Of a stretch of 64,000 nt of DNA, positions 1 through 64,000 are shown piece after piece. Where the stretch lies: positions 1 through 64,000 of the forward strand of contig CALXEH010000004.1 in assembly GCA_944387285.1 (NCBI GenBank), in the 5' to 3' direction. The notes beneath the pieces were generated by a model that was given only the letters and a program-made list of their open reading frames with translations, did not search any database and was not told where the DNA came from. Source of the stretch: an uncultured Oscillospiraceae bacterium. GTDB lineage: Bacteria; Bacillota; Clostridia; Oscillospirales; Oscillospiraceae. Position numbers and translations under genes: made by a program. Numbering within the stretch: position 1 is the stretch's first letter; every line of letters starts with the position of its first letter.

Positions 1-516
1 GCCAATGACGGCGAGGCCGAAGCCGCTCGCGATGTCGCTTAAGCTGCCGGAGATATAGCTGTCCGCTATGCTCAGGTCCTTAACCGTGCCGCCGCTGCCG
101 ACATATCCGAACAGACCGGCGTAGACATCTTCGCTGTTGCTGGTGCTTTTAATATCAACATACAGTCCTCTGATGGTGTGGCCCTGGCCGTCGAAGGTGC
201 CGGTATAGCGCTTGCTGCTGCTGCCGATGGGCGTCAATTCGCGGAGGTTGGTGCCGCCGTTGAGGCCGCCGTCCTCGTCCAACACGTTTTCGTTGATGGT
301 GATGTCCGCCGTCAGCTTGGCGTTGGCGTCGTTATCGCCGTTGTTTACTTCCTGTGCGAACCAGTAGAGCTCCTGCACGGTGCTGATCTGGTAGGGGTCA
401 GTCACCGTGCCGCTGCCTGCGGGCTGCGTCGGCTCCGACGCCGCGGACGCGCCGACGATGAGCAGGGCGCAGGCCAGCGCGGTCAGAAGCGCAAGCCTGA
501 ACAGTTTTTTCTTCAT
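1..516 (-). CDS. Secreted GLUG-repeat-like protein, partial (3' end outside window)
   Basis: An open frame of 172 codons runs from ATG at 516 off the left edge of the window. The first 26 residues form a clear Sec signal peptide: MKKK, a hydrophobic core, then ASA-A. Downstream the frame reads DPYQISTVQELYWFAQEVN, ADITIN, GTFDGQGHTIRGLYVD and AGLFGYVGSGGTVKDLSIA. These are the hallmarks of the beta-helical GLUG-type repeat in surface or secreted proteins of gut Gram-positives. A ribosome site (GGGAGG) sits 9-10 bases upstream of the ATG. The function beyond being an extracellular repeat or adhesin-like protein is unknown, and the C-terminus, where a cell-wall anchor would lie, is not visible. 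Confidence 0.8.
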   Translation of the reverse strand, partial: MKKKLFRLALLTALACALLIVGASAASEPTQPAGSGTVTDPYQISTVQELYWFAQEVNNGDNDANAKLTADITINENVLDEDGGLNGGTNLRELTPIGSSSKRYTGTFDGQGHTIRGLYVDIKSTSNSEDVYAGLFGYVGSGGTVKDLSIADSYISGSLSDIASGFGLAVIG

Positions 517-566
517 TTATCTCGCCTCCCATGTTTGCAGGGCTTGTCGTTTTTTGCTTTGTTTGC

Positions 567-595
567 AAAAAACGGGCGCGAGGTACCTCGCGCCC
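567..595 (-). terminator. Perfect 22-bp palindrome plus T6 (terminator or 5' leader hairpin)
   Basis: Bases 574-584 and 585-595 are perfect reverse complements (GGGCGCGAGGT / ACCTCGCGCCC). On the minus strand they are followed by GTTTTTT, an intrinsic-terminator layout. It lies only 58 bases before the secreted-protein start and just after a TATAAT box (602-607), so it may act as an attenuator or stabilising 5' hairpin rather than as a second eno terminator. Confidence 0.6.
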
Positions 596-601
596 TTATA
601 C

Positions 602-628
602 ATTATATTCTATTTTCCAGTCGCGCAA
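602..628 (-). promoter_or_regulatory. Weak promoter candidate for the secreted protein
   Basis: The minus strand has a perfect TATAAT (602-607) with TTGCGC (623-628) upstream at a short 15-base spacing. It lies between two hairpins, so it is the only visible promoter that could serve the gene at 516. The short spacer keeps confidence low. Confidence 0.4.
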
Positions 629-633
629 GACCC

Positions 634-666
634 TAAAAAGCGCCCCGGATGCGGCGCATCCGGGGC
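634..666 (-). terminator. Terminator of the glycolytic operon
   Basis: Arms 642-652 and 656-666 (GCCCCGGATGC / GCATCCGGGGC) form an 11-bp stem with a GCC loop. On the minus strand it is followed by GCTTTTTAGG. It lies 17 bases after the eno stop. Confidence 0.9.
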
Positions 667-682
667 ATTGGACTCGATTTTC

Positions 683-1999
<1,317 letters not shown>

Positions 2000-2020
2000 T
2001 TACAATAAGTTTTATTGGAC

Positions 2021-3547
2021 TCACTTTTCAATGAGGGATACGCCTGTCATTTCCTTCGGCGCGGGCAGGCCCATCAGCTCCAGCAGCGTCGGCGCGATGT
2101 CCGCCAGCCGGCCGCCTTCCCTGAGCTTCATGTCCTCCGTGCCCACGATTATGAAGGGCACCGGGTTCGTGGTATGCGCCGTGTTCGGGCTGCCGTCGGG
2201 CTCGACCATGCGGTCGGCGTTGCCGTGGTCCGCGGTCACCGCCAGCGCGATGCCGTTGCGCTTGGCGCATTCCACGACCTCGCCCAGGCATTTGTCCACC
2301 GTCTCCACAGCCGTTATCGCCGCAGAGGTCACGCCCGTATGCCCGACCATGTCGCAGTTGGCAAAGTTGCACACATACAGGCCGCAGCCGCCCTCGTCCA
2401 TCCGGGCCACGAGCTTGTCCTTGACCTCCACCGCGCTCATCTGCGGGATGAGGTCATAGGTCGCAAACTCCTTCGGCGAAGGCACCAGTACGCGCTCCTC
2501 GCCCTCGTACTGCTTCTCAACGCCGCCGTTCAGGAAGAAGGTGACGTGCGCGTACTTCTCCGTCTCAGCCACGCGGAACTGCCGTATGCCGAGGCTGCTC
2601 ACATACTCGCCTATCGTGCCCTCCAGGTGCTCCGGCGGATACGCGATGGGCAGGGTCAGCGCCGCGTCGTACTGCGCAGTGCAGACGTAGGAGAGCTCCA
2701 GCTCCTCGCAGTTCATCTGCGCGCCCTCGGGCAGGTTGCCCGTCAGCGCCCAGGTCATCTCCCTGGCCCTGTCGGGGCGGAAGTTCATGAAGATGACGCT
2801 GTCGCCCGTGTGGATGGTGCCCGCCTTGTCGCAGACCACCGGCTCCACGAACTCGTCCGTCACGTCGTTGGCGTAGCTCGCCTCGACCGCCTCCACCGGG
2901 CCCTTCGCAGGCACGCCGATGCCGCGCACGATGGCGTCGTAGCCCTTCTGCAGGCGCTCCCAGCGCTTGTCGCGGTCCATGCCCCAGAAGCGGCCCTGGA
3001 TGGTGGCTATCTTGCAGTTGCCGAGCTTCTCGCACTCGTCCTGCAGCTGCTTTACATAGCCCGCGCCCGTCTTCGGGCCCACGTCGCGCCCGTCCAGGAA
3101 GCAGTGGACGTACACACGCGGCAGGCCGCGGCGCTTGGCCATCTCCAGTATCGCAAAAATATGCTTGATGTGGCTGTGCACGCCGCCGTCGGACAGCAGG
3201 CCCAGCACATGCAGCGCGCCGCCGCCGGCAAGCGCGTCGTCCATGGCCTTTATATAGGCCGGGTTCTCGAAAAAGCTGCCGTCGTTCACGGCGTTAGTTA
3301 TCTTGGGCAGGTCCTGATACACCACGCGGCCCGCGCCGATGTTGGTGTGGCCGACCTCCGAGTTGCCCATCTGGCCCTCGGGCAGGCCCACGTCCAGGCC
3401 GGAGGCCGAAAGCTCGGTATGCGGGCAGCAGGCCAGCAGCTTGTCCATCACCGGGGTCTTGGCTTCCCAGATCGCGTTGCCGGGGCCGGGGACGCCGATG
3501 CCGTAACCGTCGAGTATCAGCAGCGCGGCGGGCCTTATCTTATCCAT
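2021..3547 (-). CDS. gpmI: 2,3-bisphosphoglycerate-independent phosphoglycerate mutase
   Basis: The protein has 508 residues, the usual length for the Mn-dependent, cofactor-independent mutase that interconverts 3- and 2-phosphoglycerate. It begins RPAALLILDGYGIG (metal ligand Asp13) and has the nucleophile serine in MGNSEVGHTNIGAGR (Ser63). The C-terminal alkaline-phosphatase-like metal motifs VGHTG and VTADHGNADRM are present. The start ATG lies inside the last codons of tpiA (13-base overlap), with GGAGG supplied by the end of tpiA, which suggests translational coupling. It belongs to the same operon as pgk, tpiA and eno. Confidence 0.97.
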   Translation of the reverse strand: MDKIRPAALLILDGYGIGVPGPGNAIWEAKTPVMDKLLACCPHTELSASGLDVGLPEGQMGNSEVGHTNIGAGRVVYQDLPKITNAVNDGSFFENPAYIKAMDDALAGGGALHVLGLLSDGGVHSHIKHIFAILEMAKRRGLPRVYVHCFLDGRDVGPKTGAGYVKQLQDECEKLGNCKIATIQGRFWGMDRDKRWERLQKGYDAIVRGIGVPAKGPVEAVEASYANDVTDEFVEPVVCDKAGTIHTGDSVIFMNFRPDRAREMTWALTGNLPEGAQMNCEELELSYVCTAQYDAALTLPIAYPPEHLEGTIGEYVSSLGIRQFRVAETEKYAHVTFFLNGGVEKQYEGEERVLVPSPKEFATYDLIPQMSAVEVKDKLVARMDEGGCGLYVCNFANCDMVGHTGVTSAAITAVETVDKCLGEVVECAKRNGIALAVTADHGNADRMVEPDGSPNTAHTTNPVPFIIVGTEDMKLREGGRLADIAPTLLELMGLPAPKEMTGVSLIEK

Positions 3548-4323
3548 GGCTCCTCCAGCGCGGTGCCGCAGATTATGCGGGCAAAGTCCTGAGGCTTGAG
3601 CGAAGCGCCGCCGATGAGGCCGCCGTCGATATCAGGCTGGGCAAGCAGCTCGTCGCAGTTTTTGGCGTTCATGCTGCCGCCGTAGAGGATGCTCACCGCC
3701 CTGGCGGTGCGGGCGTCGTACATGCCGCGGATGACGCTGCGGATCTCGCAGCAGACTTCCTCCGCCTGCTCGGCGGTCGCCGTGCGGCCAGTGCCGATGG
3801 CCCAGATGGGCTCGTAGGCGATGATGCACTTCTTCACGTCCTTCGCCTCGATGCCGGCAAGCGCCGCCTTGACCTGGTAGTCAACGTACTCCATGGTCAG
3901 GCCCTTCTCGCGCTGATCCAGGCTCTCACCCACGCAGATGATCGGGGTGATGCCGGCGGCAAGGAGGTTCTTCGCCTTGGTGTTGACCATGGCGTCAGTC
4001 TCGGCGTGGTACTCGCGCCTCTCGCTGTGGCCCACGATGCAGTACTTCACGCCCAGGTCGGCCAGCATCGGGGCCGCGACCTCGCCGGTGTAGGCACCGG
4101 AATCGTGCACGGACACGTCCTGCGCGCCATAGGCCAGACGGCTGTCCCTGATGGCCTTCGACGCCGCCGGGATGAGCGGGTACGGCACGCACAGCACCGT
4201 CTCGCAGCTCTTGGTCTTCGGCATCATGCCGCGCAGCTCCTCAACAAAGGGCTTGACCTCCGAGGCCAGCTTGTTCATCTTCCAGTTGCCGGCTATGACT
4301 GTCTTGCGGTATTTTCTGTTCAT
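3535..4323 (-). CDS. tpiA: Triosephosphate isomerase
   Basis: The 262-residue protein is slightly longer than the typical 250. It interconverts dihydroxyacetone phosphate and glyceraldehyde 3-phosphate. It shows the substrate-binding GNWKMNK (Asn13, Lys15), the catalytic His99 in IVGHSERREYH and the catalytic Glu171 in AYEPIWAIGTG. The phosphate loop near the C-terminus reads YGGSMNAKN and GGLIGGASLKPQDF. The gene follows pgk by 12 bases and overlaps gpmI. Confidence 0.98.
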   Translation of the reverse strand: MNRKYRKTVIAGNWKMNKLASEVKPFVEELRGMMPKTKSCETVLCVPYPLIPAASKAIRDSRLAYGAQDVSVHDSGAYTGEVAAPMLADLGVKYCIVGHSERREYHAETDAMVNTKAKNLLAAGITPIICVGESLDQREKGLTMEYVDYQVKAALAGIEAKDVKKCIIAYEPIWAIGTGRTATAEQAEEVCCEIRSVIRGMYDARTARAVSILYGGSMNAKNCDELLAQPDIDGGLIGGASLKPQDFARIICGTALEEPWIR

Positions 4324-4335
4324 CTTGTTCGCTCC

Positions 4336-5526
4336 TTATTTGTCAAGCAGGCAGGCGACGCCGGGCAGCTCCAGGCCCTCGAGGAACTCGAGCGAAGCGC
4401 CGCCGCCGGTGCTGATGTGGGTGATCTTGTCGGCCTGGCCGCTCTTCTCCACCGCAGAGGCGGAGTCGCCGCCGCCGATTATCGTCACGGCGCCGGAATT
4501 CGCAACGGCTTCGGCCATCTTCCAGGTGCCGTTGGCAAAGGCCGGGAACTCAAACACGCCCATGGGCCCGTTCCACACGATGGTGCCCGCGCCCTTCACG
4601 GCCTCGCAGTACAGCTCCACCGTCTTGGGGCCGATGTCCATGCCCATGAGATCCTCGGGGATGTCCTCGCCAGCCTCGACAGGGGCGGCGTCCTTCGCAA
4701 ACTCGGCAGCGCAGACGCTGTCCACGGGCAGCAGCAGCTTCACGCCCTTCGCCGCGGCCTTGTCCATCATTTCCTTCGCGTACTCGACCCTGTCGGCCTC
4801 CAGCAGGCTCTTGCCTATCGTGTGGCCCTGGGCCAGCTTGAAGGTATAGGCCATGCCGCCGCCGACGATGATGGTGTCGGCCTTCTCGAGCAGGTTGTTG
4901 ATGACGCCGATCTTGTCGCTGACCTTCGCGCCGCCGAGGATAGCCACAAACGGCCTCGCAGGGTCGCTCAGCGCCTTGCCCATGACGGAGATCTCCTTCT
5001 CCACCAGGAAGCCCGCATACGCCGGCAGGAAGGCCGCGACGCCCGCCGTGGAGGCGTGGGCCCTGTGCACCGTACCGAAAGCATCGGACACATACACGTC
5101 CGCCATCTTCGCCAGCTCCTCGGCGAAGTCGGCGCCGTTCTTCTCCTCACGCTTGTCGAAGCGCAGGTTCTCAAGCAGCAGCAGCTGGCCCGGCTGCAGG
5201 GCCGCGGCCTTCGCCTTGGCGTCCTCGCCGATGATGTCCTTCGCAAATATGACCTCCATGCCCAGCAGCTCGGAAAGCCTCTTGGCAACAGGGGCCAGGC
5301 TCAGGCTGGTCTTCCACTCGCCCTTCGGCTTGCCCAGGTGCGAGCAGGCTATGACGGCAGCGCCGTTCTCAAGCAGATACTTAATGGTCGGCAGAGCGGC
5401 GACGATGCGCTTGTCGCTCGTGATCTCGCCCGTCTCCTTGTTCTGGGGAACATTGAAATCGCAGCGCAGAAGCACCTTTTTGCCGTGGGGATCGAAATCC
5501 GTGACCGTCTTCTTGTTGTAATTCAT
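4336..5526 (-). CDS. pgk: Phosphoglycerate kinase
   Basis: The protein has 396 residues, normal for bacterial PGK, and makes ATP from 1,3-bisphosphoglycerate. Signatures in order: [11 protein letters not shown] at the N-terminus, [41 protein letters not shown], and the nucleotide-binding end GGGDSASAV and [14 protein letters not shown]. Its ATG overlaps the trmL stop in an ATGA arrangement. The usual upstream partner gapA is absent and its place is taken by trmL. Confidence 0.98.
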
Positions 5527-6017
5527 TCTGATTCCTCCTGTTTCATATTTCCGTAGTCTTTTAAGCCCTTGAATCCCTGCTGCCTCAGCGCCTCATACGT
5601 CAGTACGGCCGCCGCGTTCGACAGGTTGAGGCTCCTCGCCTCGGAGATCATGGGAATTCGCACACATTTATCGCGGTATCTCTCTCTGAGCCATTCGGGC
5701 AGGCCCGCGGTCTCCTTCCCGAACATCAGGGTAACGTCCCCGCTCCAGTCGCAGTCGACGTAGCTCCTCGGGGCCTTCGTCGTCGTCAGCCAGAGGCCCT
5801 CGTCGCCGTTCAGCCTGAAATATTGCTCGATATTGTCGTACACCCGGATGTCTACCAGATACCAGTAGTCCAGGCCCGCGCGCTTCACCGCGCTGTCCGA
5901 TATGTCAAAGCCCAGCGGCTTTATCAAATGCAGCCGCGCCCCGGTACAGGCACAGGTGCGCGCTATCGCCCCGGTGTTGTTCGGGATCTCCGGCTCAACG
6001 AGCACAATATCGACCAT
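5523..6017 (-). CDS. trmL: tRNA (cytidine(34)-2'-O)-methyltransferase TrmL
   Basis: A SPOUT-family methyltransferase of 164 residues that methylates the wobble ribose of certain leucine tRNAs using S-adenosylmethionine. Seen: [20 protein letters not shown] at the start, [13 protein letters not shown] (knot motif 2) and IPM followed by [19 protein letters not shown] (motif 3). I chose ATG 6017 because GGAGG lies 9 bases before it and homology begins there; the ATG at 6056 has no ribosome site. It is the first gene of the glycolytic operon and overlaps pgk by four bases. Confidence 0.92.
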
Positions 6018-6080
6018 CCGGCCGCGCCTCCAGCTTGTTACATACGTTTGTGTCATTACCCATAATTTTTGACCGAGGAC

Positions 6081-6109
6081 ATTTTACTACCATACTTACA
6101 ATTTTACAA
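6081..6109 (-). promoter_or_regulatory. Promoter of trmL-pgk-tpiA-gpmI-eno
   Basis: The minus strand carries TTGTAA (6104-6109), a 17-base spacer and TAAAAT (6081-6086) in an AT-rich stretch, 64 bases upstream of the trmL start. Confidence 0.65.
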
Positions 6110-6180
6110 TACCAATAATGCCGTAAAAACATATTTTTTGATTAATTTTTTGTAAAATCCGTCATATAAAGTGTGCGATA

Positions 6181-6209
6181 TTGAATCCGGCAGGGAAATG
6201 GCTTATAAT
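6181..6209 (+). promoter_or_regulatory. Promoter of the GT2 / radical SAM genes
   Basis: TTGAAT (6181-6186), a 17-base spacer and a perfect TATAAT (6204-6209) precede the glycosyltransferase. The box lies downstream of an apparent earlier start at 6171, which supports the start at 6264. Confidence 0.7.
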
Positions 6210-6263
6210 GAGGCTGCAAAAAAGGCCCTTCGGTTCGCGGAGCGGCCCATTTTGGAGGAAGAC

Positions 6264-7016
6264 ATGGAGAAATACTTTATCCTAGTACCCTGCTATAACG
6301 AAGAGGAGGTCCTGCCCGAGACCATGAAGCGGCTGGGCGAAAAGCTCCTCTCGCTCGAGGAGCGCGGCCTCGCCTCCGATGACAGCCGCATCCTCTTTGT
6401 TGACGACGGCTCCGCCGACCGCACCTGGGAAATGATCAAACAGGCCCACGAGGCCTATCCCATCTTCACCGGCCTCTCCCTCGACCGCAACCGCGGGCAT
6501 CAGACCGCGCTCACCGAGGGGCTCATGGCCGCCAGGGCCGAGCGCGCCGTCTCCGTTTCCATAGACGCCGACCTGCAGGACGACGTGGACGCCATAGACG
6601 AGATGGCGCAAAAGCGCAGCGACGGGGCGCACATCGTCTGCGGCGTGCGTGCCAGCCGGGAGACGGACACCTTCCTGAAGCGCTCCACCGCCAGGGCTTA
6701 CTATAAAATAATGCGCTTCTTCGGCTCCGACCTCATCTACGACCACGCAGACTTCCGGCTCATGGGCCCCGAGGCCCTGGACAAGCTGGCCCTCTACCAC
6801 GGCGACGACCTCTTCCTGCGCGGGCTCATCACCCGCCTCGGCTTCCCCTGCGAGACGGTGAGCTACGACAGGGCCGAGCGCTTCGCCGGCGAGAGCAAGT
6901 ACACGCTCAAGAAGATGCTCAAGCTCGCCCTCAAGGGCATGGAGAGCGGGCGCATGAAGCCCCTGAGCGTCCCGCGCGAGCCCTACGGCCACACGAGGGA
7001 GGCGCTGGAGTTTTGA
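6264..7016 (+). CDS. GT2 glycosyltransferase, GtrB/DPM1-like without membrane domain
   Basis: A 250-residue family 2 glycosyltransferase. It has the nucleotide-sugar fold start ILVPCYNEEEVLPETM, VDDGSADRTW, DRNRGHQTALTEGL and the metal-binding SIDADLQDD. The later segment FLKRSTARAYYKIMRFFGS, HADFRLM and KYTLKKMLKLALKGMESG matches polyprenyl-phosphate glycosyltransferases of the GtrB/DPM1 type. Those enzymes normally continue into two C-terminal membrane helices; here the protein stops about 20 residues after KMLKLALKG, so it appears soluble. ATG 6264 has GGAGG six bases upstream and follows a TATAAT promoter. The acceptor is unknown. The next gene overlaps its stop (TTGA). Confidence 0.85.
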   Translation: MEKYFILVPCYNEEEVLPETMKRLGEKLLSLEERGLASDDSRILFVDDGSADRTWEMIKQAHEAYPIFTGLSLDRNRGHQTALTEGLMAARAERAVSVSIDADLQDDVDAIDEMAQKRSDGAHIVCGVRASRETDTFLKRSTARAYYKIMRFFGSDLIYDHADFRLMGPEALDKLALYHGDDLFLRGLITRLGFPCETVSYDRAERFAGESKYTLKKMLKLALKGMESGRMKPLSVPREPYGHTREALEF

Positions 7017-7897
7017 GCGCCTGCCATGACTGCCCGCGACACTGCGGGGCTGCGCGCGAGGACGGCGCGCAGGGCCGCTGCCGCTCGGGATATCTGCCCC
7101 GCGCCGCCAGGGCCGCGGCGCACTTCGGCGAGGAGCCCTGCATCAGCGGCACGCGCGGCAGCGGCACCATCTTCTTCACCGGCTGCGCCCTGGGCTGCGT
7201 CTACTGCCAGAACCACGAGATAGCTTCCGGCGGAGGCGTGGAGCTCACCGTGCCCAAACTGCGCGACACCATGCTCCGCCTGCGCGACACAGGCGTGCAC
7301 AACATCAGCCTCGTCACCGGCTCGCACTTCGTGCGGCCCATCGCCGAGGCGCTGTCCGGGCTGGAGCTCGGCATCCCCGTCGTGTGGAACAGCTCGGGCT
7401 ACGAGAGCGTCGGGACGCTCAAAATGCTCGAGGGCCTCGTGCAGATATACATGCCGGACTTCAAGTACTCCCTGCCCGGGCCGGCAAAGCGCTACTCCGA
7501 CGCGCCGGATTACCCCGAGGTCGCGGCGGCCGCGATACTCGAGATGTTCCGCCAGGTCGGGGTCTACCGCATGGACGAGGACGAGATCCTGCAGTCGGGC
7601 GTGCTCATCCGGCACCTTATACTGCCGGGGCAGCTCGAAAACTCGCGCGGGGTCATCGACTGGGTGGCCGGGCACTTCCCCATGGGCGGGGTGCTGTTTT
7701 CGCTCATGGGCCAGTACACGCCGATGCCGGGCGTCGCGGAGCGCTTCCCGGAACTTGGCAGGACCGTGACCGAGGCTGAATCGAACATGCTCTACGAGTA
7801 TCTGCTCGAGTGCGGCATAGAGGACGGCTACTGGCAGGAGCCCGAGGCCGCCGGCGAGGACATGATACCCGCCTTCAACGGCACGGGTTTGGATTGA
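7013..7897 (+). CDS. Radical SAM protein, PflA/PflX-like
   Basis: This 294-residue protein belongs to the pyruvate-formate-lyase-activating-enzyme-like radical SAM family (COG1313 type). The radical SAM cysteines are in FFTGCALGCVYCQNHE, a CxxxCxxC motif binding the [4Fe-4S] cluster that cleaves S-adenosylmethionine. An N-terminal cysteine set CHDCPRHCG and a further CRSGY are also typical. The start is TTG at 7013 overlapping the upstream stop, with GGGAGG ten bases before, so expression is probably coupled to the glycosyltransferase. The substrate is not predictable; no glycyl-radical enzyme lies nearby. Confidence 0.85.
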   Translation: MSACHDCPRHCGAAREDGAQGRCRSGYLPRAARAAAHFGEEPCISGTRGSGTIFFTGCALGCVYCQNHEIASGGGVELTVPKLRDTMLRLRDTGVHNISLVTGSHFVRPIAEALSGLELGIPVVWNSSGYESVGTLKMLEGLVQIYMPDFKYSLPGPAKRYSDAPDYPEVAAAAILEMFRQVGVYRMDEDEILQSGVLIRHLILPGQLENSRGVIDWVAGHFPMGGVLFSLMGQYTPMPGVAERFPELGRTVTEAESNMLYEYLLECGIEDGYWQEPEAAGEDMIPAFNGTGLD

Positions 7898-7922
7898 CAA
7901 ATCCGGCCAATGGGTTTTTAAT
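7894..7922 (+). promoter_or_regulatory. Promoter of the 2-hydroxy-acid oxidase gene
   Basis: TTGACA (7894-7899, overlapping the upstream stop codon), a 17-base spacer and TTTAAT (7917-7922). The gene starts 41 bases later behind GGAGG. Confidence 0.6.
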
Positions 7923-7963
7923 TGAGGTAATTGGTACAATTATTGATAATTGGAGGAAATGAC

Positions 7964-8986
7964 ATGGATTACAAGGAAGTTCTCGAGAAGGCGCGCGGCA
8001 ACATAGGCCCCTACTGCAAGGCCTGTCCCGTGTGCAACGGCAAGGCCTGCGGCAACTCCATGCCCGGCCCCGGCTCGAAGGGCCCCGGCAACGGCGCCGC
8101 CCGCAACTACGACGCCTGGCAGAAGATCTTCGTGAACATGGACACCATCTGCTCCAACGCGACTCCGGACACGAGCTTCAAGCTCTTTGGGCGCGAGTTC
8201 GGCCTGCCCATCTTCACCGCCCCCATCGGCGCCCTGCCCATGCACTACAGCGACGCCTACGACGACTTTGCCTATAACGACATCCTCATCCCCACGGCTG
8301 TGGAGTGCGGCTCCGCCTCCTTCACCGGCGACGGCGTGGACCCCGAGATCATGAAGCGCTCCGTTGCGGCCATGGTCAAGGTCGGCGGCGTAGGCGTGCC
8401 CACCATCAAGCCCTGGAACAACGAGGCAGTGTTTGAAAAGCTCGACATCCTCAACGAGCAGGGCATCTTCGCCGCCGCCATGGACATCGACGGCGCGGGC
8501 CTGCCCTTCCTCAAGGCCATGAACCCGAATGCGGGCTCCAAGCCCGTGGCCGACCTCAAGGCCGTCATCGACTACGCCAAAATGCCCTTCATCGTCAAAG
8601 GCATCATGACCGTCGCCGGCGCGGAGAAGGCCGTCGAGGCCGGCGCTGCCGGCATCGTCGTCTCCAACCACGGCGGGCGCGTCCTCGGCCAGACCAGGGC
8701 CACGGCCGACGTGCTGCCCGACATCGCCAAGGCTGTCGGCGGCAAGTGCGTCATCTTTGTCGACGGCGGCATCAGGACCGGAGTGGACGTGTTCAAGGCC
8801 CTTGCCCTGGGCGCCGACGCGGTGCTCATCGGCCGCCCCTTCGTGCCCGCAGTCTACGGCGGCGAGGCCGAGGGCGCAAAGCTGCTCTTCGCCAAGCTCA
8901 AGGCCGAGCTCGTGGACACGATGACCATGTGCGGCGCGCACACGCTCGGCGAGATCACGGCCGAAAAGGTCTACATAGAAAAATAA
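7964..8986 (+). CDS. FMN-dependent alpha-hydroxy-acid oxidising protein
   Basis: A 340-residue TIM-barrel flavoenzyme of the lactate oxidase / glycolate oxidase / LldD family, which oxidises L-2-hydroxy acids to 2-keto acids. Near the C-terminus IVVSNHGGRVLGQ carries the catalytic His and the substrate-binding Arg, and FVDGGIRTGVDVFKALALGA with LIGRPFV forms the FMN phosphate site. The N-terminus has a cysteine-rich segment CKACPVCNGKACGN not found in classic aerobic oxidases but common in clostridial members, so the electron acceptor may not be oxygen. Start ATG 7964 is set by GGAGG at 7952. It is monocistronic and ends at a bidirectional terminator. Confidence 0.85.
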   Translation: MDYKEVLEKARGNIGPYCKACPVCNGKACGNSMPGPGSKGPGNGAARNYDAWQKIFVNMDTICSNATPDTSFKLFGREFGLPIFTAPIGALPMHYSDAYDDFAYNDILIPTAVECGSASFTGDGVDPEIMKRSVAAMVKVGGVGVPTIKPWNNEAVFEKLDILNEQGIFAAAMDIDGAGLPFLKAMNPNAGSKPVADLKAVIDYAKMPFIVKGIMTVAGAEKAVEAGAAGIVVSNHGGRVLGQTRATADVLPDIAKAVGGKCVIFVDGGIRTGVDVFKALALGADAVLIGRPFVPAVYGGEAEGAKLLFAKLKAELVDTMTMCGAHTLGEITAEKVYIEK

Positions 8987-8995
8987 TGCACCCAG

Positions 8996-9040
8996 GCACA
9001 GAAAACCGCCGTCCCGGTGAGGGACGGCGGTTTTCTGTGC
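8996..9040. terminator. Bidirectional terminator, 20-bp stem
   Basis: Arms 8996-9015 and 9021-9040 are perfect complements with a GGTGA loop; AAAA and TTTT runs flank the GC-rich core. It lies between the convergent oxidase and DUF3343 genes. Confidence 0.92.
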
Positions 9041-9048
9041 CTTCGTTC

Positions 9049-9285
9049 TCAAAATGTGCGCAGGGCCCTGTATTCCCCGCCCAGGTCCTCGTAGACCGCT
9101 TCGGTATCGCGGTCGAGGCAGGCGTACTCGGGCTCCTCGGCCTCGTAGCGCACGCAGGTGCCGCAGGAACTCGAGAGCTTGCGCGGCACGGGCGTCATCT
9201 GCGCCCTGAGCCCCTTCGCGCCCAGGCTCCGGCAGCTGCGCAGCGCCGCCAGATGGGTGTGGAAGGTCGCTATGTACAGCCTCAT
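9049..9285 (-). CDS. DUF3343 small protein (putative Se/S carrier-like)
   Basis: A 78-residue protein beginning MRLYIATFHTHLAALRSC and containing RAQMTPVPRKLSSSCGTCVRY. This is the DUF3343 family, small proteins that cluster with sulfur and selenium trafficking genes and are thought to pass Se or S through the conserved SSSCG cysteine. It is the third gene after yedE and tusA, and its ATG overlaps the tusA stop as ATGA. A longer in-frame extension upstream was rejected because it runs through tusA. Direct biochemical function is unproven. Confidence 0.8.
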   Translation of the reverse strand: MRLYIATFHTHLAALRSCRSLGAKGLRAQMTPVPRKLSSSCGTCVRYEAEEPEYACLDRDTEAVYEDLGGEYRALRTF

Positions 9286-9491
9286 TTCTTCAGACTCAGC
9301 CTGAAATCCGCGCCCTCTGCCGCGACATCTACGCTGTAACCCTGGCTCTTGCCGTAGCGAGTCACGTTCTCCACCGAGCACTGGTTGTCCACCAGCACCT
9401 CCAGCGCCTCCGGCTTTTCCGCCGTCACCGCCTTGCGCACCATCACCACGGGTATGGGGCAGCTGTGTCCCCTGGCGTCAACTGTCTTCAC
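9282..9491 (-). CDS. TusA/SirA-like sulfurtransferase (YedF N-terminal-like)
   Basis: A 69-residue TusA-fold protein: TVDARGHSCPIPVVMVRKA contains the CPxP active-site cysteine, followed by the typical LEVLVDNQCSVENVTRYGKSQGY. In selenium-metabolism clusters the partner of YedE is normally YedF, a TusA domain fused to a DsrE-like domain of about 200 residues; here only the TusA part exists. The start is GTG 9491 with GGAGGAGA upstream, overlapping the yedE stop as GTGA, and the stop overlaps the DUF3343 start. All three genes are therefore tightly coupled. Confidence 0.85.
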   Translation of the reverse strand: MKTVDARGHSCPIPVVMVRKAVTAEKPEALEVLVDNQCSVENVTRYGKSQGYSVDVAAEGADFRLSLKK

Positions 9492-10582
9492 GCCTTCTCC
9501 TCCTTCCCCGGAAGATTCATCACCGACACCACAAGGCAGACCGCAAAGCCCAGGATGACCGCGACCTTGCCCGCCGTCGAAATGCCGCCGACTACCAGCT
9601 CGCCCGCCTCGTTTAGCGCGTCGGCATTGCCGGCAAGCCCAAAGTTGTGCGAGATCGCCGCGCCGGCCATCATGCCCAGCACCGTCACCGCGCTGTCGCC
9701 GTTGCCCTCGCCCGCGAGGATCAGCTGCCTCAGCGGGCAGCCGCCCAGCAGCACCGAGCCGTAGCCCACCAGCGCCATGCCGAGGAAGTTCCACACATGC
9801 GAGCTGTGCGACACCGGCTGCAGCTCAAAGCCCAGCTTGAACGTGCCGTTTATCAGGTTGCCCACCAGCACCGCAACGAAGATCGCCACGAAGCCGTAGA
9901 GCAGCTTGAAGTCCTTGAACAGGAAGACATCGCGCAGTCCGCCCGCCATGCAGAGCCTCGCCCTCTGCGCCAGCGCGCCCACTACCGCCGCTATGAGCAG
10001 CGCCGCAATCACCGGGGCCCGCATCGAGCCCGGGCCTTCCGTGCTCGACTTGAACAGCGCCGGCACCGCCAGCACCAGTATCAATAGCCCCGCCATTATC
10101 ACGGGCAGCACGCCGCCCTCGGCCTTGCCCACGGGATACGCCCGCTTGAGCGAATAGCCGCGGTTGAGGAAAAACACGCCGCAGAGTATGCCGCACACAA
10201 AGCCTGCGAGCGCCACCAGCGCGTTCAAATCGCCGCCGCCGAGCCTTATGACCATCCTCAGCGGGCAGCCCAAAAACGCCAGCGCGCCGATCATCACGAA
10301 CCCGCCCAGCACAAAGCGCGTCGCAGGAGACGAGCCCGCCTTGGCCTTGAATTCGCCCGTCGCCACCGCAATGATGAAGGCGCCCAGCACCAGGCCGATT
10401 ATCTCAGGCCGCACATACTGCACCTTCGCCGCCGAATGCAGGCCGCAGGCGCCCGCAATGTCGCGCAGAAAGCAGGCAATGCAAAAGCCCATGTTCGACG
10501 GGTTCCCCAGCAGCGTAAGTACCACCGCAGCAGCGCCTACCGCAAGGCCCGCCACGACTACCAGCCAGCTTATCTTCTTCAC
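9488..10582 (-). CDS. yedE: YedE-family selenium transporter
   Basis: A 364-residue polytopic membrane protein of the YeeE/YedE family, with about nine to ten hydrophobic segments. Two related halves carry the transport-site cysteines: FLGCPLRMVIRLGGGDLNAL and LLGGCPLRQLILAGEGNGDS. YeeE-type proteins move thiosulfate; the version next to tusA and selD is the form tied to selenium metabolism. I chose GTG 10582 (VKKISWLVVVAGLAVG), where a membrane segment begins immediately; further upstream the frame would enter the promoter. It is the first gene of yedE-tusA-DUF3343. Confidence 0.88.
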   Translation of the reverse strand: MKKISWLVVVAGLAVGAAAVVLTLLGNPSNMGFCIACFLRDIAGACGLHSAAKVQYVRPEIIGLVLGAFIIAVATGEFKAKAGSSPATRFVLGGFVMIGALAFLGCPLRMVIRLGGGDLNALVALAGFVCGILCGVFFLNRGYSLKRAYPVGKAEGGVLPVIMAGLLILVLAVPALFKSSTEGPGSMRAPVIAALLIAAVVGALAQRARLCMAGGLRDVFLFKDFKLLYGFVAIFVAVLVGNLINGTFKLGFELQPVSHSSHVWNFLGMALVGYGSVLLGGCPLRQLILAGEGNGDSAVTVLGMMAGAAISHNFGLAGNADALNEAGELVVGGISTAGKVAVILGFAVCLVVSVMNLPGKEEKA

Positions 10583-10606
10583 AACACTACCCCTCTCAAT
10601 GTAATT

Positions 10607-10648
10607 TCCCCCTGGCGTTATTCTCATTATAGAACAACGCCAGGGGGA
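10607..10648. promoter_or_regulatory. 13-bp inverted-repeat operator candidate over the yedE promoter
   Basis: Arms 10607-10619 (TCCCCCTGGCGTT) and 10636-10648 (AACGCCAGGGGGA) are perfect complements separated by 16 bases. The centre falls in the -10 box, so a bound protein would block RNA polymerase. No T tract follows on either strand, so this is not a simple terminator. Confidence 0.65.
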
Positions 10649-10654
10649 TTTCAA
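10626..10654 (-). promoter_or_regulatory. Promoter of yedE-tusA-DUF3343
   Basis: The minus strand has TTGAAA (10649-10654), a 17-base spacer and a perfect TATAAT (10626-10631), 44 bases before the yedE start. Confidence 0.8.
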
Positions 10655-10681
10655 CAATTATTTAGCAATTACGAATGTTAT

Positions 10682-11824
10682 TTAGCTGGAAGTCGCCTCT
10701 ATGGCGGCCAGCGCGCCGTCTATATCCGCCTCGGTATTGGCGTAGCCGATGGAGAAGCGGACGCTGCCCTCCGGGAAGCTGCCGAGGCACTTATGCGCCG
10801 ACGGGGCGCAGTGCAGGCCGCAGCGGGTCAGCACGCCGAAGTCGCGCTCCAGCCGCCAGGCCGCCTCCGCGTTATCCAGGCCGGTGAAGCCGATGGATAT
10901 GACGCCCGTGCGCATGCGCGTATCCGGCGGGCCGTAGAGCCGCACGCCGCGCATGCCGCTCAGGCCGTCCAGGAAGCGCGCGGTCAGCGCCAGCTCGTGT
11001 GCTTCGAGGGCTGCGACGCCCTTTTCCTCTATAAAGCCCAGCGCGGCCTCTAGGCCGTAGATGCCGGGCAGGTTCATGGTGCCGGACTCGAACCTGTCCG
11101 GCATCCAGCCGGGCAGTTCCTCCGAGTCCGAAGCGCTGCCGGTGCCGCCAGCTATAAGCGGCCGGAGTTTCTCCGCGAACTGCGCGTCCAGCAGCAGCGC
11201 GCCGATGCCCTGCGGGCCGAGCAGGCCCTTATGCCCGGGCACTGCCAGGGCCGAGAGCCCAAAGCGGGCGAAGTCCACCTGCGTATGCCCGGCCGACTGC
11301 GCCGCGTCCAGCGCGAAGGGCAGGCCGTATTCGCGGCAGACCTTCCCCACCGCCTCCGCGTCCTGCAGCGTGCCGCTGACATTCGAGGCATGCGCGATGA
11401 CGACCAGCCGGGTGCTGCTGCGGATGAGCCCCGGCAGCGCGGCGACGTCCAGCCTGCCCTGCCCGTCGCAGGGGATGCGGTCAAAGCTCACGCCCTCACC
11501 CTCCAGCTGCACCAGCGGGCGCATGACGGCGTTGTGCTCCATGGCCGAGACGATGCAGTGGTCGCCGGGCCGCAGCAGGCCCTTTATGAGCATATTCAGG
11601 CCCATGGTGGCGCCCGCGGTCAGCACGGCGCAGGTCGGCTCAGGGTGATCGAACAGCCGGCACAGCCTTTCCCTGAGCGTGAGCGTGACAAGTCCCGCCT
11701 CCTGCGCGGAGGCGTAGCTCGAGCGGTTTATCGTCGCGCCGACCTTCTCCACATAATCGTACATGCTCTGCGCCACGCCCGGCGCTTTGGGGTAGGCTGT
11801 GGCGGCGTTGTCGAGGTAGATCAT
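10682..11824 (-). CDS. Class V aminotransferase, cysteine desulfurase / selenocysteine lyase-like
   Basis: A 380-residue PLP enzyme. [15 protein letters not shown] opens it, [11 protein letters not shown] carries the PLP-stacking His97, [13 protein letters not shown] the Asp173, and [12 protein letters not shown] the PLP Lys199. The catalytic cysteine lies in [16 protein letters not shown]. It follows selD by four bases, so its probable job is to release sulfur or selenium from cysteine or selenocysteine for SelD and for cofactor maturation. Similar unnamed desulfurases occur in selenium-dependent molybdenum hydroxylase clusters. Which element it handles cannot be told from sequence. Confidence 0.85.
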
Positions 11825-11828
11825 GCCC

Positions 11829-12866
11829 TCACCTCAGCCTTATATACGCCCCGCCGCCGTACTCGAGCGCGCGGCCTATCCTCTGCGCCGCCGGGACGCA
11901 GCCTTCCAGCTCCGCCATGAGCGCATCCGCGTCCTCCGGGTCCACGGCCATCAGCAGCCCGCCCGAGGTCTGCGGGTCGTAGAGCAGGTCCTGCTGCCAG
12001 AGCTCCGCCTCGCCCGCGTCCACCCGGCACTCGGCAAAGGCGCGGTTGCGGTACATGCCCTCGGGCAGCAGCCCCTCCTTCGCCAGGCCTATGGCCTCCT
12101 CTATGAACCTGAAGCGCGAGACCTCATACTCTATCGCCACGCCGCTGCCCTGGGCCAGCTCCACCGAGTGGCCCAGCAGGCCGAAGCCCGTCACATCCGT
12201 ACAGGCGTGGACGCGGTACTTCACCATGCAGTCGCGCGCATTTTTATTCAGCGTCGTCATGAGCTGCACGGCATAGGCCATGGTCTCGTCCGAGCAGAGC
12301 CCGGCCTTCGCCGCGGTCGTGAGCGTGCCTATGCCCAGGGGCTTTGTCAGTATCAGCACGTCCCCGGGCCTCGCGCCCGAGTTCGTCAGCACCCGCTCCG
12401 GATGCACGAAGCCCGTCACGGCCAGGCCGTATTTCGGCTCCTCGTCCAGGATGCTGTGCCCGCCCGTGATGATCGCCCCGGCCTCGTAGACCTTGTCGTA
12501 GCCGCCCCTGAGCAGCGCGTGCACCGCCTCGCGCGGCATCTTCTCCGGCACGCACATCAGGTTCAGCGCCAGCTTCGGCTCGCCGCCCATGGCGTACACG
12601 TCCGAGAGCGCGTTCGTCGCCGCGATCTGGCCGAAGGTATAGGGGTCGTCCGCTATGGGCGGGAAAAAGTCCACCGTCTGCACGATGGCCAGCTCCTCCG
12701 AGACCTTATAGACCGAGGCGTCGTCGCTCTTGTCGAAGCCCACCAGCAGGTTCGGGTCCGTGTGCACCTTGATGCCCTCGAGCAGCTGTGCCAGCACGCC
12801 CGCGCCCACCTTCGCGCCGCAGCCGGCGCATTTTGCAAGTTTGGTCAGCTTTATCTCGTTTTCCAT
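11829..12866 (-). CDS. selD: Selenide, water dikinase (selenophosphate synthase)
   Basis: The 345-residue protein makes selenophosphate from selenide and ATP. The N-terminal glycine-rich loop [10 protein letters not shown] holds Cys16 and Lys19, equivalent to Cys17 and Lys20 of E. coli SelD; the codon is an ordinary Cys codon, not UGA. Further motifs are [50 protein letters not shown] and DPQTSGGLL. The start overlaps the yqeB end by 16 bases. In this cluster SelD should feed the labile selenium of the molybdenum hydroxylases; no Sec-insertion genes are in the window. Confidence 0.97.
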
Positions 12867-13669
12867 CGTCCTGCGCCTCCGTTCAAAGCTCCGCTCAGCC
12901 TCAGCACCGCCTCAAGCACCCCGCCGCCGACGGCCAGGGCCTTGTCCGAGACGGTATAACAGTGCTCCACATTCCCGCGCGGGTCCACGTCCCCGGCCTT
13001 CATGCCCTTGAATACCGGCGTGCCGTCCGCCAATATGCCGCGCAGGACGCCGCCTATCGTACACACCATCGGCACGCCGCCGACGTAGGCCGCGACGTCC
13101 CCGGCCTCCACCTTTGCGCCTATGTCCAGCACCTGGCGGAAGACCCCGTCCGCCGGGGCCCTCAGCACGCGCTCGCCCGCATAGCCGCCTATCAGCCCGG
13201 GCACCGCGGTATTCGGCAGGGCCGAGCCCTCATAGTATACCCGGCCCAGCGTGTGCCCGCGCATGGTCTCCACTACGGCGTGGCAGTCCTCGCCCGCCGT
13301 AAAGCCCGGGCCCACGCCCACGACCGCCGGGGCCATGTCCATGCGCGTGCCCAGGTTCCGCTTCGCCAGGATGGCGTCCACCAGGGCGTCCGGCCTCAGG
13401 GCGTCCAGGCAGCCGCAGCCCTCGTCCACCAGCACCGCGATATCGCCCCGCGCGGTCATCTCCAGCGCCTCCTCTGGCGACTTCGCCAGCCGCGCCGTCA
13501 CATCCTCCACCCGCTGGCTGCCGCTTATCACGGCGCCCGAGAAGCTCACCGTCCGGCGTATGGCCGTCGGCCGCGCCGTGTCCGTCATCACGACGGCTAT
13601 CCCGCTGCGGTGCAGCCTTATGGCGGCGCCCGAGGCGATGTCGCCCGCGCCGCGTATCAGTACAAACAT
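12851..13669 (-). CDS. yqeB: Selenium-dependent molybdenum cofactor maturation protein YqeB
   Basis: A 272-residue protein of the EF2563/YqeB family found only beside selenium-dependent molybdenum hydroxylases. It begins MFVLIRGAGDIASGAAIRLH, an NAD-type Rossmann start, and contains VLVDEGCGCLDALRPD, APAVVGVGPGFTAGEDCHAVVE and a biotinyl/lipoyl-like RAPADGVFRQVLDIGAKVEAGDVAA. ATG 13669 follows GGGAAGGGG. The biochemical step is not settled; it is thought to place selenium in the molybdenum centre. It overlaps yqeC upstream (13 bases) and selD downstream. Confidence 0.9.
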   Translation of the reverse strand: MFVLIRGAGDIASGAAIRLHRSGIAVVMTDTARPTAIRRTVSFSGAVISGSQRVEDVTARLAKSPEEALEMTARGDIAVLVDEGCGCLDALRPDALVDAILAKRNLGTRMDMAPAVVGVGPGFTAGEDCHAVVETMRGHTLGRVYYEGSALPNTAVPGLIGGYAGERVLRAPADGVFRQVLDIGAKVEAGDVAAYVGGVPMVCTIGGVLRGILADGTPVFKGMKAGDVDPRGNVEHCYTVSDKALAVGGGVLEAVLRLSGALNGGAGRWKTR

Positions 13670-14310
13670 TCCAGCACCCCTTCCCGAAGGCTGCCGCAGA
13701 CCGAGGGCCGCTCCAGCAGCGCCGCCAGCCTCCTGGCCGCCTGCATGCCCCTCAGGTCCGTCTGATTCAAAAAATACACGTCCGCCAGCGCTTCCCGGTT
13801 CAGGACGCCAGCCAACAGCTCCGGCGTGACCGTGCCGCCCTGCGGCGCGAAAAGCTCCGGCCTGTGCGCCGCCTCGGCCACGGGCCTGCCCAGGCCCGAG
13901 AGGCCCACCACGCAGACCGTTCTCGCAGTCCCGGCCGGTATGACCGGCTCGTGCGCCGCGTGCGCCTTCAGCGGCAGGCGCTTGGAGCCGTCCGCTTCCA
14001 CTATGACGTACTCGGCAAGCGCCGCGAGCCGCGGCAGCGGAAGGCCCGGCGCGTGCAGCCGGCCGTCTTCCGCCAGCCGGCCCGTGCAGACCGCGCGCTC
14101 CGCTTCCAGCAGCCGCCCCAGCTCCGCCTCGTCCGGCTCCGTCAGCAGAGGCATGCCCGGCGCGGGGAACATGTGCGTCGTCGTGCACAGCACCACGCTG
14201 TGCCGCGGCCTGAGCTCCGCCGCCAGCCTGTCCAGCAGGCTGGACTTGCCTCCGCTGCCTATGACCGCCGTGATGCCCGGCTCTATGCCCAGCGCCTCGC
14301 AAAACCTCAT
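13657..14310 (-). CDS. yqeC: Selenium cofactor biosynthesis protein YqeC
   Basis: A 217-residue P-loop-type protein: ITAVIGSGGKSSLLDRLA gives the nucleotide site (residues 17-24), followed by VVLCTTTHMFPAP and YVIVEADGSKRLPLKAHAAHEPVIP, the core of the YqeC family. The family always accompanies YqeB and SelD in selenium-dependent molybdenum hydroxylase clusters, but its exact reaction is unproven. It is the first gene of yqeC-yqeB-selD-desulfurase, transcribed from a promoter that shares its -35 region with the divergent ModE-like gene. Confidence 0.9.
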   Translation of the reverse strand: MRFCEALGIEPGITAVIGSGGKSSLLDRLAAELRPRHSVVLCTTTHMFPAPGMPLLTEPDEAELGRLLEAERAVCTGRLAEDGRLHAPGLPLPRLAALAEYVIVEADGSKRLPLKAHAAHEPVIPAGTARTVCVVGLSGLGRPVAEAAHRPELFAPQGGTVTPELLAGVLNREALADVYFLNQTDLRGMQAARRLAALLERPSVCGSLREGVLECLY

Positions 14311-14341
14311 CCGCTCACCCCGTTATTCTCTCCTGAGAACA

Positions 14342-14370
14342 ACAATACCACCCATTTCCACCGGCGTCAA
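14342..14370 (-). promoter_or_regulatory. Promoter of yqeC-yqeB-selD operon
   Basis: The minus strand has TTGACG (14365-14370), a 17-base spacer and TATTGT (14342-14347), 32 bases before the yqeC ATG. Confidence 0.65.
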
Positions 14371-14380
14371 GCGTTGACGC
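14364..14380. promoter_or_regulatory. Dyad shared by two divergent -35 boxes
   Basis: GCGTCAA (14364-14370) and TTGACGC (14374-14380) are perfect inverted repeats separated by GCG. Each arm contains the -35 box of one of the two divergent promoters, so one bound regulator could control both yqeC and the ModE-like gene. It may also simply reflect the two similar -35 boxes. Confidence 0.5.
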
Positions 14381-14403
14381 GGCTTTGTGGGCGGTGTTAT
14401 AAT
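14374..14403 (+). promoter_or_regulatory. Promoter of the ModE-like gene
   Basis: TTGACG (14374-14379), an 18-base spacer and a perfect TATAAT (14398-14403). The ATG of the gene begins only seven bases after the -10 box, so transcription may start at the ATG itself. Confidence 0.8.
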
Positions 14404-14409
14404 GTATCC

Positions 14410-14757
14410 ATGAAAAATATGCACTACAACCTGTCAGTCCGCCTCTTCACGGCGGGAAAGTGCTTCGGCCCCGGCATGGCAACGCTGCTGTCGCTGGTAC
14501 GGGAGCGTCATTCCCTGCGCGCAGCGGCGGCCGAGATGGGCATGGCGTATTCCAAGGCCTGGCGTATCCTGCGCGACTGCGAGGAGGCGCTGGGCTTTCC
14601 GCTGCTCGACAGCACCACCGGCGGGCGCCACGGCGGCGGGGCCGTCCTCACCGAGGAGGGCGCAGCGCTCCTGGCCGATTACGAGCTCTTCTGCCGCCGG
14701 CTCGGCGACGAGGGCGACGCCCTCTTTGCCGAATGCTTCGCGCGCTGGATGGACTAG
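14410..14757 (+). CDS. Short ModE-like winged-helix regulator
   Basis: A 115-residue protein matching the DNA-binding half of ModE: LRAAAAEMGMAYSKAWRILRD is the LysR-type helix-turn-helix and LTEEGAALLADYELFCRRL the following dimerisation helix. The molybdate-binding MOP domains of full ModE (about 260 residues) are absent. Placed between the selenium operon and mocA/xdh, it probably regulates these. No ribosome site precedes ATG 14410 and the -10 box is seven bases upstream, suggesting a leaderless mRNA; ATG 14419 is an alternative. Its stop overlaps the convergent mocA-like stop (CTAG). Confidence 0.82.
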   Translation: MKNMHYNLSVRLFTAGKCFGPGMATLLSLVRERHSLRAAAAEMGMAYSKAWRILRDCEEALGFPLLDSTTGGRHGGGAVLTEEGAALLADYELFCRRLGDEGDALFAECFARWMD

Positions 14758-15329
14758 CGCAGGGCCTCCAGGTCGGCGGCGACGTCCACGTCCGCGAGTT
14801 CGGACGCCTCTGCCTCCACCAACAGCAGCGCCTGCGGGTGCCGCCTTATCACCGCCGAACCGCCCCGGTCGCCCTCCAGGCAGAGCAGCTCCGGGAAGTA
14901 GGCCGAGGGGAATATAACCGGATTGCCGCGCACTCCATCGTGTGAGAGCGCGGCTATCTTTTCCCTCTCGCCCAGCCAGGCGTCCAGCAGCCGCTCCACG
15001 GTGGCCCGGCGCAGCAGCGGCTGGTCAGAGGCCATGAACAGGGCCGCGTCGCAGGGCCCGGCGGCCTCGAGCCCCAGCCTGACCGTGAGGCTCGCGCCGA
15101 GCTCGGGCCGGCCGTTCGCCACGCGCGTGAAGCCGAATTCCGCCGCCAGCGCCAGGCCCTCCTGCCGGCAGGTCACAAGGCAGACCCGTGAAAACCGCCG
15201 CGCAGGCACGGCTTCGCAGGCACGGCGCAGCAGACTGCGCCCGCCGAGCTCCTCCGCCAGTTTGTCGCCGCCGAACCGGCTCGAGGCCCCGGCGGCCATG
15301 ATTATGCAGGCTATGCGCGGCGCTTCCAT
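14754..15329 (-). CDS. mocA: Molybdenum cofactor cytidylyltransferase-like protein (MocA/YgfJ)
   Basis: A 191-residue nucleotidyltransferase with the MobA-like start IACIIMAAGASSRFGGDKL (nucleotide-binding loop, residues 11-23) and the metal motif LFMASDQPLL. MocA joins CMP to molybdopterin for xanthine-dehydrogenase-type enzymes; the YgfJ/EF2570-neighbour subgroup belongs to selenium-dependent molybdenum hydroxylase systems. It lies divergent to xdhA and has its own promoter and GGAGG site. CMP versus GMP specificity is inferred from the neighbours. Confidence 0.82.
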   Translation of the reverse strand: MEAPRIACIIMAAGASSRFGGDKLAEELGGRSLLRRACEAVPARRFSRVCLVTCRQEGLALAAEFGFTRVANGRPELGASLTVRLGLEAAGPCDAALFMASDQPLLRRATVERLLDAWLGEREKIAALSHDGVRGNPVIFPSAYFPELLCLEGDRGGSAVIRRHPQALLLVEAEASELADVDVAADLEALR

Positions 15330-15349
15330 CTCCCCACACCTCCGGAATG

Positions 15350-15378
15350 AGTATATAAAATACCAAACAGCCCGTCAA
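15350..15378 (-). promoter_or_regulatory. Promoter of the mocA-like gene
   Basis: The minus strand has TTGACG (15373-15378), a 17-base spacer and TATACT (15350-15355), 21 bases before the start and upstream of the GGAGG site. Confidence 0.75.
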
Positions 15379-15393
15379 GTACGCCGATAGAAC

Positions 15394-15422
15394 TTGCCAG
15401 GGGCTGAGGGCTAATATATAAT
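15394..15422 (+). promoter_or_regulatory. Promoter of xdhABC
   Basis: TTGCCA (15394-15399), a 17-base spacer and a perfect TATAAT (15417-15422). The -35 region contains GCCAGGGG, an octamer also present in the yedE dyad arm. Confidence 0.75.
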
Positions 15423-15448
15423 ATAAGTTTGAAAGGTGGTGCTGCGAT

Positions 15449-17740
15449 GTGGGCTATACAGGCAAACGTATGCCGCGCGTAGACGCTAAGGACAAGGCCG
15501 CCGGGCGGGCGAAATACGCCGCCGACCTCTGCGTCAGGGACGCCCTCGTGGCCAAGGTGCTGCACGCCGAGCGCGCGCACGCACTCGTGAGATCCATAAA
15601 CACCGACAGGGCCAGGCAGGCGGAGGGCGTCGAGGCCGTCTTCACCTGCTTCGACGTGCCCAAATACTACTTCCCCACGGCGGGCCACCCCTGGTCCACC
15701 GACCCGGAACATCAGGATGTAGCAGACAGGCTGCTGCTCACCGACCACGTCCGTTTCTGGGGCGACGACATAGCCGTCGTCGTGGCAAGGGACGAGCTCT
15801 CGGCCGTCAAGGCCCTGCGCGAGCTCGAAGTGGAATATGAGGACCTGCCCTTCGTCCTCGACGCGCAGGCGGCCATGGAGCCCGGCGCGCCCCAGCTGCA
15901 CGAGGCTTTCCCGGGAAATGTCCTGGGCCACTCCAGCATCCGCCGCGGCGACCTCGAGGCCGCGATACGCGAGCCCGGGCTCATCCGGGTCGAGGGCTGG
16001 TACGACACGCCGACCGTGCAGCACTGTCACATCGAAAACCACAACTGCTGGGCTTATATGGAGGGCGGCAGGGTCACGGTCGTGACCTCTACGCAGATAC
16101 CCCACATCGTCCGGCGCATCGTCGGCCAGGCCCTGGGACGGCCCTGGGGCGACGTCAGGATAATCAAGCCCTACATAGGCGGCGGCTTCGGCAACAAACA
16201 GGACGCGCTCTATGAGCCGCTCTGCGCCTGGCTCACCACCATGCTCGGCGGCAGGCCCGTGCGCATCGAGTGCACGCGCGAGGAGACCTTCCACTGCAAC
16301 CGCGTGCGCCACGCCATACGCAGCCACATCATCTCCTGGGTGCGGCCCGACGGCAGCTTCGCCGCGCGCAAGCTCGAGTGCTGGTCGAACCAGGGCGGCT
16401 ACGCCTCGCACGGCCACGGCATCGCCGCCAAGGGCATGAACGCCTTCCCGCAGATCTACCCCTGCGACAACCTCGAGTGCGACGCCTGGACCGTGTTCAC
16501 GAACCTGCCTCCGGCGGGCGCGATGCGCGGCTACGGCATACCCCAGGCCACCTTCGCCGGCGAGGCGCACATCGATGACGTCGCCCGGGCCATAGGCATG
16601 AGCCCGCTGGAGCTGCGCAGGAAGATCGCCATGCCCAAGGGCTACAGGGATGACTTCTCCGGCAACGTGAACTGGTCGGACAGCTTCCGGGCCTGCATGG
16701 AGGCCGGCGCCAAGGCCACGGATTTCGAGCGCAGGTTCGCCGAGCTCTCCAAGCCGCAGACGGGGAATATCCGGCGCGGCGTGGGCATGGCGCTCTACTG
16801 GTACAACACCGGCGTGTGGCCCATCTCGCTCGAGTCCTCGTCCTGCCGCATGGTGCTCAACCAGGACGGCTCGGTGCAGGTCTTCACCGGCGAGACCGAA
16901 ATAGGCCAGGGCTGCGACACTGTCTACGCCCAGATGACGGCGGACGCCGTGGGCATACCCTTCGAGAGCGTCCACGTCGTCACGGTGCAGGACACGGACA
17001 CGACGCCCTACGGCAGCGGGGCCTACGCCTCGCGCCAGACCTATGTCGGCGGCTTTGCCATCGACAATACGGGCAAAATACTGCGCGGGAAGATACTCGA
17101 CTACGCGGCCAAGCTGACGAAGCTGCCCGCCGGGCAGCTCGGCCTGCGCGAGGGCTTCATCGAAAACGACAGGGGCGAGCGGCTCATGTCCCTCGCGGAA
17201 CTGGCGACGGAGGCACTCTACTCCATGGAGGACAGCCGCCACATCACCGCCGAGGCCACGGCGCAGATAAAATCCAACGCCTACAGCTTCGGCTGTTCCT
17301 TCGCCGAGGTCGAGGTGGATCTGAGGCTGTGCAGGATAAGGGTCACGAGGCTCATGAACGTTCACGACTGCGGCAAGCTCATAAACCCGCAGCTGGCCGA
17401 GGCTCAGGTGCACGGCGGCATGTCCATGGGCATGGGCTACGCGCTCTCCGAGCAGCTGAGGTTCGACGAGAAGACCGGCAGGCCGCTCAACGGCAACCTG
17501 CTCGACTACAAGCTGCTCACCTTTACCGACCACCCGAGGCTCGAGGCGCTGTTCTGCGAGAACGCGGAGCCGACGAGCCCCTTCGGCACCAAGGCCCTGG
17601 GTGAGCCTCCGGCCTGCCCGCCGGCCCCTGCCATACGCAACGCCGTGCTGCAGGCGACGGGCATAGCCTTCGGCGCGATACCCATGACGCCCGAGAAACT
17701 TTTCCGGGCCCTGGAGGAAGGAGGCGGCAGCGATGTATGA
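15449..17740 (+). CDS. xdhA: Xanthine dehydrogenase-type molybdenum-binding subunit XdhA
   Basis: The 763-residue protein is close to E. coli XdhA (752) and binds the molybdopterin cofactor that hydroxylates purines or related heterocycles. Visible: RVDAKDKAAGRAKYAAD at the start, KPYIGGGFGNKQD, AMRGYGIPQA (substrate Arg region), GETEIGQGCDTVYAQMTAD, VHDCGKLINPQLAEAQVHGG and the catalytic Glu in KALGEPPACPPAPAIRNAV. The start is GTG 15449 behind AAAGGTGG; ATG 15470 is an alternative. It overlaps xdhB by eight bases. The exact substrate is inferred from the E. coli-like three-gene layout. Confidence 0.92.
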   Translation: MGYTGKRMPRVDAKDKAAGRAKYAADLCVRDALVAKVLHAERAHALVRSINTDRARQAEGVEAVFTCFDVPKYYFPTAGHPWSTDPEHQDVADRLLLTDHVRFWGDDIAVVVARDELSAVKALRELEVEYEDLPFVLDAQAAMEPGAPQLHEAFPGNVLGHSSIRRGDLEAAIREPGLIRVEGWYDTPTVQHCHIENHNCWAYMEGGRVTVVTSTQIPHIVRRIVGQALGRPWGDVRIIKPYIGGGFGNKQDALYEPLCAWLTTMLGGRPVRIECTREETFHCNRVRHAIRSHIISWVRPDGSFAARKLECWSNQGGYASHGHGIAAKGMNAFPQIYPCDNLECDAWTVFTNLPPAGAMRGYGIPQATFAGEAHIDDVARAIGMSPLELRRKIAMPKGYRDDFSGNVNWSDSFRACMEAGAKATDFERRFAELSKPQTGNIRRGVGMALYWYNTGVWPISLESSSCRMVLNQDGSVQVFTGETEIGQGCDTVYAQMTADAVGIPFESVHVVTVQDTDTTPYGSGAYASRQTYVGGFAIDNTGKILRGKILDYAAKLTKLPAGQLGLREGFIENDRGERLMSLAELATEALYSMEDSRHITAEATAQIKSNAYSFGCSFAEVEVDLRLCRIRVTRLMNVHDCGKLINPQLAEAQVHGGMSMGMGYALSEQLRFDEKTGRPLNGNLLDYKLLTFTDHPRLEALFCENAEPTSPFGTKALGEPPACPPAPAIRNAVLQATGIAFGAIPMTPEKLFRALEEGGGSDV

Positions 17741-18614
17741 TATCCGGGCGCTCTACGAGGCGCAGACGGTGGAGGAGGCCCTGGCGCTCCGGCGCGAACA
17801 TCCTGGGGCCAGGCTCATCGCCGGCGGCTCCGACCTGCTCATCAAGATACGCGACGGCAAGCTGCCCGACGCCGAGCTCATCTCCATCCGCGGCATCGAC
17901 TCGCTGCGCGGCGTCTCGCTCGAGGCGGACGGCACCGTCCGCATAGGGCCGCTCACGAGCTTCACCGAGCTCACGCGCGACGGCATTATAAAAGAGCGCC
18001 TGCGCGTCCTGGCAGACGCCGCGGGCGAGGTCGGCTCGCCGCAGATACGGAACATCGGCACCGTCGGCGGCAATATCTGCAACGGCGCCACCTCGGCGGA
18101 CACGGCCTCCACCCTATTCGCCCTCGACGCGAAGCTGGAACTGCGCGGCGGCTCCGGCACGCGCCTGCTCGACATCGCCGGCTTCTATCTCGGCGCGGGC
18201 AGGACCGACGTGCGCGAAAACGAGCTGCTCACCGGCATCCTCATAGGCCGCGAGAGCTGGGAGCGCTGCCACGGCTGCTATATAAAATACTCCATGCGCA
18301 GCGCGCTGGACATCGCCGTGCTCGGCTGTTCGGTGAACCTGCGCCTGAGCGCGGACGGCGCGCACATCGACCGCCTGCGCCTGGCCTTCGGCGTGGCAGG
18401 GCCCGTGCCCTCGCGCTGCCCGCAGACCGAACTCGCCTTTGCCGGCGCGCCGCTCGGCGAGGACACGGCGCGGCAGCTCGCCCGCTCCGCCGTCTCGGAG
18501 CTCAGCCCGAGGGATTCCTGGCGCGCGAGCCGGGCCTTCAGGCTGCATGTGGCTGAGGAGAGCGCGTACCTCGCGTTCTGCGAGTGCGTCAGAAGGGCCG
18601 GAGGTGCGATATGA
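17733..18614 (+). CDS. xdhB: Xanthine dehydrogenase-type FAD subunit XdhB
   Basis: A 293-residue FAD-binding subunit (E. coli XdhB is 292) of the CoxM/PCMH fold. ARLIAGGSDLLIKIRDG forms the first FAD loop and GSPQIRNIGTVGGNICNG the second, followed by SADTASTLFALDAKLEL. It carries electrons from the iron-sulfur subunit to the acceptor, usually NAD. The ATG lies in the end of xdhA and the stop overlaps the xdhC ATG as ATGA, so the three subunits are translated as a coupled set. Confidence 0.93.
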   Translation: MYDIRALYEAQTVEEALALRREHPGARLIAGGSDLLIKIRDGKLPDAELISIRGIDSLRGVSLEADGTVRIGPLTSFTELTRDGIIKERLRVLADAAGEVGSPQIRNIGTVGGNICNGATSADTASTLFALDAKLELRGGSGTRLLDIAGFYLGAGRTDVRENELLTGILIGRESWERCHGCYIKYSMRSALDIAVLGCSVNLRLSADGAHIDRLRLAFGVAGPVPSRCPQTELAFAGAPLGEDTARQLARSAVSELSPRDSWRASRAFRLHVAEESAYLAFCECVRRAGGAI

Positions 18615-19105
18615 ACGACAGGCAGTTCAAGCATATACGCTGTACGATAAACAGCAGGGCGGTGGATGCCATGGTGGACGTGCGCGCCTCGCTGACCGAG
18701 CTGCTAAGGGGCGAGTTTGCGCTCACCTCCGTCAAGCACGGCTGCGACGTGGGCGAGTGCGGCGCCTGCACGGTGCTCATTGACGGCGAGCCCTTCAACT
18801 CCTGCATCTACCTCGCCGTCTGGGCCGACGGGAAGGACATCACCACGGTCGACGGCCTCGCCGAGCCCGACGGCAGCCTCTCGCCCCTGCAGCAGGCCTT
18901 TGTGGACGAGGGCGCTATCCAGTGCGGCTTCTGCACCCCGGGCCTCATCCTGACCGCGCAGTCGCTCATAAACAGGGGCGAGCCGCTCTCTGACGAGGAG
19001 CTCCGCCGCGAACTTGCCGGGCATCTGTGCCGCTGCACCGGCTACGAGAACATCTTCAAAGCAGTCCGCCGCGCCCTGGACGAGAGCCTGGGCAAGAAAG
19101 GCTGA
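18611..19105 (+). CDS. xdhC: Xanthine dehydrogenase-type [2Fe-2S] subunit XdhC
   Basis: A 164-residue two-cluster subunit. The N-terminal plant-type ferredoxin domain shows KHGCDVGECGACTVLIDG and a later Cys in FNSCIYLA. The C-terminal helical domain shows AIQCGFCTPGLILTAQSL and LAGHLCRCTGYENI. These ligate the two [2Fe-2S] clusters between the Mo centre and FAD. The length matches E. coli XdhC (159). A terminator follows 11 bases later. Confidence 0.95.
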   Translation: MNDRQFKHIRCTINSRAVDAMVDVRASLTELLRGEFALTSVKHGCDVGECGACTVLIDGEPFNSCIYLAVWADGKDITTVDGLAEPDGSLSPLQQAFVDEGAIQCGFCTPGLILTAQSLINRGEPLSDEELRRELAGHLCRCTGYENIFKAVRRALDESLGKKG

Positions 19106-19116
19106 CCGGAACGCTG

Positions 19117-19154
19117 AAAAGGGCGCGCCTTCATCTGTGAAGGCGCGCCCTTTT
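19117..19154. terminator. Bidirectional terminator, 17-bp stem
   Basis: Arms 19117-19133 and 19138-19154 are perfect complements with a TCTG loop, starting in AAAA and ending in TTTT. It separates xdhC from the convergent selenium-dependent hydroxylase gene. Confidence 0.93.
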
Positions 19155-19168
19155 GCTTTTTGTGTCTT

Positions 19169-21748
19169 TTAATGCTTCTTGCTGTACCAGGTGTCCTCGA
19201 GCGGCAGGGTCGTCCTGAACTTGCCGTCGCGGAAGTAGTACGCGCCCTGCACCGCCGGGGCGGTCGGGATGGCCGAGATTTCGCCTATGCCCTTCGAGCC
19301 GTAGGCAAAGGGCAGCAGCTCGTCCTTCTCCACATAGATGGCGTGGATGTCCGGTATCTGCGTCGAGTGCAGCAGGCCCAGCGTGCCGTACTTCGCCGTC
19401 GGTACGCAGTCCTCCAGCGGGAAGGTCTCAGTCAGGGCGTAGCCCATGCCCATCAGCACGCCGCCCTCGATCTGGCCCTGGATGGACGTCGGGTTCACGA
19501 CCTTGCCCGAGTCGTGCGCGGCGTAGACTTCCTTTATCCTGCCGTCGTCGTCCAGCACGACCACATGCGCCGCGAAACCGTAGGCGACGTGGCTCTTCGG
19601 GAAGGGCACGTCCGCGCCCAGCTTGTCCGTCGGGTCGAAGAACTCGGCGAAATACTCCTTGCCCTCGAGCTTCGACAGGTCGCCGCCCGCCTCGTCGAGG
19701 TCCTTCTTCAGATCCACCGCCGCCATGCGCACGGCCTCGCCGGTGATGAGCGTCTGGCGCGAGCCGGAAGTCGTGCCGGAGTCAGGCGAAAGTTCGGAGT
19801 TGCTGCCCATGTTCTTCATCTGCGACAGCGGCAGGCCCGTCGTCTGGGCCAGCTCCTGCAGGAAGATCGTCGCGCAGCCCTGGCCGATGTCCGAGGCCGC
19901 CGAGTACAGCTGCACCTTGCCGTCGTGTACCTCGAGCCGGCAGCGGCCCTTGTCAGGCAGGCCCACGCCGACGCCCGAGTTCTTCATCGCGCAGGCGATG
20001 CCCACGCGGCCCGGGTTCGCGTCGTACGCCGGCTTCACCGCCAGCAGGCACTCCTTGAGCGCCGTGGACACGTCCGCTATCTGCCCGTTCGGCAGCACCT
20101 TGCCCGGCTCTATCGCGTTGCGGTACCTGATCTCCCACGGGGATATCCCGACCTTCTCGGCCAGCAGGTTTATGATGCTCTCGAGCGCAAACTCGCTCTG
20201 CGTCACGCCGAAGCCGCGGAACGCGCCCGCGGGCGGGTTGTTCGTATAGTAGCTGTAGCCCCTGATATCCGTGTTCTGGTAGGTGTAGGGGCCCACCGAG
20301 TGCGTGCAGGCACGCTCCAGCACGGGGCCGGACAGGGACGCATACGCGCCCGTGTCGAAGTATATCTCGCAGTCAAGACCGGTGAACATGCCCTCCTCGT
20401 CGCAGCCGAGCGTGAAGGTCGCCTCCATGTAGTGACGCTTCGGGTGGAAGTTTATCGACTCCTGCCTCGAGAAGCGGAACTTCACGGGCCGGCCCACCTT
20501 CAGCGCGCAGAGCACCGCAACGTGCTGCGCCGAGACGTCCTCCTTGCCGCCGAAACCGCCGCCGACGTACTTGTTCTCAACGACGACCCGCCGCTGCTCC
20601 CAGCCGAGCATGATGGCTATCTCCTTGCGCGTATCGTACACGCCCTGGTCGGAGGTATACACCTTCACGCCGTCCTTGTACGGGAAGGCCACGGCGCACT
20701 CCGGCTCCAGGAAGGCGTGCTCCGTGAACGGGGTCACAAAGCTCTTCGTCACCGTGTACTTTGACTCCGCCAGCGCCTTCTTCGCGTCGCCGCGCACGAC
20801 GTGGCGCTGCTGGCAGAGGTTGCCGTTCGGGTGCAGCTTGGGCGCGTTCGGGGCCTTCGCCTCCTGCACGTTCCGCACGGGCTCCAGCACCTCGTACTCC
20901 ACCTTCACCAGCTTGCGGGCCTTGTCCACGATCTCCTGAGTCTCGCCCACGATGAGGCAGATCGCGTCGCCCACCATGCGCGTGATGTCGCCCTTGGCTA
21001 TCATCACGTCCCAGTCCTGCTGGATGTGGCCGACCTTGTTGTTCGGCACGTCCTCAGCCGTCAGCACCGCCAGTACGCCCGGCACCGCCGCGGCCTTCGA
21101 GGTGTCGATGTCCAGTATCCTGGCCCTGGCATACTTCGAGCGCACCGCGCCGCCGTACACCATGCCCTCCATCTCGATGTCGTCGCAGTACTCGCCGTAG
21201 CCGAGCACCTTCGGGCGCACGTCCGTCCTGAACGCCCTCTGGCCCACGCCGAACTCGTCGCCCTTCTCGAGCATCGGGTCTATCTCCGCGTCGCCGCGCA
21301 GTATCGCCGCCGCTAGCGTGATGCCCTCGATTATCTTCTTATAGCCCGTGCAGCGGCAGATATTGCCCCTGAGCGCGACCTTTATCTGCTCCTCCGTCGG
21401 GTCCGGCACCTGGTCGATGAGCGCCTTGCCCGCCATGACCATGCCCGGGATGCAAAAGCCGCACTGTACCGCGCCCACCTTGCCGAAGGCATACACGAAG
21501 GCCTCCTGCTCGTCATGCGTCAGGCCCTCGACCGTCACGATGCTCCGGCCCACGGCCTTCTTCGTCGTCAGCACGCAGGACTTCACCGCCCGGCCGTCCA
21601 CGATTATCGTGCAGGTGCCGCAGGCGCCCTCGCTGCAGCCGTCCTTCACCGACTTGAGATTCAGATCGTCGCGCAGGTACCTCAGCAGCGGCTTGTCCTC
21701 CGTCGTGCTCCGCGTGATGCCGTTTACTTTAAACACATACTCTGCCAT
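19169..21748 (-). CDS. Selenium-dependent xanthine dehydrogenase (fused Fe-S and Mo domains)
   Basis: An 859-residue single chain: residues 1 to about 160 hold two [2Fe-2S] domains (KDGCSEGACGTCTIIVDG, AVQCGFCIPGMVMAGKAL, RGNICRCTGYKKI), and the rest is the molybdopterin domain (NKYVGGGFGGKEDV, GAFRGFGVTQSEFALES, HDSGKVVNPTSIQGQIEGG, GSKGIGEISAIPTAPAVQGA). Length and layout match the selenium-dependent xanthine dehydrogenase family of Enterococcus and clostridia, which requires the YqeB/YqeC/SelD genes found here. It lacks an FAD subunit, so its electrons probably go to the ferredoxin-like protein encoded immediately upstream. Confidence 0.9.
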   Translation of the reverse strand: MAEYVFKVNGITRSTTEDKPLLRYLRDDLNLKSVKDGCSEGACGTCTIIVDGRAVKSCVLTTKKAVGRSIVTVEGLTHDEQEAFVYAFGKVGAVQCGFCIPGMVMAGKALIDQVPDPTEEQIKVALRGNICRCTGYKKIIEGITLAAAILRGDAEIDPMLEKGDEFGVGQRAFRTDVRPKVLGYGEYCDDIEMEGMVYGGAVRSKYARARILDIDTSKAAAVPGVLAVLTAEDVPNNKVGHIQQDWDVMIAKGDITRMVGDAICLIVGETQEIVDKARKLVKVEYEVLEPVRNVQEAKAPNAPKLHPNGNLCQQRHVVRGDAKKALAESKYTVTKSFVTPFTEHAFLEPECAVAFPYKDGVKVYTSDQGVYDTRKEIAIMLGWEQRRVVVENKYVGGGFGGKEDVSAQHVAVLCALKVGRPVKFRFSRQESINFHPKRHYMEATFTLGCDEEGMFTGLDCEIYFDTGAYASLSGPVLERACTHSVGPYTYQNTDIRGYSYYTNNPPAGAFRGFGVTQSEFALESIINLLAEKVGISPWEIRYRNAIEPGKVLPNGQIADVSTALKECLLAVKPAYDANPGRVGIACAMKNSGVGVGLPDKGRCRLEVHDGKVQLYSAASDIGQGCATIFLQELAQTTGLPLSQMKNMGSNSELSPDSGTTSGSRQTLITGEAVRMAAVDLKKDLDEAGGDLSKLEGKEYFAEFFDPTDKLGADVPFPKSHVAYGFAAHVVVLDDDGRIKEVYAAHDSGKVVNPTSIQGQIEGGVLMGMGYALTETFPLEDCVPTAKYGTLGLLHSTQIPDIHAIYVEKDELLPFAYGSKGIGEISAIPTAPAVQGAYYFRDGKFRTTLPLEDTWYSKKH

Positions 21749-21763
21749 GTTGCCGCCTCCTTC

Positions 21764-22309
21764 TCAGACCGCCGGCCCGAGGATGCCGTAGACGTCCTTG
21801 ATGACGCCCCTCGGGCACTTCGACGCGCACATGCCGCAGCTCACGCACAGGCTCTCGTCGATGACGGGATGGTTGTCCACGACCTTGATGGCGCCCATCG
21901 GGCAGTTCTTCTCGCATATGCCGCAGGCTATGCAGCCCGCGTCGCAGGCCTTGCGCGTCACCGCGCCCGTGTCGCAGCTGCTGCAGGCGACAACGATGTT
22001 CTGCTCCCTCGGTACCAGCCGGATGATGCCCTGCGGGCAGGCCTTCACGCACAGGCCGCAGCCCACGCACTTGTCCCTGTCCACCTCGGCAACGCCCTTC
22101 TCGCCTACCTTGATCGCGCCCAGCTTGCACGCCGCCGCGCAGCTGCCCAGGCCCAGGCAGCCGTACTTACATTCCAATATCCCCCCGGGATTCTCCGCGA
22201 GCGCCTGCCGGCAATCCCCAGTCAGCGCCTCGCGCGGCAGCTTCCTCCGCGCAAGTACGCCGCCGGAACAGCCGACAGCCGCTACCCTTTTTCCGGCACT
22301 CCGCGCCAT
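21764..22309 (-). CDS. RnfB-like polyferredoxin paired with the selenium hydroxylase
   Basis: A 181-residue Fe-S protein. It has an N-terminal AVGCSGG, then ECKYGCLGLGSCAAAC, CVGCGLCVKAC, a lone SSCDTGAVTRKACDAGC, CIACGICEKNC and CVSCGMCASKC. The pattern resembles the cluster-bearing part of RnfB and related ferredoxins without the membrane anchor. ATG 22309 has GGGG upstream. It is the first gene of a two-gene unit, 15 bases ahead of the selenium-dependent xanthine dehydrogenase, so electron transfer to or from that enzyme is the likely role. Confidence 0.82.
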   Translation of the reverse strand: MARSAGKRVAAVGCSGGVLARRKLPREALTGDCRQALAENPGGILECKYGCLGLGSCAAACKLGAIKVGEKGVAEVDRDKCVGCGLCVKACPQGIIRLVPREQNIVVACSSCDTGAVTRKACDAGCIACGICEKNCPMGAIKVVDNHPVIDESLCVSCGMCASKCPRGVIKDVYGILGPAV

Positions 22310-22370
22310 TGTAAGTCGCCCCTTCCAGATATCATAATAATTTTTATTCGCGCACAAATTCTTTTAGATT

Positions 22371-22399
22371 ATCATACTATATATTTTCCAAAAGCACAA
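22371..22399 (-). promoter_or_regulatory. Promoter candidate for ferredoxin-Se hydroxylase unit
   Basis: The minus strand has TTGTGC (22394-22399), a 17-base spacer and TATGAT (22371-22376) in an AT-rich gap. The -35 match is weak. Nothing else gene-like was seen in 22310-22479. Confidence 0.35.
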
Positions 22400-22479
22400 G
22401 GGGGACGCTTGAATTTTTTTGGCTATTTCGTGATTCTTTTTCGAGAGGAACGCATCCCATCCAAAGCCCAGCAACGGCC

Positions 22480-22508
22480 AAAAGGGACACGCTGTGCGTG
22501 CCCCTTTT
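22480..22508 (-). terminator. Terminator of the hydrogenase operon
   Basis: A 13-bp stem with one mismatch (AAAAGGGGCACGC on the minus strand) and a three-base loop, ending in TTTT. It starts 15 bases after the last hydrogenase gene. Confidence 0.75.
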
Positions 22509-22522
22509 GACAGAGATTTGGT

Positions 22523-23140
22523 TTACATAATGATGCACTTTTTGGGGCAGACGTCGTGGCAGGTGCCGCAGGCGATGCACTTGTCCTCGTCGAGGGTCCA
22601 GGTCTTCGCCGCCCTGTCCACGGTGAGCGCGCCCGCGGGGCATTTCTTGGCGCAGAGCGTGCAGTACACGCACTTGGCCGGGTCCTGCACCGGCAGGCCG
22701 TCCTCCCTCGGTTTCGGGCCTTCGGCGGCGGGCTCTTCCGCCTGGCCGCAGGCGGCGGGCGGGGCCTTCTTCACCGGTTTCTTCTTCAGGTAGGTGCCAG
22801 TCACGACCAGGTCGTCCTCGCAGCGCGCGACCATGTGGTAATCCTGTGTCAGCTCTATGGCGTGCTTCACGCAGAAGTCCGCGCAGGTATTGCAGAAGGT
22901 GCAGGAGCCGAGGAAAAACTTCCTCGTTATGAGCTGGCCCTCCTCAGTCTCGACCGAGGTGGTGCTTATCGCCCCGCCGGCGCAGACGCGCTCGCACATG
23001 CCGCAGCTGATGCACTGGTCGGCGTGGAACACAATGCGGCCGCGGTAGCCCGCAGGGGCCTCCTTGGGTACGAAGGGGTAGCCCTCGGTGCTGGGCTTGG
23101 AGAACAGCCCGCTCACGGCCTCTCTCAGAAACGGTATCAT
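22523..23140 (-). CDS. Hydrogenase ferredoxin subunit (MbhN/NuoI-like) with extra 2x[4Fe-4S] domain
   Basis: A 205-residue peripheral subunit. The first half (residues 1-130) is NuoI/MbhN-like: CISCGMCERVC and CTFCNTCADFC, with the amphipathic start MIPFLREAVSGLF. A charged, Pro/Ala/Lys-rich linker (about residues 118-150) leads to a second ferredoxin domain with CVYCTLCAKKC and CIACGTCHDVC, giving four potential [4Fe-4S] clusters rather than two. It probably receives electrons from ferredoxin. It is the last gene of the operon, overlapping the small subunit by four bases, followed by a terminator. Confidence 0.88.
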   Translation of the reverse strand: MIPFLREAVSGLFSKPSTEGYPFVPKEAPAGYRGRIVFHADQCISCGMCERVCAGGAISTTSVETEEGQLITRKFFLGSCTFCNTCADFCVKHAIELTQDYHMVARCEDDLVVTGTYLKKKPVKKAPPAACGQAEEPAAEGPKPREDGLPVQDPAKCVYCTLCAKKCPAGALTVDRAAKTWTLDEDKCIACGTCHDVCPKKCIIM

Positions 23141-23580
23141 TCCTTGGCCCCCCTTTTCTCCTTGAGTATCTGCGTCGCCAGGGCCAGCCCGTCGATTATC
23201 GCCTCGGGCTTCGGCGCGCAGCCGGCTATGGACACGTCGATGTCCACATACTTGTCCAGCGGGCCCACCACGGAGTAGCTGCCCTTGAACACGTTGCAGG
23301 ACCTCGGGCAGCTGCCCAGGGTCACGACGACCTTCGGGTCCGGCACCTGCTCTATCGTCCGCACGACCCTGTCCTTCGACTGGGCCGTGATAGGCCCGGA
23401 CACCACCACGATGTCCGCGTGCCTCGGCGTGCCGGCCAGCTTGAAGCCCAGGCGCTCCGCGTCGTACCTCGGGGTCAGCACCGCGACCAGCTCTATGTCG
23501 CAGCCGTTGCAGCTGCCAGCGTTGATATGGAACAGCCAGGGCGATTTGGCTGCGGAATTGTCTATCAGCTTCTTAAACAT
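23137..23580 (-). CDS. [NiFe] hydrogenase small subunit (MbhJ/NuoB-like)
   Basis: A 147-residue group 4 hydrogenase small subunit. It supplies the proximal [4Fe-4S] cluster through Cys24 and Cys27 (NAGSCNGCDIE), Cys91 (TLGSCPRS) and Cys121 (AGCAPKPEAI). The short length, lacking the C-terminal clusters of uptake hydrogenases, is typical of the energy-converting type. It lies between the NuoH-like membrane subunit and the ferredoxin subunit and would pass electrons to the large subunit encoded seven kilobases upstream in the same operon. Confidence 0.93.
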   Translation of the reverse strand: MFKKLIDNSAAKSPWLFHINAGSCNGCDIELVAVLTPRYDAERLGFKLAGTPRHADIVVVSGPITAQSKDRVVRTIEQVPDPKVVVTLGSCPRSCNVFKGSYSVVGPLDKYVDIDVSIAGCAPKPEAIIDGLALATQILKEKRGAKE

Positions 23581-23592
23581 ACTTCCGCCTCC

Positions 23593-24543
23593 TTACACAT
23601 ACCACACGAGGATGAGGCTCACGAGCGCCAGCCCGCTGACCACCGTCCAGAAGAACTTAAACAGCTGCTCCACCCTGAACCTCGCCATCACCGCATGGGT
23701 CAGGGTCATGCTCACCACCGTCACGATAGTGCAGAACACCAGCGCGATGATGACGTCCAGCCACAGCATTCCCGTCGTCACGCCGCCTAGGAAGAGCGCC
23801 GTGAACAGTGCCGTCATGATGAACATCTTGATGCAGTGCGAGAGCTTGAACACCGCCAGGGGCGCGCCGCTGTACTCTACCAGCGGGCCCTCGCAGATCT
23901 CGGTCTCCGCCTCGCCCACGTCGAAGGGGTGCGCACCGACCTCGCAGGGTATGACGAGCAGCATCGCCACAGCCGCCGGGATGAGCCGCCAATCCAGCAG
24001 GAAGGGGCCCGTCAGCTGCTGTATCACGGTTATCTGCTCGAGCGAGAAGGTCGTATACCCGCCGTAGGCCGCCGCGCGGCCCACCGCCAGCAGCACCAGG
24101 ATGAGCGGCAGCTCGTAGCTCATGATGGACACCATCGACCTCGACACGCCGACGCCCGCAAAGGGCGAGCCAGACGCCGAGCCGCCGAAGATGATCGCCA
24201 GCGACGGTATCGCCATCAGGTACAGGATGACCACCGTATCCGCCATGCCGCCGAAGGCCTGCAGCCCGCCTATCGGGATGAACAGCGCCGTCACCACCAG
24301 GCTTATGAGACCCACATACGGGGCCGCAAGGAAGGTCACCTTCGCCGCGTTGGCAGGTATTATAGTCTCCTTGCCGAGCAGCTTGAAGAAGTCATAGGTC
24401 GGCTGGAGCACGGGCGGGCCCACGCGCTTCTGCATGCGCGCGAGCAGCTTCCTGTCTATGCCCGCCAGCCACAGCCCGAACACAGTGGCAAACAAAAGGC
24501 CGGGGAATATGAGGATATAGACTGCTTTTATCAGTATTTCCAT
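23593..24543 (-). CDS. Membrane subunit MbhM / complex I subunit 1 (NuoH-like)
   Basis: A 316-residue membrane protein with about eight helices: ILIFPGLLFATVFGLWLAGIDRKL at the start, then RVGPPVLQPTYDFFKLLGKE, the quinone-site-type loop of NuoH. The conserved acidic loop CEVGAHPFDVGEAETEICEG anchors the hydrogenase module to the membrane arm. In Mbh and Ech it couples ferredoxin-driven H2 formation to ion pumping. Confidence 0.92.
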   Translation of the reverse strand: MEILIKAVYILIFPGLLFATVFGLWLAGIDRKLLARMQKRVGPPVLQPTYDFFKLLGKETIIPANAAKVTFLAAPYVGLISLVVTALFIPIGGLQAFGGMADTVVILYLMAIPSLAIIFGGSASGSPFAGVGVSRSMVSIMSYELPLILVLLAVGRAAAYGGYTTFSLEQITVIQQLTGPFLLDWRLIPAAVAMLLVIPCEVGAHPFDVGEAETEICEGPLVEYSGAPLAVFKLSHCIKMFIMTALFTALFLGGVTTGMLWLDVIIALVFCTIVTVVSMTLTHAVMARFRVEQLFKFFWTVVSGLALVSLILVWYV

Positions 24544-24558
24544 CTCACGTCCACCCCC

Positions 24559-26475
24559 TTACATGAATGCGAAGCAGTACAGGATTATCACGGCCAGCGC
24601 CGTGACGCCCCAGAGGACGTAATCGTTCGTCACGCCGCTGTGCGCCTTCGACATGAAGCCGAGGTAGCCGCGCAGGTTGTGCTTGAAGCCCCAGAACAGG
24701 TCGCCGCTCGCCACATGCGAATACTGGCTCTCCTCGCCGCCGAAGAACACCGCGTGCTTGGAGTCCGGCGCGCAGTTCACTTCGCCCCTGTCGCGCTTGC
24801 CAAGTATCGACACCAGGAACACCGCCGCCAGCACGACCACGAACAGCAGCAGCCAGTTCACGGGGTTCCAGGCGCCTATGGTCAGGAGCCTCGGCTCAGC
24901 CAGGTAGCCGGTATCCGTGATGGTCGCCGCGGCGTAGCCCTCGCCCATTGCGGCGTCTATGTAGCCGGGGAAATTCAGCACCGCGCCCGTTGCAGGGCCG
25001 ATGACGTAATTTATCATGATGTTGGGCGCTACGCCCGTGAACACGCACAGCGCCGCCATTATCCACATCGGGATGCGCATCGACAGCGGCGTCTCCTTCA
25101 CGTTCTCGTACTCCAGAGGCATCTGGCCGAAGAACACCGACTGTCCCACCTTGATGAACGAGGCCAGGGTCAGCACGCTCGTCACCACGCAGACGACCGT
25201 CACGAGCGCATAGCCTATGCTGCCCGTCTCCGAGGCCTTCTCAAAGGTCGCCTGGTAGATCATCCACTTCGAGTAGAAGCCGTTGAAGGGCGGTATGCCG
25301 CTTATCGAGAACGCGCCGATGAGGAAGAGCGCCGCCGTCTGCGGCATCTTCCGCGCGAGGCCGCCGAGCTTCTCCAGATAGGTCGTGCCGGTGGCGTAGA
25401 GCACCGCGCCGGCCGTCAGGAACAGCAGGCCCTTGAACAGCGTGTGGTTTATCGCGTGGTACAGGCCGCCCGCTATGCCCAGCGCCGTGCACAGGCCCAG
25501 GCTCGTCAGGATATAGCCTATCTGCGAGATGCTGTGGAAGGCCAGCAGGCGCTTGAAGTCGTGCTGGTTGAGCGCCATCGTCACGCACACGAACATCGAC
25601 ACGCAGCCGATGAACACGAGGCCCGTCTGCATCGACGTCAGCCCCATGCTGCGGAACAGGAAGTAGCTCACCCTGATGATGCCGTACACGCCCGTCTTCG
25701 TGAACACGCCCGAGATGAGCACCGACACCGAGCTCGGCGCTGCGCCGTGCGCGTCCGCCGCTATCGGGTGGAAGGGGAACATGAAGCTCTTGCAGCCGAA
25801 GCCCGTGAACAGCAGCGCAAAGGCCAGCACCATCGTCGGGTTCATGCGCCCCGGGATGAGCGCCGAGATCTGCGCCAGGTTCAGCGTGTGGCACTGGGCG
25901 TACACCAGCGCCGTGCCGAGCAGCACGCAGCTCGAGCCGATGGAGCCCACGACGAGGTACTTGAACGCCGCCTCACGCGCGTTCGGGTTCCAGGTGCGGA
26001 AGGCCGTCAGGCCCACCGCCGCGAAGGTCATGACCTCGAGCATGACGTAGATGTTGAACAGGTCGCCCGAGAGCACTATGCCCATGACGCCGCCCGCCAG
26101 CATGAGGTACAGCGTGAAGTAGCCGCCGCGCGCGTCGTCCTGTCTTATATACTGGAAGGAGTAGAAGCAGGAGCAGGCCACAGCTATGGCGACGAGCAGG
26201 CCGAAGAACAGGCTCAGCGCGTCTACCTCGAGGGCTATGCCTATGGCGTAGCCGTTCACCGGCTCCCAGTTGCCCATCCAGTAGGTGATGATCTCCCCGT
26301 CTACCATGACGGGCTTTATGAGCAGCGCCAGCAGCGTCAGCGCTATGAGCACCGCCGCGCCCGCTATGATGTTCCTGAGGACCTCGCGCTTGCCCGAGAG
26401 CGTCACCAGGAATGCGCCCACGAACAGAGCCATTATGGCGAGCACGGGGAAATGCATATACACATCGTATGTCAT
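24559..26475 (-). CDS. Antiporter-like subunit MbhH/MrpD, with MbhI-like C-terminal extension
   Basis: A 638-residue protein with about 15 membrane segments from the NuoN/MrpD/MbhH family. Ion-path motifs are visible: a helix 5 Glu in LFNIYVMLEVMTFAAVGL, the helix 7 Lys in FGCKSFMFPFH, HAAAPSSVSVLIS-type substrate loops (DAHGAAPSSVSVLISGVFTK) and the broken-helix region. MrpD or MbhH is usually about 500 residues. The extra 120-130 residues at the end (from about GKRDRGE to a final helix, with HSGVTNDYVLW) resemble MbhI, suggesting a natural fusion. It overlaps the upstream MrpC-like gene by four bases. Confidence 0.88.
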   Translation of the reverse strand: MTYDVYMHFPVLAIMALFVGAFLVTLSGKREVLRNIIAGAAVLIALTLLALLIKPVMVDGEIITYWMGNWEPVNGYAIGIALEVDALSLFFGLLVAIAVACSCFYSFQYIRQDDARGGYFTLYLMLAGGVMGIVLSGDLFNIYVMLEVMTFAAVGLTAFRTWNPNAREAAFKYLVVGSIGSSCVLLGTALVYAQCHTLNLAQISALIPGRMNPTMVLAFALLFTGFGCKSFMFPFHPIAADAHGAAPSSVSVLISGVFTKTGVYGIIRVSYFLFRSMGLTSMQTGLVFIGCVSMFVCVTMALNQHDFKRLLAFHSISQIGYILTSLGLCTALGIAGGLYHAINHTLFKGLLFLTAGAVLYATGTTYLEKLGGLARKMPQTAALFLIGAFSISGIPPFNGFYSKWMIYQATFEKASETGSIGYALVTVVCVVTSVLTLASFIKVGQSVFFGQMPLEYENVKETPLSMRIPMWIMAALCVFTGVAPNIMINYVIGPATGAVLNFPGYIDAAMGEGYAAATITDTGYLAEPRLLTIGAWNPVNWLLLFVVVLAAVFLVSILGKRDRGEVNCAPDSKHAVFFGGEESQYSHVASGDLFWGFKHNLRGYLGFMSKAHSGVTNDYVLWGVTALAVIILYCFAFM

Positions 26476-26822
26476 CCGTGCAGCCTCCTTATCTCATGCG
26501 CGTCCAGCGTGCCGTACTCCTTGTACAGCCGCACGCAGAGCGCCAGGGCCATCGCCGTCACGCAGGCGCCGATGACTATGCTCGTCAGAGTCAGGGCCTG
26601 CGGGATCGGGTCCACGAAGTACATGCCGCTCGTCAGCTCCCCGAAGGTATATATCGGCGCCGTGCCGCCCTCGTTGAAGCCCACGGAGACTATCATGAGG
26701 TTCAGGCCGTAGTCCACAAGGCCCATGCCGACGACTATCTTAATGATGTCGCGCTTCATCACCATGGCGTAAAAGCCGATGACGACCAGGGCCACAGCCC
26801 CGATGTAGTTGGCCAGCATCAT
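26472..26822 (-). CDS. Antiporter subunit MbhG/MrpC (NuoK-like)
   Basis: A 116-residue protein with three hydrophobic segments. IGFYAMVMKRDIIKIVVGMGLVDYGLNLMIV corresponds to the NuoK/MrpC core, and VDPIPQALTLTSIVIGACVTAMALAL is the diagnostic end of the family. It overlaps both neighbours by four bases, so it is translated with them. It forms part of the ion-translocating Mrp-like arm. Confidence 0.9.
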   Translation of the reverse strand: MMLANYIGAVALVVIGFYAMVMKRDIIKIVVGMGLVDYGLNLMIVSVGFNEGGTAPIYTFGELTSGMYFVDPIPQALTLTSIVIGACVTAMALALCVRLYKEYGTLDAHEIRRLHG

Positions 26823-27325
26823 TTGGACAGACCCCCTTCCTCGTGCTCCATGGTGGGTATCGTGCCGTCATGCTCCTCGTCCTCGCCCATGCCGAGCAGG
26901 TAGATGACGAGCAGCAGCAAGAAGCCCACGCCCGTGAGCACCTTGAAGCCGACAGCGTAGTTCATGAGCGCTATCGTGCCCGAGCTCCACAGGTCGCCTA
27001 TATTGCCGCTGTACCAGAGGATGTTGCGGCAGAAGTTGTAGCCGGCGAAAATGCCCAGCATCGCAAAGAGCACATAGGCTATGGCGCCCACGGCCTCGAG
27101 CCTGTGCATGCGCTCCATGTTTATGGCGGTCGCTATGCCCCTGAAGCCGTAGCCCAGGTACAGCAGCAGCACGCCGCTCGCCGCGAGCACACCGCCCTGG
27201 AAGCCGCCGCCGGGGCTGATGTTGCCGTGAAGTATGACGTAAAAGCCCAGCACCAGCGCTATTGGCAGGTAGTTGTCCGCCAGAGAGCGGACTATGAGGT
27301 CGTCGCGCTTCCACTTTTTATTCAT
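26819..27325 (-). CDS. Antiporter subunit MbhF/MrpB-like
   Basis: A 168-residue membrane protein. After a charged start (MNKKWKRDDLIVRSLA) it shows ADNYLPIALVLGFYVILHGNISPGGGFQGGVLAASGVLLLYLGYG; the HGxxSPGGGFQGG motif is the signature of MrpB/MnhB. Further helices and an acidic, histidine-containing tail follow. It overlaps the gene before it by eight bases. Confidence 0.92.
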   Translation of the reverse strand: MNKKWKRDDLIVRSLADNYLPIALVLGFYVILHGNISPGGGFQGGVLAASGVLLLYLGYGFRGIATAINMERMHRLEAVGAIAYVLFAMLGIFAGYNFCRNILWYSGNIGDLWSSGTIALMNYAVGFKVLTGVGFLLLLVIYLLGMGEDEEHDGTIPTMEHEEGGLSK

Positions 27326-27674
27326 TGCGGCCGCCCTCCCATCTCTTGGTCTGACGCCGCAGGATGACGGTAGCGCCCGTTATGGCGATGAGCAGCACAA
27401 AGCTCTCGCCCAAGGTGTCGTAGCCGCGGAAGTCGAACACTATCGCCGTGACGTTGTTGACCGCCTGCGTCTTCGAGAGGTTCTCCTGCACGATTATGCT
27501 CGCCGCGCCGTCCGGGTCGGACACGTCATAGCTCTCCGGGTCCTGCTGCAGCTGGTAGACCTCCGTGCCCCTGCCGTCGTAGGTCACGGGTATCTCGCGC
27601 TGCATGTACACCACGGAGATGATGCCGGCGACGAGGATTACGATGAGCGAAACTGACAGAACGAGCTTTTTCAT
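27318..27674 (-). CDS. MbhE-like membrane subunit
   Basis: A 118-residue protein with an N-terminal helix, a soluble loop (TYDGRGTEVYQLQ) and a C-terminal helix introduced by NNVTAIVFDFRGYDTLGESFVLL. That motif is the end of MrpA/start of MrpB in Mrp antiporters and the core of MbhE in membrane-bound hydrogenases. Its place between the DUF4040 subunit and the MrpB-like subunit matches mbhD-mbhE-mbhF order in Pyrococcus. Confidence 0.85.
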   Translation of the reverse strand: MKKLVLSVSLIVILVAGIISVVYMQREIPVTYDGRGTEVYQLQQDPESYDVSDPDGAASIIVQENLSKTQAVNNVTAIVFDFRGYDTLGESFVLLIAITGATVILRRQTKRWEGGRNE

Positions 27675-27931
27675 TTCTCATCCTCCCCCTTTCCGCCGGT
27701 CTTGCGCAGCGCCACGACGAAGATTATCGTCGTGAGCACGACGCCGACCGCCGCCTCGGCTATCGCCACGTCCGGGGCCTGGAGCATGATGAACTCCAGC
27801 GACACAAAAGCGCCGCAGGCCGCAAGACAGATGACGCTCGTGAGCGTGCGCTTCGCCGTCACGGTCAGCACCGCACTCACCACTATGCCGAGGACGATGA
27901 GTGCATTGAGGATGTACAGCGGAGTTATCAT
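27671..27931 (-). CDS. DUF4040 subunit (MbhD, MrpA C-terminal-like)
   Basis: An 86-residue protein with three helices and the family motif FVSLEFIMLQAPDVAIAEAAVG, followed by a lysine-rich tail. This corresponds to the DUF4040 segment of MrpA and to MbhD. The buried acidic residues of this motif are thought to be in the ion path. Four-base overlaps with both neighbours suggest coupled translation. Confidence 0.9.
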   Translation of the reverse strand: MITPLYILNALIVLGIVVSAVLTVTAKRTLTSVICLAACGAFVSLEFIMLQAPDVAIAEAAVGVVLTTIIFVVALRKTGGKGEDEK

Positions 27932-28326
27932 GCCTCGTCACCCTCCTTTACCACTTCGGCCTGCTCGCCGGGCTCCACGCAGGAGGCCGGGTCGGCCAGA
28001 TCGTCCACCACGAACTCACGCTTCGGCCTCACGCCTATGCGGTAGGCCGCGCGGGCCACAGCGTGCCCGCCTACCGGGTTCGCCACCACCGTCAGCACGC
28101 CGATGACGACGACCTTCGCCGCGCTGCCCCAGCTGTGCATGACCAGCAGGAAGTACAAAAACGCGCCCACCAGCGTCAGCAGCACGCCCAGCGTGGTGAT
28201 ATTCGTCGAGCTCTGCATCCTCGAAAAGGTGTCCGGCATACGCACTATGCCCACCGCGCCCGCAAAGGCGAAGAAGCAGCCGCCGACGATAAATATGTCG
28301 ATAATGACCCTGAGTACGATATTCAT
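27928..28326 (-). CDS. Antiporter subunit MbhC/MrpG
   Basis: A 132-residue protein with three helices: IIDIFIVGGCFFAFAGAVGIVRMPDTFSRMQSSTNITTLGV is the classic MnhG/MrpG start with the R-x-PD-x-xxRxH-like stretch. NPVGGHAVARAAYRIGV follows, and then a long acidic tail of about 35 residues. The tail is longer than in many MrpG proteins. Confidence 0.92.
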   Translation of the reverse strand: MNIVLRVIIDIFIVGGCFFAFAGAVGIVRMPDTFSRMQSSTNITTLGVLLTLVGAFLYFLLVMHSWGSAAKVVVIGVLTVVANPVGGHAVARAAYRIGVRPKREFVVDDLADPASCVEPGEQAEVVKEGDEA

Positions 28327-28577
28327 AGCGTGCCCTCCAGATACTTGCCGATGAGCACCTGGCTCAAGAAGCCCAGTATGGCCGTCACGATGGCGATGTC
28401 GAGGTAGATGCCCCTGCCCGAGAACATCGCCACGAGCACCAGGGCCATGTCGGTCAGCACGTCCACGCAGTCGCCCGCCACCAGCCTGTCAGGGGCCGTG
28501 GGGCCCTTTATGAGCCGCCAGATGACTATGAAGCAGCACAGGATGTAGAAGATGGCAAAGTATATATATTCCGTCAT
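28323..28577 (-). CDS. Antiporter subunit MbhB/MrpF
   Basis: An 84-residue protein with three helices. RLIKGPTAPDRLVAGDCVDVLTDMALVL is the MrpF signature (GPTxxDRxxAxD). I set the start at ATG 28577 because GGAGG lies eight bases upstream and the ATG overlaps the MrpE stop as ATGA; a start seven codons earlier would have the ribosome site inside the coding region. Confidence 0.92.
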   Translation of the reverse strand: MTEYIYFAIFYILCCFIVIWRLIKGPTAPDRLVAGDCVDVLTDMALVLVAMFSGRGIYLDIAIVTAILGFLSQVLIGKYLEGTL

Positions 28578-29101
28578 TGCCATATCCTCCTTAACCATTT
28601 TTCCATGCGTCCCTTGATGATCTCGCCCGCCGCGGCCTTGTCGGTCTCCACGACGTCTATCCAGTGGATGTAGTACCAGGTCTGGCCCGCCTGCTCGTCT
28701 ATGTCCACCGTGATGGTGCCGGGCGTGAGGGTGATGGAGTTGGCCAGCATGGTCTTGCCGTATTCCGTCGGCACGTCCACGGGTACCTTGATTATGCCGG
28801 GGTTGATGTTCAGCTTCGGCGAGAGAGAACGCCGCGCCATGTCGCAGTTGGCCTTTATAAGCTCCCAGGGGAAGATCGCCACGCAGTACCAGATGAGCGC
28901 AAAGAGCCTCCAGCTGAAAAACCTGCCCGGGGCCTCATGCACGAACCAGCGCGCCGAAAACAGCGCCACGCCCGCCGAGACAACCGCGCCCACCACGAGC
29001 TCCTGCCAGGCGAACGAGCCCGTAAATAGTATCCAGAAGAAATAGCACAGTACGAACGTGGCAAACCACGCGCCAAACGTCGTCTTACGCTTTGCTTCCA
29101 A
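28574..29101 (-). CDS. Antiporter subunit MbhA/MrpE
   Basis: A 175-residue protein with N-terminal helices (FATFVLCYFFWILFTGSFAW) and the MrpE body: WELIKANCDMARRSLSPKLNINPGIIKVPVD and LANSITLTPGTITVDID. It is the first of the seven Mrp-type genes and follows hypA by 16 bases. Its order E-F-G-(A-end)-B-C-D is the mbhA-H order of archaeal membrane-bound hydrogenase. Confidence 0.92.
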   Translation of the reverse strand: MEAKRKTTFGAWFATFVLCYFFWILFTGSFAWQELVVGAVVSAGVALFSARWFVHEAPGRFFSWRLFALIWYCVAIFPWELIKANCDMARRSLSPKLNINPGIIKVPVDVPTEYGKTMLANSITLTPGTITVDIDEQAGQTWYYIHWIDVVETDKAAAGEIIKGRMEKWLRRIWQ

Positions 29102-29117
29102 GTTGACACCTCCTGTT

Positions 29118-29453
29118 TTACTCTACTTCGATCGAATCAATGTAAAACTCCCTGCCCTGTGTGAGCCTGAAGCCTGCTCCGCCGCATCGGGGACATTCCG
29201 CGCCGTGCGCCTCGCCCGAGTAGCCGCAGTCCGGGCACTCTATCGCCGCCGGTATCACCCGCGTCTCGAGCCTCGCGCCCTCGGCCACCGTGCCTGCGGC
29301 CGCCGCCGGGAAAAACTCGAACATGCAGCCCGGCTCAAAGCCGCTCAGCGCCCCGACGGCCAGCTTTATGCTCTCCACCCGCCGAAAGCCGCGCTCCGCA
29401 GCCTCGCGCTCGCAGACGCCCACGACGCTCTGCATTATCGCAAGCTCGTGCAT
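29118..29453 (-). CDS. hypA: Hydrogenase nickel incorporation protein HypA
   Basis: A 111-residue nickel metallochaperone. The N-terminal MHELAIMQSVVGVCE places the nickel-ligand His2, and the zinc site is Cys73, Cys76, Cys87 and Cys90 (ECPDCGYSG and ECPRCGG). ATG 29453 is chosen because HypA needs His directly after Met. It lies between the large subunit and mrpE, separated from the other hyp genes, which are at the head of the operon. Its usual GTPase partner HypB is not in the window. Confidence 0.95.
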   Translation of the reverse strand: MHELAIMQSVVGVCEREAAERGFRRVESIKLAVGALSGFEPGCMFEFFPAAAAGTVAEGARLETRVIPAAIECPDCGYSGEAHGAECPRCGGAGFRLTQGREFYIDSIEVE

Positions 29454-29454
29454 C

Positions 29455-30537
29455 TCACCTGTCAAGGCAGCTGAAGCAGGGGTCTATGCTCGCTATGATG
29501 AGGCCCGCGTCCGCTACCGTGTTCCCGCGCAGCATGTGCGGCACGGTCGGCGTGTTCTTATAGCTCGGCACATGGATGCTCACGCGCTGGTTCATCTGCC
29601 CGCCGTTGCCCGCGACCTTGTGCGACAGCTGGCCGCGCGGGGCCTCGTGCCTCGCCACGAACTCGCCTTCTTTTATCTTCGGTATCTTGTTGCCCAGGTT
29701 TATCGGGCCCGCCGGCAGGTTCTCAAGCGCCTGGCGCAGTATCTTCACGCTCTCGTAGCACTCAAGCAGCCTCACGACCACCCTCGCGAACACGTCGCAG
29801 CTGTCGCAGACCGGCACGTCGAACTCAAAGTCGTCGTAGGACGAGTACGGCGCGTCGCGCCTGACGTCTATCTTCACGCCCGAGGCCCGCGCATGCGGCC
29901 CCACGGCGCCCAAGCGTATGGCGTCTTCGGTAGACATGACCCCGACGCCCTTGGTGCGCATCGCGATGGTCTTGTCGTTGAGGCTGATGTCCACTATCCT
30001 GTCCACGATGGGGCCGACCTTGTCGAGCTTGGCCAGGAAATCCCGGCGCATCTCGTCGGAGATATCGCGCCTCGAGCCGCCTATCGTGACCATGCCGTAG
30101 TTCACACGGTTGCCGGACAGCTCCTCGAGCATATCCATGATGAGCTCGCGCACGTCCCAGGTGTGCATGAACATGCTGTCATGCCCGATGATGTGGAAGG
30201 CTATGCCCGCCCAGAGCAGGTGCGAGTGCAGCCGCTCCAGCTCCGCCGTGATGACGCGGATATACTGCCCGCGCTTCGGCACCTCCGTGCCGTTCACGCC
30301 CTCCACGGCCATCGCATAGGTGAAGGCGTGCGAGTGCGAGCAGATGCCGCAGACGCGCTCCACCAGCACCAGCGTCTGGATGGCGTTGCGCTCCGTCGCC
30401 AGCTTCTCTATGCCGCGGTGGTTGTAGCCCACGTTCACCTCGGCGTCCACTATGACTTCGCCCTCGGTATACAGTTTCGCGTGTATCGGTTCCTCAAGTG
30501 CGGGATGGTAAGGCCCTATCGGTACGATGTAGCTCAT
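29455..30537 (-). CDS. [NiFe] hydrogenase large subunit (MbhL/NuoD-like)
   Basis: A 360-residue group 4 catalytic subunit. The nickel site ligands are Cys63 and Cys66 in ERVCGICSHSH and Cys354 and Cys357 in DPCFSC near the end, so it is a real hydrogenase and not a complex I subunit. The protein ends three residues after the last cysteine (LDR), leaving no peptide for a maturation protease; none is encoded nearby. NYGMVTIGGSRRDIS and HARASGVKIDVRR are typical NuoD-like segments. Confidence 0.95.
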   Translation of the reverse strand: MSYIVPIGPYHPALEEPIHAKLYTEGEVIVDAEVNVGYNHRGIEKLATERNAIQTLVLVERVCGICSHSHAFTYAMAVEGVNGTEVPKRGQYIRVITAELERLHSHLLWAGIAFHIIGHDSMFMHTWDVRELIMDMLEELSGNRVNYGMVTIGGSRRDISDEMRRDFLAKLDKVGPIVDRIVDISLNDKTIAMRTKGVGVMSTEDAIRLGAVGPHARASGVKIDVRRDAPYSSYDDFEFDVPVCDSCDVFARVVVRLLECYESVKILRQALENLPAGPINLGNKIPKIKEGEFVARHEAPRGQLSHKVAGNGGQMNQRVSIHVPSYKNTPTVPHMLRGNTVADAGLIIASIDPCFSCLDR

Positions 30538-30543
30538 ACGTCC

Positions 30544-30948
30544 TTATTCCCCCTTTTCCATTTGCTCCACGCGCTTGGCGCGAAGCTCGCTCAACGGCGT
30601 GACCAGGATGTGGCCCTTGCCCTGGGTCTCGAGCATGTCTTCGGGCAGGAAAAGCCTCTTGGAGGTATCCAGGCCCTCAAACTCAAGTCCCATGAGCTCA
30701 TGCAGCTCACACTCAGGCCAGCGCGCGGCCTCGTCGTAGATGCCCGAGATCGAAGGCAGCGTCGTCTCCCCGAGGACGTAGTAGGACTCCACGGCGGGGT
30801 CTACGGCGTAGTCGTAGCTCACTCGCACCTGCCCGTCCGGCTCAACCAGGCCGTGGATCATCACGAGCCAGCGGCCCTCGTGCCGCATCCGCAGTGCGGT
30901 GGGGATGATCTCCTCCTTCGATATCTGGGTCATCCTGTATTCCTGCAT
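30544..30948 (-). CDS. Hydrogenase subunit MbhK / NuoC-like (30 kDa family)
   Basis: A 134-residue protein of the NADH dehydrogenase 30-kDa family: LPSISGIYDEAARWPECELHELMGLEFEG and KRLFLPEDM are the family core, with ELHELMGLEF the most diagnostic part. I use ATG 30948, which has AGGTGG five bases upstream; a GTG seven codons earlier contains this ribosome site. It bridges the large and small subunits and sits six bases before the large-subunit gene. Confidence 0.9.
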   Translation of the reverse strand: MQEYRMTQISKEEIIPTALRMRHEGRWLVMIHGLVEPDGQVRVSYDYAVDPAVESYYVLGETTLPSISGIYDEAARWPECELHELMGLEFEGLDTSKRLFLPEDMLETQGKGHILVTPLSELRAKRVEQMEKGE

Positions 30949-31001
30949 TCTCTCCACCTCTTTGTTCACAAAATAAGATGTATCTCAAAGAAAATTGCGG
31001 A

Positions 31002-31994
31002 CTAACATATTCGCGGCAGCTGCGCACCTGCCAGCTTCTGCAGGATGCGCCCTCCGCCAGTGCGGGTCCTCAGCACCACCTTGCCCGGCCTGTCGGCTAT
31101 CACCCTGCCGATCATCGCGGCGTTTTCCCCCTCCGGGCAGCTGCGCATGGCCTCCAGCGCCCGCTCCGCGTCCTCCGCCGCCACGACGGCTAGCATCTTG
31201 CCCTCGTTCGCGCAGTAGAGCGGGTCGAGCCCCAGCAGCGCGCAGGCCGCTTCCACGTCCCGCCGCACCGGTATCGCCGCCTCGTCCAGCTCTATGCCGA
31301 GCCCCGAGGCCTCCGCGAATTCGCAGAGCGTCGTCGCCGCGCCGCCGCGCGTCGGATCGCGCAGGACTTTGACATCCGCGCCCGACTCCAGCACCGCCCG
31401 CGCCAGGCCGTTCAGCGCCGCGCAGTCGGAGCGTATCTCGCCCTCCATGAGGCCGTCGCGCGCGAGCATCACCGCCGCGCCGTGGTCGCCCGCCGTGCCC
31501 GAAATCAGCACCGCGTCGCCCGGGCGCATCCGCTCCGGGCCCAGGCCGGGGTACCTCACGGCGCCTATGCCCGAGGTATTTATGTAAACCCCGTCGCCCC
31601 TTCCGCGTTCGACGACCTTGGTATCGCCCGTGACCACCGCGACGCCCGCGGCCTGCGCCGCAGACTTTATCGAGGCGACGATGCGCCGCAGGCTCTCCGT
31701 CGGGAAGCCCTCCTCGATGATGAGCGCGAGGCTCAGGTACTTCGGCTCCGCCCCGCACATGGCAAGGTCGTTCACCGTGCCGCACACGCAGAGCTTTCCT
31801 ATATCCCCGCCCGGGAAAAACAGCGGGCTCACGACGAAGCTGTCCGTCGAAAAGGCCAGCTTCCCGTCCAGCATCGCCCCGTCGCCGAGGCTGCTCAGCG
31901 CCTCGTTCCCGAGCTGCGGCAGTATTATCTCGTCTATGAGCGCGGCCGTCTTCTTCCCGCCGCTGCCGTAGTCGAGGGTCAGTATATCGTCCAT
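31002..31994 (-). CDS. hypE: Hydrogenase maturation protein HypE
   Basis: A 330-residue PurM-like protein that dehydrates the carbamoyl group on its C-terminal cysteine to give the cyanide ligand. The chain ends LPRIC, the obligatory terminal PRIC with Cys330. ATP-site motifs are LDYGSGGKKT, FSTDSFVVSPLFFPGGDIGKL, NDLAMCGAEP and RDPTRGGAATTLCE. It lies one base after hypD and 53 bases before the subunit K gene, so the maturation genes lead the structural genes. Confidence 0.96.
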   Translation of the reverse strand: MDDILTLDYGSGGKKTAALIDEIILPQLGNEALSSLGDGAMLDGKLAFSTDSFVVSPLFFPGGDIGKLCVCGTVNDLAMCGAEPKYLSLALIIEEGFPTESLRRIVASIKSAAQAAGVAVVTGDTKVVERGRGDGVYINTSGIGAVRYPGLGPERMRPGDAVLISGTAGDHGAAVMLARDGLMEGEIRSDCAALNGLARAVLESGADVKVLRDPTRGGAATTLCEFAEASGLGIELDEAAIPVRRDVEAACALLGLDPLYCANEGKMLAVVAAEDAERALEAMRSCPEGENAAMIGRVIADRPGKVVLRTRTGGGRILQKLAGAQLPRIC

Positions 31995-31995
31995 C

Positions 31996-33057
31996 TCAGC
32001 ACTCCCGGTATTTGTACGCCGCGGCGCAGGCGCCCTCCGAGGACACCATGCAGGGCCCGACCGGGTCCTCCGGCGTGCATATTTTCCCGAACAGCTGGCA
32101 GCCCTCGGGCGGCATCCGGCCCGTTATGACCTCGCCGCAGCGGCAGGCCGTCGGCGTCCCGGCCCTGTTCAGGCGGATATCGAACTTCTTCACGGCGTCG
32201 AACTCCGCCAGCTCCTCCGTGAATTCCAGCCCGCTTCCGTCTATCTCGCCCAAGCCGCGCCAGGAGGCCCGCGCCGGCCTGAACACGCGCTCCATCGTCT
32301 CGCGCGCGAGGGCGTTCCCCTCTGCGCTGACCGCGCGTTTATACTCGTTCACGAGCCCCGGCCGGCTCTCGGAGAGCATCCTCAGCAGCTCGTACACCGA
32401 CAGCAGCACATCCTCCGGCTCAAAGCCCGCGACCACCGCCGGCAGGCCGTATTCCTCGGGCAGGAACCTGAAAAACTCCGAGCCCGTCACGACCGCCACA
32501 TGCCCCGGGCACAGGAAGCCCTGCACGTCGAAGCCCTCCGAGCCTATGAGCGCCCGCAGCGCCGGCTCCACCAGCCTCAGCATCGGGAACACGGAGTAGT
32601 TTTTTATCCCCTGCGCCCGTGCTGCCAGCACGCTCGCCGCCGTGCCCGGCGCCGTCGTCTCAAAGCCCACGCCGAGGAACACCACCTCGCGCTCCGGCTG
32701 CCTGCGCGCCAGCTCCACGGCGTCCATGGGCGAGTACACCATCGCGACGGAACCGCCCCTGGCCCTTCTGTGCGCCAGGTCGTCGCCCCTTCTCGAGCCG
32801 GGCACGCGGATCATGTCTCCGTAGCTCGCCACCGTGACGCCCGGCCTCGAGGCAAGCTCCAGCGCCGCGTCCATGAGCTCCGGCGGCGTCACGCACACCG
32901 GGCAGCCCGGCCCCGACACCAGCTCCACGCCCTCCGGCAAGAGCCGCTTTAGCCCCGCCTTCGCTATCGCCATCGTGTGCGTGCCGCAGACCTCCATCAG
33001 CCTGACGCGCTGCCCCGGCAGGGCCCGGAGCCTCTCCAATATCTCAGCGGAGCGCAT
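31996..33057 (-). CDS. hypD: Hydrogenase maturation protein HypD
   Basis: A 353-residue scaffold protein where the Fe(CN)2CO unit is assembled with HypC. Seen: LMEVCGTHTMAI, VSGPGCPVCVTP, GFETTAPGTA, and a C-terminal [4Fe-4S] region with ACRCGEVITG, GCQLFGKICTPEDPVGPCMVS and SEGACAAAYKY. The start overlaps hypC by 14 bases. Confidence 0.96.
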   Translation of the reverse strand: MRSAEILERLRALPGQRVRLMEVCGTHTMAIAKAGLKRLLPEGVELVSGPGCPVCVTPPELMDAALELASRPGVTVASYGDMIRVPGSRRGDDLAHRRARGGSVAMVYSPMDAVELARRQPEREVVFLGVGFETTAPGTAASVLAARAQGIKNYSVFPMLRLVEPALRALIGSEGFDVQGFLCPGHVAVVTGSEFFRFLPEEYGLPAVVAGFEPEDVLLSVYELLRMLSESRPGLVNEYKRAVSAEGNALARETMERVFRPARASWRGLGEIDGSGLEFTEELAEFDAVKKFDIRLNRAGTPTACRCGEVITGRMPPEGCQLFGKICTPEDPVGPCMVSSEGACAAAYKYREC

Positions 33058-33265
33058 CTTCCACCTCGGCCCACTCCGCTATGTCCGCCAGCGCCTGCTG
33101 CTCAGGCAGCCGCTCTATCGCAAAGCCCGCGTGGACGATGACGTACTCGCCCAGCTTCGGCTCCTTTATAAAATCCAGACGCATCCGCCGGCGCAGGCCC
33201 TCGACCTCGCCCACGGCGTCCAGGCCGTTTATCTCAACTATTTTCAGCGGTACCGCCAGACACAT
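33044..33265 (-). CDS. hypC: Hydrogenase assembly chaperone HypC
   Basis: A 73-residue chaperone with the essential N-terminal MCLAVPLKIVEING (Cys2, exposed after Met removal) and the family core LGEYVIVHAGFAIERL. It shuttles the iron unit from HypD to the large subunit. Its start lies 32 bases inside hypF. Confidence 0.96.
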   Translation of the reverse strand: MCLAVPLKIVEINGLDAVGEVEGLRRRMRLDFIKEPKLGEYVIVHAGFAIERLPEQQALADIAEWAEVEDALR

Positions 33266-35474
33266 ACTTTGCCTCCAGGATCATGAGCTGCCCGAGGGCC
33301 ACGCCCTCGTCGTTCGGCGAGACCCGGCTGTGCGTGAAGGTCTCAAGGCCCTCAACCCTCAGCCGCCCCGGCAGCCTCGACATTAGATACATATTCTGAA
33401 ACACCCCGCCCGAGAGCGCCGTGCGCCGCAGGCCCGACGCCTCCGCCGCCGCGCGGCACTGGGCCGCCGCCGCGCTCACCAGCGTGTTCATAAACTTCGC
33501 CGCCACCGTCCCCGGCGCCTCTCCGCCCGAGGCGATCTGCCTCACCATGGGCCGCCAGTCAAAGACCATCACGCCGCCCTCGTCGTAAAACGCCAGCTCG
33601 TACTCCCCGCGCTCTCCGGCGTCCGCCGCGGCCTCGAGCAGTACCGCGCCCTGGCCCTCGTAGCTGCAGACCTCGCGTATGCCCGCCAGCGCACACACGC
33701 CGTCGAACAGCCGGCCCATGCCCGAGCTCTTCGGGCAGTTCAGGCCCCGCTCGAGCAGCTTTTTCATCGTCACATCATTATTCTCGAGCCCGGCCTCGTA
33801 CCTGAGCGCCTCGGCCGTGCGCCATATCTCCTTCGTCGCCGCGTCGCCGCCCGGCAGGGGCATGGGCCTTATCGTCCCGAGCCGCCTGAATCCCGACGCG
33901 CCGCCCGCGAGCAGCTCGCCGCCCCAGGTAGTCCCGTCCGGGCCATAGCCCGTGCCGTCCCACACGAGGCCCAGGCACTCGCCCTCGAGGCCGTTGTCCG
34001 CCATGCAGGACACCATGTGCGCGTGGTGGTGCTGCACACGCAGGAGCGGTATGCCTCTCTCCCGTGCTGTCCGCTCCGCCACCTCCGTCGAGAGGTAGTC
34101 CGGGTGCAGGTCGCAGGCCACGGCCGCAGGCTCAAAGTCGAAGAGCTTTGCAAAATGCCCCAGCTGCTCCTCATAACAGTCGAGCGTCTCAAGGTTCTTG
34201 AGGTCGCCGATGTGCTGGCTCGGGAAGGCGTGGCCCTCCTTCGACAGGCAGAAGCCCGCCTTCTGCTCCGCCCCGCAGGCGAGCAGGCCCGGCCTCAGGC
34301 CCTTTATCGTCACCGGGTACGGCACATAGCCCCGCGAGCGGCGCACCGGGTAGTCCCGGCCCTCGTACACCCGCAGGAGCGAGTCGTCACAGCGGGTCAG
34401 TATCTCGCGGTCGTGCAGCAGAAAGCCGTCCGCTACCCCGCGCAGCTTCTCCAGCGCTTCGGCGTTCTTATATACGATAGGTGTGTCGGAGAGGTTAGCG
34501 CTCGTCATCACGAGGCAGTCCAGGTCGTCCCCGAACAAAAGCACATGCAGCGGCGTGTAGGGCAGCATCACGCCCAGGGCGTTGTTCTCGCTCAGCTGCA
34601 TCATCGAGCCGCGCTCGCGCTTGTCCAGCAGCACTATGGGCTTTCTGAAGGACGTCAGCGCCCGCTCCTCGGCCTCGGAGACCTCGCAGAGCCGCCGGAC
34701 GCAGCCGAGGTCGCGGCACATGACCGCAAAGGGCTTCTCGTCCCTGTGCTTGCGCCGCCGCAGCTCCCGCACGGCCTCCTCATTTTCCGCGAGGCAGGCC
34801 AGGTGCATGCCGCCCAGGCCCTTCACGCAGAGGATGCCGCCGGCCTTTATCAGCCGCCGCGCCGCCTCTATGCCCTCGCCCGGCAGCCTGCGCCCGCCGC
34901 CGTCCACAAAAAATGTCCGCGGCCCGCAGGCCGGGCAGCAGTCCGGCTGCGCGTGGTATCTCCTGTTTTCAATGTCCGCAAACTCCGCCGCGCAGTCCGG
35001 GCACATCGGGAACTCCGCCATCGAGGTAAAGGCCCGGTCGTAAGGCACCGAACGGATTATGGTAAACCTCGGCCCGCAGTTCGTGCAGTTGATGAAGGGG
35101 TATCCGTACCGCCGGTCGGAGGGGTCGAGCAGCTCGCGCAGGCAGTCCGGGCAGATGCCGACGTCGGGCGAGACGAGGGTGCGCATGGCCTCTCCCCTCT
35201 CGCTGCCGATGATCCGGAAGCCCGCGTACTCGGCCGTCCCGGCCAGCTCGCGCCAGTCCACCGATTCTATCAGCGCCAGGGGCGGGGCCTCGACCTCCAG
35301 CGCGTGCAGGAAGCTGCGCAGCTGCGCAGCCTCGCCCTCGAGCTCGAGCTCTGCGCCCTCCGGGCTGTTGCGCACCCAGCCTGTTAATTTATACCTGCGC
35401 ACCAGCCGGTGTATGAAGGGCCGGAAGCCCACTCCCTGCACTATTCCCCTGACTTCTATGCGAAACCTTGTCAA
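33234..35474 (-). CDS. hypF: Carbamoyltransferase HypF
   Basis: A 746-residue multi-domain enzyme making the carbamoyl group that becomes cyanide. Domains in order: acylphosphatase (residues 1-90, IVQGVGFRPFIHRL), two zinc fingers (CPDCLRELLDP, INCTNCGPRF, CPDCAAEFADI, CCPACGP), a YrdC-like domain (KGLGGMHLACLA, MLPYTPLHVLLF), and a Kae1-like domain (VQHHHAHMVSCMAD, WDGTGYGPDGTTWGGE, LSGGVFQNMYLM). The start is TTG 35474 behind GGGGGA. It is the first gene of the hydrogenase operon, with a consensus promoter and Rex-like dyads upstream. Confidence 0.95.
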   Translation of the reverse strand: MTRFRIEVRGIVQGVGFRPFIHRLVRRYKLTGWVRNSPEGAELELEGEAAQLRSFLHALEVEAPPLALIESVDWRELAGTAEYAGFRIIGSERGEAMRTLVSPDVGICPDCLRELLDPSDRRYGYPFINCTNCGPRFTIIRSVPYDRAFTSMAEFPMCPDCAAEFADIENRRYHAQPDCCPACGPRTFFVDGGGRRLPGEGIEAARRLIKAGGILCVKGLGGMHLACLAENEEAVRELRRRKHRDEKPFAVMCRDLGCVRRLCEVSEAEERALTSFRKPIVLLDKRERGSMMQLSENNALGVMLPYTPLHVLLFGDDLDCLVMTSANLSDTPIVYKNAEALEKLRGVADGFLLHDREILTRCDDSLLRVYEGRDYPVRRSRGYVPYPVTIKGLRPGLLACGAEQKAGFCLSKEGHAFPSQHIGDLKNLETLDCYEEQLGHFAKLFDFEPAAVACDLHPDYLSTEVAERTARERGIPLLRVQHHHAHMVSCMADNGLEGECLGLVWDGTGYGPDGTTWGGELLAGGASGFRRLGTIRPMPLPGGDAATKEIWRTAEALRYEAGLENNDVTMKKLLERGLNCPKSSGMGRLFDGVCALAGIREVCSYEGQGAVLLEAAADAGERGEYELAFYDEGGVMVFDWRPMVRQIASGGEAPGTVAAKFMNTLVSAAAAQCRAAAEASGLRRTALSGGVFQNMYLMSRLPGRLRVEGLETFTHSRVSPNDEGVALGQLMILEAKYVSGGTAENS

Positions 35475-35488
35475 TTTTCCCCCAATAA

Positions 35489-35503
35489 TGTGAAAAATTC
35501 ACA
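35489..35503. promoter_or_regulatory. Inverted repeat in hypF leader
   Basis: TGTGAA-AAA-TTCACA is a perfect dyad 15 bases before the hypF start. It resembles a Rex half-site pair (TTGTGAA...TTCACAA) but with a three-base rather than four-base centre. Confidence 0.45.
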
Positions 35504-35520
35504 CCTTTAGCCGCAAAGCG

Positions 35521-35536
35521 TGTTGCATATGTAACA
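35521..35536. promoter_or_regulatory. Dyad at the hypF transcription start
   Basis: TGTTGCATATGTAACA, a near-perfect palindrome lying immediately downstream of the -10 box, about where transcription should begin. Confidence 0.45.
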
Positions 35537-35565
35537 ATTTTAACATCACCCCATCTATTTGTCAA
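35537..35565 (-). promoter_or_regulatory. Promoter of the hyp-hydrogenase operon
   Basis: The minus strand has a perfect TTGACA (35560-35565), a 17-base spacer and TAAAAT (35537-35542), 63 bases upstream of hypF. Confidence 0.8.
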
Positions 35566-35576
35566 CAAATTAACAT
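35559..35576. promoter_or_regulatory. Rex-like operator overlapping the -35 box
   Basis: TTGTCAACAAATTAACAT matches the clostridial Rex consensus TTGTTAA-N4-TTAACAA at 12 of 14 defined positions and covers the -35 box of the hydrogenase operon. Rex senses the NADH/NAD ratio. The match is by eye only. Confidence 0.5.
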
Positions 35577-35588
35577 CATCGCCGGGCA

Positions 35589-35617
35589 TTGTTATTCAGG
35601 CCAAAATGTGTTAACAT
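35589..35617 (+). promoter_or_regulatory. Promoter candidate for the DUF362 gene
   Basis: TTGTTA (35589-35594), a 17-base spacer and TAACAT (35612-35617), 34 bases before the ATG. Confidence 0.4.
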
Positions 35618-35650
35618 TGTACAAAACCTTTGAAGGAGGGGTATTTACCC

Positions 35651-36754
35651 ATGGCTGCATCAAAAGTATATTTTTCCGATATGCGCGCCCACGGACAGAG
35701 CCTGCTGCTCAAGCTCAAGCGGCTTATGAAGGCCGCCGGCTTTGAAAACATCGACTTTGACGGCAAGTTTGTCGCGGTGAAGATACATTTCGGCGAGCCG
35801 GGCAATCTGGCGTATCTGAGGGCGAACTGGGCGGCGGCGGTCTGCGACTATGTGAAGGAACTCGGCGGCAAGCCCTTCCTCACCGACTGCAACACCCTCT
35901 ACGTCGGCGGGCGCAAGAACGCGCTCGACCACCTGGACAGCGCCTACAAAAACGGCTTCAACCCCTTCCAGACCGGCGTCCACGCTATCATCGCGGACGG
36001 GCTCAAGGGCACGGATGAGGCGCTCATACCCGTCGAGGGCGGCGAGTATGTGAAAGAGGCCAAGATAGGCCGCGCGCTGGCGGATGCGGACATCATCATC
36101 TCGCTGTCGCACTTCAAGGGCCACGAGCAGGCCGGCTTCGGCGGCGCGCTCAAGAACCTCGGCATGGGCGGCGGCTCCAGGGCCGGCAAGATGGAGATGC
36201 ACTCCGCGGGCAAGCCCTTCGTGAAGCAGAAAAAGTGCATAGGCTGCGGGGCCTGCGCGCGCATCTGCGCCCACGGCGCGCCCATCATCGAGGGCGGCAA
36301 GTGCACCATAGACCAGGACCGCTGCGTGGGCTGCGGCCGCTGCATCGGCGTATGTCCCAAGGACGCCGTCACGCCCGCGAACGACGAGGCCTTCGAGATC
36401 CTCGGCTGCAAGATCGCCGAGTACGCCAAGGCCGTCTGCGCGGACAAGCCGCACTTCCACATCTGCCTCGCCATCGATATCTCGCCCTTCTGCGACTGCC
36501 ACTCGGAAAACGACGCCGCCGTCGTGCCGGACGTGGGCATGTTCGCCTCCTTCGACCCCGTGGCCATCGACGTGGCCTGTGCGGACGCGATAAACGCCCA
36601 GCCGCCGATAGCCAACAGCATGCTGGGCGAGGCGGAGCGCACGCATCACGACCACTTCACCGATATCTCCCCGACCACCGACTGGCATTCCCAGACCGAG
36701 CACGCCGAAAAGATCGGCCTGGGCAGCCGCGAATACGAGCTTGTGAAAGTCTGA
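35651..36754 (+). CDS. DUF362 domain protein with 2x[4Fe-4S] ferredoxin domain
   Basis: A 367-residue cytoplasmic protein. The DUF362 part shows VAVKIHFGEPGNLAYLR, TDCNTLYVGGRKNALDHL, SLSHFKGHEQAGFGGALKNLG and, near the end, FASFDPVAIDVACADAIN. Inserted in it are two ferredoxin motifs, CIGCGACARIC and CVGCGRCIGVC. The family is widespread in clostridia and of unproven function, possibly redox or coenzyme related. ATG 35651 is preferred over an upstream TTG that overlaps the AAGGAGGGG ribosome site. It is divergent from the hydrogenase operon and shares its regulatory region. Confidence 0.88.
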   Translation: MAASKVYFSDMRAHGQSLLLKLKRLMKAAGFENIDFDGKFVAVKIHFGEPGNLAYLRANWAAAVCDYVKELGGKPFLTDCNTLYVGGRKNALDHLDSAYKNGFNPFQTGVHAIIADGLKGTDEALIPVEGGEYVKEAKIGRALADADIIISLSHFKGHEQAGFGGALKNLGMGGGSRAGKMEMHSAGKPFVKQKKCIGCGACARICAHGAPIIEGGKCTIDQDRCVGCGRCIGVCPKDAVTPANDEAFEILGCKIAEYAKAVCADKPHFHICLAIDISPFCDCHSENDAAVVPDVGMFASFDPVAIDVACADAINAQPPIANSMLGEAERTHHDHFTDISPTTDWHSQTEHAEKIGLGSREYELVKV

Positions 36755-36786
36755 GACAGAAAATGAGCCGCGCCGCCAAAAAAGTG

Positions 36787-36815
36787 TTGACAAGCAGGGC
36801 AAGGTCGGTTATAAT
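36787..36815 (+). promoter_or_regulatory. Consensus promoter of the tRNA operon
   Basis: TTGACA (36787-36792), a 17-base spacer and TATAAT (36810-36815), both perfect, ending 13 bases before the first tRNA. Confidence 0.93.
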
Positions 36816-36828
36816 TCACTTTGCCTTT

Positions 36829-36905
36829 GGCGGCGTAGCTCAGTTGGCCAGAGCATCCGGTTCATACCCGGAGTGTCACCGGTTCGAATCCAGTCGCCGC
36901 TACCA
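36829..36905 (+). tRNA. tRNA-Met (CAT)
   Basis: A 77-base cloverleaf with encoded CCA: a 7-bp acceptor stem (GGCGGCG with CGCCGCT), anticodon loop TTCATAC at 36861-36867 and TTCGAAT in the T loop. The first base pair is G-U and the T stem has one mismatch. CAT could also be tRNA-Ile2 after lysidine modification; initiator features such as an unpaired first position are not evident. Confidence 0.93.
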
Positions 36906-36928
36906 CCGGGGCGCCTCAGGCGCCCCGG
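36906..36928 (+). other. Hairpin between tRNA-Met and tRNA-Glu
   Basis: CCGGGGCGCC and GGCGCCCCGG form a perfect 10-bp stem with a TCA loop. There is no T tract, so it is more likely an RNA-processing signal than a terminator. Confidence 0.6.
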
Positions 36929-36936
36929 AGCCTTAT

Positions 36937-37011
36937 GGCCCGTTGGTCAAGTGGTTAAGACACCGCCCTTTCACGGCGGTAACATGGGTTCGAATCCCGT
37001 ACGGGTCACCA
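36937..37011 (+). tRNA. tRNA-Glu (TTC)
   Basis: A 75-base cloverleaf with encoded CCA: acceptor GGCCCGT with ACGGGTC, anticodon stem CCGCC/GGCGG, loop CTTTCAC with anticodon TTC, and TTCGAATC T loop. Confidence 0.95.
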
Positions 37012-37021
37012 AATTTTATGT

Positions 37022-37098
37022 GGAGGCTTAGCTCAGCAGGTTAGAGCGCCTGCTTCACACGCAGGAGGTCACTGGTTCGAGTCCAGCAGTCTCCACCA
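37022..37098 (+). tRNA. tRNA-Val (CAC)
   Basis: A 77-base cloverleaf with encoded CCA: acceptor GGAGGCT with AGTCTCC, anticodon stem CCTGC/GCAGG around TTCACAC (anticodon CAC), T loop TTCGAGT. It directly borders the prophage, so its 3' half is the most likely phage attachment site. Confidence 0.95.
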
Positions 37099-37102
37099 AG
37101 CA

Positions 37103-37137
37103 GAAAACCCTGAAACCCTTGTGGTTTCAGGGTTTTC
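37103..37137 (+). terminator. Terminator of the tRNA operon
   Basis: Arms 37103-37117 and 37123-37137 are perfect 15-bp complements (GAAAACCCTGAAACC) with a CTTGT loop, ending in TTTTC. Confidence 0.88.
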
Positions 37138-37207
37138 TCGTATTTTTTCGTTTTCCCTGCGTGCAGCATGGAGCTGGCAAAAGTAATAATGCAAGGGATA
37201 AATCCGC

Positions 37208-37269
37208 AAAAATATCCCCAAATCAGAGCCTCTAAAAAGCTGACTGGGGATACTTTTGGGGATATTTTT
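37208..37269. repeat. 15-bp inverted repeat at the prophage edge
   Basis: AAAAATATCCCCAAA (37208-37222) and its complement TTTGGGGATATTTTT (37255-37269) are separated by 32 bases that include a further GGGGATA copy. It may terminate the convergent lysis transcripts or form part of an attachment or integrase-binding region. Confidence 0.6.
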
Positions 37270-37277
37270 TTACCCTA

Positions 37278-37544
37278 CTATGTTCTGAGCTGATCCTTCG
37301 TCTCAAGCTTCGTGATCCTTCGCTCGTGATCGTCAAGCCTGTCATCGGCCTCATCTATGCGGCCATGCAGTTTATCGTGCGATCTGCGGCTCTTTTCTTC
37401 AAATGCTGAACGAGATTCGACCAACTGCTGTACCTGCGAAGTCAACGTTGTGATCGTGGTATTCAGTGTCAACATTGGCTTTACTATGGACGCAACCAGC
37501 CCCACGAGCACGACGATGACGCCCACCACTGCCCACTCCGTCAT
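37278..37544 (-). CDS. Small phage membrane protein with coiled coil (XhlA/haemolysin-like)
   Basis: An 88-residue protein: one N-terminal membrane helix (WAVVGVIVVLVGLVASIV) followed by a charged coiled coil rich in heptads (RIDEADDRLDDHERRITKLE). This layout recalls XhlA-type lysis accessory proteins. It is the last gene of the lysis module, 12 bases after the holin. Function is inferred from position. Confidence 0.7.
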   Translation of the reverse strand: MTEWAVVGVIVVLVGLVASIVKPMLTLNTTITTLTSQVQQLVESRSAFEEKSRRSHDKLHGRIDEADDRLDDHERRITKLETKDQLRT

Positions 37545-37556
37545 CTTGCCCTCCTG

Positions 37557-37826
37557 TTAATTATTGTCCGTGAGCTGCTTGTACACCTGATTCACGCCAG
37601 TCGCGGCGAGGCCGCTGACGATACCCACTGCGACAGCCGTTATATAATCAGTCGCAGGAAAGTCCGGAACGTCCAGGGCCAAACACACGGCACCAAGCGC
37701 GGCACCCATCAGGCCGCAGATACCTGGCAGCCACTTGTTATCCAGTGGCGTCGCCTTGATGAGCTGCGCAAGCAGATAGCATATCACCGTGATCGCGGCC
37801 ACGGATGCGATACCCATGTCCATCAT
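37557..37826 (-). CDS. Phage holin
   Basis: An 89-residue protein with three hydrophobic stretches. LLAQLIKATPLDNKWLPGICGLMGA and FPATDYITAVAVGIVSGLAATGVNQVYKQL are characteristic of a holin family common in clostridial phages. It would open the membrane for the endolysin encoded just upstream, whose end it overlaps by four bases. Confidence 0.88.
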   Translation of the reverse strand: MMDMGIASVAAITVICYLLAQLIKATPLDNKWLPGICGLMGAALGAVCLALDVPDFPATDYITAVAVGIVSGLAATGVNQVYKQLTDNN

Positions 37827-38671
37827 TTCTCACCTCCCTTCATATCGTACAGGCCGAGCCTGTCGTGCGCGACATAGAGGCGCACAAGGTCGAAGGTTAG
37901 CCGGAGATTACCTTCGTCATCCACGCCCTGCAATGCGCCCTTATCAACGAGCTTTTTGATGGTCGGGCGTCCCCACTCAGGCACCTCGTCCACCGTGTTC
38001 CAGTATGTAGCGCTCAATTTGATTTTCACGTCCTTTCTGATGTCATCGAGGTACTTGCCGAATTTCGGCCACCAGTGCCCGACGTCGCCGTGCGGGGCGG
38101 CAATGCCCAGCTCACACCCGGTTACGTGGTCGAGGATTACAGGATATCCTTCCGGCGTTGTACCCTCCGGGTCGAGCCCAAACATATCGCAGATGTAAGC
38201 GCAGAAATCAACCGCTTCGTTGTAGGTACGCAAGAAATACTCTGGGTCCTCCAGCGCGTCCTCGCATATCTCGAAGCCGATGTAGCCGAGACGATTGGCT
38301 TGTCCCCTCGTCCCACTGCCGGAATGCCAGCCCTGCCAATCCCATGGCAGGAGTTGATATGTAGCGACATCGCCATCCGCCAGCTTGCCTATCATGGCAT
38401 GGGCGCACACCTGTCGCCCGCCGCAGACGGCACAGTATCCAGTACCGTCATTGACAAACGTATGGGGCCCTATATCCTTGCCGCCGGGATGGTAGTTGTT
38501 CCAATGGTTGTTGTACGGATGAACGCCCAGCAGGCCGTCATCCGGCTGCACATAGCGCCGCAGGTTGGGATTATCCGCCCCGGTGCTGTGTATCATAATG
38601 CCGCGCGGCGTCATTGGAACGCCGGCCACATAACAAGCGTTGCGCGTAAGGAAAAGCTGATGTAGGTCCAT
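37823..38671 (-). CDS. Endolysin, N-acetylmuramoyl-L-alanine amidase
   Basis: A 282-residue amidase_2-type lysin. The zinc-site and fold motifs include RGIMIHSTGADNPNLRRY (first His), HTFVNDGTG, YQLLPWDWQGWHSGSG, YIGFEICED and LDHVTGCELGIAAPHGDVGHWWPKFGK. The C-terminal 60 residues (WGRPTIKKLVDKGALQGV and a following repeat) resemble a small wall-binding helix pair. It cleaves the amide bond between muramic acid and the peptide. ATG 38671 follows GGAGG at eight bases. Confidence 0.9.
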   Translation of the reverse strand: MDLHQLFLTRNACYVAGVPMTPRGIMIHSTGADNPNLRRYVQPDDGLLGVHPYNNHWNNYHPGGKDIGPHTFVNDGTGYCAVCGGRQVCAHAMIGKLADGDVATYQLLPWDWQGWHSGSGTRGQANRLGYIGFEICEDALEDPEYFLRTYNEAVDFCAYICDMFGLDPEGTTPEGYPVILDHVTGCELGIAAPHGDVGHWWPKFGKYLDDIRKDVKIKLSATYWNTVDEVPEWGRPTIKKLVDKGALQGVDDEGNLRLTFDLVRLYVAHDRLGLYDMKGGEK

Positions 38672-38676
38672 TCGCA

Positions 38677-38733
38677 TCACCTCCGATATTCAACGCACAG
38701 CTCCGCTCGGAGCAGTGTGCCGGTGTGTAGCAT
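38677..38733 (-). CDS. 18-residue micro-ORF upstream of the endolysin
   Basis: ATG 38733 follows GAAAGGA at about seven bases and encodes 18 residues (MLHTGTLL to EYRR). The stop codon overlaps the GGAGG ribosome site of the endolysin. It could be a leader peptide for coupled translation or a chance frame. There is no homology I recognise. Confidence 0.35.
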   Translation of the reverse strand: MLHTGTLLRAELCVEYRR

Positions 38734-38746
38734 GGTGCCGTCCTTT

Positions 38747-39319
38747 CTATTCAAAGCAAACGTATTGCACAGTCTCCCCATCGCCATTCAAGAAGGATAA
38801 TCTGTTAGTATTCCAGTCCACGCTTGTTTGTGCCATAAGATTATACGAAGAAGCATACCCTCTAACGAACAGGAACACATCAGGCTGGCCGAACGGAACG
38901 GCGGCGCTAATTGAGCCAATTACAACATTTGTGTTGCTGGGGATAGCTATATAGACGGGCGCCGAGTTCAGAGTTTGATAGCCCATAAAAATTGGACTTG
39001 AGCCCTTCAGTGTGCCTTCTATCCCGAATATACTCACGCCCTCGGCGATGTTCTCCGGCACGAGGTTAGCGTCGCCCGCCACATCCACGTCGCCGGTGGT
39101 GTATCGCCCGGACGCTACGGCTGTCTGCGCCGTGGTGCCGGGGGTCACGGTTTTAGCCGCTTGCGTCGGAAGCTGCTGCGTGGCGCTCTTGCTGCCGCCG
39201 GGCACATAGCCCGCTTCCTGCTCAGTCGTGGCCGTGATAAGCCCTTCGGCGCTCACGTCGATTATCGGTGTGGCGGCTTCGACCCGCGGGCTGTTGCCGT
39301 CATTCGGGTTTGCTATCAT
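38747..39319 (-). CDS. Phage tail/receptor-binding protein
   Basis: A 190-residue protein. Its middle reads KTVTPGTTAQTAVASGRYTT, DVDVAGDANLVPENI and GVSIFGIEGTL, a repeat-like block widespread in tail fibres and appendage proteins of Gram-positive phages. The C-terminal 80 residues look like a small beta-rich tip domain. It overlaps the glycosyltransferase gene upstream by 20 bases. Confidence 0.78.
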   Translation of the reverse strand: MIANPNDGNSPRVEAATPIIDVSAEGLITATTEQEAGYVPGGSKSATQQLPTQAAKTVTPGTTAQTAVASGRYTTGDVDVAGDANLVPENIAEGVSIFGIEGTLKGSSPIFMGYQTLNSAPVYIAIPSNTNVVIGSISAAVPFGQPDVFLFVRGYASSYNLMAQTSVDWNTNRLSFLNGDGETVQYVCFE

Positions 39320-40382
39320 AGCTGCACCTCATTATCTCCAGATTTTTGCGGAGCCGCTCATTCCCGGGCTCCAGCTCCACGGCCTTTTCCGCCGCCGTAA
39401 CAGCGTCTTGATAATGCCCGAGCTGCCAGCTGGCTATTGCCATAATGTCATACGGCTCCGCGCCCCAGGCCTCAGGCTCGGTCATGTAGTTGTTGTCGCG
39501 CGCGGTGATGTGCAGCGTCCGCATGGCCCAGTATCGGCACAGGGGCCAGTCCTCGCGCCGGTAGTAGAGCATTGCCAGAGTATACGGCGCCTCGCGCTGT
39601 GTCGGTGCCTCCTCGGCTGCCCGCTCGAGCCAGTGTACCGCGCTGCGCCAGTCTCCCAGCGCGTCGCAGCAGCGGGCTATGTAGCGCATACTTGCCGCCC
39701 GTTCGGCCTTCCACGTTGCGGAGGGCATCGCCAGATGCCGCATCAGCGTTGCAATGGCATCGCCCCAGCGCCCGTGGAACATATACTCGCGCCCGAGGTA
39801 GTGCATGTTGCGGTCGTCGTTCGGAGCCTCGGCGACGGAGAGCTCCAACAGCGGGAGATACTGCCCGCGCGACTTGGTGTCATCCGGCCAGTGCTCCACA
39901 CGCAGCTCTGGTATCGTCACGCAGCTCTCGGGCGCGTCGGCGGCCAGCACCTCATGGACGGGGTGCAACCAGCGGTAGCCGCGCCGGGCGTGGATCTTGT
40001 CGGCGTAGAACACCACGCCGTCGCCGCCGTCGGGCTGGTGGCTCCACACGTAGGTGTACCGCGCCCGGGTGGTGCCGGGCGTCCACGCCGCCTCAAGCGC
40101 CTCGCGCCAGCCGGGGCAAAGCACCTCGTCGAGGTCGAGGCAGACGCAGACGTCGGAGTCCTCGGGCAGCAAGGCAAGCGAGGCGTTGCGCGCCGCGTCA
40201 AATCGCCAGGGACTGAATGACTGCTCGTACACGGTGGCCCCCAGAGTACGCAGCAGCTCCGGCGTCCCGTCCGTGGAGCCTGTGTCCAGCACATAAACGC
40301 CGTCGGCCTCCGCGCACGAGGCCATGAAGCGCGCGGCGAACTGCGCCTCAGATTTGCATATGGCATAGATGATGATTTTCAC
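39300..40382 (-). CDS. GT2 glycosyltransferase with TPR-like repeats, in tail-fibre module
   Basis: A 360-residue protein. Residues 1-190 are a family 2 glycosyltransferase: IYAICKSEAQFAARFM, VLDTGSTDGTPELLRTLG and the metal-binding CLDLDEVLCP (Asp83, Asp85), then HPVHEVL. Residues about 190-350 are helical TPR-like repeats (YLGREYMFHGRWGDAIATLM; SWQLGHYQDAVTAAEKAVEL). Such fusions act on proteins, for example SunS-like and spore-collagen glycosyltransferases. It lies between fibre genes and 1.2 kb after a collagen-like GPT fibre gene, so it may glycosylate the phage fibre. It could instead modify host surface glycans. Confidence 0.85.
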   Translation of the reverse strand: MKIIIYAICKSEAQFAARFMASCAEADGVYVLDTGSTDGTPELLRTLGATVYEQSFSPWRFDAARNASLALLPEDSDVCVCLDLDEVLCPGWREALEAAWTPGTTRARYTYVWSHQPDGGDGVVFYADKIHARRGYRWLHPVHEVLAADAPESCVTIPELRVEHWPDDTKSRGQYLPLLELSVAEAPNDDRNMHYLGREYMFHGRWGDAIATLMRHLAMPSATWKAERAASMRYIARCCDALGDWRSAVHWLERAAEEAPTQREAPYTLAMLYYRREDWPLCRYWAMRTLHITARDNNYMTEPEAWGAEPYDIMAIASWQLGHYQDAVTAAEKAVELEPGNERLRKNLEIMRCSYDSKPE

Positions 40383-40394
40383 ACATTCACCGCC

Positions 40395-41021
40395 TTAACC
40401 AAGATAAGTAAGGATTATAGCGCCGTCTTTGCCGTCCCCAGGGCTCGTACCAATGTCAGCAGCACCATCGCCACCATTTCCGTACGTTTGCAGAGGTTTA
40501 TTTTTGTTTCCATACCCACCTTTACCGGGGGAATTACCACCATTTTTTCCGCTAGTCGCCAAACTCCCGTAACCAGCGGCACCATTCCAGTCCCAAGTAT
40601 TGCTGCCACCACTGATAGAATACTCGCCAAACGTTGTAGTATCACCCTTTGTCGTGGTTGCGCCGCCTACGCTATACGACACTTTTTGCCCGACATTGAG
40701 AGTAGTTTCATACTCTTCACCAGAACCGCCGCCGCCCCCACCGGCGCGAAAGCTTAAAAAATCAAAAGTACCGCCACGGCCTCCGCCACCATGTAATTCA
40801 ATATGCCAATTGCCAGAAACGGGACATTCCCACTCACCAGAACCGACAGTATCAAGGATTACTTGATATCCAATAGGTATAAGCGGCCACACCTTTTTTG
40901 CCGCGCCGTTAACACCTATCCACAACTCAGATACAGCATGAACAGCCCCATTAACCCCAGCTTTGAAATCGGAGATATCGCGGACAGCACCATTTATACC
41001 AACTTTCACAGCTTGCTCCAA
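40395..41021 (-). CDS. Glycine-rich tail adhesin
   Basis: A 208-residue protein. The first 50 residues contain three imperfect repeats (VGINGAVRDIS, AGVNGAVHAVS, IGVNGAAKKVW). The rest is a glycine-rich receptor-binding-type domain with GGGGRGG, AGGGGGGSGEEYE and GGNSPGKGGYGNKNK, ending DGAIILTYLG. The glycine-rich layout resembles adhesin tips such as the polyglycine sandwich of some phage gp38 proteins. It is placed among fibre genes. Confidence 0.7.
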   Translation of the reverse strand: MEQAVKVGINGAVRDISDFKAGVNGAVHAVSELWIGVNGAAKKVWPLIPIGYQVILDTVGSGEWECPVSGNWHIELHGGGGRGGTFDFLSFRAGGGGGGSGEEYETTLNVGQKVSYSVGGATTTKGDTTTFGEYSISGGSNTWDWNGAAGYGSLATSGKNGGNSPGKGGYGNKNKPLQTYGNGGDGAADIGTSPGDGKDGAIILTYLG

Positions 41022-41596
41022 TATTCTTTTGAGACATCGGGCGCTGTCTCAAGGCTAGTCTCATGCGACACAAGGCACTTATATAGTGCGCCATTCGGCG
41101 CATAGTAACGGCGCTCGCCCTGTGCCACATAGATGTACGGATTCCATACGGCAGACAGAGAGGGAGCAATCAGCGCATCAGAATCACTAAGTTTTGCCGC
41201 CGCCTGCTCGAAGGCCGCGCGCAGTTCGCTTACCTCATCGCTGGTGGAAACAGACTTGCCAGCAAGAATTACTGTGCTCTGCTCCGCTTTCTGTGCCCGC
41301 TGCTGATAATCTTGCTCCGTTGTATTGTTTTTGCCCATTACGGCGCTTATAGTGTTATCACGGTTGTCGGTAATGGCTCCTGCTACACCATAATCTGACC
41401 AATAGAACGATTCGCCGTTCTCGTCGATAAGCTCGAAAGTTGCGCCATCGACAAAATGTGACGCGGCCTGTGAGTATGTCATTTCAGCCGTGATAGTTAC
41501 AACCTCACGCCGAAATCCAGCAAGCGTCTCGGTGCTTATTACAGAGGACGTGGTTTTGTAGGAAGCACCGTCGGAAAACTTAATACTTGTCTGCAT
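41006..41596 (-). CDS. Phage fibre/baseplate protein of unknown function
   Basis: A 196-residue protein. It starts MQTSIKFSDGASYKT behind GGAGG (ATG 41596). The N-terminal 85 residues look like a small beta domain; a helical segment (QDYQQRAQKAEQS) follows, then a C-terminal YVAQGERRYYAPNGALYKCLVSHET, which resembles a carbohydrate-binding ChiA/chitin-binding-like module. It overlaps the glycine-rich adhesin by 16 bases. No specific role can be assigned. Confidence 0.65.
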   Translation of the reverse strand: MQTSIKFSDGASYKTTSSVISTETLAGFRREVVTITAEMTYSQAASHFVDGATFELIDENGESFYWSDYGVAGAITDNRDNTISAVMGKNNTTEQDYQQRAQKAEQSTVILAGKSVSTSDEVSELRAAFEQAAAKLSDSDALIAPSLSAVWNPYIYVAQGERRYYAPNGALYKCLVSHETSLETAPDVSKEYWSKL

Positions 41597-41607
41597 ATTA
41601 TTCCTCC

Positions 41608-43734
41608 TTATGAATACACAATGGCGATACACCCGTTGGGCAGGGTGCCCGGCGCAGAGCTTACGAGCTGGATGCCTCGCGCACGAATGGTGGTATAATC
41701 CGTACCGGAGAGGTTGGCGGTTTTCTGGACAAAGTTGCTGCCGTCAATGGATATTGTGCCGCCCGAGCCCGTGACATCAACACCGCCCGTACCTTGCAGT
41801 GTCACAGCATTCTGTCCGTTGATTGTGGCGTTGGCTCCGGCGGGGCCAGTCGCACCGGTCGGCCCGGTCGGGCCTGCCACAGTGCTCGGCGCGCCGGTCG
41901 GCCCGGTGGGGCCAGTTGCACCTGTTGCGCCGGTTGCGCCGGCGGTTCCAGCCGGGCCAGTGGGGCCCGTTGGGCCGGTGGGGCCAGCTACGGTGCTCGC
42001 CGCGCCTGTCGGCCCTGTCGGTCCTGTCGGCCCGGTTGGACCCGTTGAGCCAACAGCTCCGGTAGGGCCGGTAGCGCCGGTTGCGCCAACAGGGCCGGGA
42101 ACGACAGAATCAGCTCCGGCGGGGCCAGTCGCACCGGTCGGCCCGGTCGGGCCTGCCACAGTGCTCGGCGCGCCGGTCGGCCCGGTGGGGCCAGTTGCAC
42201 CTGTTGCGCCGGTTGCGCCGGCGGTTCCAGCCGGGCCAGTGGGGCCCGTGGCTCCGGTAGCACCCGAAGCGCCGGTAGGGCCCGCGGCTCCTGAAGCACC
42301 GGTAGCACCGGTAGCTCCAGTCGGGCCTGTGGGACCGGTGGGACCAGTGGGGCCAGGATCACCAGGTGCACCGTTCGAGCCGGACGCACCTGTTGGGCCA
42401 GTGGGGCCCGTGGCTCCGGTAGCACCCGAAGCGCCAGCAGGCCCCGTTGGACCTGTGGGCCCGGCATCGCCGGGGGTGCCGTTCGCGCCCGCTGGGCCTG
42501 TAGGGCCTGTTGGACCTTGTCCTCCAGATGCGCCAGTCGGTCCGGTGGCCCCGGTCGCACCTACGGCACCCGCCGCTCCAGTCGGGCCGGTGGGCCCAGC
42601 AGCTCCTGTTGGGCCAGTAATACCCGGCGCGCCCTGCAATTTGCCCTGATTGTCCCATTGCGGCAATCCGTTTTTTATAATCCAAGAATACAGATCGTAA
42701 GGTGGGTTCTCGCCGACATAGTACATATCGCCAAGGTTGGGCGATGTCACCGCAGCTTCCAGCTGTTCGAATGTATCATACTGCTGCTTGACCTGAATTC
42801 CTTTGCCTTGCGGGCCCGTAGGGCCGGTTGCGCCAGTAGGTCCAGGGGCACCTGTGGGACCCGTAGGACCTGTGGAACCGGCAGGGCCGGGAACGATTGA
42901 CGGTGCGCCTGTTGCACCAGTTGGCCCAGTAGGGCCGGTAGCGCCCGTTGCGCCCGTAGGCCCCGTCGCGCCAGAAGCTCCGGTAGGGCCCTTAGTTCCG
43001 GTTGGCCCTGTGGGGCCTGTGCTGCCCATGGGGCCCGTTGGGCCAGTGGGGCCTTGCCTTCCAGACGCTCCGGTCGGGCCAGTAGGCCCAGTCGCACCTG
43101 CTGCACCAGTAGCTCCAGGAGAACCCGCAGCTCCAGCAACGCCTGTGGGGCCCGTTGGGCCAGTGGGCCCTGCAGGTCCGCCGGAAGGGCCTGTGGGGCC
43201 TGTAGGGCCCGGCACGCCTGCCGCAAGCACGCCTGTGTCTATATACAAATCTTTGTCGGCGTCCCATGTCAGCCAGGTCTGTTTGGCCGATATCATAGGT
43301 TGATGTATAGCGGCGCTTTCTGCGCGGTCAGCCGCTGCCTCCGCCCGATTTGCATTATCGCCGGATATGGAAACCCAGTCAGGCGCAGGAGCTGGAGGCG
43401 CAGAGCCTGGTCCACCGAGAGCCCGGCAGGTCACGGTGTTGATGATTTCCGACTTACGTATAACATCTTCGAGGTACAGGCGCACCTCTAACATGCCGGT
43501 GCCGGGCACGGCCAGGTCTGCGCTGTTTGGACGCCACACGGTGATTGGGTCCGTGGAATTCACGATTACCGGATACACCTGTCCGTCTGGCCTGCGGAAC
43601 ACCACCGACACAGTGGAGCCAGGAAGTTCTGCGAGCCAGGCGGACACGTCAATGTCCAGTTCTCGGTATTTATTCTCTCCCGTGCGGCCTATCTCTACAT
43701 AACCCAATGGCGGGTTGCATATGTTGATAATCAA
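41608..43734 (-). CDS. Collagen-like tail fibre protein
   Basis: A 708-residue protein. Residues 1-170 are a globular BppU-like N-terminal region ([20 protein letters not shown]), the probable tail attachment. From about residue 176 to 660 it is Gly-X-Y repeat, dominated by [10 protein letters not shown], interrupted near the middle by about 65 residues of non-collagen sequence ([20 protein letters not shown]). It ends in a small globular cap. Such repeats form triple helices and give a long trimeric fibre. Threonine in the GPT triplets is the O-glycosylation site in spore BclA proteins; a glycosyltransferase gene is nearby. Confidence 0.88.
41834..42249. repeat. 137-bp exact direct repeat inside the collagen-like gene
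   Basis: Bases 41834-41970 recur without change at 42113-42249 (offset 279, a multiple of three). The unit encodes GPTG/GATG triplets plus APSTVAG. The identity at DNA level suggests recent duplication or recombination within the repeat tract. Confidence 0.9.
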
Positions 43735-43744
43735 TTTGAGCCTC

Positions 43745-44824
43745 CTATGCTATCAGGCCGTACTTGTTTTTCAGGATCCCTATGAGATTGTTGAGGGCAA
43801 TGAGGTAATTATTCGCCGTTACTGAGGTGTAGGACATGTTGTTAGAACTAAGCGATAATGTTTGCTTAGTCGCGCCAGAAGCACCAAAAAAACTCAGCGT
43901 GCCTCTTGTACCACATATCCTGCTAGTGCCATCTCCGGTATACAGCGAATACCATGGGATTGAGCGCGTACCCAAACTATAAGAGTAAACACTGGAACTA
44001 GCATGTGGCACCAAAGCGCGGCTGGAGTTCAAATCGACATAGTTTTGGGTGCTCTGATAAAGCCTGTATACTGACAAACTACCCCATTTCAGTGTATAGT
44101 TCGTTGTTCCGGATTTCAGCAGGACCTGTCCATCAGTGCCGCCTGTCGGAATGTGGTTTTCAGGAGCATCTGCCCACTTTAGCGCATAGCTTGTTGTGCC
44201 GTCTTTTACGAGCATTTGCCCGTCAGTTCCGCCAGTAGGTATCCGCTCGGTCGGAGCATCTACCCACTTAAGTGCGCGGGAAACGGTGCCATTTTTCGCT
44301 AGCAGCTGGCCGTTGCTGCCGCCGTCTGGGATGTGGTCGACGGGAGTGTCTGTCCATTTAAGGGAATAGTCGGTTGACCCATCTTTGACGAGCATCTGGC
44401 CGTTGCTGCCACCTGATGGAATATAGTTCTTTGGGGCAGCTGACCACTCCACATCGAATGACTCATCAGTGCGTTTGGACAGAAGCTGCCCTTTTGTCCC
44501 TCCGGACGGAATACCTTTCATGTCAGACCACTTCGAAGAAAAGCTCGCATTGCCGTCCTTGGTCAGAACCTGGCCATCCGATCCGCCCGTCGGCAGAATG
44601 GCGTCTGCATTGGGGTTGCCCACCGGATACTCGACGACATACGTACCCGAGTCTTTGACTATGCGAACTCGCTGCCCGGCGGCAAAGACGCAGAACGAAT
44701 TGCACTTGTAGTGCTTTTCCGACGCGGTCTCCTCGCCGTCGAATATCAGCGTTATGCCATCCTCATAAATCTGGTCAATGGTCGCAAATGAGTACGAGAG
44801 ATCTTCAGAGGTTTTGTCGCTCAT
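43745..44824 (-). CDS. Tail fibre protein with six 28-residue repeats
   Basis: A 359-residue protein with three parts. The first 75 residues are a globular attachment part ([19 protein letters not shown]). Then come six tandem repeats of about 28 residues with the pattern IPxGGxxGQxLxKxGxxxxxxKW (residues 76-243). The C-terminal tip has a possible chaperone-like tail ([34 protein letters not shown]). The repeat type is common in phage fibre shafts. The gene follows the 346-residue tail-tip gene with a four-base overlap. Confidence 0.8.
44095..44599 (-). repeat. Six tandem ~84-bp coding repeats
   Basis: The six 28-residue repeats of the fibre protein are recognisable by GG(S/T)xGQxL and a closing KW. 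They are diverged at DNA level, so the array is old compared with the exact collagen duplication. Confidence 0.75.
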
Positions 44825-45861
44825 ATCAACACCACCTGTCTGAGAGTGTGCGACATCGTCTGCCCTCCGGAGAGGGTAAGATACCAGCCGGTTTCTTGAT
44901 AAATCCCACTCAGCTCCGGCCGGCTTATGGCCACTACGTCACCCACTCCGTGGCCAGGTTCCGCAAGCGTCGTCACCGTGACGGTCTTACTGGCCAGCAT
45001 GCTCTCAAAGGCGAGATGCTCAGCATAGCGCTGCAGCTCCTCCTGGGACGCTATATTGTCCAACTGCACGATTGTTGGTATGCGCCGCCGTCGGCGCACG
45101 GTGGACAGCGCCGACATTGGGTTGTCGTTGACCGCTGTCGCCGTCATCGGCTCTTCAAGGTCCGGATTGGATACCGTGCAGATAAAGACGTTGGGCGCGT
45201 CATAGATATCGAGCTCTGACTCGCTGTCTGGCATCAGCACCGACAGCGGTGTTCCGTCCGTGTATGTGTGTGCAATACGCTCCGCGCTGGGCTCTTGGCG
45301 TGGCTGGAGCACGGCAGTGCCGCGGGCATCAAACCAGATATCGTTGTAATTGATCTCGGCCAACAGCGCATTAATAATGGTCAGGTAAGGTGTTCCTATC
45401 GCCCAGTCCTCGCGGTCGGTTGTGAGGGTCAGAGTACTCGGTGTCTCCATGACCATGCCTATTCCGGCAGAGACCAGCAGCTGCTTGACCGCGTCGAGGT
45501 ATTTCGTCCCCGCTGACCAGTGCCGCAGCGTCTCGGTCTTAGACTGCTGGAGCTTGACGCCGCGGTCATAGGCCTCCACACGGTCAAGGTCTGTGCCGTA
45601 GCCGTTTGAGGACGTTGTGACCGTGCCCGGCACAAACACGCCGATGGGCGTCTCCACGCCGTCGATTATGAGCACTGGCTGAAGTTCATCATTGAGGTAG
45701 TCGATCTCGCCGGTGTGGAGAAATACGCCGGCGAGACTTGTTTTGATGGCAGATGCCGAGTCAGCCATGACCGAAGGCGGTGAAGCCTGTGGGAACGGCA
45801 GAGAGCCGCAGCACACACCGTCCCGCAGAATGTCCACTCGAGCCGAGACGTGCCTAATCAT
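44821..45861 (-). CDS. Phage tail-tip / baseplate hub-like protein
   Basis: A 346-residue protein. ATG 45861 is chosen because GGAGG precedes it and it overlaps the upstream stop by eight bases; an earlier in-frame start would run through the upstream gene. It begins MIRHVSARVDILRDG and has IKTSLAGVFLHTGEIDYLND, YLTIINALLAEINYNDIWFD and TDGTPLSVLMPDSESELDIYDAP. The C-terminal part (HGVGDVVAISRPELSG) is typical of hub proteins that follow tape-measure and tail-tip genes in clostridial siphoviruses. Confidence 0.68.
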   Translation of the reverse strand: MIRHVSARVDILRDGVCCGSLPFPQASPPSVMADSASAIKTSLAGVFLHTGEIDYLNDELQPVLIIDGVETPIGVFVPGTVTTSSNGYGTDLDRVEAYDRGVKLQQSKTETLRHWSAGTKYLDAVKQLLVSAGIGMVMETPSTLTLTTDREDWAIGTPYLTIINALLAEINYNDIWFDARGTAVLQPRQEPSAERIAHTYTDGTPLSVLMPDSESELDIYDAPNVFICTVSNPDLEEPMTATAVNDNPMSALSTVRRRRRIPTIVQLDNIASQEELQRYAEHLAFESMLASKTVTVTTLAEPGHGVGDVVAISRPELSGIYQETGWYLTLSGGQTMSHTLRQVVLI

Positions 45862-47857
45862 AGGTGACCTCCTCGACATAGTTGACGCGCTGTATTGAGA
45901 AGCTGAAGACATCGAAGAAACGCGAGCTCTGCTTGTCCAAGGCCTCGAGCACACCGATGGCATAGTTGCCGCGCCTGTCTTTGACACACACCAGAGAGCC
46001 TTGGAGGGCCTCCAGCTCCGCGGATTCTGCCGGTGACGCGAACGCGCATTGCACCGACATCGTGGCGGACGTCCACTCAGATATCTCGGCAGAAGGATAT
46101 TCCGCTCCCGGCAGATACTGATAGTTAACGGTGCGGCTCGTGTTGAGCGATGTGCGTCGGTCGGATATATCGGCGTATCGCAGCCGCAGCCACTTCGCGC
46201 TGGGCACAGGAGATATGTACACGGTGTCACAGATGGAGCATGCTGTCACGGCGTTGGAGAGGCCATACTGGCCTGTGGCCAACACCCCCCGCACTGTGTA
46301 GGTATGGCTGCCGGAGCAGAAATTGTCCGTGTAGCTCTGCTCCGTGGTTCTGGCGATGGGGCGTCCATCTCGCAGCACATAGTAGGCGTCATAGCCGCTC
46401 GATATCCAGCGCAGGGACACCGCAACGCCGTCGGCTGCTGTCAGGACTACAGGCTCTCCCGCAGAATTGCTTACCTGGGCAGAACATGTTCCCCATTGAC
46501 TCCACAGGTTGTACTTATTGCACACACGGACCTTTGCCGTATATGTGCCATCCGGCAGGTAGTCGGGCAGCCGCCAGCCCTTGGCCAGGCCGTAAACTAT
46601 ACCGCTGCTTATGTCGGCAACAACAGCCTCCCACGCCTGCTGGTCCGTGGACTGCCAGGATATGCTCACCCGCGGCGCACTTCCGCTTGTGACCTGCACC
46701 ACTGGAGCAAGCGGTGCAGCTACCACGATTATCTCAACTGCGTCGCTCCAGTCTCCAGCAGCGCCGTCTGTGTTATACGTCCGGACGCGCCAGAATACAG
46801 AGCCTGAGGGGAAGGTGTTGGCCGGGACTGTGAAATCTGTCTCTGCGCCGGAAACATGACCCAGCGTCTGCCACGACCCGTCGCCGGTGTGATACTGGAG
46901 GTCTGCAGCGGTCTGGGCCGTGCTCGTTGCGATGCTGTGCACCCAGGAGAATGTACAGGGCGCAGAGCCGTCTACCATGGTGCTCACCGGCGATATCGGC
47001 ACGGCCTCAGGCAATGCCTCCACGGTGCTGAGCGTATACCAGTCAGATGTGATGGTCTGGTCCGCGCTGGTGATGACCTCGATCTGCCACTCTATCGTAT
47101 CTGCCGTAAACGTTCCGGCAGGAACCTCGCAACGCTGTGTCGTCCCGCAGCTTATGCTATTGACGGTCCCGGCGCCATTGACGCGCCACCGAAATGTGCC
47201 TGACTTCTGGCCCATATCGCCATAACAGGTCTCACCCTCTTGCAAGGCAATATGCCACGCAAATACTGACACGCCATTTTTGGGGACATAGCCAGCCTGC
47301 GGCGATATGTCGCGCAGCTCGCTTTTCGCGTCTGTGTAATAGGTTATTTCAAAATACGGCGCATACTGTCCGACTGGTGTGTTGATTTGTAGAGGCCCAT
47401 TTCCATACCAATCAATAACGATGCCAGACAGTACGATGCCATTTGAAAACAATCTTCTGAGGCTTTCACCGACATATGGGTAACCTACACCAAGAGGCCT
47501 CCAGTCCGCACCAACAACTGTGGCAGATCCCAAAATAGACATATCTAAGCTTGGCTGATTATTATAATTCAGGGTAGCAAAATTCACAGGGCCGTCCAGA
47601 TAATTGATATAAACATATGCGCGAGCATCGTACCACGACGACAGGGTGGCATCAGCATATACATATACATACGTTCCCTGTGTTTCTATGCGTTTAAACC
47701 ACAGCGATTCGGGCAGCTCCTGAAATTTGACGTACAGCATACCTGGTGAGCCCGCTGCAGAAACAAGCGGAGCAACTGCTGATGCCTTATCGGATACGTT
47801 CGGATTGTCTCGGCATACAAATACCCAGTCAGATGCGTAGAGCCTGACGGTCGACAT
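45854..47857 (-). CDS. Large tail-tip protein with FN3-like domains
   Basis: A 667-residue protein directly after the tape measure. It shows a series of beta-sandwich, fibronectin-III-like units: TFRWRVNGAGTVNS, SVFWRVRTYNTDGAAGDWSD, YTAKVRVCNKYNLWSQWG and SYTDNFCSGSHTYTVRGV. The N-terminal 190 residues may be a DNRLRE-like or lectin-like domain (KRIETQGTYVYVYADATL; ITYYTDAKSELRDISPQAG). The C-terminal end (YAIGVLEALDKQSSRFFDVF) resembles distal-tail proteins. ATG 47857 overlaps the tape-measure stop (TGATG). Confidence 0.75.
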   Translation of the reverse strand: MSTVRLYASDWVFVCRDNPNVSDKASAVAPLVSAAGSPGMLYVKFQELPESLWFKRIETQGTYVYVYADATLSSWYDARAYVYINYLDGPVNFATLNYNNQPSLDMSILGSATVVGADWRPLGVGYPYVGESLRRLFSNGIVLSGIVIDWYGNGPLQINTPVGQYAPYFEITYYTDAKSELRDISPQAGYVPKNGVSVFAWHIALQEGETCYGDMGQKSGTFRWRVNGAGTVNSISCGTTQRCEVPAGTFTADTIEWQIEVITSADQTITSDWYTLSTVEALPEAVPISPVSTMVDGSAPCTFSWVHSIATSTAQTAADLQYHTGDGSWQTLGHVSGAETDFTVPANTFPSGSVFWRVRTYNTDGAAGDWSDAVEIIVVAAPLAPVVQVTSGSAPRVSISWQSTDQQAWEAVVADISSGIVYGLAKGWRLPDYLPDGTYTAKVRVCNKYNLWSQWGTCSAQVSNSAGEPVVLTAADGVAVSLRWISSGYDAYYVLRDGRPIARTTEQSYTDNFCSGSHTYTVRGVLATGQYGLSNAVTACSICDTVYISPVPSAKWLRLRYADISDRRTSLNTSRTVNYQYLPGAEYPSAEISEWTSATMSVQCAFASPAESAELEALQGSLVCVKDRRGNYAIGVLEALDKQSSRFFDVFSFSIQRVNYVEEVTYD

Positions 47858-49590
47858 CAATGTCCCTCCTTTGGGTTCATGCGTGTTTTGCGCCGTCGGT
47901 CGCGGGCTAGGCGTGCTATGTCATTGAGCTCAGAGATCTCTCGTAGGCTCAGCGTGACATAGTACACATCGCCGGCGCTGCGGGCCGACTCCTGGGCGCT
48001 CTGGATGACGGAGCCGCGCGGCAGGAACACGCGCTCTGGGCCGTTCTCGCCGACCCAGGTGACGCCGCCGGGGAAGTTCCAGTCTCCGGAGGCGTTGTAC
48101 ATGGACTGGAATACGCGGCCGGAGGCACTGTCGCCGCCGAACAGTATTCCGCCTATAGCGCTCCAATCATCGCTGGCCCCGGCAAAATCCAGCGTCAGGA
48201 TGTTTACTATTGAGGACAGCGTCAGCAGCACGACTTTGAGTGCGTCGGATATGGTCGCTATAACCCAAGCGATAGCATAAAATACTGGAGAACAGGCCAC
48301 CAATACATCACCTAATACTTCAAAGGCAGGCGAAAGCGCAGTCACCAGTTCAAGCAAAGAGGCAAACACGGTCACCAGGCCGCTGTCGGCCAAGGCCTCC
48401 TCGATGCCTTTCACGCCCTCACCTGTCTCATCAAAAAAGGCTTGCAGCGCAGGGGTGAATTTGAGGGCCATAGCCTTCTCCCCAGCGTCCAGCCTCTCGT
48501 TGAAGCGGATCAGCGCATCATCCACACCTGCAAGCGCTTCAAGTTGTACGTCTGTTAGGACAGTTCCCACTTTTGAGGCCTCGTCGCAGAGAGCCTGAAA
48601 GGCATCCGTGCCCTGAACGATAAGAGGATTGAGGTCCTGGGCCGACCGGCCGAAGATCTCCATCGACACCGCGTCACGCTGGGTAACGTTCTCTATTTGG
48701 CCAAGGACGTCTATGACCTCCAGGAACACTTCCTGAGCATCACGGAGGCTGCCGTCGGCATTCATAACCTCGATGCCGAGCTGATTCCATGTTGCTGCAG
48801 CCGTCTCAGAACCGCTCTGTACATCGGCCATGCTCTGGATCATCTTGGCCTGGGAGCTGGCCACAGTATCAAAGGACACGCCTATGAGGTCGCAGGCATA
48901 CTGATACCGCTGCACGGCCTCAGTGGAAAGTCCCGTCTGCATAGAGAGGTCCTGGATCTCGCCCGCTGCGGCGGCCTGCTCAAGGGTAAGATCTGCGAGT
49001 GCCTTTTCAACCTCAACGACTGCGGCCGCAGCAGCTGCAAAGCCACCGATCAGCAGCGCAAGCTCGCCGCTGAGCGAGACCATGGAGTTGAGCGTGTTTG
49101 TGGCGCCTTCCGGGAGGTTAATGCCGAGCTTGCCAGTTAGGTCGTTCAGAACGTCGCCGAGGCCCTTGCCGCTCTCTGTGGTATCAAGCAGCCCGCCGTC
49201 GAGCGTATCAAGCCCTGAGGATGCGTCAGACAGGGCCTCCGTGTTGGACTGCAGCTGCTGCTCCATTTTTGCGAGTTCGGCCTCGGCGTTGTTGAGGGTG
49301 GTCTGCCAGCGCTTTGTGCGGTCGTCGGCCTCGCCGTAACGGTCGGCGCTGTTTTTCAGCGCAGCCTGCAGGGCCTCGACCTTCTCTTTCTGTGTGAGTA
49401 TCTGCCGTGTGAGCACGTCGCTGCGGGCTGTGAGAGCGTCCACGCTGTCGGCGTTGGTGGCAAACTGTGCAGAGACCAGCTTCATTTCAGAGTTGAGCAC
49501 TCTGAGCGAGGCGTTTATCTCAGATACCGCCGCCTTATATTCCTGCTCTCCGTCGAGTTCGAATCTGGTCTTGATGGGCTGCGTGGCCAC
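47857..49590 (-). CDS. Tail tape measure protein
   Basis: A 577-residue protein, short for a tape measure, implying a tail of under 100 nm. Long helical N-terminus (KAAVSEINASLRVLNSEMKL; QKEKVEALQAALKNSADRYG), a hydrophobic patch (ALLIGGFAAAAAAVVEVEKAL) and a membrane-like segment near residue 430 (VFYAIAWVIATISDALKVVL). NFPGGVTWVGENGPERVFLPRGS at the C-terminus is the classic tape-measure end motif. The start is GTG 49590, three bases after the chaperone-extension stop, with GGAGGAGG upstream. Confidence 0.9.
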   Translation of the reverse strand: MATQPIKTRFELDGEQEYKAAVSEINASLRVLNSEMKLVSAQFATNADSVDALTARSDVLTRQILTQKEKVEALQAALKNSADRYGEADDRTKRWQTTLNNAEAELAKMEQQLQSNTEALSDASSGLDTLDGGLLDTTESGKGLGDVLNDLTGKLGINLPEGATNTLNSMVSLSGELALLIGGFAAAAAAVVEVEKALADLTLEQAAAAGEIQDLSMQTGLSTEAVQRYQYACDLIGVSFDTVASSQAKMIQSMADVQSGSETAAATWNQLGIEVMNADGSLRDAQEVFLEVIDVLGQIENVTQRDAVSMEIFGRSAQDLNPLIVQGTDAFQALCDEASKVGTVLTDVQLEALAGVDDALIRFNERLDAGEKAMALKFTPALQAFFDETGEGVKGIEEALADSGLVTVFASLLELVTALSPAFEVLGDVLVACSPVFYAIAWVIATISDALKVVLLTLSSIVNILTLDFAGASDDWSAIGGILFGGDSASGRVFQSMYNASGDWNFPGGVTWVGENGPERVFLPRGSVIQSAQESARSAGDVYYVTLSLREISELNDIARLARDRRRKTRMNPKEGH

Positions 49591-49592
49591 GC

Positions 49593-49814
49593 TTAACCAC
49601 CTCCTCCGAGTAAATAGGCTGACAACGACTTCTGTGGCTTGTCCTCACATTGCAGTGTCCTCCGGGGCGCGGCAGCCTGCAGCAGAGCCGCAACGCGCGC
49701 AGGTGTTGCGGTGCGCCAAAAGGACCTTTCGTCGAGCTTCAGGACGCTCATCCAAGCATACAGGTACCAGGCGAAGTCGATACTGCGCGACTCCGGCTCC
49801 GCCTGGTCAGTCAG
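49593..49814 (-). CDS. Tail chaperone T extension, reached by -1 frameshift
   Basis: This 73-codon open frame has no good start of its own at its beginning but is in the -1 frame of the preceding chaperone gene, entered exactly at the slippery site at 49814-49820. It reads LTDQAEPESRSIDFAWYLYA and continues to LSAYLLGGGG, ending three bases before the tape measure start. Internal ATG 49751 could make a 52-residue product but has no strong ribosome site. Position and layout match the gpT part of gpG-T in siphophages. Confidence 0.72.
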   Translation of the reverse strand: MTDQAEPESRSIDFAWYLYAWMSVLKLDERSFWRTATPARVAALLQAAAPRRTLQCEDKPQKSLSAYLLGGGG

Positions 49815-50161
49815 TTTTTTGGGGCGTCCTCCTCTGTGGAGAGCTCTGTGTCGGCAGACATGGCTTTTCCCACCAGCCGCATGACGATCGCCTTGACCTC
49901 GTTCATCCGTGCGGGTGCGAGCATGCGCCCCACCTGACGAGAGGTATAGCGAACCTCTATCCCCTGCTCATCAGCGGAATCATTGAGCATGGCCGCGAGG
50001 AATTCCATCAGCGACCGGACGCCGGTCTTGCCCGACAGTGCCTCACTGATTTTTCCGTCAAAGGCCTCCTGGACATCGGCCAGGACGTTCATGTTGCAGC
50101 AAAGCTGAAAGGTGTGCCCGTCAAATTCAAACGGCACACGCTCAAGGCGCATATCTATCAT
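49811..50161 (-). CDS. Tail assembly chaperone (gpG-like)
   Basis: A 116-residue protein between the tail tube and tape measure genes. It starts MIDMRLERVPFEFDGHTFQL (ATG 50161, overlapping the upstream stop as ATGA) and contains NMNVLADVQEAFDGKISEAL, SLMEFLAAMLNDSADEQG and RMNEVKAIVMRLV. Its last codons are CCA AAA AAC TGA, a slippery heptamer directly before the stop. About 189 residues would result from the frameshifted fusion. It binds the tape measure during tail assembly. Confidence 0.82.
   Translation of the reverse strand: MIDMRLERVPFEFDGHTFQLCCNMNVLADVQEAFDGKISEALSGKTGVRSLMEFLAAMLNDSADEQGIEVRYTSRQVGRMLAPARMNEVKAIVMRLVGKAMSADTELSTEEDAPKN
49814..49820 (-). promoter_or_regulatory. Slippery heptamer A AAA AAC for -1 frameshift
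   Basis: The heptamer reads A AAA AAC in the chaperone frame and is followed at once by UGA. Slipping back one base opens the downstream frame. This position between tail tube and tape measure is where frameshift sites are conserved in tailed phages. Confidence 0.75.
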
Positions 50162-50748
50162 GCCTGGGACCCTCCGAGTGCCCCATCGACCCACTTCTTG
50201 GCGTTCTCGACAGTATCAACGGTCACTACGTCGACCAGGTTTTGCGTGGAGGAGTGGTCTGCCATGAACTCGCCAGTCGTCGTGGGCGTCTGGAATGTAA
50301 GGCTGTCGCCCTTTGTCTTGTATACCATAGCCGGAAGGCCGAATATGATGCGCCGCACAAACACACAGGTGTATTTGAGCTCGCCGTCGATCATGTCGGG
50401 AGCAAAGAACGCGCAGCCTACAGCGGACGGCTTGTCTGCGCCTGTGTATGCAAGCCCTTTCGCGGCCGGCTCGAGACCGGAAACGGTTATCGAAGAATCT
50501 TTTGCTCCGAACATCATTTTCTGGGCTTCAGCTGGTATGTATTTGGTCGCGACACTCATAGTACCGCCGGTGATGAGCTTCATAAATTCAGAGAGCACGC
50601 CCTCAGCATAAAGGCGTCCCTCGGCATATTTGAACTGCAGGTTCACATCCATGGCGTCACCGATGGTGGTGACGTCTGAGTATGAGATGGTCCCGCTTGT
50701 ATTTTTGTACTTGCCGATTTTGATATATCTCAGGTCAAACGCGGGCAT
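50158..50748 (-). CDS. Major tail tube protein
   Basis: A 196-residue protein placed between the HK97 gp10-like and chaperone genes. PAFDLRYIKIGKYKNTSG, VNLQFKYAEGRLYAEGVLSEF and TGADKPSAVGCAFFAPDMID, with YTCVFVRRIIFGLPAMVYKTKGDSLTF, fit the clostridial siphovirus major tail protein family. It forms the tube through which DNA passes. Confidence 0.82.
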   Translation of the reverse strand: MPAFDLRYIKIGKYKNTSGTISYSDVTTIGDAMDVNLQFKYAEGRLYAEGVLSEFMKLITGGTMSVATKYIPAEAQKMMFGAKDSSITVSGLEPAAKGLAYTGADKPSAVGCAFFAPDMIDGELKYTCVFVRRIIFGLPAMVYKTKGDSLTFQTPTTTGEFMADHSSTQNLVDVVTVDTVENAKKWVDGALGGSQA

Positions 50749-51185
50749 TATATCAGTCCTTTCTCGTGCAATATCGTGTTTGCCGCGTCCTCACAGGCGC
50801 GGATCATCTTCGGGGTCGCGGACAGGATGGCAGCGTTCCAGAAGTGCGAACCCGGGATATAGCCGTAGGCTTTTTTGCGGCCATAGTTCAGGACAAAGCC
50901 CTTGACCGCATTCTTTACGCCCTTCTCGTCCCTGCCCTTAATGGACATGGATACGCTGTGGACTCCGTCCTTTGTGTCAACCTTTCTGTAGTAGGTAATA
51001 CTGTCGCGCATGGCTCCGGTATCAATATGCCCGGCGCGCACCAGGGCGCTCCGGGCCTCTTTAACAAATATCTCGGCGCCGGCGTACAGGATCTTCTTGG
51101 TGTTCTCCTCATCGTACAGGCCGTTGTCCTCGAGCTGACGTATCAGCTCCGGCAAGGCGCTCTCTGAATACTGAAAACTAGCCAT
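50748..51185 (-). CDS. HK97 gp10-family head-tail protein
   Basis: A 145-residue protein. DTGAMRDSITYYR is the HTGxLRxSI signature of the HK97 gp10 family, followed by NYGRKKAYGYIPGSHFWNAAI. These proteins sit at the head-tail junction or terminate the tail. It overlaps its upstream neighbour by eight bases. Confidence 0.85.
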   Translation of the reverse strand: MASFQYSESALPELIRQLEDNGLYDEENTKKILYAGAEIFVKEARSALVRAGHIDTGAMRDSITYYRKVDTKDGVHSVSMSIKGRDEKGVKNAVKGFVLNYGRKKAYGYIPGSHFWNAAILSATPKMIRACEDAANTILHEKGLI

Positions 51186-51504
51186 ACAGCGCCCCCGCAG
51201 CTATGGCCGTCAAGCTCGCCTGGGACTGGCGCTTGTCGTCTGAGTACTGCACGGCATCCAGCGTGGAGACCCAGCCGGCAGCCTCGAGTGCAGCCTTCAC
51301 CTTTTTCATCAGCGGCACATAGCTCCCGCCGGTGAAGATGTCCACGGCATAGGCCACACCCGTCTCGGCCTCCACGCCTTCGGCGTATATCTGCCCGGTT
51401 TGCCCTATGCACTGGTATGTCACGAAGACGTCCTCAGTGCCTCTGTATGGAACCGAGGACACAGGCGCTCCAATGTCCGCAAGGGCTTCAGCTATCGGTA
51501 TCAT
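51178..51504 (-). CDS. Tail terminator / minor head-tail protein
   Basis: A 108-residue protein starting MIPIAEALADIGAPVSSVPY (ATG 51504 after GGAGG). It contains VFVTYQCIGQTGQIYAEGVE and VKAALEAAGWVSTLDAVQYSDD, typical of the small tail-completion proteins found in this position. It overlaps both neighbours. Confidence 0.7.
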   Translation of the reverse strand: MIPIAEALADIGAPVSSVPYRGTEDVFVTYQCIGQTGQIYAEGVEAETGVAYAVDIFTGGSYVPLMKKVKAALEAAGWVSTLDAVQYSDDKRQSQASLTAIAAGALYG

Positions 51505-51826
51505 GCTCTGCCTCCTCAACCGGGAACACCGTCTCAGACAGTCTGAGCGACAGCAGCTGCACGGGCAGCCCGTCGGAGTTCTCTTTGCGCTGGATCTGCA
51601 CTATGCGATACTGGACCCCGTCGACCAGGCAAAACTGCTCGGCGCTTATCGGCGCCGGCCACATCTCGGCGGCAATGTCCACGCGCTCACCGGCCTGAAG
51701 TGCGGCGTAATATCGCGTCACGCCGACGGTGGATTCACCGAAGTAATATCTCCGGCCCGGGCGCAGGCAGCGGGGCTCGGCCTCAGTATCAAGTGTGCAG
51801 ACAGTCAGCACGCGGTCATAGATCAT
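51488..51826 (-). CDS. Phage head closure / head-tail adaptor protein
   Basis: A 112-residue protein with GERVDIAAEMWPAPISAEQF and QYRIVQIQRKENSDGLPVQLLSL, resembling the head-closure family (gp16/gp7-like). It lies between the connector and tail-completion genes, where such adaptors are always found, and overlaps the connector gene by four bases. Confidence 0.72.
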   Translation of the reverse strand: MIYDRVLTVCTLDTEAEPRCLRPGRRYYFGESTVGVTRYYAALQAGERVDIAAEMWPAPISAEQFCLVDGVQYRIVQIQRKENSDGLPVQLLSLRLSETVFPVEEAEHDTDS

Positions 51827-52113
51827 GCGCTGCCACCTGCCTGAGCGATCTTGCGGTCATTGAGCTCTGCCCGGATCATGCGGGGCATTCCCGAGGCGTC
51901 CGGGCTTGCCCGCCGGCGATATATCCAGGCGGCATACATGGAGAGCAGCGCGTCATCTTCAGGGGCGTCCGGATTAAGCTGGACGCCCTCTCTCGATATC
52001 GCCGCATGAGCCATTGACAGGTAGTGGTCAAGCTGCACCTCCTGCTCGGGCGTGGGATGCAGCAGGCCGAGATCGGTCTGCAAAAGTATCCTCTGGTTTG
52101 CCGTAGGCGTCAC
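51823..52113 (-). CDS. Head-tail connector (gp6-like)
   Basis: A 96-residue mostly helical protein. LDHYLSMAHAAISREGVQL, DDALLSMYAAWIYRRRA and MPRMIRAELNDRKIAQ match the gp6-type connector family. GTG 52113 is preferred since GGAGG lies eight bases upstream; an earlier GTG abuts the ribosome site. Confidence 0.75.
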   Translation of the reverse strand: MTPTANQRILLQTDLGLLHPTPEQEVQLDHYLSMAHAAISREGVQLNPDAPEDDALLSMYAAWIYRRRASPDASGMPRMIRAELNDRKIAQAGGSA

Positions 52114-52128
52114 TCGGCCCACCTCCTT

Positions 52129-53526
52129 TTAGTTAGCGGCGTCCGTGGCGAATGTTACGGTCTTCGTCGGCGCCGTTTTCGCATAGTTGAGCAGCACAAA
52201 GGCCTCGCCGCGCACAGGCTTGCCGTCATATCGCTGGGTGCCCTTAAATACCGTGCAGTCATCCAGGAACATGGGTATGTCAGAGTATGCAATCTTCGCA
52301 CCGCTCCGCTCGGCTACAACCTCCAGCGTCAGATATCCGCCTGCAATGTCGTTGTCCGCCATGAACTCGAGTTCCACGATTTCTCCGCCTATAACCGGCA
52401 TGACATTGGAAACACCGGACATAAGCGCTGCGGAGCTATTGAACTCAAGGCAGCGGCAAATGAGGTCCATATGAGTCTTTCTGTTCATGACCCACACAGG
52501 GGCACCAGTTGCGTAGTTAGGCTTCGCGGTTCCCAGAGCAGCCAGTAGAGGCGAGAAAAACTCCTTGCCGGTGCTTGCCGCCAGGTCAAGAGTCAGAATA
52601 TTGGAGGTTGACAGGTTTGTAAAAGTCCCCTGGTTTTTGCCCCACCATGCAGGCTGCGTAGCGGCGGCCAGTCGTGTGACAAAGCCCACGGGCATTTTTG
52701 TGCCGGTGCCATACACGATTGCCTTATCAAGTGCAAGACCTATAGCCTGCCCAAGATAGTCAATGATTGTGGCCAGAAGCTGGAGATCCGAGTCATCCTC
52801 AAGGCTGCTGTTAGGCACGGACACATAGCCGCCAACTTTGTATTCATCCAGTTCTACCTGTGTAAAGGTTATGGTGAGCTCATTGACAGCACCAACCGCC
52901 TCCGTCCATATCCCTTCCGGGATTGCTCCGGCAACGTTTTGACGTCCTTTCCCGGATATCGGGCGAAGCGTAACAAACCTAATCAGCTTTGAATAGCGAT
53001 CAACTCCGTCGCGCAGCACGCCCATCAGAATGTCGGGAACACCGAGCTCGGCGCCGGTCACGGAGGATGCAGCGCGGCGAAAGCCGCGGACACGAGTCAG
53101 GAACTCTTTTACGTCCTCTCGGGTAACAAGCGCCGTGCGCTGTTCAAGGGTCTCGCCCAGGGCACGTATCGCCCTGGTGTTGGTCGATATATTCGCCACA
53201 GAATCACTCCTTTTCTTCACATCTGCGCCGGGCGCGGCGCTTCTTGCGGCCGTGCCGGCTGCTTCGATTTCCGCAATCTGTCTCTCCAGCTCGGCGATCT
53301 CGCCTGATATGCGGGTCTGCTCGCTCGTGTTGGTTTCCCGCGTCTGCTCGAATTCACTTACAAGCGTTTCCACGACTTCGCGCTCCTCATCAGTGGCGGC
53401 CTCGTTTATCGCCTGTTCAAGCTCCGCCTCGCGAGCCTCGAAGCTGGATGCGGCGGTACGCAGCTGCTCCAGCTCGGCCTGCAGGGGCTCGATCCTCTTG
53501 CGGAGAACGAGTACTTTAAGTGCCAT
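52129..53526 (-). CDS. HK97-fold major capsid protein with N-terminal scaffold domain
   Basis: A 465-residue capsid precursor. Residues 1-130 are a charged coiled coil (LQAELEQLRTAASSFEAREA; ISGEIAELERQIAEIEAAG), the delta/scaffold domain removed by the prohead protease. The rest has the HK97-fold core: AIPEGIWTEAVGAVNELTIT, VGGYVSVPNSSLEDDSDLQL, LDKAIVYGTGTKMPVGF, VWVMNRKTHMDLI and DDCTVFKGTQRYDGKPVRGE. Protease and portal genes follow upstream in the standard order. Confidence 0.93.
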   Translation of the reverse strand: MALKVLVLRKRIEPLQAELEQLRTAASSFEAREAELEQAINEAATDEEREVVETLVSEFEQTRETNTSEQTRISGEIAELERQIAEIEAAGTAARSAAPGADVKKRSDSVANISTNTRAIRALGETLEQRTALVTREDVKEFLTRVRGFRRAASSVTGAELGVPDILMGVLRDGVDRYSKLIRFVTLRPISGKGRQNVAGAIPEGIWTEAVGAVNELTITFTQVELDEYKVGGYVSVPNSSLEDDSDLQLLATIIDYLGQAIGLALDKAIVYGTGTKMPVGFVTRLAAATQPAWWGKNQGTFTNLSTSNILTLDLAASTGKEFFSPLLAALGTAKPNYATGAPVWVMNRKTHMDLICRCLEFNSSAALMSGVSNVMPVIGGEIVELEFMADNDIAGGYLTLEVVAERSGAKIAYSDIPMFLDDCTVFKGTQRYDGKPVRGEAFVLLNYAKTAPTKTVTFATDAAN

Positions 53527-54109
53527 TGCTACCTCCTAATCTTCGTCTCATTTCAGCGCGCCAAAGCTCCAGGCGGCGCCGGTTGATGGTCTCCAGGTCC
53601 CTGCGCCTGGCTTCTATGCCAGTGTCCTCATACGCCGGGAACGTGCAGGGGCTGACCTCGTAGAGAGGGCTGATCTTCTCTATCTCCCAGCGGCATTTGC
53701 CGTCACCCAGCTCGATAAACCGCTCGGACTCAATTTCAAATCCAATCGAACACTGGCTCACGTCTCCGCGCTTAACGCGGGCATAGAGGTCCATCGCCGC
53801 TCGGTCTTCCTGATTGATGGTTATGCGCCCCCACAGGCCTCTGGAGTCTTGCTTCAAGGTCATAGTGCCGGCGTGGGTGCGACCAAGGACGAGGTCTGTA
53901 TTGTGGTTTACCAGCGCTCGCACGTCACCGGACACAGATTCGTCAAAAGCGCCGGGCAGTATAATCTCCGTTGCACCCGGCCAAAACTCGTAAGGGCTGT
54001 TGAAAACGGCAAAGTATCCCTCGATATAGAGTTCAACTCCCTCCTCGCGCGTGGAATACTCGACCGGCAGGCAGCGGCGTTCCATGTTAGTTCTATTGGC
54101 TGCGGGCAT
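53516..54109 (-). CDS. HK97-family prohead protease
   Basis: A 197-residue serine protease of family U35/S78. VELYIEGYFAVFNSPYEFW and VRALVNHNTDLVLGRTHAGT contain the catalytic His, and DVSQCSIGFEIESERFIE the catalytic Ser (SIGF). ATG 54109 follows GGAGG by six bases. It cleaves the capsid scaffold domain and overlaps the capsid start by 11 bases. Confidence 0.92.
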   Translation of the reverse strand: MPAANRTNMERRCLPVEYSTREEGVELYIEGYFAVFNSPYEFWPGATEIILPGAFDESVSGDVRALVNHNTDLVLGRTHAGTMTLKQDSRGLWGRITINQEDRAAMDLYARVKRGDVSQCSIGFEIESERFIELGDGKCRWEIEKISPLYEVSPCTFPAYEDTGIEARRRDLETINRRRLELWRAEMRRRLGGSNGT

Positions 54110-54110
54110 A

Positions 54111-55292
54111 TCAGTCCTCCGCACTTTGCAGCTTTTTCTGATTGCCGATCATGCCGGCGGGGATATAGTTCTCCAGGATAACGCGCTCATCCAGGCCGGG
54201 CTCCGGCGGCAGGTCAAGCCAGTCGCGGACCTCATTGCCCGTCATTATGCCGCGGACATACTGGTCGTCGCCGACCGAGGCCAGTGTCTTGAGGTCGTAG
54301 GCGTAAAGTCTGCGGGTGTTGAACTTCCAGTACCAGCGCTCGGAGATCAGGAGCTTCTTTGTAAGCTCCTGTGCGATGCCGTTCGCTATCGGCTGGGCCG
54401 TCGTGCGGATAAAGTTGTTGTACGCCGCCTCGCTGTACTCCCCCACGCCGAGGAAATACGGCGGTACCCGTATTGCAGCCGCGACGCAGCGCTTGTCCAT
54501 CTCCACGCTGGACGATATCGCAATGTCGGCCAGGGACAGCGGTTTGACCGTGACAACGTCCATGAGCTCTGCGGGGATCATCCAGGGCTCGCCGGCGCGC
54601 TGCGTCTGTATGTACTCATGCATCAGCTTCTCGCGGCCAGACGGATCTCTTAGTTCCTCGGAATTGGAGTCCACCTTGATGATCACGCTCGGCATCCACT
54701 TTGAGGACATAAAGGCGTTTGTGGTCGCCGCGGCCTGACGCAGATTCTTAAGCACCTCGCGCAGCTGCACACGCGGGCCTCTGCCCCGCCACGGCGCAGC
54801 CGGATCCGGATGCAGCCGGAAGTGCAGCACATCATCAGGCGCAAACATCTGGCCGCGCCATTGGATGGAATAGCTCAGGCCGTTGTCCTGCGGCAGCGTC
54901 GTCGCGCCCGGCATGGGCAGCAGCTCCTCTATCCGACCGTTATGGGAATCAGGAAGAACGAAGGCATTGCCATCCCCGGATGTGAACATCGTGGTCACGA
55001 TCCAGCTGACCCAGGCCTGGCGTGTCCCCAGACTGTACGGAGTGATATCGATCATGCGCGACAGCTCGTTTTTGAGCCGCTTGTCGCCCTCGTCGGTGTT
55101 CTCCATGAGCCATATTGTGGCGTCGGATATGATATCGGCCACCATGCCGACGGCATTGGCAACGTCCGGCGAGTCGATGAGCCTCGAATATCCGGGTACA
55201 GTGAGGTCCGCGTCTGTGTCGGCCAGCGTTATCCATCGCGCCCCGGTCGACAGCGGGGCATCCCGCGAGCGCGGGACCGGCTTAACTCGCAA
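54111..55292 (-). CDS. Phage portal protein
   Basis: A 393-residue HK97-type portal. MVADIISDATIWLMENTDEG, DVLHFRLHPDPAAPW, LREVLKNLRQAAATTNAFMS, VPPYFLGVGEYSEAAYNNFI and NEVRDWLDLPPEPGLDE match the family. It makes the dodecameric ring at the capsid vertex that binds terminase. The start is TTG 55292 with GGAGG eight bases upstream and directly follows the terminase stop. Confidence 0.93.
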   Translation of the reverse strand: MRVKPVPRSRDAPLSTGARWITLADTDADLTVPGYSRLIDSPDVANAVGMVADIISDATIWLMENTDEGDKRLKNELSRMIDITPYSLGTRQAWVSWIVTTMFTSGDGNAFVLPDSHNGRIEELLPMPGATTLPQDNGLSYSIQWRGQMFAPDDVLHFRLHPDPAAPWRGRGPRVQLREVLKNLRQAAATTNAFMSSKWMPSVIIKVDSNSEELRDPSGREKLMHEYIQTQRAGEPWMIPAELMDVVTVKPLSLADIAISSSVEMDKRCVAAAIRVPPYFLGVGEYSEAAYNNFIRTTAQPIANGIAQELTKKLLISERWYWKFNTRRLYAYDLKTLASVGDDQYVRGIMTGNEVRDWLDLPPEPGLDERVILENYIPAGMIGNQKKLQSAED

Positions 55293-57416
55293 TCAATCAC
55301 CCTCCTTCTGAGCGCCGAACCAGCCGGCGCCTTTCTTTTTGGCTTCGAGATCTATGAGATAGGTGCAGGCTGCGAACACTGCGCAGTCGAACACGTCTAT
55401 GCGCAGATTCGGAGCCAGCTTGTCGTAATACGTCACGTCATCAGCCTTGTCGACGCCGTGGACGTTCTGGACGCAGTATTCAAATGGCTCAGCGTGGCAG
55501 TAATACAGCGTGCCGGCCTTGGCAGAGTTCATGAGATAGTGAAACCCCTCATTTTTGAGAAGAGCCGTCTGCGGCTGGTCCCTGACGGTAAAGTGCGCTG
55601 CCTTCATGCCGACGAAGTACTCGCGGCAGAATTTACGGTCATGTCCCACCCGGCGCACTTTGAAGCCGCGCGTGCGCATGTCCGTGAACCACCGGACCAC
55701 ATCGGCGTGGTTTGTGACCTTGTCGTTTGTCATGTCCAGCCAGCGGTCATCGAGCCAGCCGAACAGAGGTATCTGGTCCTGCTCTGCCTTTACGAGCGCA
55801 GCCGGACGCGGGAACCAGCAGTGTGGGACGATGATATCCACGCCCTGGTAGTGGCCGAACAGGCACGCTGCGGTGAGGTCATGCAGCTTTGAGAGGTCGG
55901 CGCCTCCGTACCACTCGACCGGCAGCCTGGCAAGCTGGTCAAGCGTCCAGTCATACTTGGCGTCAGACGCCCGCCACTCCTCGATGTCGAAATACGCACG
56001 CAGCGACTGGATAAAGACATTGAGGCTCTTGGTCAGGAACTCCGGTCTCATCTGGGGATCCTCGCGGGCAAGCTGCGCGTCGGCGATCATGTCCGCCGGG
56101 CGGATGCTCGCGCCCCAGCCCGGATTACAGGCCTGCATGACAGCCGGGTCATCATAGTCTACTTCGCCGTTCGCGCCCTGCTCGGCCGCGGCTATGAATA
56201 CGAAGGTGCGGTCAGCTATGTCCCCGGTCACGGTGCCGTCGAGGATCTTCCGGCAGAAGTCCACGCGCTGCGCACAGAAGCCGAGCTCCAGCGAGCCTGC
56301 AGTCGAGATGCCGATGACGAGCTTGTTGGAGTACGCCTTGGTCGCGTCCTTGAGCACCTGGTACTGCTTGGCGCTTTTGTAGGTATGCATCTCGTCGGCG
56401 ATGATGACGTTGGCGTTGAACGAGTCCTGGCGGTCGGGCGACGTAGCCAGGGCATTGATAGAGATATACCCGTCCCCGACATCGCCCGATATGCTGTGCT
56501 CATTGTTGCTGCCTATGATCCGCAGCCCGTTGTCGGGGTCCTCGTCTACGGATATGCCGAGACGCTTCACGTTGAATTTGAGGAAGTCAAAGCCCTCCAG
56601 GGCCTGCTTCAGCGCGCCACCGACCTCATACACCTTTGAGCCCGACATCCGGTAATAGAGGGCAAAGGCCCAGGCCAGTGCCGCGGCGAAGGTGGTTTTG
56701 ACATTTTTTCTTGGCACAAATATCAGGGCCTCAACATATCGCCGCAGCTGTGTGCCCGGCTGATAAAAGCCCATGATGTTGTAAACGCAGAACTTGTGAT
56801 ACGGCAGCAGCTCGAAGGGGCGTCCGCGCATGGGCAAGCCCTCGAGGTCCTCGCCCTGCTGGTGGCAGATTGTCGTCTCAATGAGCGCGATTATCAGGTT
56901 GGCCTCTTCCGCCCGGAAGTCCCAGTGCCCCGTGTCCAAATCGGACACATATCTGGCGCAGGCCTGGCGGATCTCTGTGCAGGCGGGGACTTCGCCGGAC
57001 AGGACGCCCTCAACATAGGCGTCGACGGCCGCCTGGTAGTCTGCCGCTTTGGCAATCGCCGTTTCCCTGGCCGTATCCAGCAGCGCCTCTATGGGGCTTC
57101 CCGACGAGGTATTTGCTTCAACAGCGCTTCTGGCCTTTTTCAGCCCCGCGGGAGTCAGGCCCAGCTGAGTGCGCAATGCCAGGACATCCGCACGCAGCTT
57201 CTCGACGGCCGACCAGTACGGGTCTTTCGCCATGTACTCGGCTCCGGCCTTGTTGGTCATGCGAGCCACCATCTGGCCGCCCTGCTTGCGCCATTCCTTT
57301 TCCGCTCTGGAGAGCTGGCGTTCAGTCTTGGCCAGGGCCTTGATGGTCGGCTCATATATCTCGTTGTAGGTGTCCACGGCGCGCATGGCGTCGCGGATCA
57401 TGTCCTCTCTGGCCAA
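55293..57416 (-). CDS. Terminase, P27-like small subunit fused to large subunit
   Basis: A 707-residue protein, longer than usual TerL (550-600). Residues 1-100 look like a P27-family small subunit: TYNEIYEPTIKALAKTERQL and KDPYWSAVEKLRADVLALRT with QLGLTPAG. The rest is a Terminase_1-type large subunit: PYHKFCVYNIMGFYQPGTQL, Walker A-like VPRKNVKTT (residues 234-242, where the family has PRKNGKS/T), Walker B ANVIIADEMHTY (Asp341, Glu342) and a C-terminal RNase H-like nuclease with YGGADLSKLHDLTA. No separate small subunit gene is present upstream. It packages DNA into the prohead. Confidence 0.88.
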   Translation of the reverse strand: MAREDMIRDAMRAVDTYNEIYEPTIKALAKTERQLSRAEKEWRKQGGQMVARMTNKAGAEYMAKDPYWSAVEKLRADVLALRTQLGLTPAGLKKARSAVEANTSSGSPIEALLDTARETAIAKAADYQAAVDAYVEGVLSGEVPACTEIRQACARYVSDLDTGHWDFRAEEANLIIALIETTICHQQGEDLEGLPMRGRPFELLPYHKFCVYNIMGFYQPGTQLRRYVEALIFVPRKNVKTTFAAALAWAFALYYRMSGSKVYEVGGALKQALEGFDFLKFNVKRLGISVDEDPDNGLRIIGSNNEHSISGDVGDGYISINALATSPDRQDSFNANVIIADEMHTYKSAKQYQVLKDATKAYSNKLVIGISTAGSLELGFCAQRVDFCRKILDGTVTGDIADRTFVFIAAAEQGANGEVDYDDPAVMQACNPGWGASIRPADMIADAQLAREDPQMRPEFLTKSLNVFIQSLRAYFDIEEWRASDAKYDWTLDQLARLPVEWYGGADLSKLHDLTAACLFGHYQGVDIIVPHCWFPRPAALVKAEQDQIPLFGWLDDRWLDMTNDKVTNHADVVRWFTDMRTRGFKVRRVGHDRKFCREYFVGMKAAHFTVRDQPQTALLKNEGFHYLMNSAKAGTLYYCHAEPFEYCVQNVHGVDKADDVTYYDKLAPNLRIDVFDCAVFAACTYLIDLEAKKKGAGWFGAQKEGD

Positions 57417-57584
57417 TTCACCGCCTCCGGCTCATTCACGCAGGCGCGTCGTTCACGGGCGCTGTCCGCGCGCGAATTCTTGTTTCCGTTTCTCCTGAGC
57501 CCCGAATTCTACCCCCCCTCGATTTTTTTGCCCGCTGTCGGAAGAAGTCCCGGCCCCAGTGATCAAGGGCAAAGATTTTCAGCC
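57417..57584. other. Non-coding gap between HNH and terminase genes; candidate cos region
   Basis: 168 bases with C- and T-rich tracts (CCCCCCC near 57510 and T7 near 57525) and GAATTC copies, but no convincing gene. In cos phages with an HNH gene beside terminase, the packaging site lies close to these genes. No symmetry specific to a cos site was proved. Confidence 0.3.
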
Positions 57585-57869
57585 TCAGGGGGGTGGGGGG
57601 ATAGTCCGGCGGCGCCATGACTCGCCGAGCGCCGAGAGACTGCCGTCGTCGTTATGCATCGCGCGGTGCGCCTCAGCCGACAGGCTCAGGAGGTTCCAGT
57701 CAGCCCAGGCATATTCTGGCCAATCCTCGGCCGGCCAGATGTGGTGAACAACAGTAGCCTCAACGTTGCGCCCATAGCGCCGCGCCTCGCGGCAGCGGTA
57801 TCCATCACGGCGCAAGATGCGCGGTCTGACATAGACACGCCATCGTCGGCTCTCGTATCCGTCCCACAT
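57585..57869 (-). CDS. HNH endonuclease
   Basis: A 94-residue HNH nuclease: ATVVHHIWPAEDWPEYAWAD supplies the first His pair and WNLLSLSAEAHRAMHN the Asn and final His. Zinc-finger cysteines usual in some relatives are missing (a single Cys). ATG 57869 has GGAGG eight bases upstream. HNH proteins next to terminase are required for specific cos cleavage in HK97-like phages, the likely role here. Confidence 0.85.
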   Translation of the reverse strand: MWDGYESRRWRVYVRPRILRRDGYRCREARRYGRNVEATVVHHIWPAEDWPEYAWADWNLLSLSAEAHRAMHNDDGSLSALGESWRRRTIPPPP

Positions 57870-57926
57870 CCAGAACACCTCCCGGCGGCAAACAAAAAAG
57901 CGCCTGCCTCCGACACATAGTCGAAG

Positions 57927-58151
57927 TCAGGCGCTGGCACTTTGGCACTGGCACTCGCCGTCTGCGATTGTTACGAGGATCTGGCGCTTGCATCGTCGGC
58001 ACCACACCGGCAGCTTCGCCGCTCGGGTATCCGGCAGGATAACCTGGTCTGTGCGGCTGCCGCATATCGGGCAGACGATTCGGCCTTCTCGCACTTCCAG
58101 TTTACCCGGCGCACCTAATTGCGTCAAGCGTTTTCGTGTACCTTCCGTCAT
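57927..58151 (-). CDS. Cysteine-rich KTR-type zinc-ribbon protein
   Basis: A 74-residue protein. IVCPICGSRTDQVILPDTRA and PVWCRRCKRQILVTI form a CxxC...CxxC zinc ribbon of the cysteine-rich KTR/Com-like type, where Com-like proteins can act as translational regulators. A further CQC is near the end. ATG 58151 lies behind GGGAGG. Function is unproven. Confidence 0.75.
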   Translation of the reverse strand: MTEGTRKRLTQLGAPGKLEVREGRIVCPICGSRTDQVILPDTRAAKLPVWCRRCKRQILVTIADGECQCQSASA

Positions 58152-58205
58152 TTTCTCGTACCTCCCGCCTAAAGATATACACAACCCCAAGTCAGAAAAT
58201 AGTAG

Positions 58206-58967
58206 CTATTCGATTTTTCGGCGTCTGCGAGCAGGCTCTGGCCGCGGCTCGGGCAGCAGATACGATATATATGTGTAGCAGCCGTATCCGTTCTGCCGCT
58301 CGTCTCGATCCAGGATTACGGCTCCCGGCGGCGCTGTGATAGTCACATTGTCGTCAACCAGCTGCGACTCCCGCACAGGCTTGGCAAGGTTGCGTGAACC
58401 GACATAACCCTTGTCACCGACTGCAATTACCTTTGAATCAGCGTCCGGGTTGCGCTCTCGTACCATGTACTGCGCGATCTCCATGAAATCATCGCGGCCA
58501 TAGTGCTCGCTGTCCGAGAGCTGGGAAATCTCTATATTGTCGCCCCACTCCCAAAGTGAGCGAATCAGCTCATAGTCCGCCCGGCCGGACGTGGCGTTGA
58601 TGATCAAGTGGAAATGATACCGCCTGGATCCGTCGTCCTGAAGCTCATGTATCGCATAAACGTAGCGCAGCTCCTCCCCATCCGCACGCCGCCGAGCCCG
58701 CAGCCGGTCCATGAATCGGGCCATGATCTTCTTGCAGGCCTTACGGTTTGGAGGTAGGTGATCGGCATCAAAGCCGAGGGTGATCCACAGGTCGTGCCTT
58801 TTGAAATTGGCACAGAGCAACAGCTGCAGCTGCTTCCACATCGCTTTGAAGTTCAGCTTCTGTCTGGCCGCGCTGCTGCACTTGGCTTTCTCTGCACGCT
58901 CTCTTGGAGAGTCCGCCGCCATGGCCTGGGTATAGCACACGCCGTACACGAGCCGACCGGCTGTCAC
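58206..58967 (-). CDS. HUH replication-initiator-like protein (rolling-circle Rep)
   Basis: A 253-residue protein from GTG 58967. It has the HUH metal motif YHFHLII (His118, His120), the preceding strand motif DLWITLGFDADHLP, and candidate catalytic tyrosines Tyr156 (EHYGRDD) and Tyr167 (AQYMVRE). This is the Rep layout of single-strand nicking enzymes. Protein-like sequence continues upstream of the GTG (AKTKRLIT) to an ATA codon at 58994 placed eight bases after GGGGGG, so the real start may be AUA. It overlaps the upstream gene if so. It probably nicks the phage origin. Confidence 0.8.
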   Translation of the reverse strand: MTAGRLVYGVCYTQAMAADSPRERAEKAKCSSAARQKLNFKAMWKQLQLLLCANFKRHDLWITLGFDADHLPPNRKACKKIMARFMDRLRARRRADGEELRYVYAIHELQDDGSRRYHFHLIINATSGRADYELIRSLWEWGDNIEISQLSDSEHYGRDDFMEIAQYMVRERNPDADSKVIAVGDKGYVGSRNLAKPVRESQLVDDNVTITAPPGAVILDRDERQNGYGCYTYISYLLPEPRPEPARRRRKIE

Positions 58968-58980
58968 CGTGATGAGGCGT

Positions 58981-59229
58981 TTAGTCTTTGCTATGGTGGC
59001 CGCCCCCCTTTACGCGCGAAGGCGAGGCCGCAGCCTCGCCTTCCCTTTTCTGTTGTTCCCGAGGCTGCCGAAACGAGCAGCCTTCCGGCCCGGCCGATCC
59101 CCTGGCTACGCACCAAGGGTGGTTGAGGATATCGCACACGGCGCTGCCGCCCGGCAGTCGTCGAAATGATTTGCAGTCAACACTCCGCCCGTCGGCGTCT
59201 GATGCTAGTCTAAACTTTATCCTTGGCAC
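58981..59229 (-). CDS. Small phage protein of unknown function
   Basis: An 82-residue protein starting at GTG 59229, seven bases after GGAGG. It begins PRIKFRLASDADGRSVDCKS and has a cysteine pair region (GSAVCDILNHPWCVARGS) and a basic, low-complexity tail ending GGGHHSKD. Its end overlaps the probable Rep start and its start overlaps the upstream gene by 20 bases, so it belongs to a tightly packed operon. A longer start at 59286 lacks a ribosome site. Confidence 0.55.
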   Translation of the reverse strand: MPRIKFRLASDADGRSVDCKSFRRLPGGSAVCDILNHPWCVARGSAGPEGCSFRQPREQQKREGEAAASPSRVKGGGHHSKD

Positions 59230-59410
59230 TGGCCTTCCTCCCATCTTCAGCAGTTTTTCGAGTTCGCACCCGATATGAGTACCCATCCCGAGACCGCCCG
59301 CAGCAGGCGCAGCGGACCCGGCTCAGCGGTTTATCCGCGTCGAGCTCGGTCACCTCTTCAAACTTCGGGCTGCAGGTCACGCACAGCGTAATATGACGTT
59401 CAGTTCTCAC
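59210..59410 (-). CDS. Small zinc-ribbon-like phage protein
   Basis: A 66-residue protein with two cysteine pairs: TLCVTCSPKFEEV and VRCACCGRSRDGYSY, a probable zinc ribbon, followed by a basic tail. GTG 59410 start with GAGGAGA upstream. It overlaps both neighbours. No known function. Confidence 0.6.
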   Translation of the reverse strand: MRTERHITLCVTCSPKFEEVTELDADKPLSRVRCACCGRSRDGYSYRVRTRKTAEDGRKASAKDKV

Positions 59411-59606
59411 AAGGCAGTCTCCTCTTCCGGTATGCCGATATCCGGTATGTAATAAGAATGGCCATCACCGCCGCCACAGCTCCGGCATAGCCCGTCCATG
59501 AGCGTATGCGCATGTACCCGCAAAGCGGCACATCGAGCCAGCAGCACGCGGTCCAGCCGACAAGTTCAGACCACATCGCCCAGAACAGGCGGTCAATGCT
59601 AGTCAT
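59400..59606 (-). CDS. Small phage membrane protein
   Basis: A 68-residue protein with one clear membrane helix (YAGAVAAVMAILITYRISAY) and possibly a first hydrophobic segment (LVGWTACCWLDVPLCGY), followed by a basic end. The ATG overlaps the upstream stop as ATGA. Function unknown. Confidence 0.55.
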   Translation of the reverse strand: MTSIDRLFWAMWSELVGWTACCWLDVPLCGYMRIRSWTGYAGAVAAVMAILITYRISAYRKRRLPCEN

Positions 59607-60289
59607 TTACGCAGTTTGTCCTCCTCTACAGCAATCAATAATCTGGCGCTGAACATTATAGCGCCTTGTTTTCCAGCGTTTCTTTCAGAGAAAACGATGT
59701 GCCCTTTTGCCTCGCGCAAAACAGAATCCGCCAACATATATCTGATGAACTGGGGAGTACTCAAAATACTCTCGTTTTCCTGAAATACTTTGCTGGCATA
59801 ACACAGCTGAATCTTATAATTACTAAAATTGTCTTCTGCAGAGGCAGCTGCGTTCTTAGCTTCAAGATCGCTGAAGCCATTCATTTCGACTAGTTTTAAC
59901 AATGCGACAGCTACCCGTAGCGCATCTTCATTTACAGGTCGCCATCGCCCGCCGTCAACATCTGTTATCACCGGCATGGACAGCAGCTCCTCCGTAAGCG
60001 GGGCGCACTGCCTTCCCATCGCCCCGCGCGGGCAACCTACGTAATCGATGAACAACTGTCCAAATTCGCCAAGCCGCTCAAGCACTGTCTTAAGTTCCTT
60101 CTCAGCCTCTATCAGCTCGCGCAGGCGGTCGAGGTTGAAGTTATCGCCGAGGATATCCTTGATACGGGCCTCATAGTGCTCACAAGCCTGCCCGTGTCTA
60201 CTTATTTCGAGGTGCTTACTAGAACGTTTTAGTATATAACCACACGCCTCAAAGTGGGCACAATCCCCGCAATGATGAACCCGTTTCAT
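59603..60289 (-). CDS. Phage protein with N-terminal zinc-finger-like motif
   Basis: A 228-residue protein. The start VHHCGDCAHFEACGYIL and HGQACEHYEAR could bind zinc. The rest is mostly helical (LIEAEKELKTVLERLGEFGQ; NEDALRVAVALLKLVEMNGF). ATG 60289 follows AAGGAGA. It lies in the early-region operon between two unknown genes. I do not recognise the family. Confidence 0.65.
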   Translation of the reverse strand: MKRVHHCGDCAHFEACGYILKRSSKHLEISRHGQACEHYEARIKDILGDNFNLDRLRELIEAEKELKTVLERLGEFGQLFIDYVGCPRGAMGRQCAPLTEELLSMPVITDVDGGRWRPVNEDALRVAVALLKLVEMNGFSDLEAKNAAASAEDNFSNYKIQLCYASKVFQENESILSTPQFIRYMLADSVLREAKGHIVFSERNAGKQGAIMFSARLLIAVEEDKLRK

Positions 60290-60291
60290 TG

Positions 60292-60714
60292 TTATTTCTC
60301 CTTTACTGCCACGTTCAATCTGGCATACCAGACTATTTCTTCCGGAGTTTCTTCCTTCCTATAAATGATCTTCTCCTCAACAGCCCGCATCAGCGACTCT
60401 CTGAGCCCCTTTTTGAAATACTCGTCCGGCGCAGACTCTATGAGCAGAGAATCTTCGAGCTTTCGCATCTGCGCCCGAGCGACGCAGGGCATGATCACAT
60501 AACCAGAACGCCGTACAGGCATCTCCAGGGCTTTGCGATAGTCCTCATACAGATTCTCATAATCCCGCTTGAGCATGAGCCGCTCGCGCAGCTCATCATT
60601 GTAAGCCTCACGCAAGGCGTAAAGCTCCGCGCTCGGTACGAAACCCAGCGCCTCAAAAAACCTATCCCTCCATCGCACTGCCGTGGTGCTGAGCCTGTGC
60701 AAAACTTTATCCAT
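60292..60714 (-). CDS. Phage protein of unknown function
   Basis: A 140-residue, mostly helical, charged protein (ELYALREAYNDELRERLMLK; ESLMRAVEEKIIYRKEETPE). ATG 60714 follows GGGAGA by seven bases; a longer frame upstream would run into the methyltransferase gene. No recognised domain. Confidence 0.62.
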   Translation of the reverse strand: MDKVLHRLSTTAVRWRDRFFEALGFVPSAELYALREAYNDELRERLMLKRDYENLYEDYRKALEMPVRRSGYVIMPCVARAQMRKLEDSLLIESAPDEYFKKGLRESLMRAVEEKIIYRKEETPEEIVWYARLNVAVKEK

Positions 60715-60751
60715 AAATATCTCTCCCTTCCTCGCTTTTCTCAGGTTTCTT

Positions 60752-62245
60752 TCAGCTCTCGCACCATTCTGGCAGGTTTGCGCGCACGAGGGCCTCTGCG
60801 AAGGGCGGCGGCACGGCGTTGCCGCAGCGGGCGATCTGCTTAGACTTCGGATATTCCCGCCCAGTGTAGTCACGGTCGATTATGTAGTCGTCCGGGAAGC
60901 CGTTGGCGCGATACAGCTCCCTCGGTATCAGCATGCGCAGGCCAATATCGGCTATGAAATACCACGCGCCGCCAAGCTCAAGCAGCAGCACCTCGTCATC
61001 CGCCAGCGCGTACCCGCAGTAAATATTGAGCAGTCCGCGAATCTTCGGCCAGTTGTGCAGTTCTACGCCCGGCTCCGCTTTCCGCACCTCTGTCGTGACC
61101 ACGCCATGATGACCTCCGCCCGCGGTGATGGTCTGCACCGGCTCGGAGACCGCCGCGCCTAGGTTTGTGCCCTTCATCTTGACCAGGCTTGCAAGCGTCA
61201 GGCCTGCGCGGTCTCGCGCTGTAACGGTACGCAGAGGGGCCTTCGCGTTCTGCCCATGCCTCTCAGCGCCGTAATATGCAGTCAGCGATGCCGCCGCCAG
61301 CCCGTAACGGTTGGCGGCGTCTATTGTCATCAGTGGCTCTGTCACGTTCTGCCCCCGGACATGCTCGTGCCGCTCAGTGTGGTACTGGATGATATAAGGC
61401 CGGCAGCCTCCACGTTCCCCAGGCCGTTCCGCAGCATGCACGACATACGGTGCCGACGACCTAATCACAAACTTGTCCACGCCGCGGATGACACGCCGCA
61501 TGGTGTTTGGGCTGAGTGGTCGCTGTGCGGTGAGGCCGTACTTATCACGCACTTCCTTCCGCGTGTCAAAGATGGACGGGCATGGCAGCGACCAGTCGAT
61601 GATTTCCGCCGCGCTCCTCCACGGCTTTCTCAGCCCCGCCTTCGCCTCCGGGCTGTCAGCCGGCGCGTGGGTAGGCTCCGGCCACGCGATGGGCCGCCCG
61701 TCGCAGCGGGCAATGAGGAAAAACCTCTTGCGCGTGGTTGGCGCGCCATAGTCCGCGGCTACCAGCTCGCGCCACTCGACGTCATACCCCAAGTCCCGGA
61801 GCTGCCCCAGCCATTTCGTGAAGGTCTGTCCTGCCTTTGATTTTACCGGTCGCCCCCTGCGCACCGGCCCCCAGGTCTGGAACTCCTCCACGTTCTCCAG
61901 GATGATCACCCGCGGCCGCACCGTTCCCGCCCAGCGCAGGACGATCCAGGCGAGGCCCCTGATATGCTTGTCCACGGGCTTCCCGCCCTTGGCTTTGGAG
62001 AAATGCTTGCAATCCGGGGAGGCCCACAGCAGGCCCACCGGCCTGCCGGCGCAGACCTCCACGGGGTCAACATCCCACACGCTGGCCTGAATGTGCTCAG
62101 TGTGCGGGTGATTCGTCTTGTGCATGAGTATCGCGTCCGGGTCGTGGTTGATAGCGATATCGACCGGCCGCCCAGTTGCCAGCTCAATGCCCGTAGACGC
62201 TCCGCCGCCTCCAGCGAAGCTGTCTACTATGAGTTCATCCGGCAT
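60752..62245 (-). CDS. DNA (cytosine-5-)-methyltransferase
   Basis: A 497-residue C5 methyltransferase. Motif I is VDSFAGGGGASTGIELA (SAM site). Motif IV is LLWASPDCKHFSKAKGGKPV with the catalytic Cys in PDC rather than the usual PPC. Motif VI is IILENVEEF, motif VIII-like ADYGAPTTRKRFFLIARC, and the end GNAVPPPFAEALV is motif X. The long middle (about residues 215-400) is the target-recognition region. No cognate restriction enzyme gene is beside it, so it is probably an orphan phage enzyme for protection or regulation. Confidence 0.9.
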   Translation of the reverse strand: MPDELIVDSFAGGGGASTGIELATGRPVDIAINHDPDAILMHKTNHPHTEHIQASVWDVDPVEVCAGRPVGLLWASPDCKHFSKAKGGKPVDKHIRGLAWIVLRWAGTVRPRVIILENVEEFQTWGPVRRGRPVKSKAGQTFTKWLGQLRDLGYDVEWRELVAADYGAPTTRKRFFLIARCDGRPIAWPEPTHAPADSPEAKAGLRKPWRSAAEIIDWSLPCPSIFDTRKEVRDKYGLTAQRPLSPNTMRRVIRGVDKFVIRSSAPYVVHAAERPGERGGCRPYIIQYHTERHEHVRGQNVTEPLMTIDAANRYGLAAASLTAYYGAERHGQNAKAPLRTVTARDRAGLTLASLVKMKGTNLGAAVSEPVQTITAGGGHHGVVTTEVRKAEPGVELHNWPKIRGLLNIYCGYALADDEVLLLELGGAWYFIADIGLRMLIPRELYRANGFPDDYIIDRDYTGREYPKSKQIARCGNAVPPPFAEALVRANLPEWCES

Positions 62246-62403
62246 TACTGCGTCCTCATCTGCACGGCCTTATCCCGCACGAGCTTGTCTATGACGCGGC
62301 CGGGTTCGCGGTAGCCGCAGAGCCGGGTGAGCTCTCGGATGTGCCAGGCAGTTTGAGGGGTGACGCGGACGATCAGCCGCACCAGGCGTTTATTCTTCGG
62401 CAT
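62245..62403 (-). CDS. Small Arc/CopG-like protein
   Basis: A 52-residue basic protein starting MPKNKRLVRLIVRVTPQTAW and continuing HIRELTRLCGYREPGRVIDK, a strand followed by two helices as in ribbon-helix-helix DNA-binding proteins. The stop overlaps the methyltransferase ATG (TAATG) and the start overlaps the upstream gene by 14 bases. It may control the methyltransferase. Confidence 0.65.
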   Translation of the reverse strand: MPKNKRLVRLIVRVTPQTAWHIRELTRLCGYREPGRVIDKLVRDKAVQMRTQ

Positions 62404-63001
62404 TGGCTTCCTCCTCGGCGGGAGCTGCGTACAGCGGGCAATTTGCCCTGACCGTTTCTCCCGGCTTTGCTGCCGACCCGCACCATTGTTTTTTTACACA
62501 GTTGTTGCAGTTCCCCTTTGACATCAAATCGTCGAATGATTCTCTGTATAGCTCAGCGCTGTCGTAAGCCTGGGCTATCAGCCAGCACGGGTCAATAAAC
62601 CTGTGAAGTCCGCATTTTTCAAGCTCTTGAGCTGCCTCGCGGGTCTGTCCCATCTGTTCATAACACAGTTCGAGCAAGACACAGTCACTAATTTGTGCGA
62701 TGGTCGGGAACGGATATCCGTATGGAACAAGCTCACCTCGCATGTGATCCACGCCGCATACGGCCCATTTTTCACCCGACGGCACATGCAGCACGATGTC
62801 ATTCGGCATTATCGTCGTCCGCTTTGCAGCTGACCGAGCTGACAGTGACCGTATAAGGTCGATTACGTCGCGTATTATGGCGCAGCCGTGGAGGCTGCAG
62901 TTGTGCTCACGCCCACAGCCAAGGCAGCGATGCGCGTCCTGCACCGATATGCGCTTCAAGTCTGAAATCACCTGCTCGTACCTTTCAGCGGTAATATCCA
63001 T
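62390..63001 (-). CDS. Cysteine-rich phage protein of unknown function
   Basis: A 203-residue protein. ATG 63001 follows GGAGG by six bases. It has cysteine clusters CLGCGREHNCSLHGC near the start and CNNCVKKQWC with a later NCPLY near the end, suggesting metal binding. The centre has a small beta segment (NDIVLHVPSGEKWAVCGVDH). The family is unknown to me, but such proteins recur in clostridial phage early regions. Confidence 0.6.
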   Translation of the reverse strand: MDITAERYEQVISDLKRISVQDAHRCLGCGREHNCSLHGCAIIRDVIDLIRSLSARSAAKRTTIMPNDIVLHVPSGEKWAVCGVDHMRGELVPYGYPFPTIAQISDCVLLELCYEQMGQTREAAQELEKCGLHRFIDPCWLIAQAYDSAELYRESFDDLMSKGNCNNCVKKQWCGSAAKPGETVRANCPLYAAPAEEEANAEE

Positions 63002-63015
63002 ATTCGTCCTCCAAT

Positions 63016-64000
63016 TCAAGTCTTTGCATCTGCCCACTTACAGCTTGCACAATCTGTCGGCACCCGTCCCAGCAGCGCATTTACGCAGAGGCCGGTCATC
63101 TCTGAAAGGGCCAGCATATCTTCAAGGTCGCAGAATTCTTCAGGAGACCATATATGTCCGTCACTATTTGGCTGCCAAGATACAAAGCATCGTATATCTT
63201 CCTCGGACTCCCAAAGGGTATCGGCGACCTCACTAATTGAGACGCCTGCCTCAGAGCATACATCAACGAGATGTCGCCACCGAGCAGAAAACTCTTTTTG
63301 GCCGTCTATAAGGCAGTCAGGCCTTTCATCTGCTTCCGGCTCCTCGCTGGGGCTTGTTTTTGCATGGCTTTGACCTAAAGAAGCGTCCGCTTCCCTGCTA
63401 AGCTCAGACGCGATAGCAGCCACAGATTGTGCAGTAGGCGTCCCTTTAGCCTTGCTTCTGACCTTTGCCTGCTGCTCCTGAGGCAGCCGTGCAAGTTCAT
63501 ACGCCGCCGACTCGGAGAGGCTGCCGGTCTCGAATGCTTCCATCCACTCCGAGGAGAGGTTCTTGCGTATAACATCCAGCCGCGCCAGGCGAGATGCCGA
63601 TATCTGCATAGCCTCGGCCACGGCGTCACGCAGCCGACCGGGGATCTCCACACCCTGACTTTTCAGCTCGGCAAGCAGCTCTCTGTAGCGCCCCGCCTGG
63701 CGCATCGTGTCCGCCGACGACATGACCCTTGTCGCGCGGTTGGCCTCGATCAGCAGCAGCTCCTCCAGGATATCTGAGGCGGGCTCCCTGATAATGGCCG
63801 GCACTCGGGCCCAGCGCTCCGGCTCGTCCTTCGCCAGCTCACAAATTGCAAGGAACCGACGGTGTCCGGATATTATGCGGTAGTCTCCGCTGCCGTCGCG
63901 CACCGGCCTAACAATTATCGGCTCAATGAGGCCGTTGAGTGCAATGCTGTCCGCGAGCTCGTCTGTGTTGCTCGTATCATAAAAGTTTTTCTCATTCAGC
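63016..64000 (-). CDS. ParB/Spo0J-like N-terminal domain protein, partial (5' end outside window)
   Basis: The frame stays open past the right edge, so the true start is outside; 327 residues are visible. DELADSIALNGLIEPIIVRP and GDYRIISGHRRFLAICELA form the ParB/sulfiredoxin-like nucleotide-binding fold with GHRR. A helix-turn-helix-like region follows (ISASRLARLDVIRKNLSSEW; LSESAAYELARLPQEQQAKV), as in chromosomal ParB. The C-terminus has a cysteine pair (CASCKWADAKT). It is likely a DNA-binding or plasmid-like partition protein of the phage early region. Confidence 0.82.
   Translation of the reverse strand, partial: LNEKNFYDTSNTDELADSIALNGLIEPIIVRPVRDGSGDYRIISGHRRFLAICELAKDEPERWARVPAIIREPASDILEELLLIEANRATRVMSSADTMRQAGRYRELLAELKSQGVEIPGRLRDAVAEAMQISASRLARLDVIRKNLSSEWMEAFETGSLSESAAYELARLPQEQQAKVRSKAKGTPTAQSVAAIASELSREADASLGQSHAKTSPSEEPEADERPDCLIDGQKEFSARWRHLVDVCSEAGVSISEVADTLWESEEDIRCFVSWQPNSDGHIWSPEEFCDLEDMLALSEMTGLCVNALLGRVPTDCASCKWADAKT

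Follow-up and report, generated by a model that had tools for sequence, protein, structure and literature searches.

In phage HK97, whose terminase is among the closest known systems, the small and large subunits are separate proteins (TerS gp1 and TerL gp2; 6Z6E/8POP, 6Z6D). HK97 TerS forms a nonamer through which DNA is threaded; it lacks a well-defined DNA-binding domain, and the packaging site is recognised by terminal segments of two neighbouring protomers (PMC11331095). The HK97 motor contains up to five TerL, the second lysine of the TerL Walker A motif (Lys237 in the protein described here) is essential, and the cos packaging set includes an HNH protein, gp74 (PMC9410871). In P22, TerL residues 1-58 bind TerS (PMC9611059). 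The stoichiometry of TerS and TerL before packaging has been called unclear (PMC9410871), and the TerS:TerL ratios that have been reported vary (PMC9611059). How the numbers of the two subunits are matched and how DNA is handed over is thus an open question, and a natural fusion of TerS to TerL would fix the ratio.

Such a fusion is encoded in the window, that is, the whole 64,000-nucleotide stretch of DNA that was analysed. TerS and TerL are not separate subunits here; both lie in one 707-aa ORF that begins with TTG and has no internal stops (Table 1). The chain begins with a short but complete P27 TerS, which a variable linker of 20-30 residues connects in frame to a complete TerL. The TTG start recurs at the aligned place in two fused relatives (L001 and L008). 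A start-codon scan found no in-frame ATG, GTG or TTG between residues 85 and 156 of the window ORF, and no conserved internal start at the TerS/TerL junction of the fused proteins. Head genes follow downstream, together with genes for tail completion, major tail and tape measure proteins, and an HNH endonuclease gene adjoins the terminase upstream. The element is an HK97-like siphovirus prophage of a gut bacterium and probably uses cos-type packaging. Upstream of the HNH and terminase genes lies a gene for a rolling-circle type replication initiation protein, to which the product of positions 4405-5184 of L002 is similar by eye. The early region of the prophage also encodes a C5 cytosine methyltransferase and a ParB-like protein, and downstream of the tail genes is a 708-aa protein with many collagen-type repeats that is likely a tail fibre.

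Table 1. Features of the fused terminase gene and of the surrounding prophage in the window.
Feature	Position	Strand	Basis
Fused terminase gene (707 aa)	57416..55293	-	
Shine-Dalgarno-like GGAGG 5' of the TTG start	57424..57428	-	sequence
TerS domain (P27/phrog_361-type), residues 1-104	57105..57416	-	Pfam/PHROGs matches, AlphaFold models
Variable linker, residues ~105-125	57042..57104	-	alignment, dN/dS, start-codon scan, lower pLDDT
TerL ATPase and nuclease domains, residues 126-707 and stop	55293..57041	-	phrog_9, PF03354, HK97 TerL 6Z6D
His207, Q-motif (adenine-binding) position	56796..56798	-	covariation with residue 239
Walker A PRKNVKTT, residues 235-242 (Val239 codon 56700-56702)	56691..56714	-	alignment
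Walker B, residues 338-342 (VIIADE region)	56391..56405	-	Asp341, Glu342 invariant
Nuclease acidic residues Asp507, Asp593, Asp677	55386..55898	-	invariant in two alignments
Portal	54111-55292	-	PHROGs
Head maturation protease	53516-54124	-	PHROGs
Major capsid protein	52129-53526	-	PHROGs
HNH endonuclease	57585..57878	-	phrog_119 9e-16
Rolling-circle type replication initiation protein	58206-58967	-	PF23343, phrog_3584
C5 cytosine methyltransferase	60752-62245	-	
ParB-like protein	63016-63903	-	
708-aa protein with collagen-type repeats	41608-43734	-	

The N-terminal region of the fused protein matches PF05119 (Terminase_4) over residues 9-97, with E-values of 2.3e-10 when the fragment is searched and 4.9e-9 when the whole protein is; in each case the gathering score is exceeded. 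This match covers model positions 10-93 of 98 and reaches 41.2 bits against a curated score of 24.7. Additionally, phrog_361 (terminase small subunit) matches residues 6-101 (1.3e-20), and NCBIfam TIGR01558 (P27) gives a weak match below its cut-off. The separate TerS proteins of the same type in Geobacillus phage GBSV1 and the phiRg phages are 118-120 aa long, and the N-terminal domain of the fused protein is therefore full length for this short type of TerS. AlphaFold models place a single short helix (residues 3-13) ahead of two core helices (19-44 and 66-85) that flank a beta hairpin (50-64), with a further helix at 89-104. The TerS part was modelled alone from a clean alignment; the full-length alignment had rows of separate TerS scattered over TerL. 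The model of the TerS part alone has a pLDDT of 95.5; the other model has lower values at residues 91-110. The closest structure to the TerS part is HK97 TerS (Z 7.3 over 76-79 residues, in a range below about 13 that is unsafe for helical folds), Foldseek gave an E-value of 0.3, and no PDB relative of the TerS sequence profile was found.

The remainder of the protein is a TerL with its catalytic residues intact. The phrog_9 TerL profile matches residues 117-696 (7e-101), PF03354 exceeds its cut-off, and PF20441 falls just short of its 24-bit cut-off at 23.7 bits. HK97 TerL (6Z6D) matches this part both by profile (E 3.8e-19) and by fold (E 2.8e-25). An alignment of 50 diverse TerLs shows no variation at Arg236, Lys237, Lys240, Asp341, Glu342 or the nuclease acids.

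Scans of viral contigs and Oscillospiraceae genomes yielded 13 further distinct fused proteins (L001, L002, L003, L007, L008, L009, L010, L025, L026, L043, L056, L058 and L215), which with the window make 14; L197 and L216 come from the same contig as L009 and were not counted apart. All fused relatives with names are from Oscillospiraceae. Fused relatives share 59-67% identity over full length, and the fused proteins form one clade (support 99.9) in a tree of 211 TerLs. One member of this clade, L016, is truncated by a contig edge within the linker and carries an in-frame stop in that region, possibly through an error, through decay or as a natural split. Both the TerS and the TerL part are under purifying selection, with a dN/dS of 0.14 for the TerL part and a median of 0.25 for the TerS part (0.06-0.14 where the closest pairs give a finite dS). 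The fastest-changing part is the linker (dN/dS about 0.50 for residues 97-125).

Fusion of TerS to TerL is rare. In a sample of 394 genomes from the order, a long open frame was found at 2 of the 64 PF05119 places (the window and G306), and in a phylum sample of 398 genomes at one of 72 (the window). With the TerS part as query, 2 of 13 places in the family sample were fused, and the phylum sample held no fused place besides the window. Among the matches listed from 50,697 phage records, the only near-full-length relatives were those of the phiRg phages; no fused homologue was seen in annotated phages, the full-length matches listed being phiRg two-gene pairs. Searches of open-access papers turned up no description of TerS and TerL being fused in nature.

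The genome from which the window derives is 85.5% complete. PF05119 and PF03354 each match it once, in both cases within the fused ORF, and PF03592 (Terminase_2) does not match it at all. Likewise, no second TerS-like ORF was seen in any fused locus. Because of the incompleteness of the genome, a TerS of an unlike family may lie elsewhere in the host. Together these results bear out the earlier note, which proposed a natural small-large terminase fusion from the window sequence. Its assignment of the N-terminal 100 or so residues to a P27-type small subunit agrees with PF05119 and phrog_361 matches over most of the domain. Its statement that no separate terS exists now extends beyond the window to the whole-genome profile search, in which the fused ORF is the sole P27-type gene. 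The count of related fused proteins for which it called stands at at least 14 distinct elements, in which the TerS domain is conserved.

We therefore favour, with a probability of roughly 0.75, a single-chain terminase that works and is inherited vertically in Oscillospiraceae prophages of the HK97-like and probably cos type, taken jointly with the account of the Walker A motif given below. The gene itself forces TerS and TerL into a fixed 1:1 ratio, and it is a reasonable inference, as the earlier note suggested, that the stoichiometry differs from the usual TerS ring plus TerL pentamer. In such a terminase the TerS part would recognise the packaging site and carry the attached TerL part to the DNA and then to the portal. 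P22 TerL binds TerS through its N terminus; since this is the end of TerL that the fusion links to the C terminus of TerS, a normally transient contact may have been made permanent, at a ratio of 1:1. The TerS parts might ring up in the number of the TerL chains (five on the portal); alternatively, they might assemble differently at initiation, or only some of them might act at a time. The TerL pentamer need not suffer from an added domain at the N terminus, since HK97 TerL with GFP at its N terminus packages DNA unimpaired (PMC9410871).

The properties of the linker bear on a different explanation, in which the fusion is a precursor that a protease, either that of head maturation or one of the host, cuts into separate TerS and TerL to give the usual ring and pentamer. 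Rapid change and lower model confidence would suit a cleavable linker, and the head protease gene lies two genes downstream of the terminase. However, the linker alignment shows no conserved cleavage motif, and a cut chain would still yield TerS and TerL in equal amounts. We regard cleavage as unlikely.

It is quite unlikely, too, that the N-terminal domain is what is left of a decayed TerS, serving only as a structural extension of TerL, with DNA recognised by another protein such as the HNH protein. The TerS proteins of lambda and SF6 do have a helix-turn-helix before the core where the window protein has its one short helix. However, the unfused TerS proteins of the same family in GBSV1 and phiRg are equally short, HK97 TerS also manages with terminal segments in place of a well-defined DNA-binding domain, and the TerS part is under purifying selection.

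The second feature of the window protein is Val239, which stands where a glycine before the Walker A lysine would be expected. The earlier note held that relatives have Gly at this position, which is true of most sampled TerLs outside the Val/Ile third but not of the nearest relatives: the other 13 fused proteins all read PRKNIKTT. In a sample of 99 TerLs, drawn through the nuclease motif and hence blind to Walker A, the residue is Gly in 64, Val in 17, Ile in 15 and Ser in 3. Among 211 distinct TerLs, 126 (the window included) lack Gly, with Ser, Ala, Thr, Asn, Tyr and Phe as further residues; the Walker A glycine is therefore not family-defining for HK97-type TerL.

A column scan of the 99 TerLs identified residue 207 as a perfect partner of this change, with His in all 32 Val/Ile proteins and in none of the 64 Gly proteins. 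The context of this residue, LLPYH207KF, aligns with the Q-motif glutamine of HK97 (LDPFQKDF). The pairing had no exception among 146 TerLs, whose tree requires 8 changes at each site taken singly and no more than 8 when the two are counted jointly. In the set of 211, 108 TerLs have His with Val/Ile, 2 have Val/Ile with another residue at 207, 5 have His with another residue at 239 (Thr, Asn or Ala, never Gly) and 96 have neither. Thus His is found in 108 of the 110 Val/Ile TerLs and in 5 of the 101 others, and Gln or Glu occurs mostly with Gly. Across 11 well-supported independent pairs, 7-9 change at both sites and none runs counter to this (sign test, median p 0.004). A mutual-information scan ranks the 207-239 pair 463 of 126,253; position 239 is the best partner of 207, and for 239 position 433 comes first and 207 second. 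The case for coupling is therefore made by the counts and by the paired changes on the tree. Thr/Ser at 242 was also considered as a partner of Val/Ile (31/32 versus 15/64), but with 3 independent pairs it was not significant.

The supposed link between the fusion and the altered Walker A motif was rejected. Trees of 146 and then 211 TerLs place Val/Ile in many unfused lineages, nearly always with the change from Gln to His in the Q motif, and so the two, which the earlier note had listed together, are not parts of one oddity. We suggest that the 207/239 switch reflects a repacked ATP pocket. The Val in Walker A would then belong to one of two states of this switch, Gln paired with Gly or His paired with Val/Ile, and would be compatible with activity and apart from the fusion, a reading covered by the joint probability given above. 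The Walker A change is real yet ordinary for this TerL family; its coupling with the Q motif was less to be expected, and no description of such a paired switch was found in the literature searched. A distant TerL lineage (L173, L174, L186 and L175) has Walker A motifs reading RGNYKS, RGNFKS or RGNVKS and retains the Q-motif Gln, and Gly has thus also been lost without a His partner. Three other TerLs (L078, L079 and L092) are interrupted in Walker A, precisely between Lys and Thr, by insertions of some 360-370 aa that start with Ala and end with HN; that of L079 contains homing endonuclease domains. These appear to be P-loop inteins and occur in both Gly- and Ile-form TerLs.

The residue before the Walker lysine is usually Gly in P-loops, and Val239 could on that ground mark an ATPase-dead or slow motor, but this is very improbable with Val/Ile in 32 of 99 sampled TerLs and in many separate lineages, catalytic residues unchanged, and a partner change at residue 207 that argues for a repacked pocket and not decay. 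The stronger combined claim, namely an uncut natural single-chain terminase at a fixed 1:1 ratio together with a separate, repeatedly arisen Gln to His/Gly to Val/Ile switch that makes the Walker A glycine dispensable, we consider about evenly balanced. If the terminase does stay uncut at 1:1, the TerS ring may share its subunit number with the TerL motor. The natural fusion also offers a single stable polypeptide for structural work and packaging assays, and the Q-motif/Walker A switch is a testable claim on which features of the P-loop are truly required in a packaging motor.

Compared with known systems, the window terminase shares with HK97 the TerL fold and sequence profile, the Walker A arrangement R-K-N-x-K-T, an HNH protein in the packaging set and the type of head genes. 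HK97 differs in its separate TerS and TerL, its nonameric TerS ring, the Q-motif Gln and the Walker A Gly (ARKNGKT). Deviant Walker A motifs in large terminases are an established theme (Mitchell and Rao 2004, as cited in PMC5727402). The closest named TerLs, those of GBSV1 and Exiguobacterium phage vB_EauS-123 (50-51% identity), lie in the same gene order as in the window, HNH-TerS-TerL-portal-protease, but TerS has a gene of its own (118 aa in GBSV1) and Walker A reads RKNGKT with PWQ. In the Ruminococcus gnavus phages phiRg (MT980836-41), TerS and TerL are in the same frame and the TerS TAA is followed at once by the TerL ATG, so that loss of one stop would fuse them. These phages make two proteins, with PRKQGKT as Walker A, and belong to another TerL branch; they are therefore an analogue of the pre-fusion layout and not its ancestor. 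The fusion in the window is confirmed and looks functional, a novel form of a familiar packaging machine.
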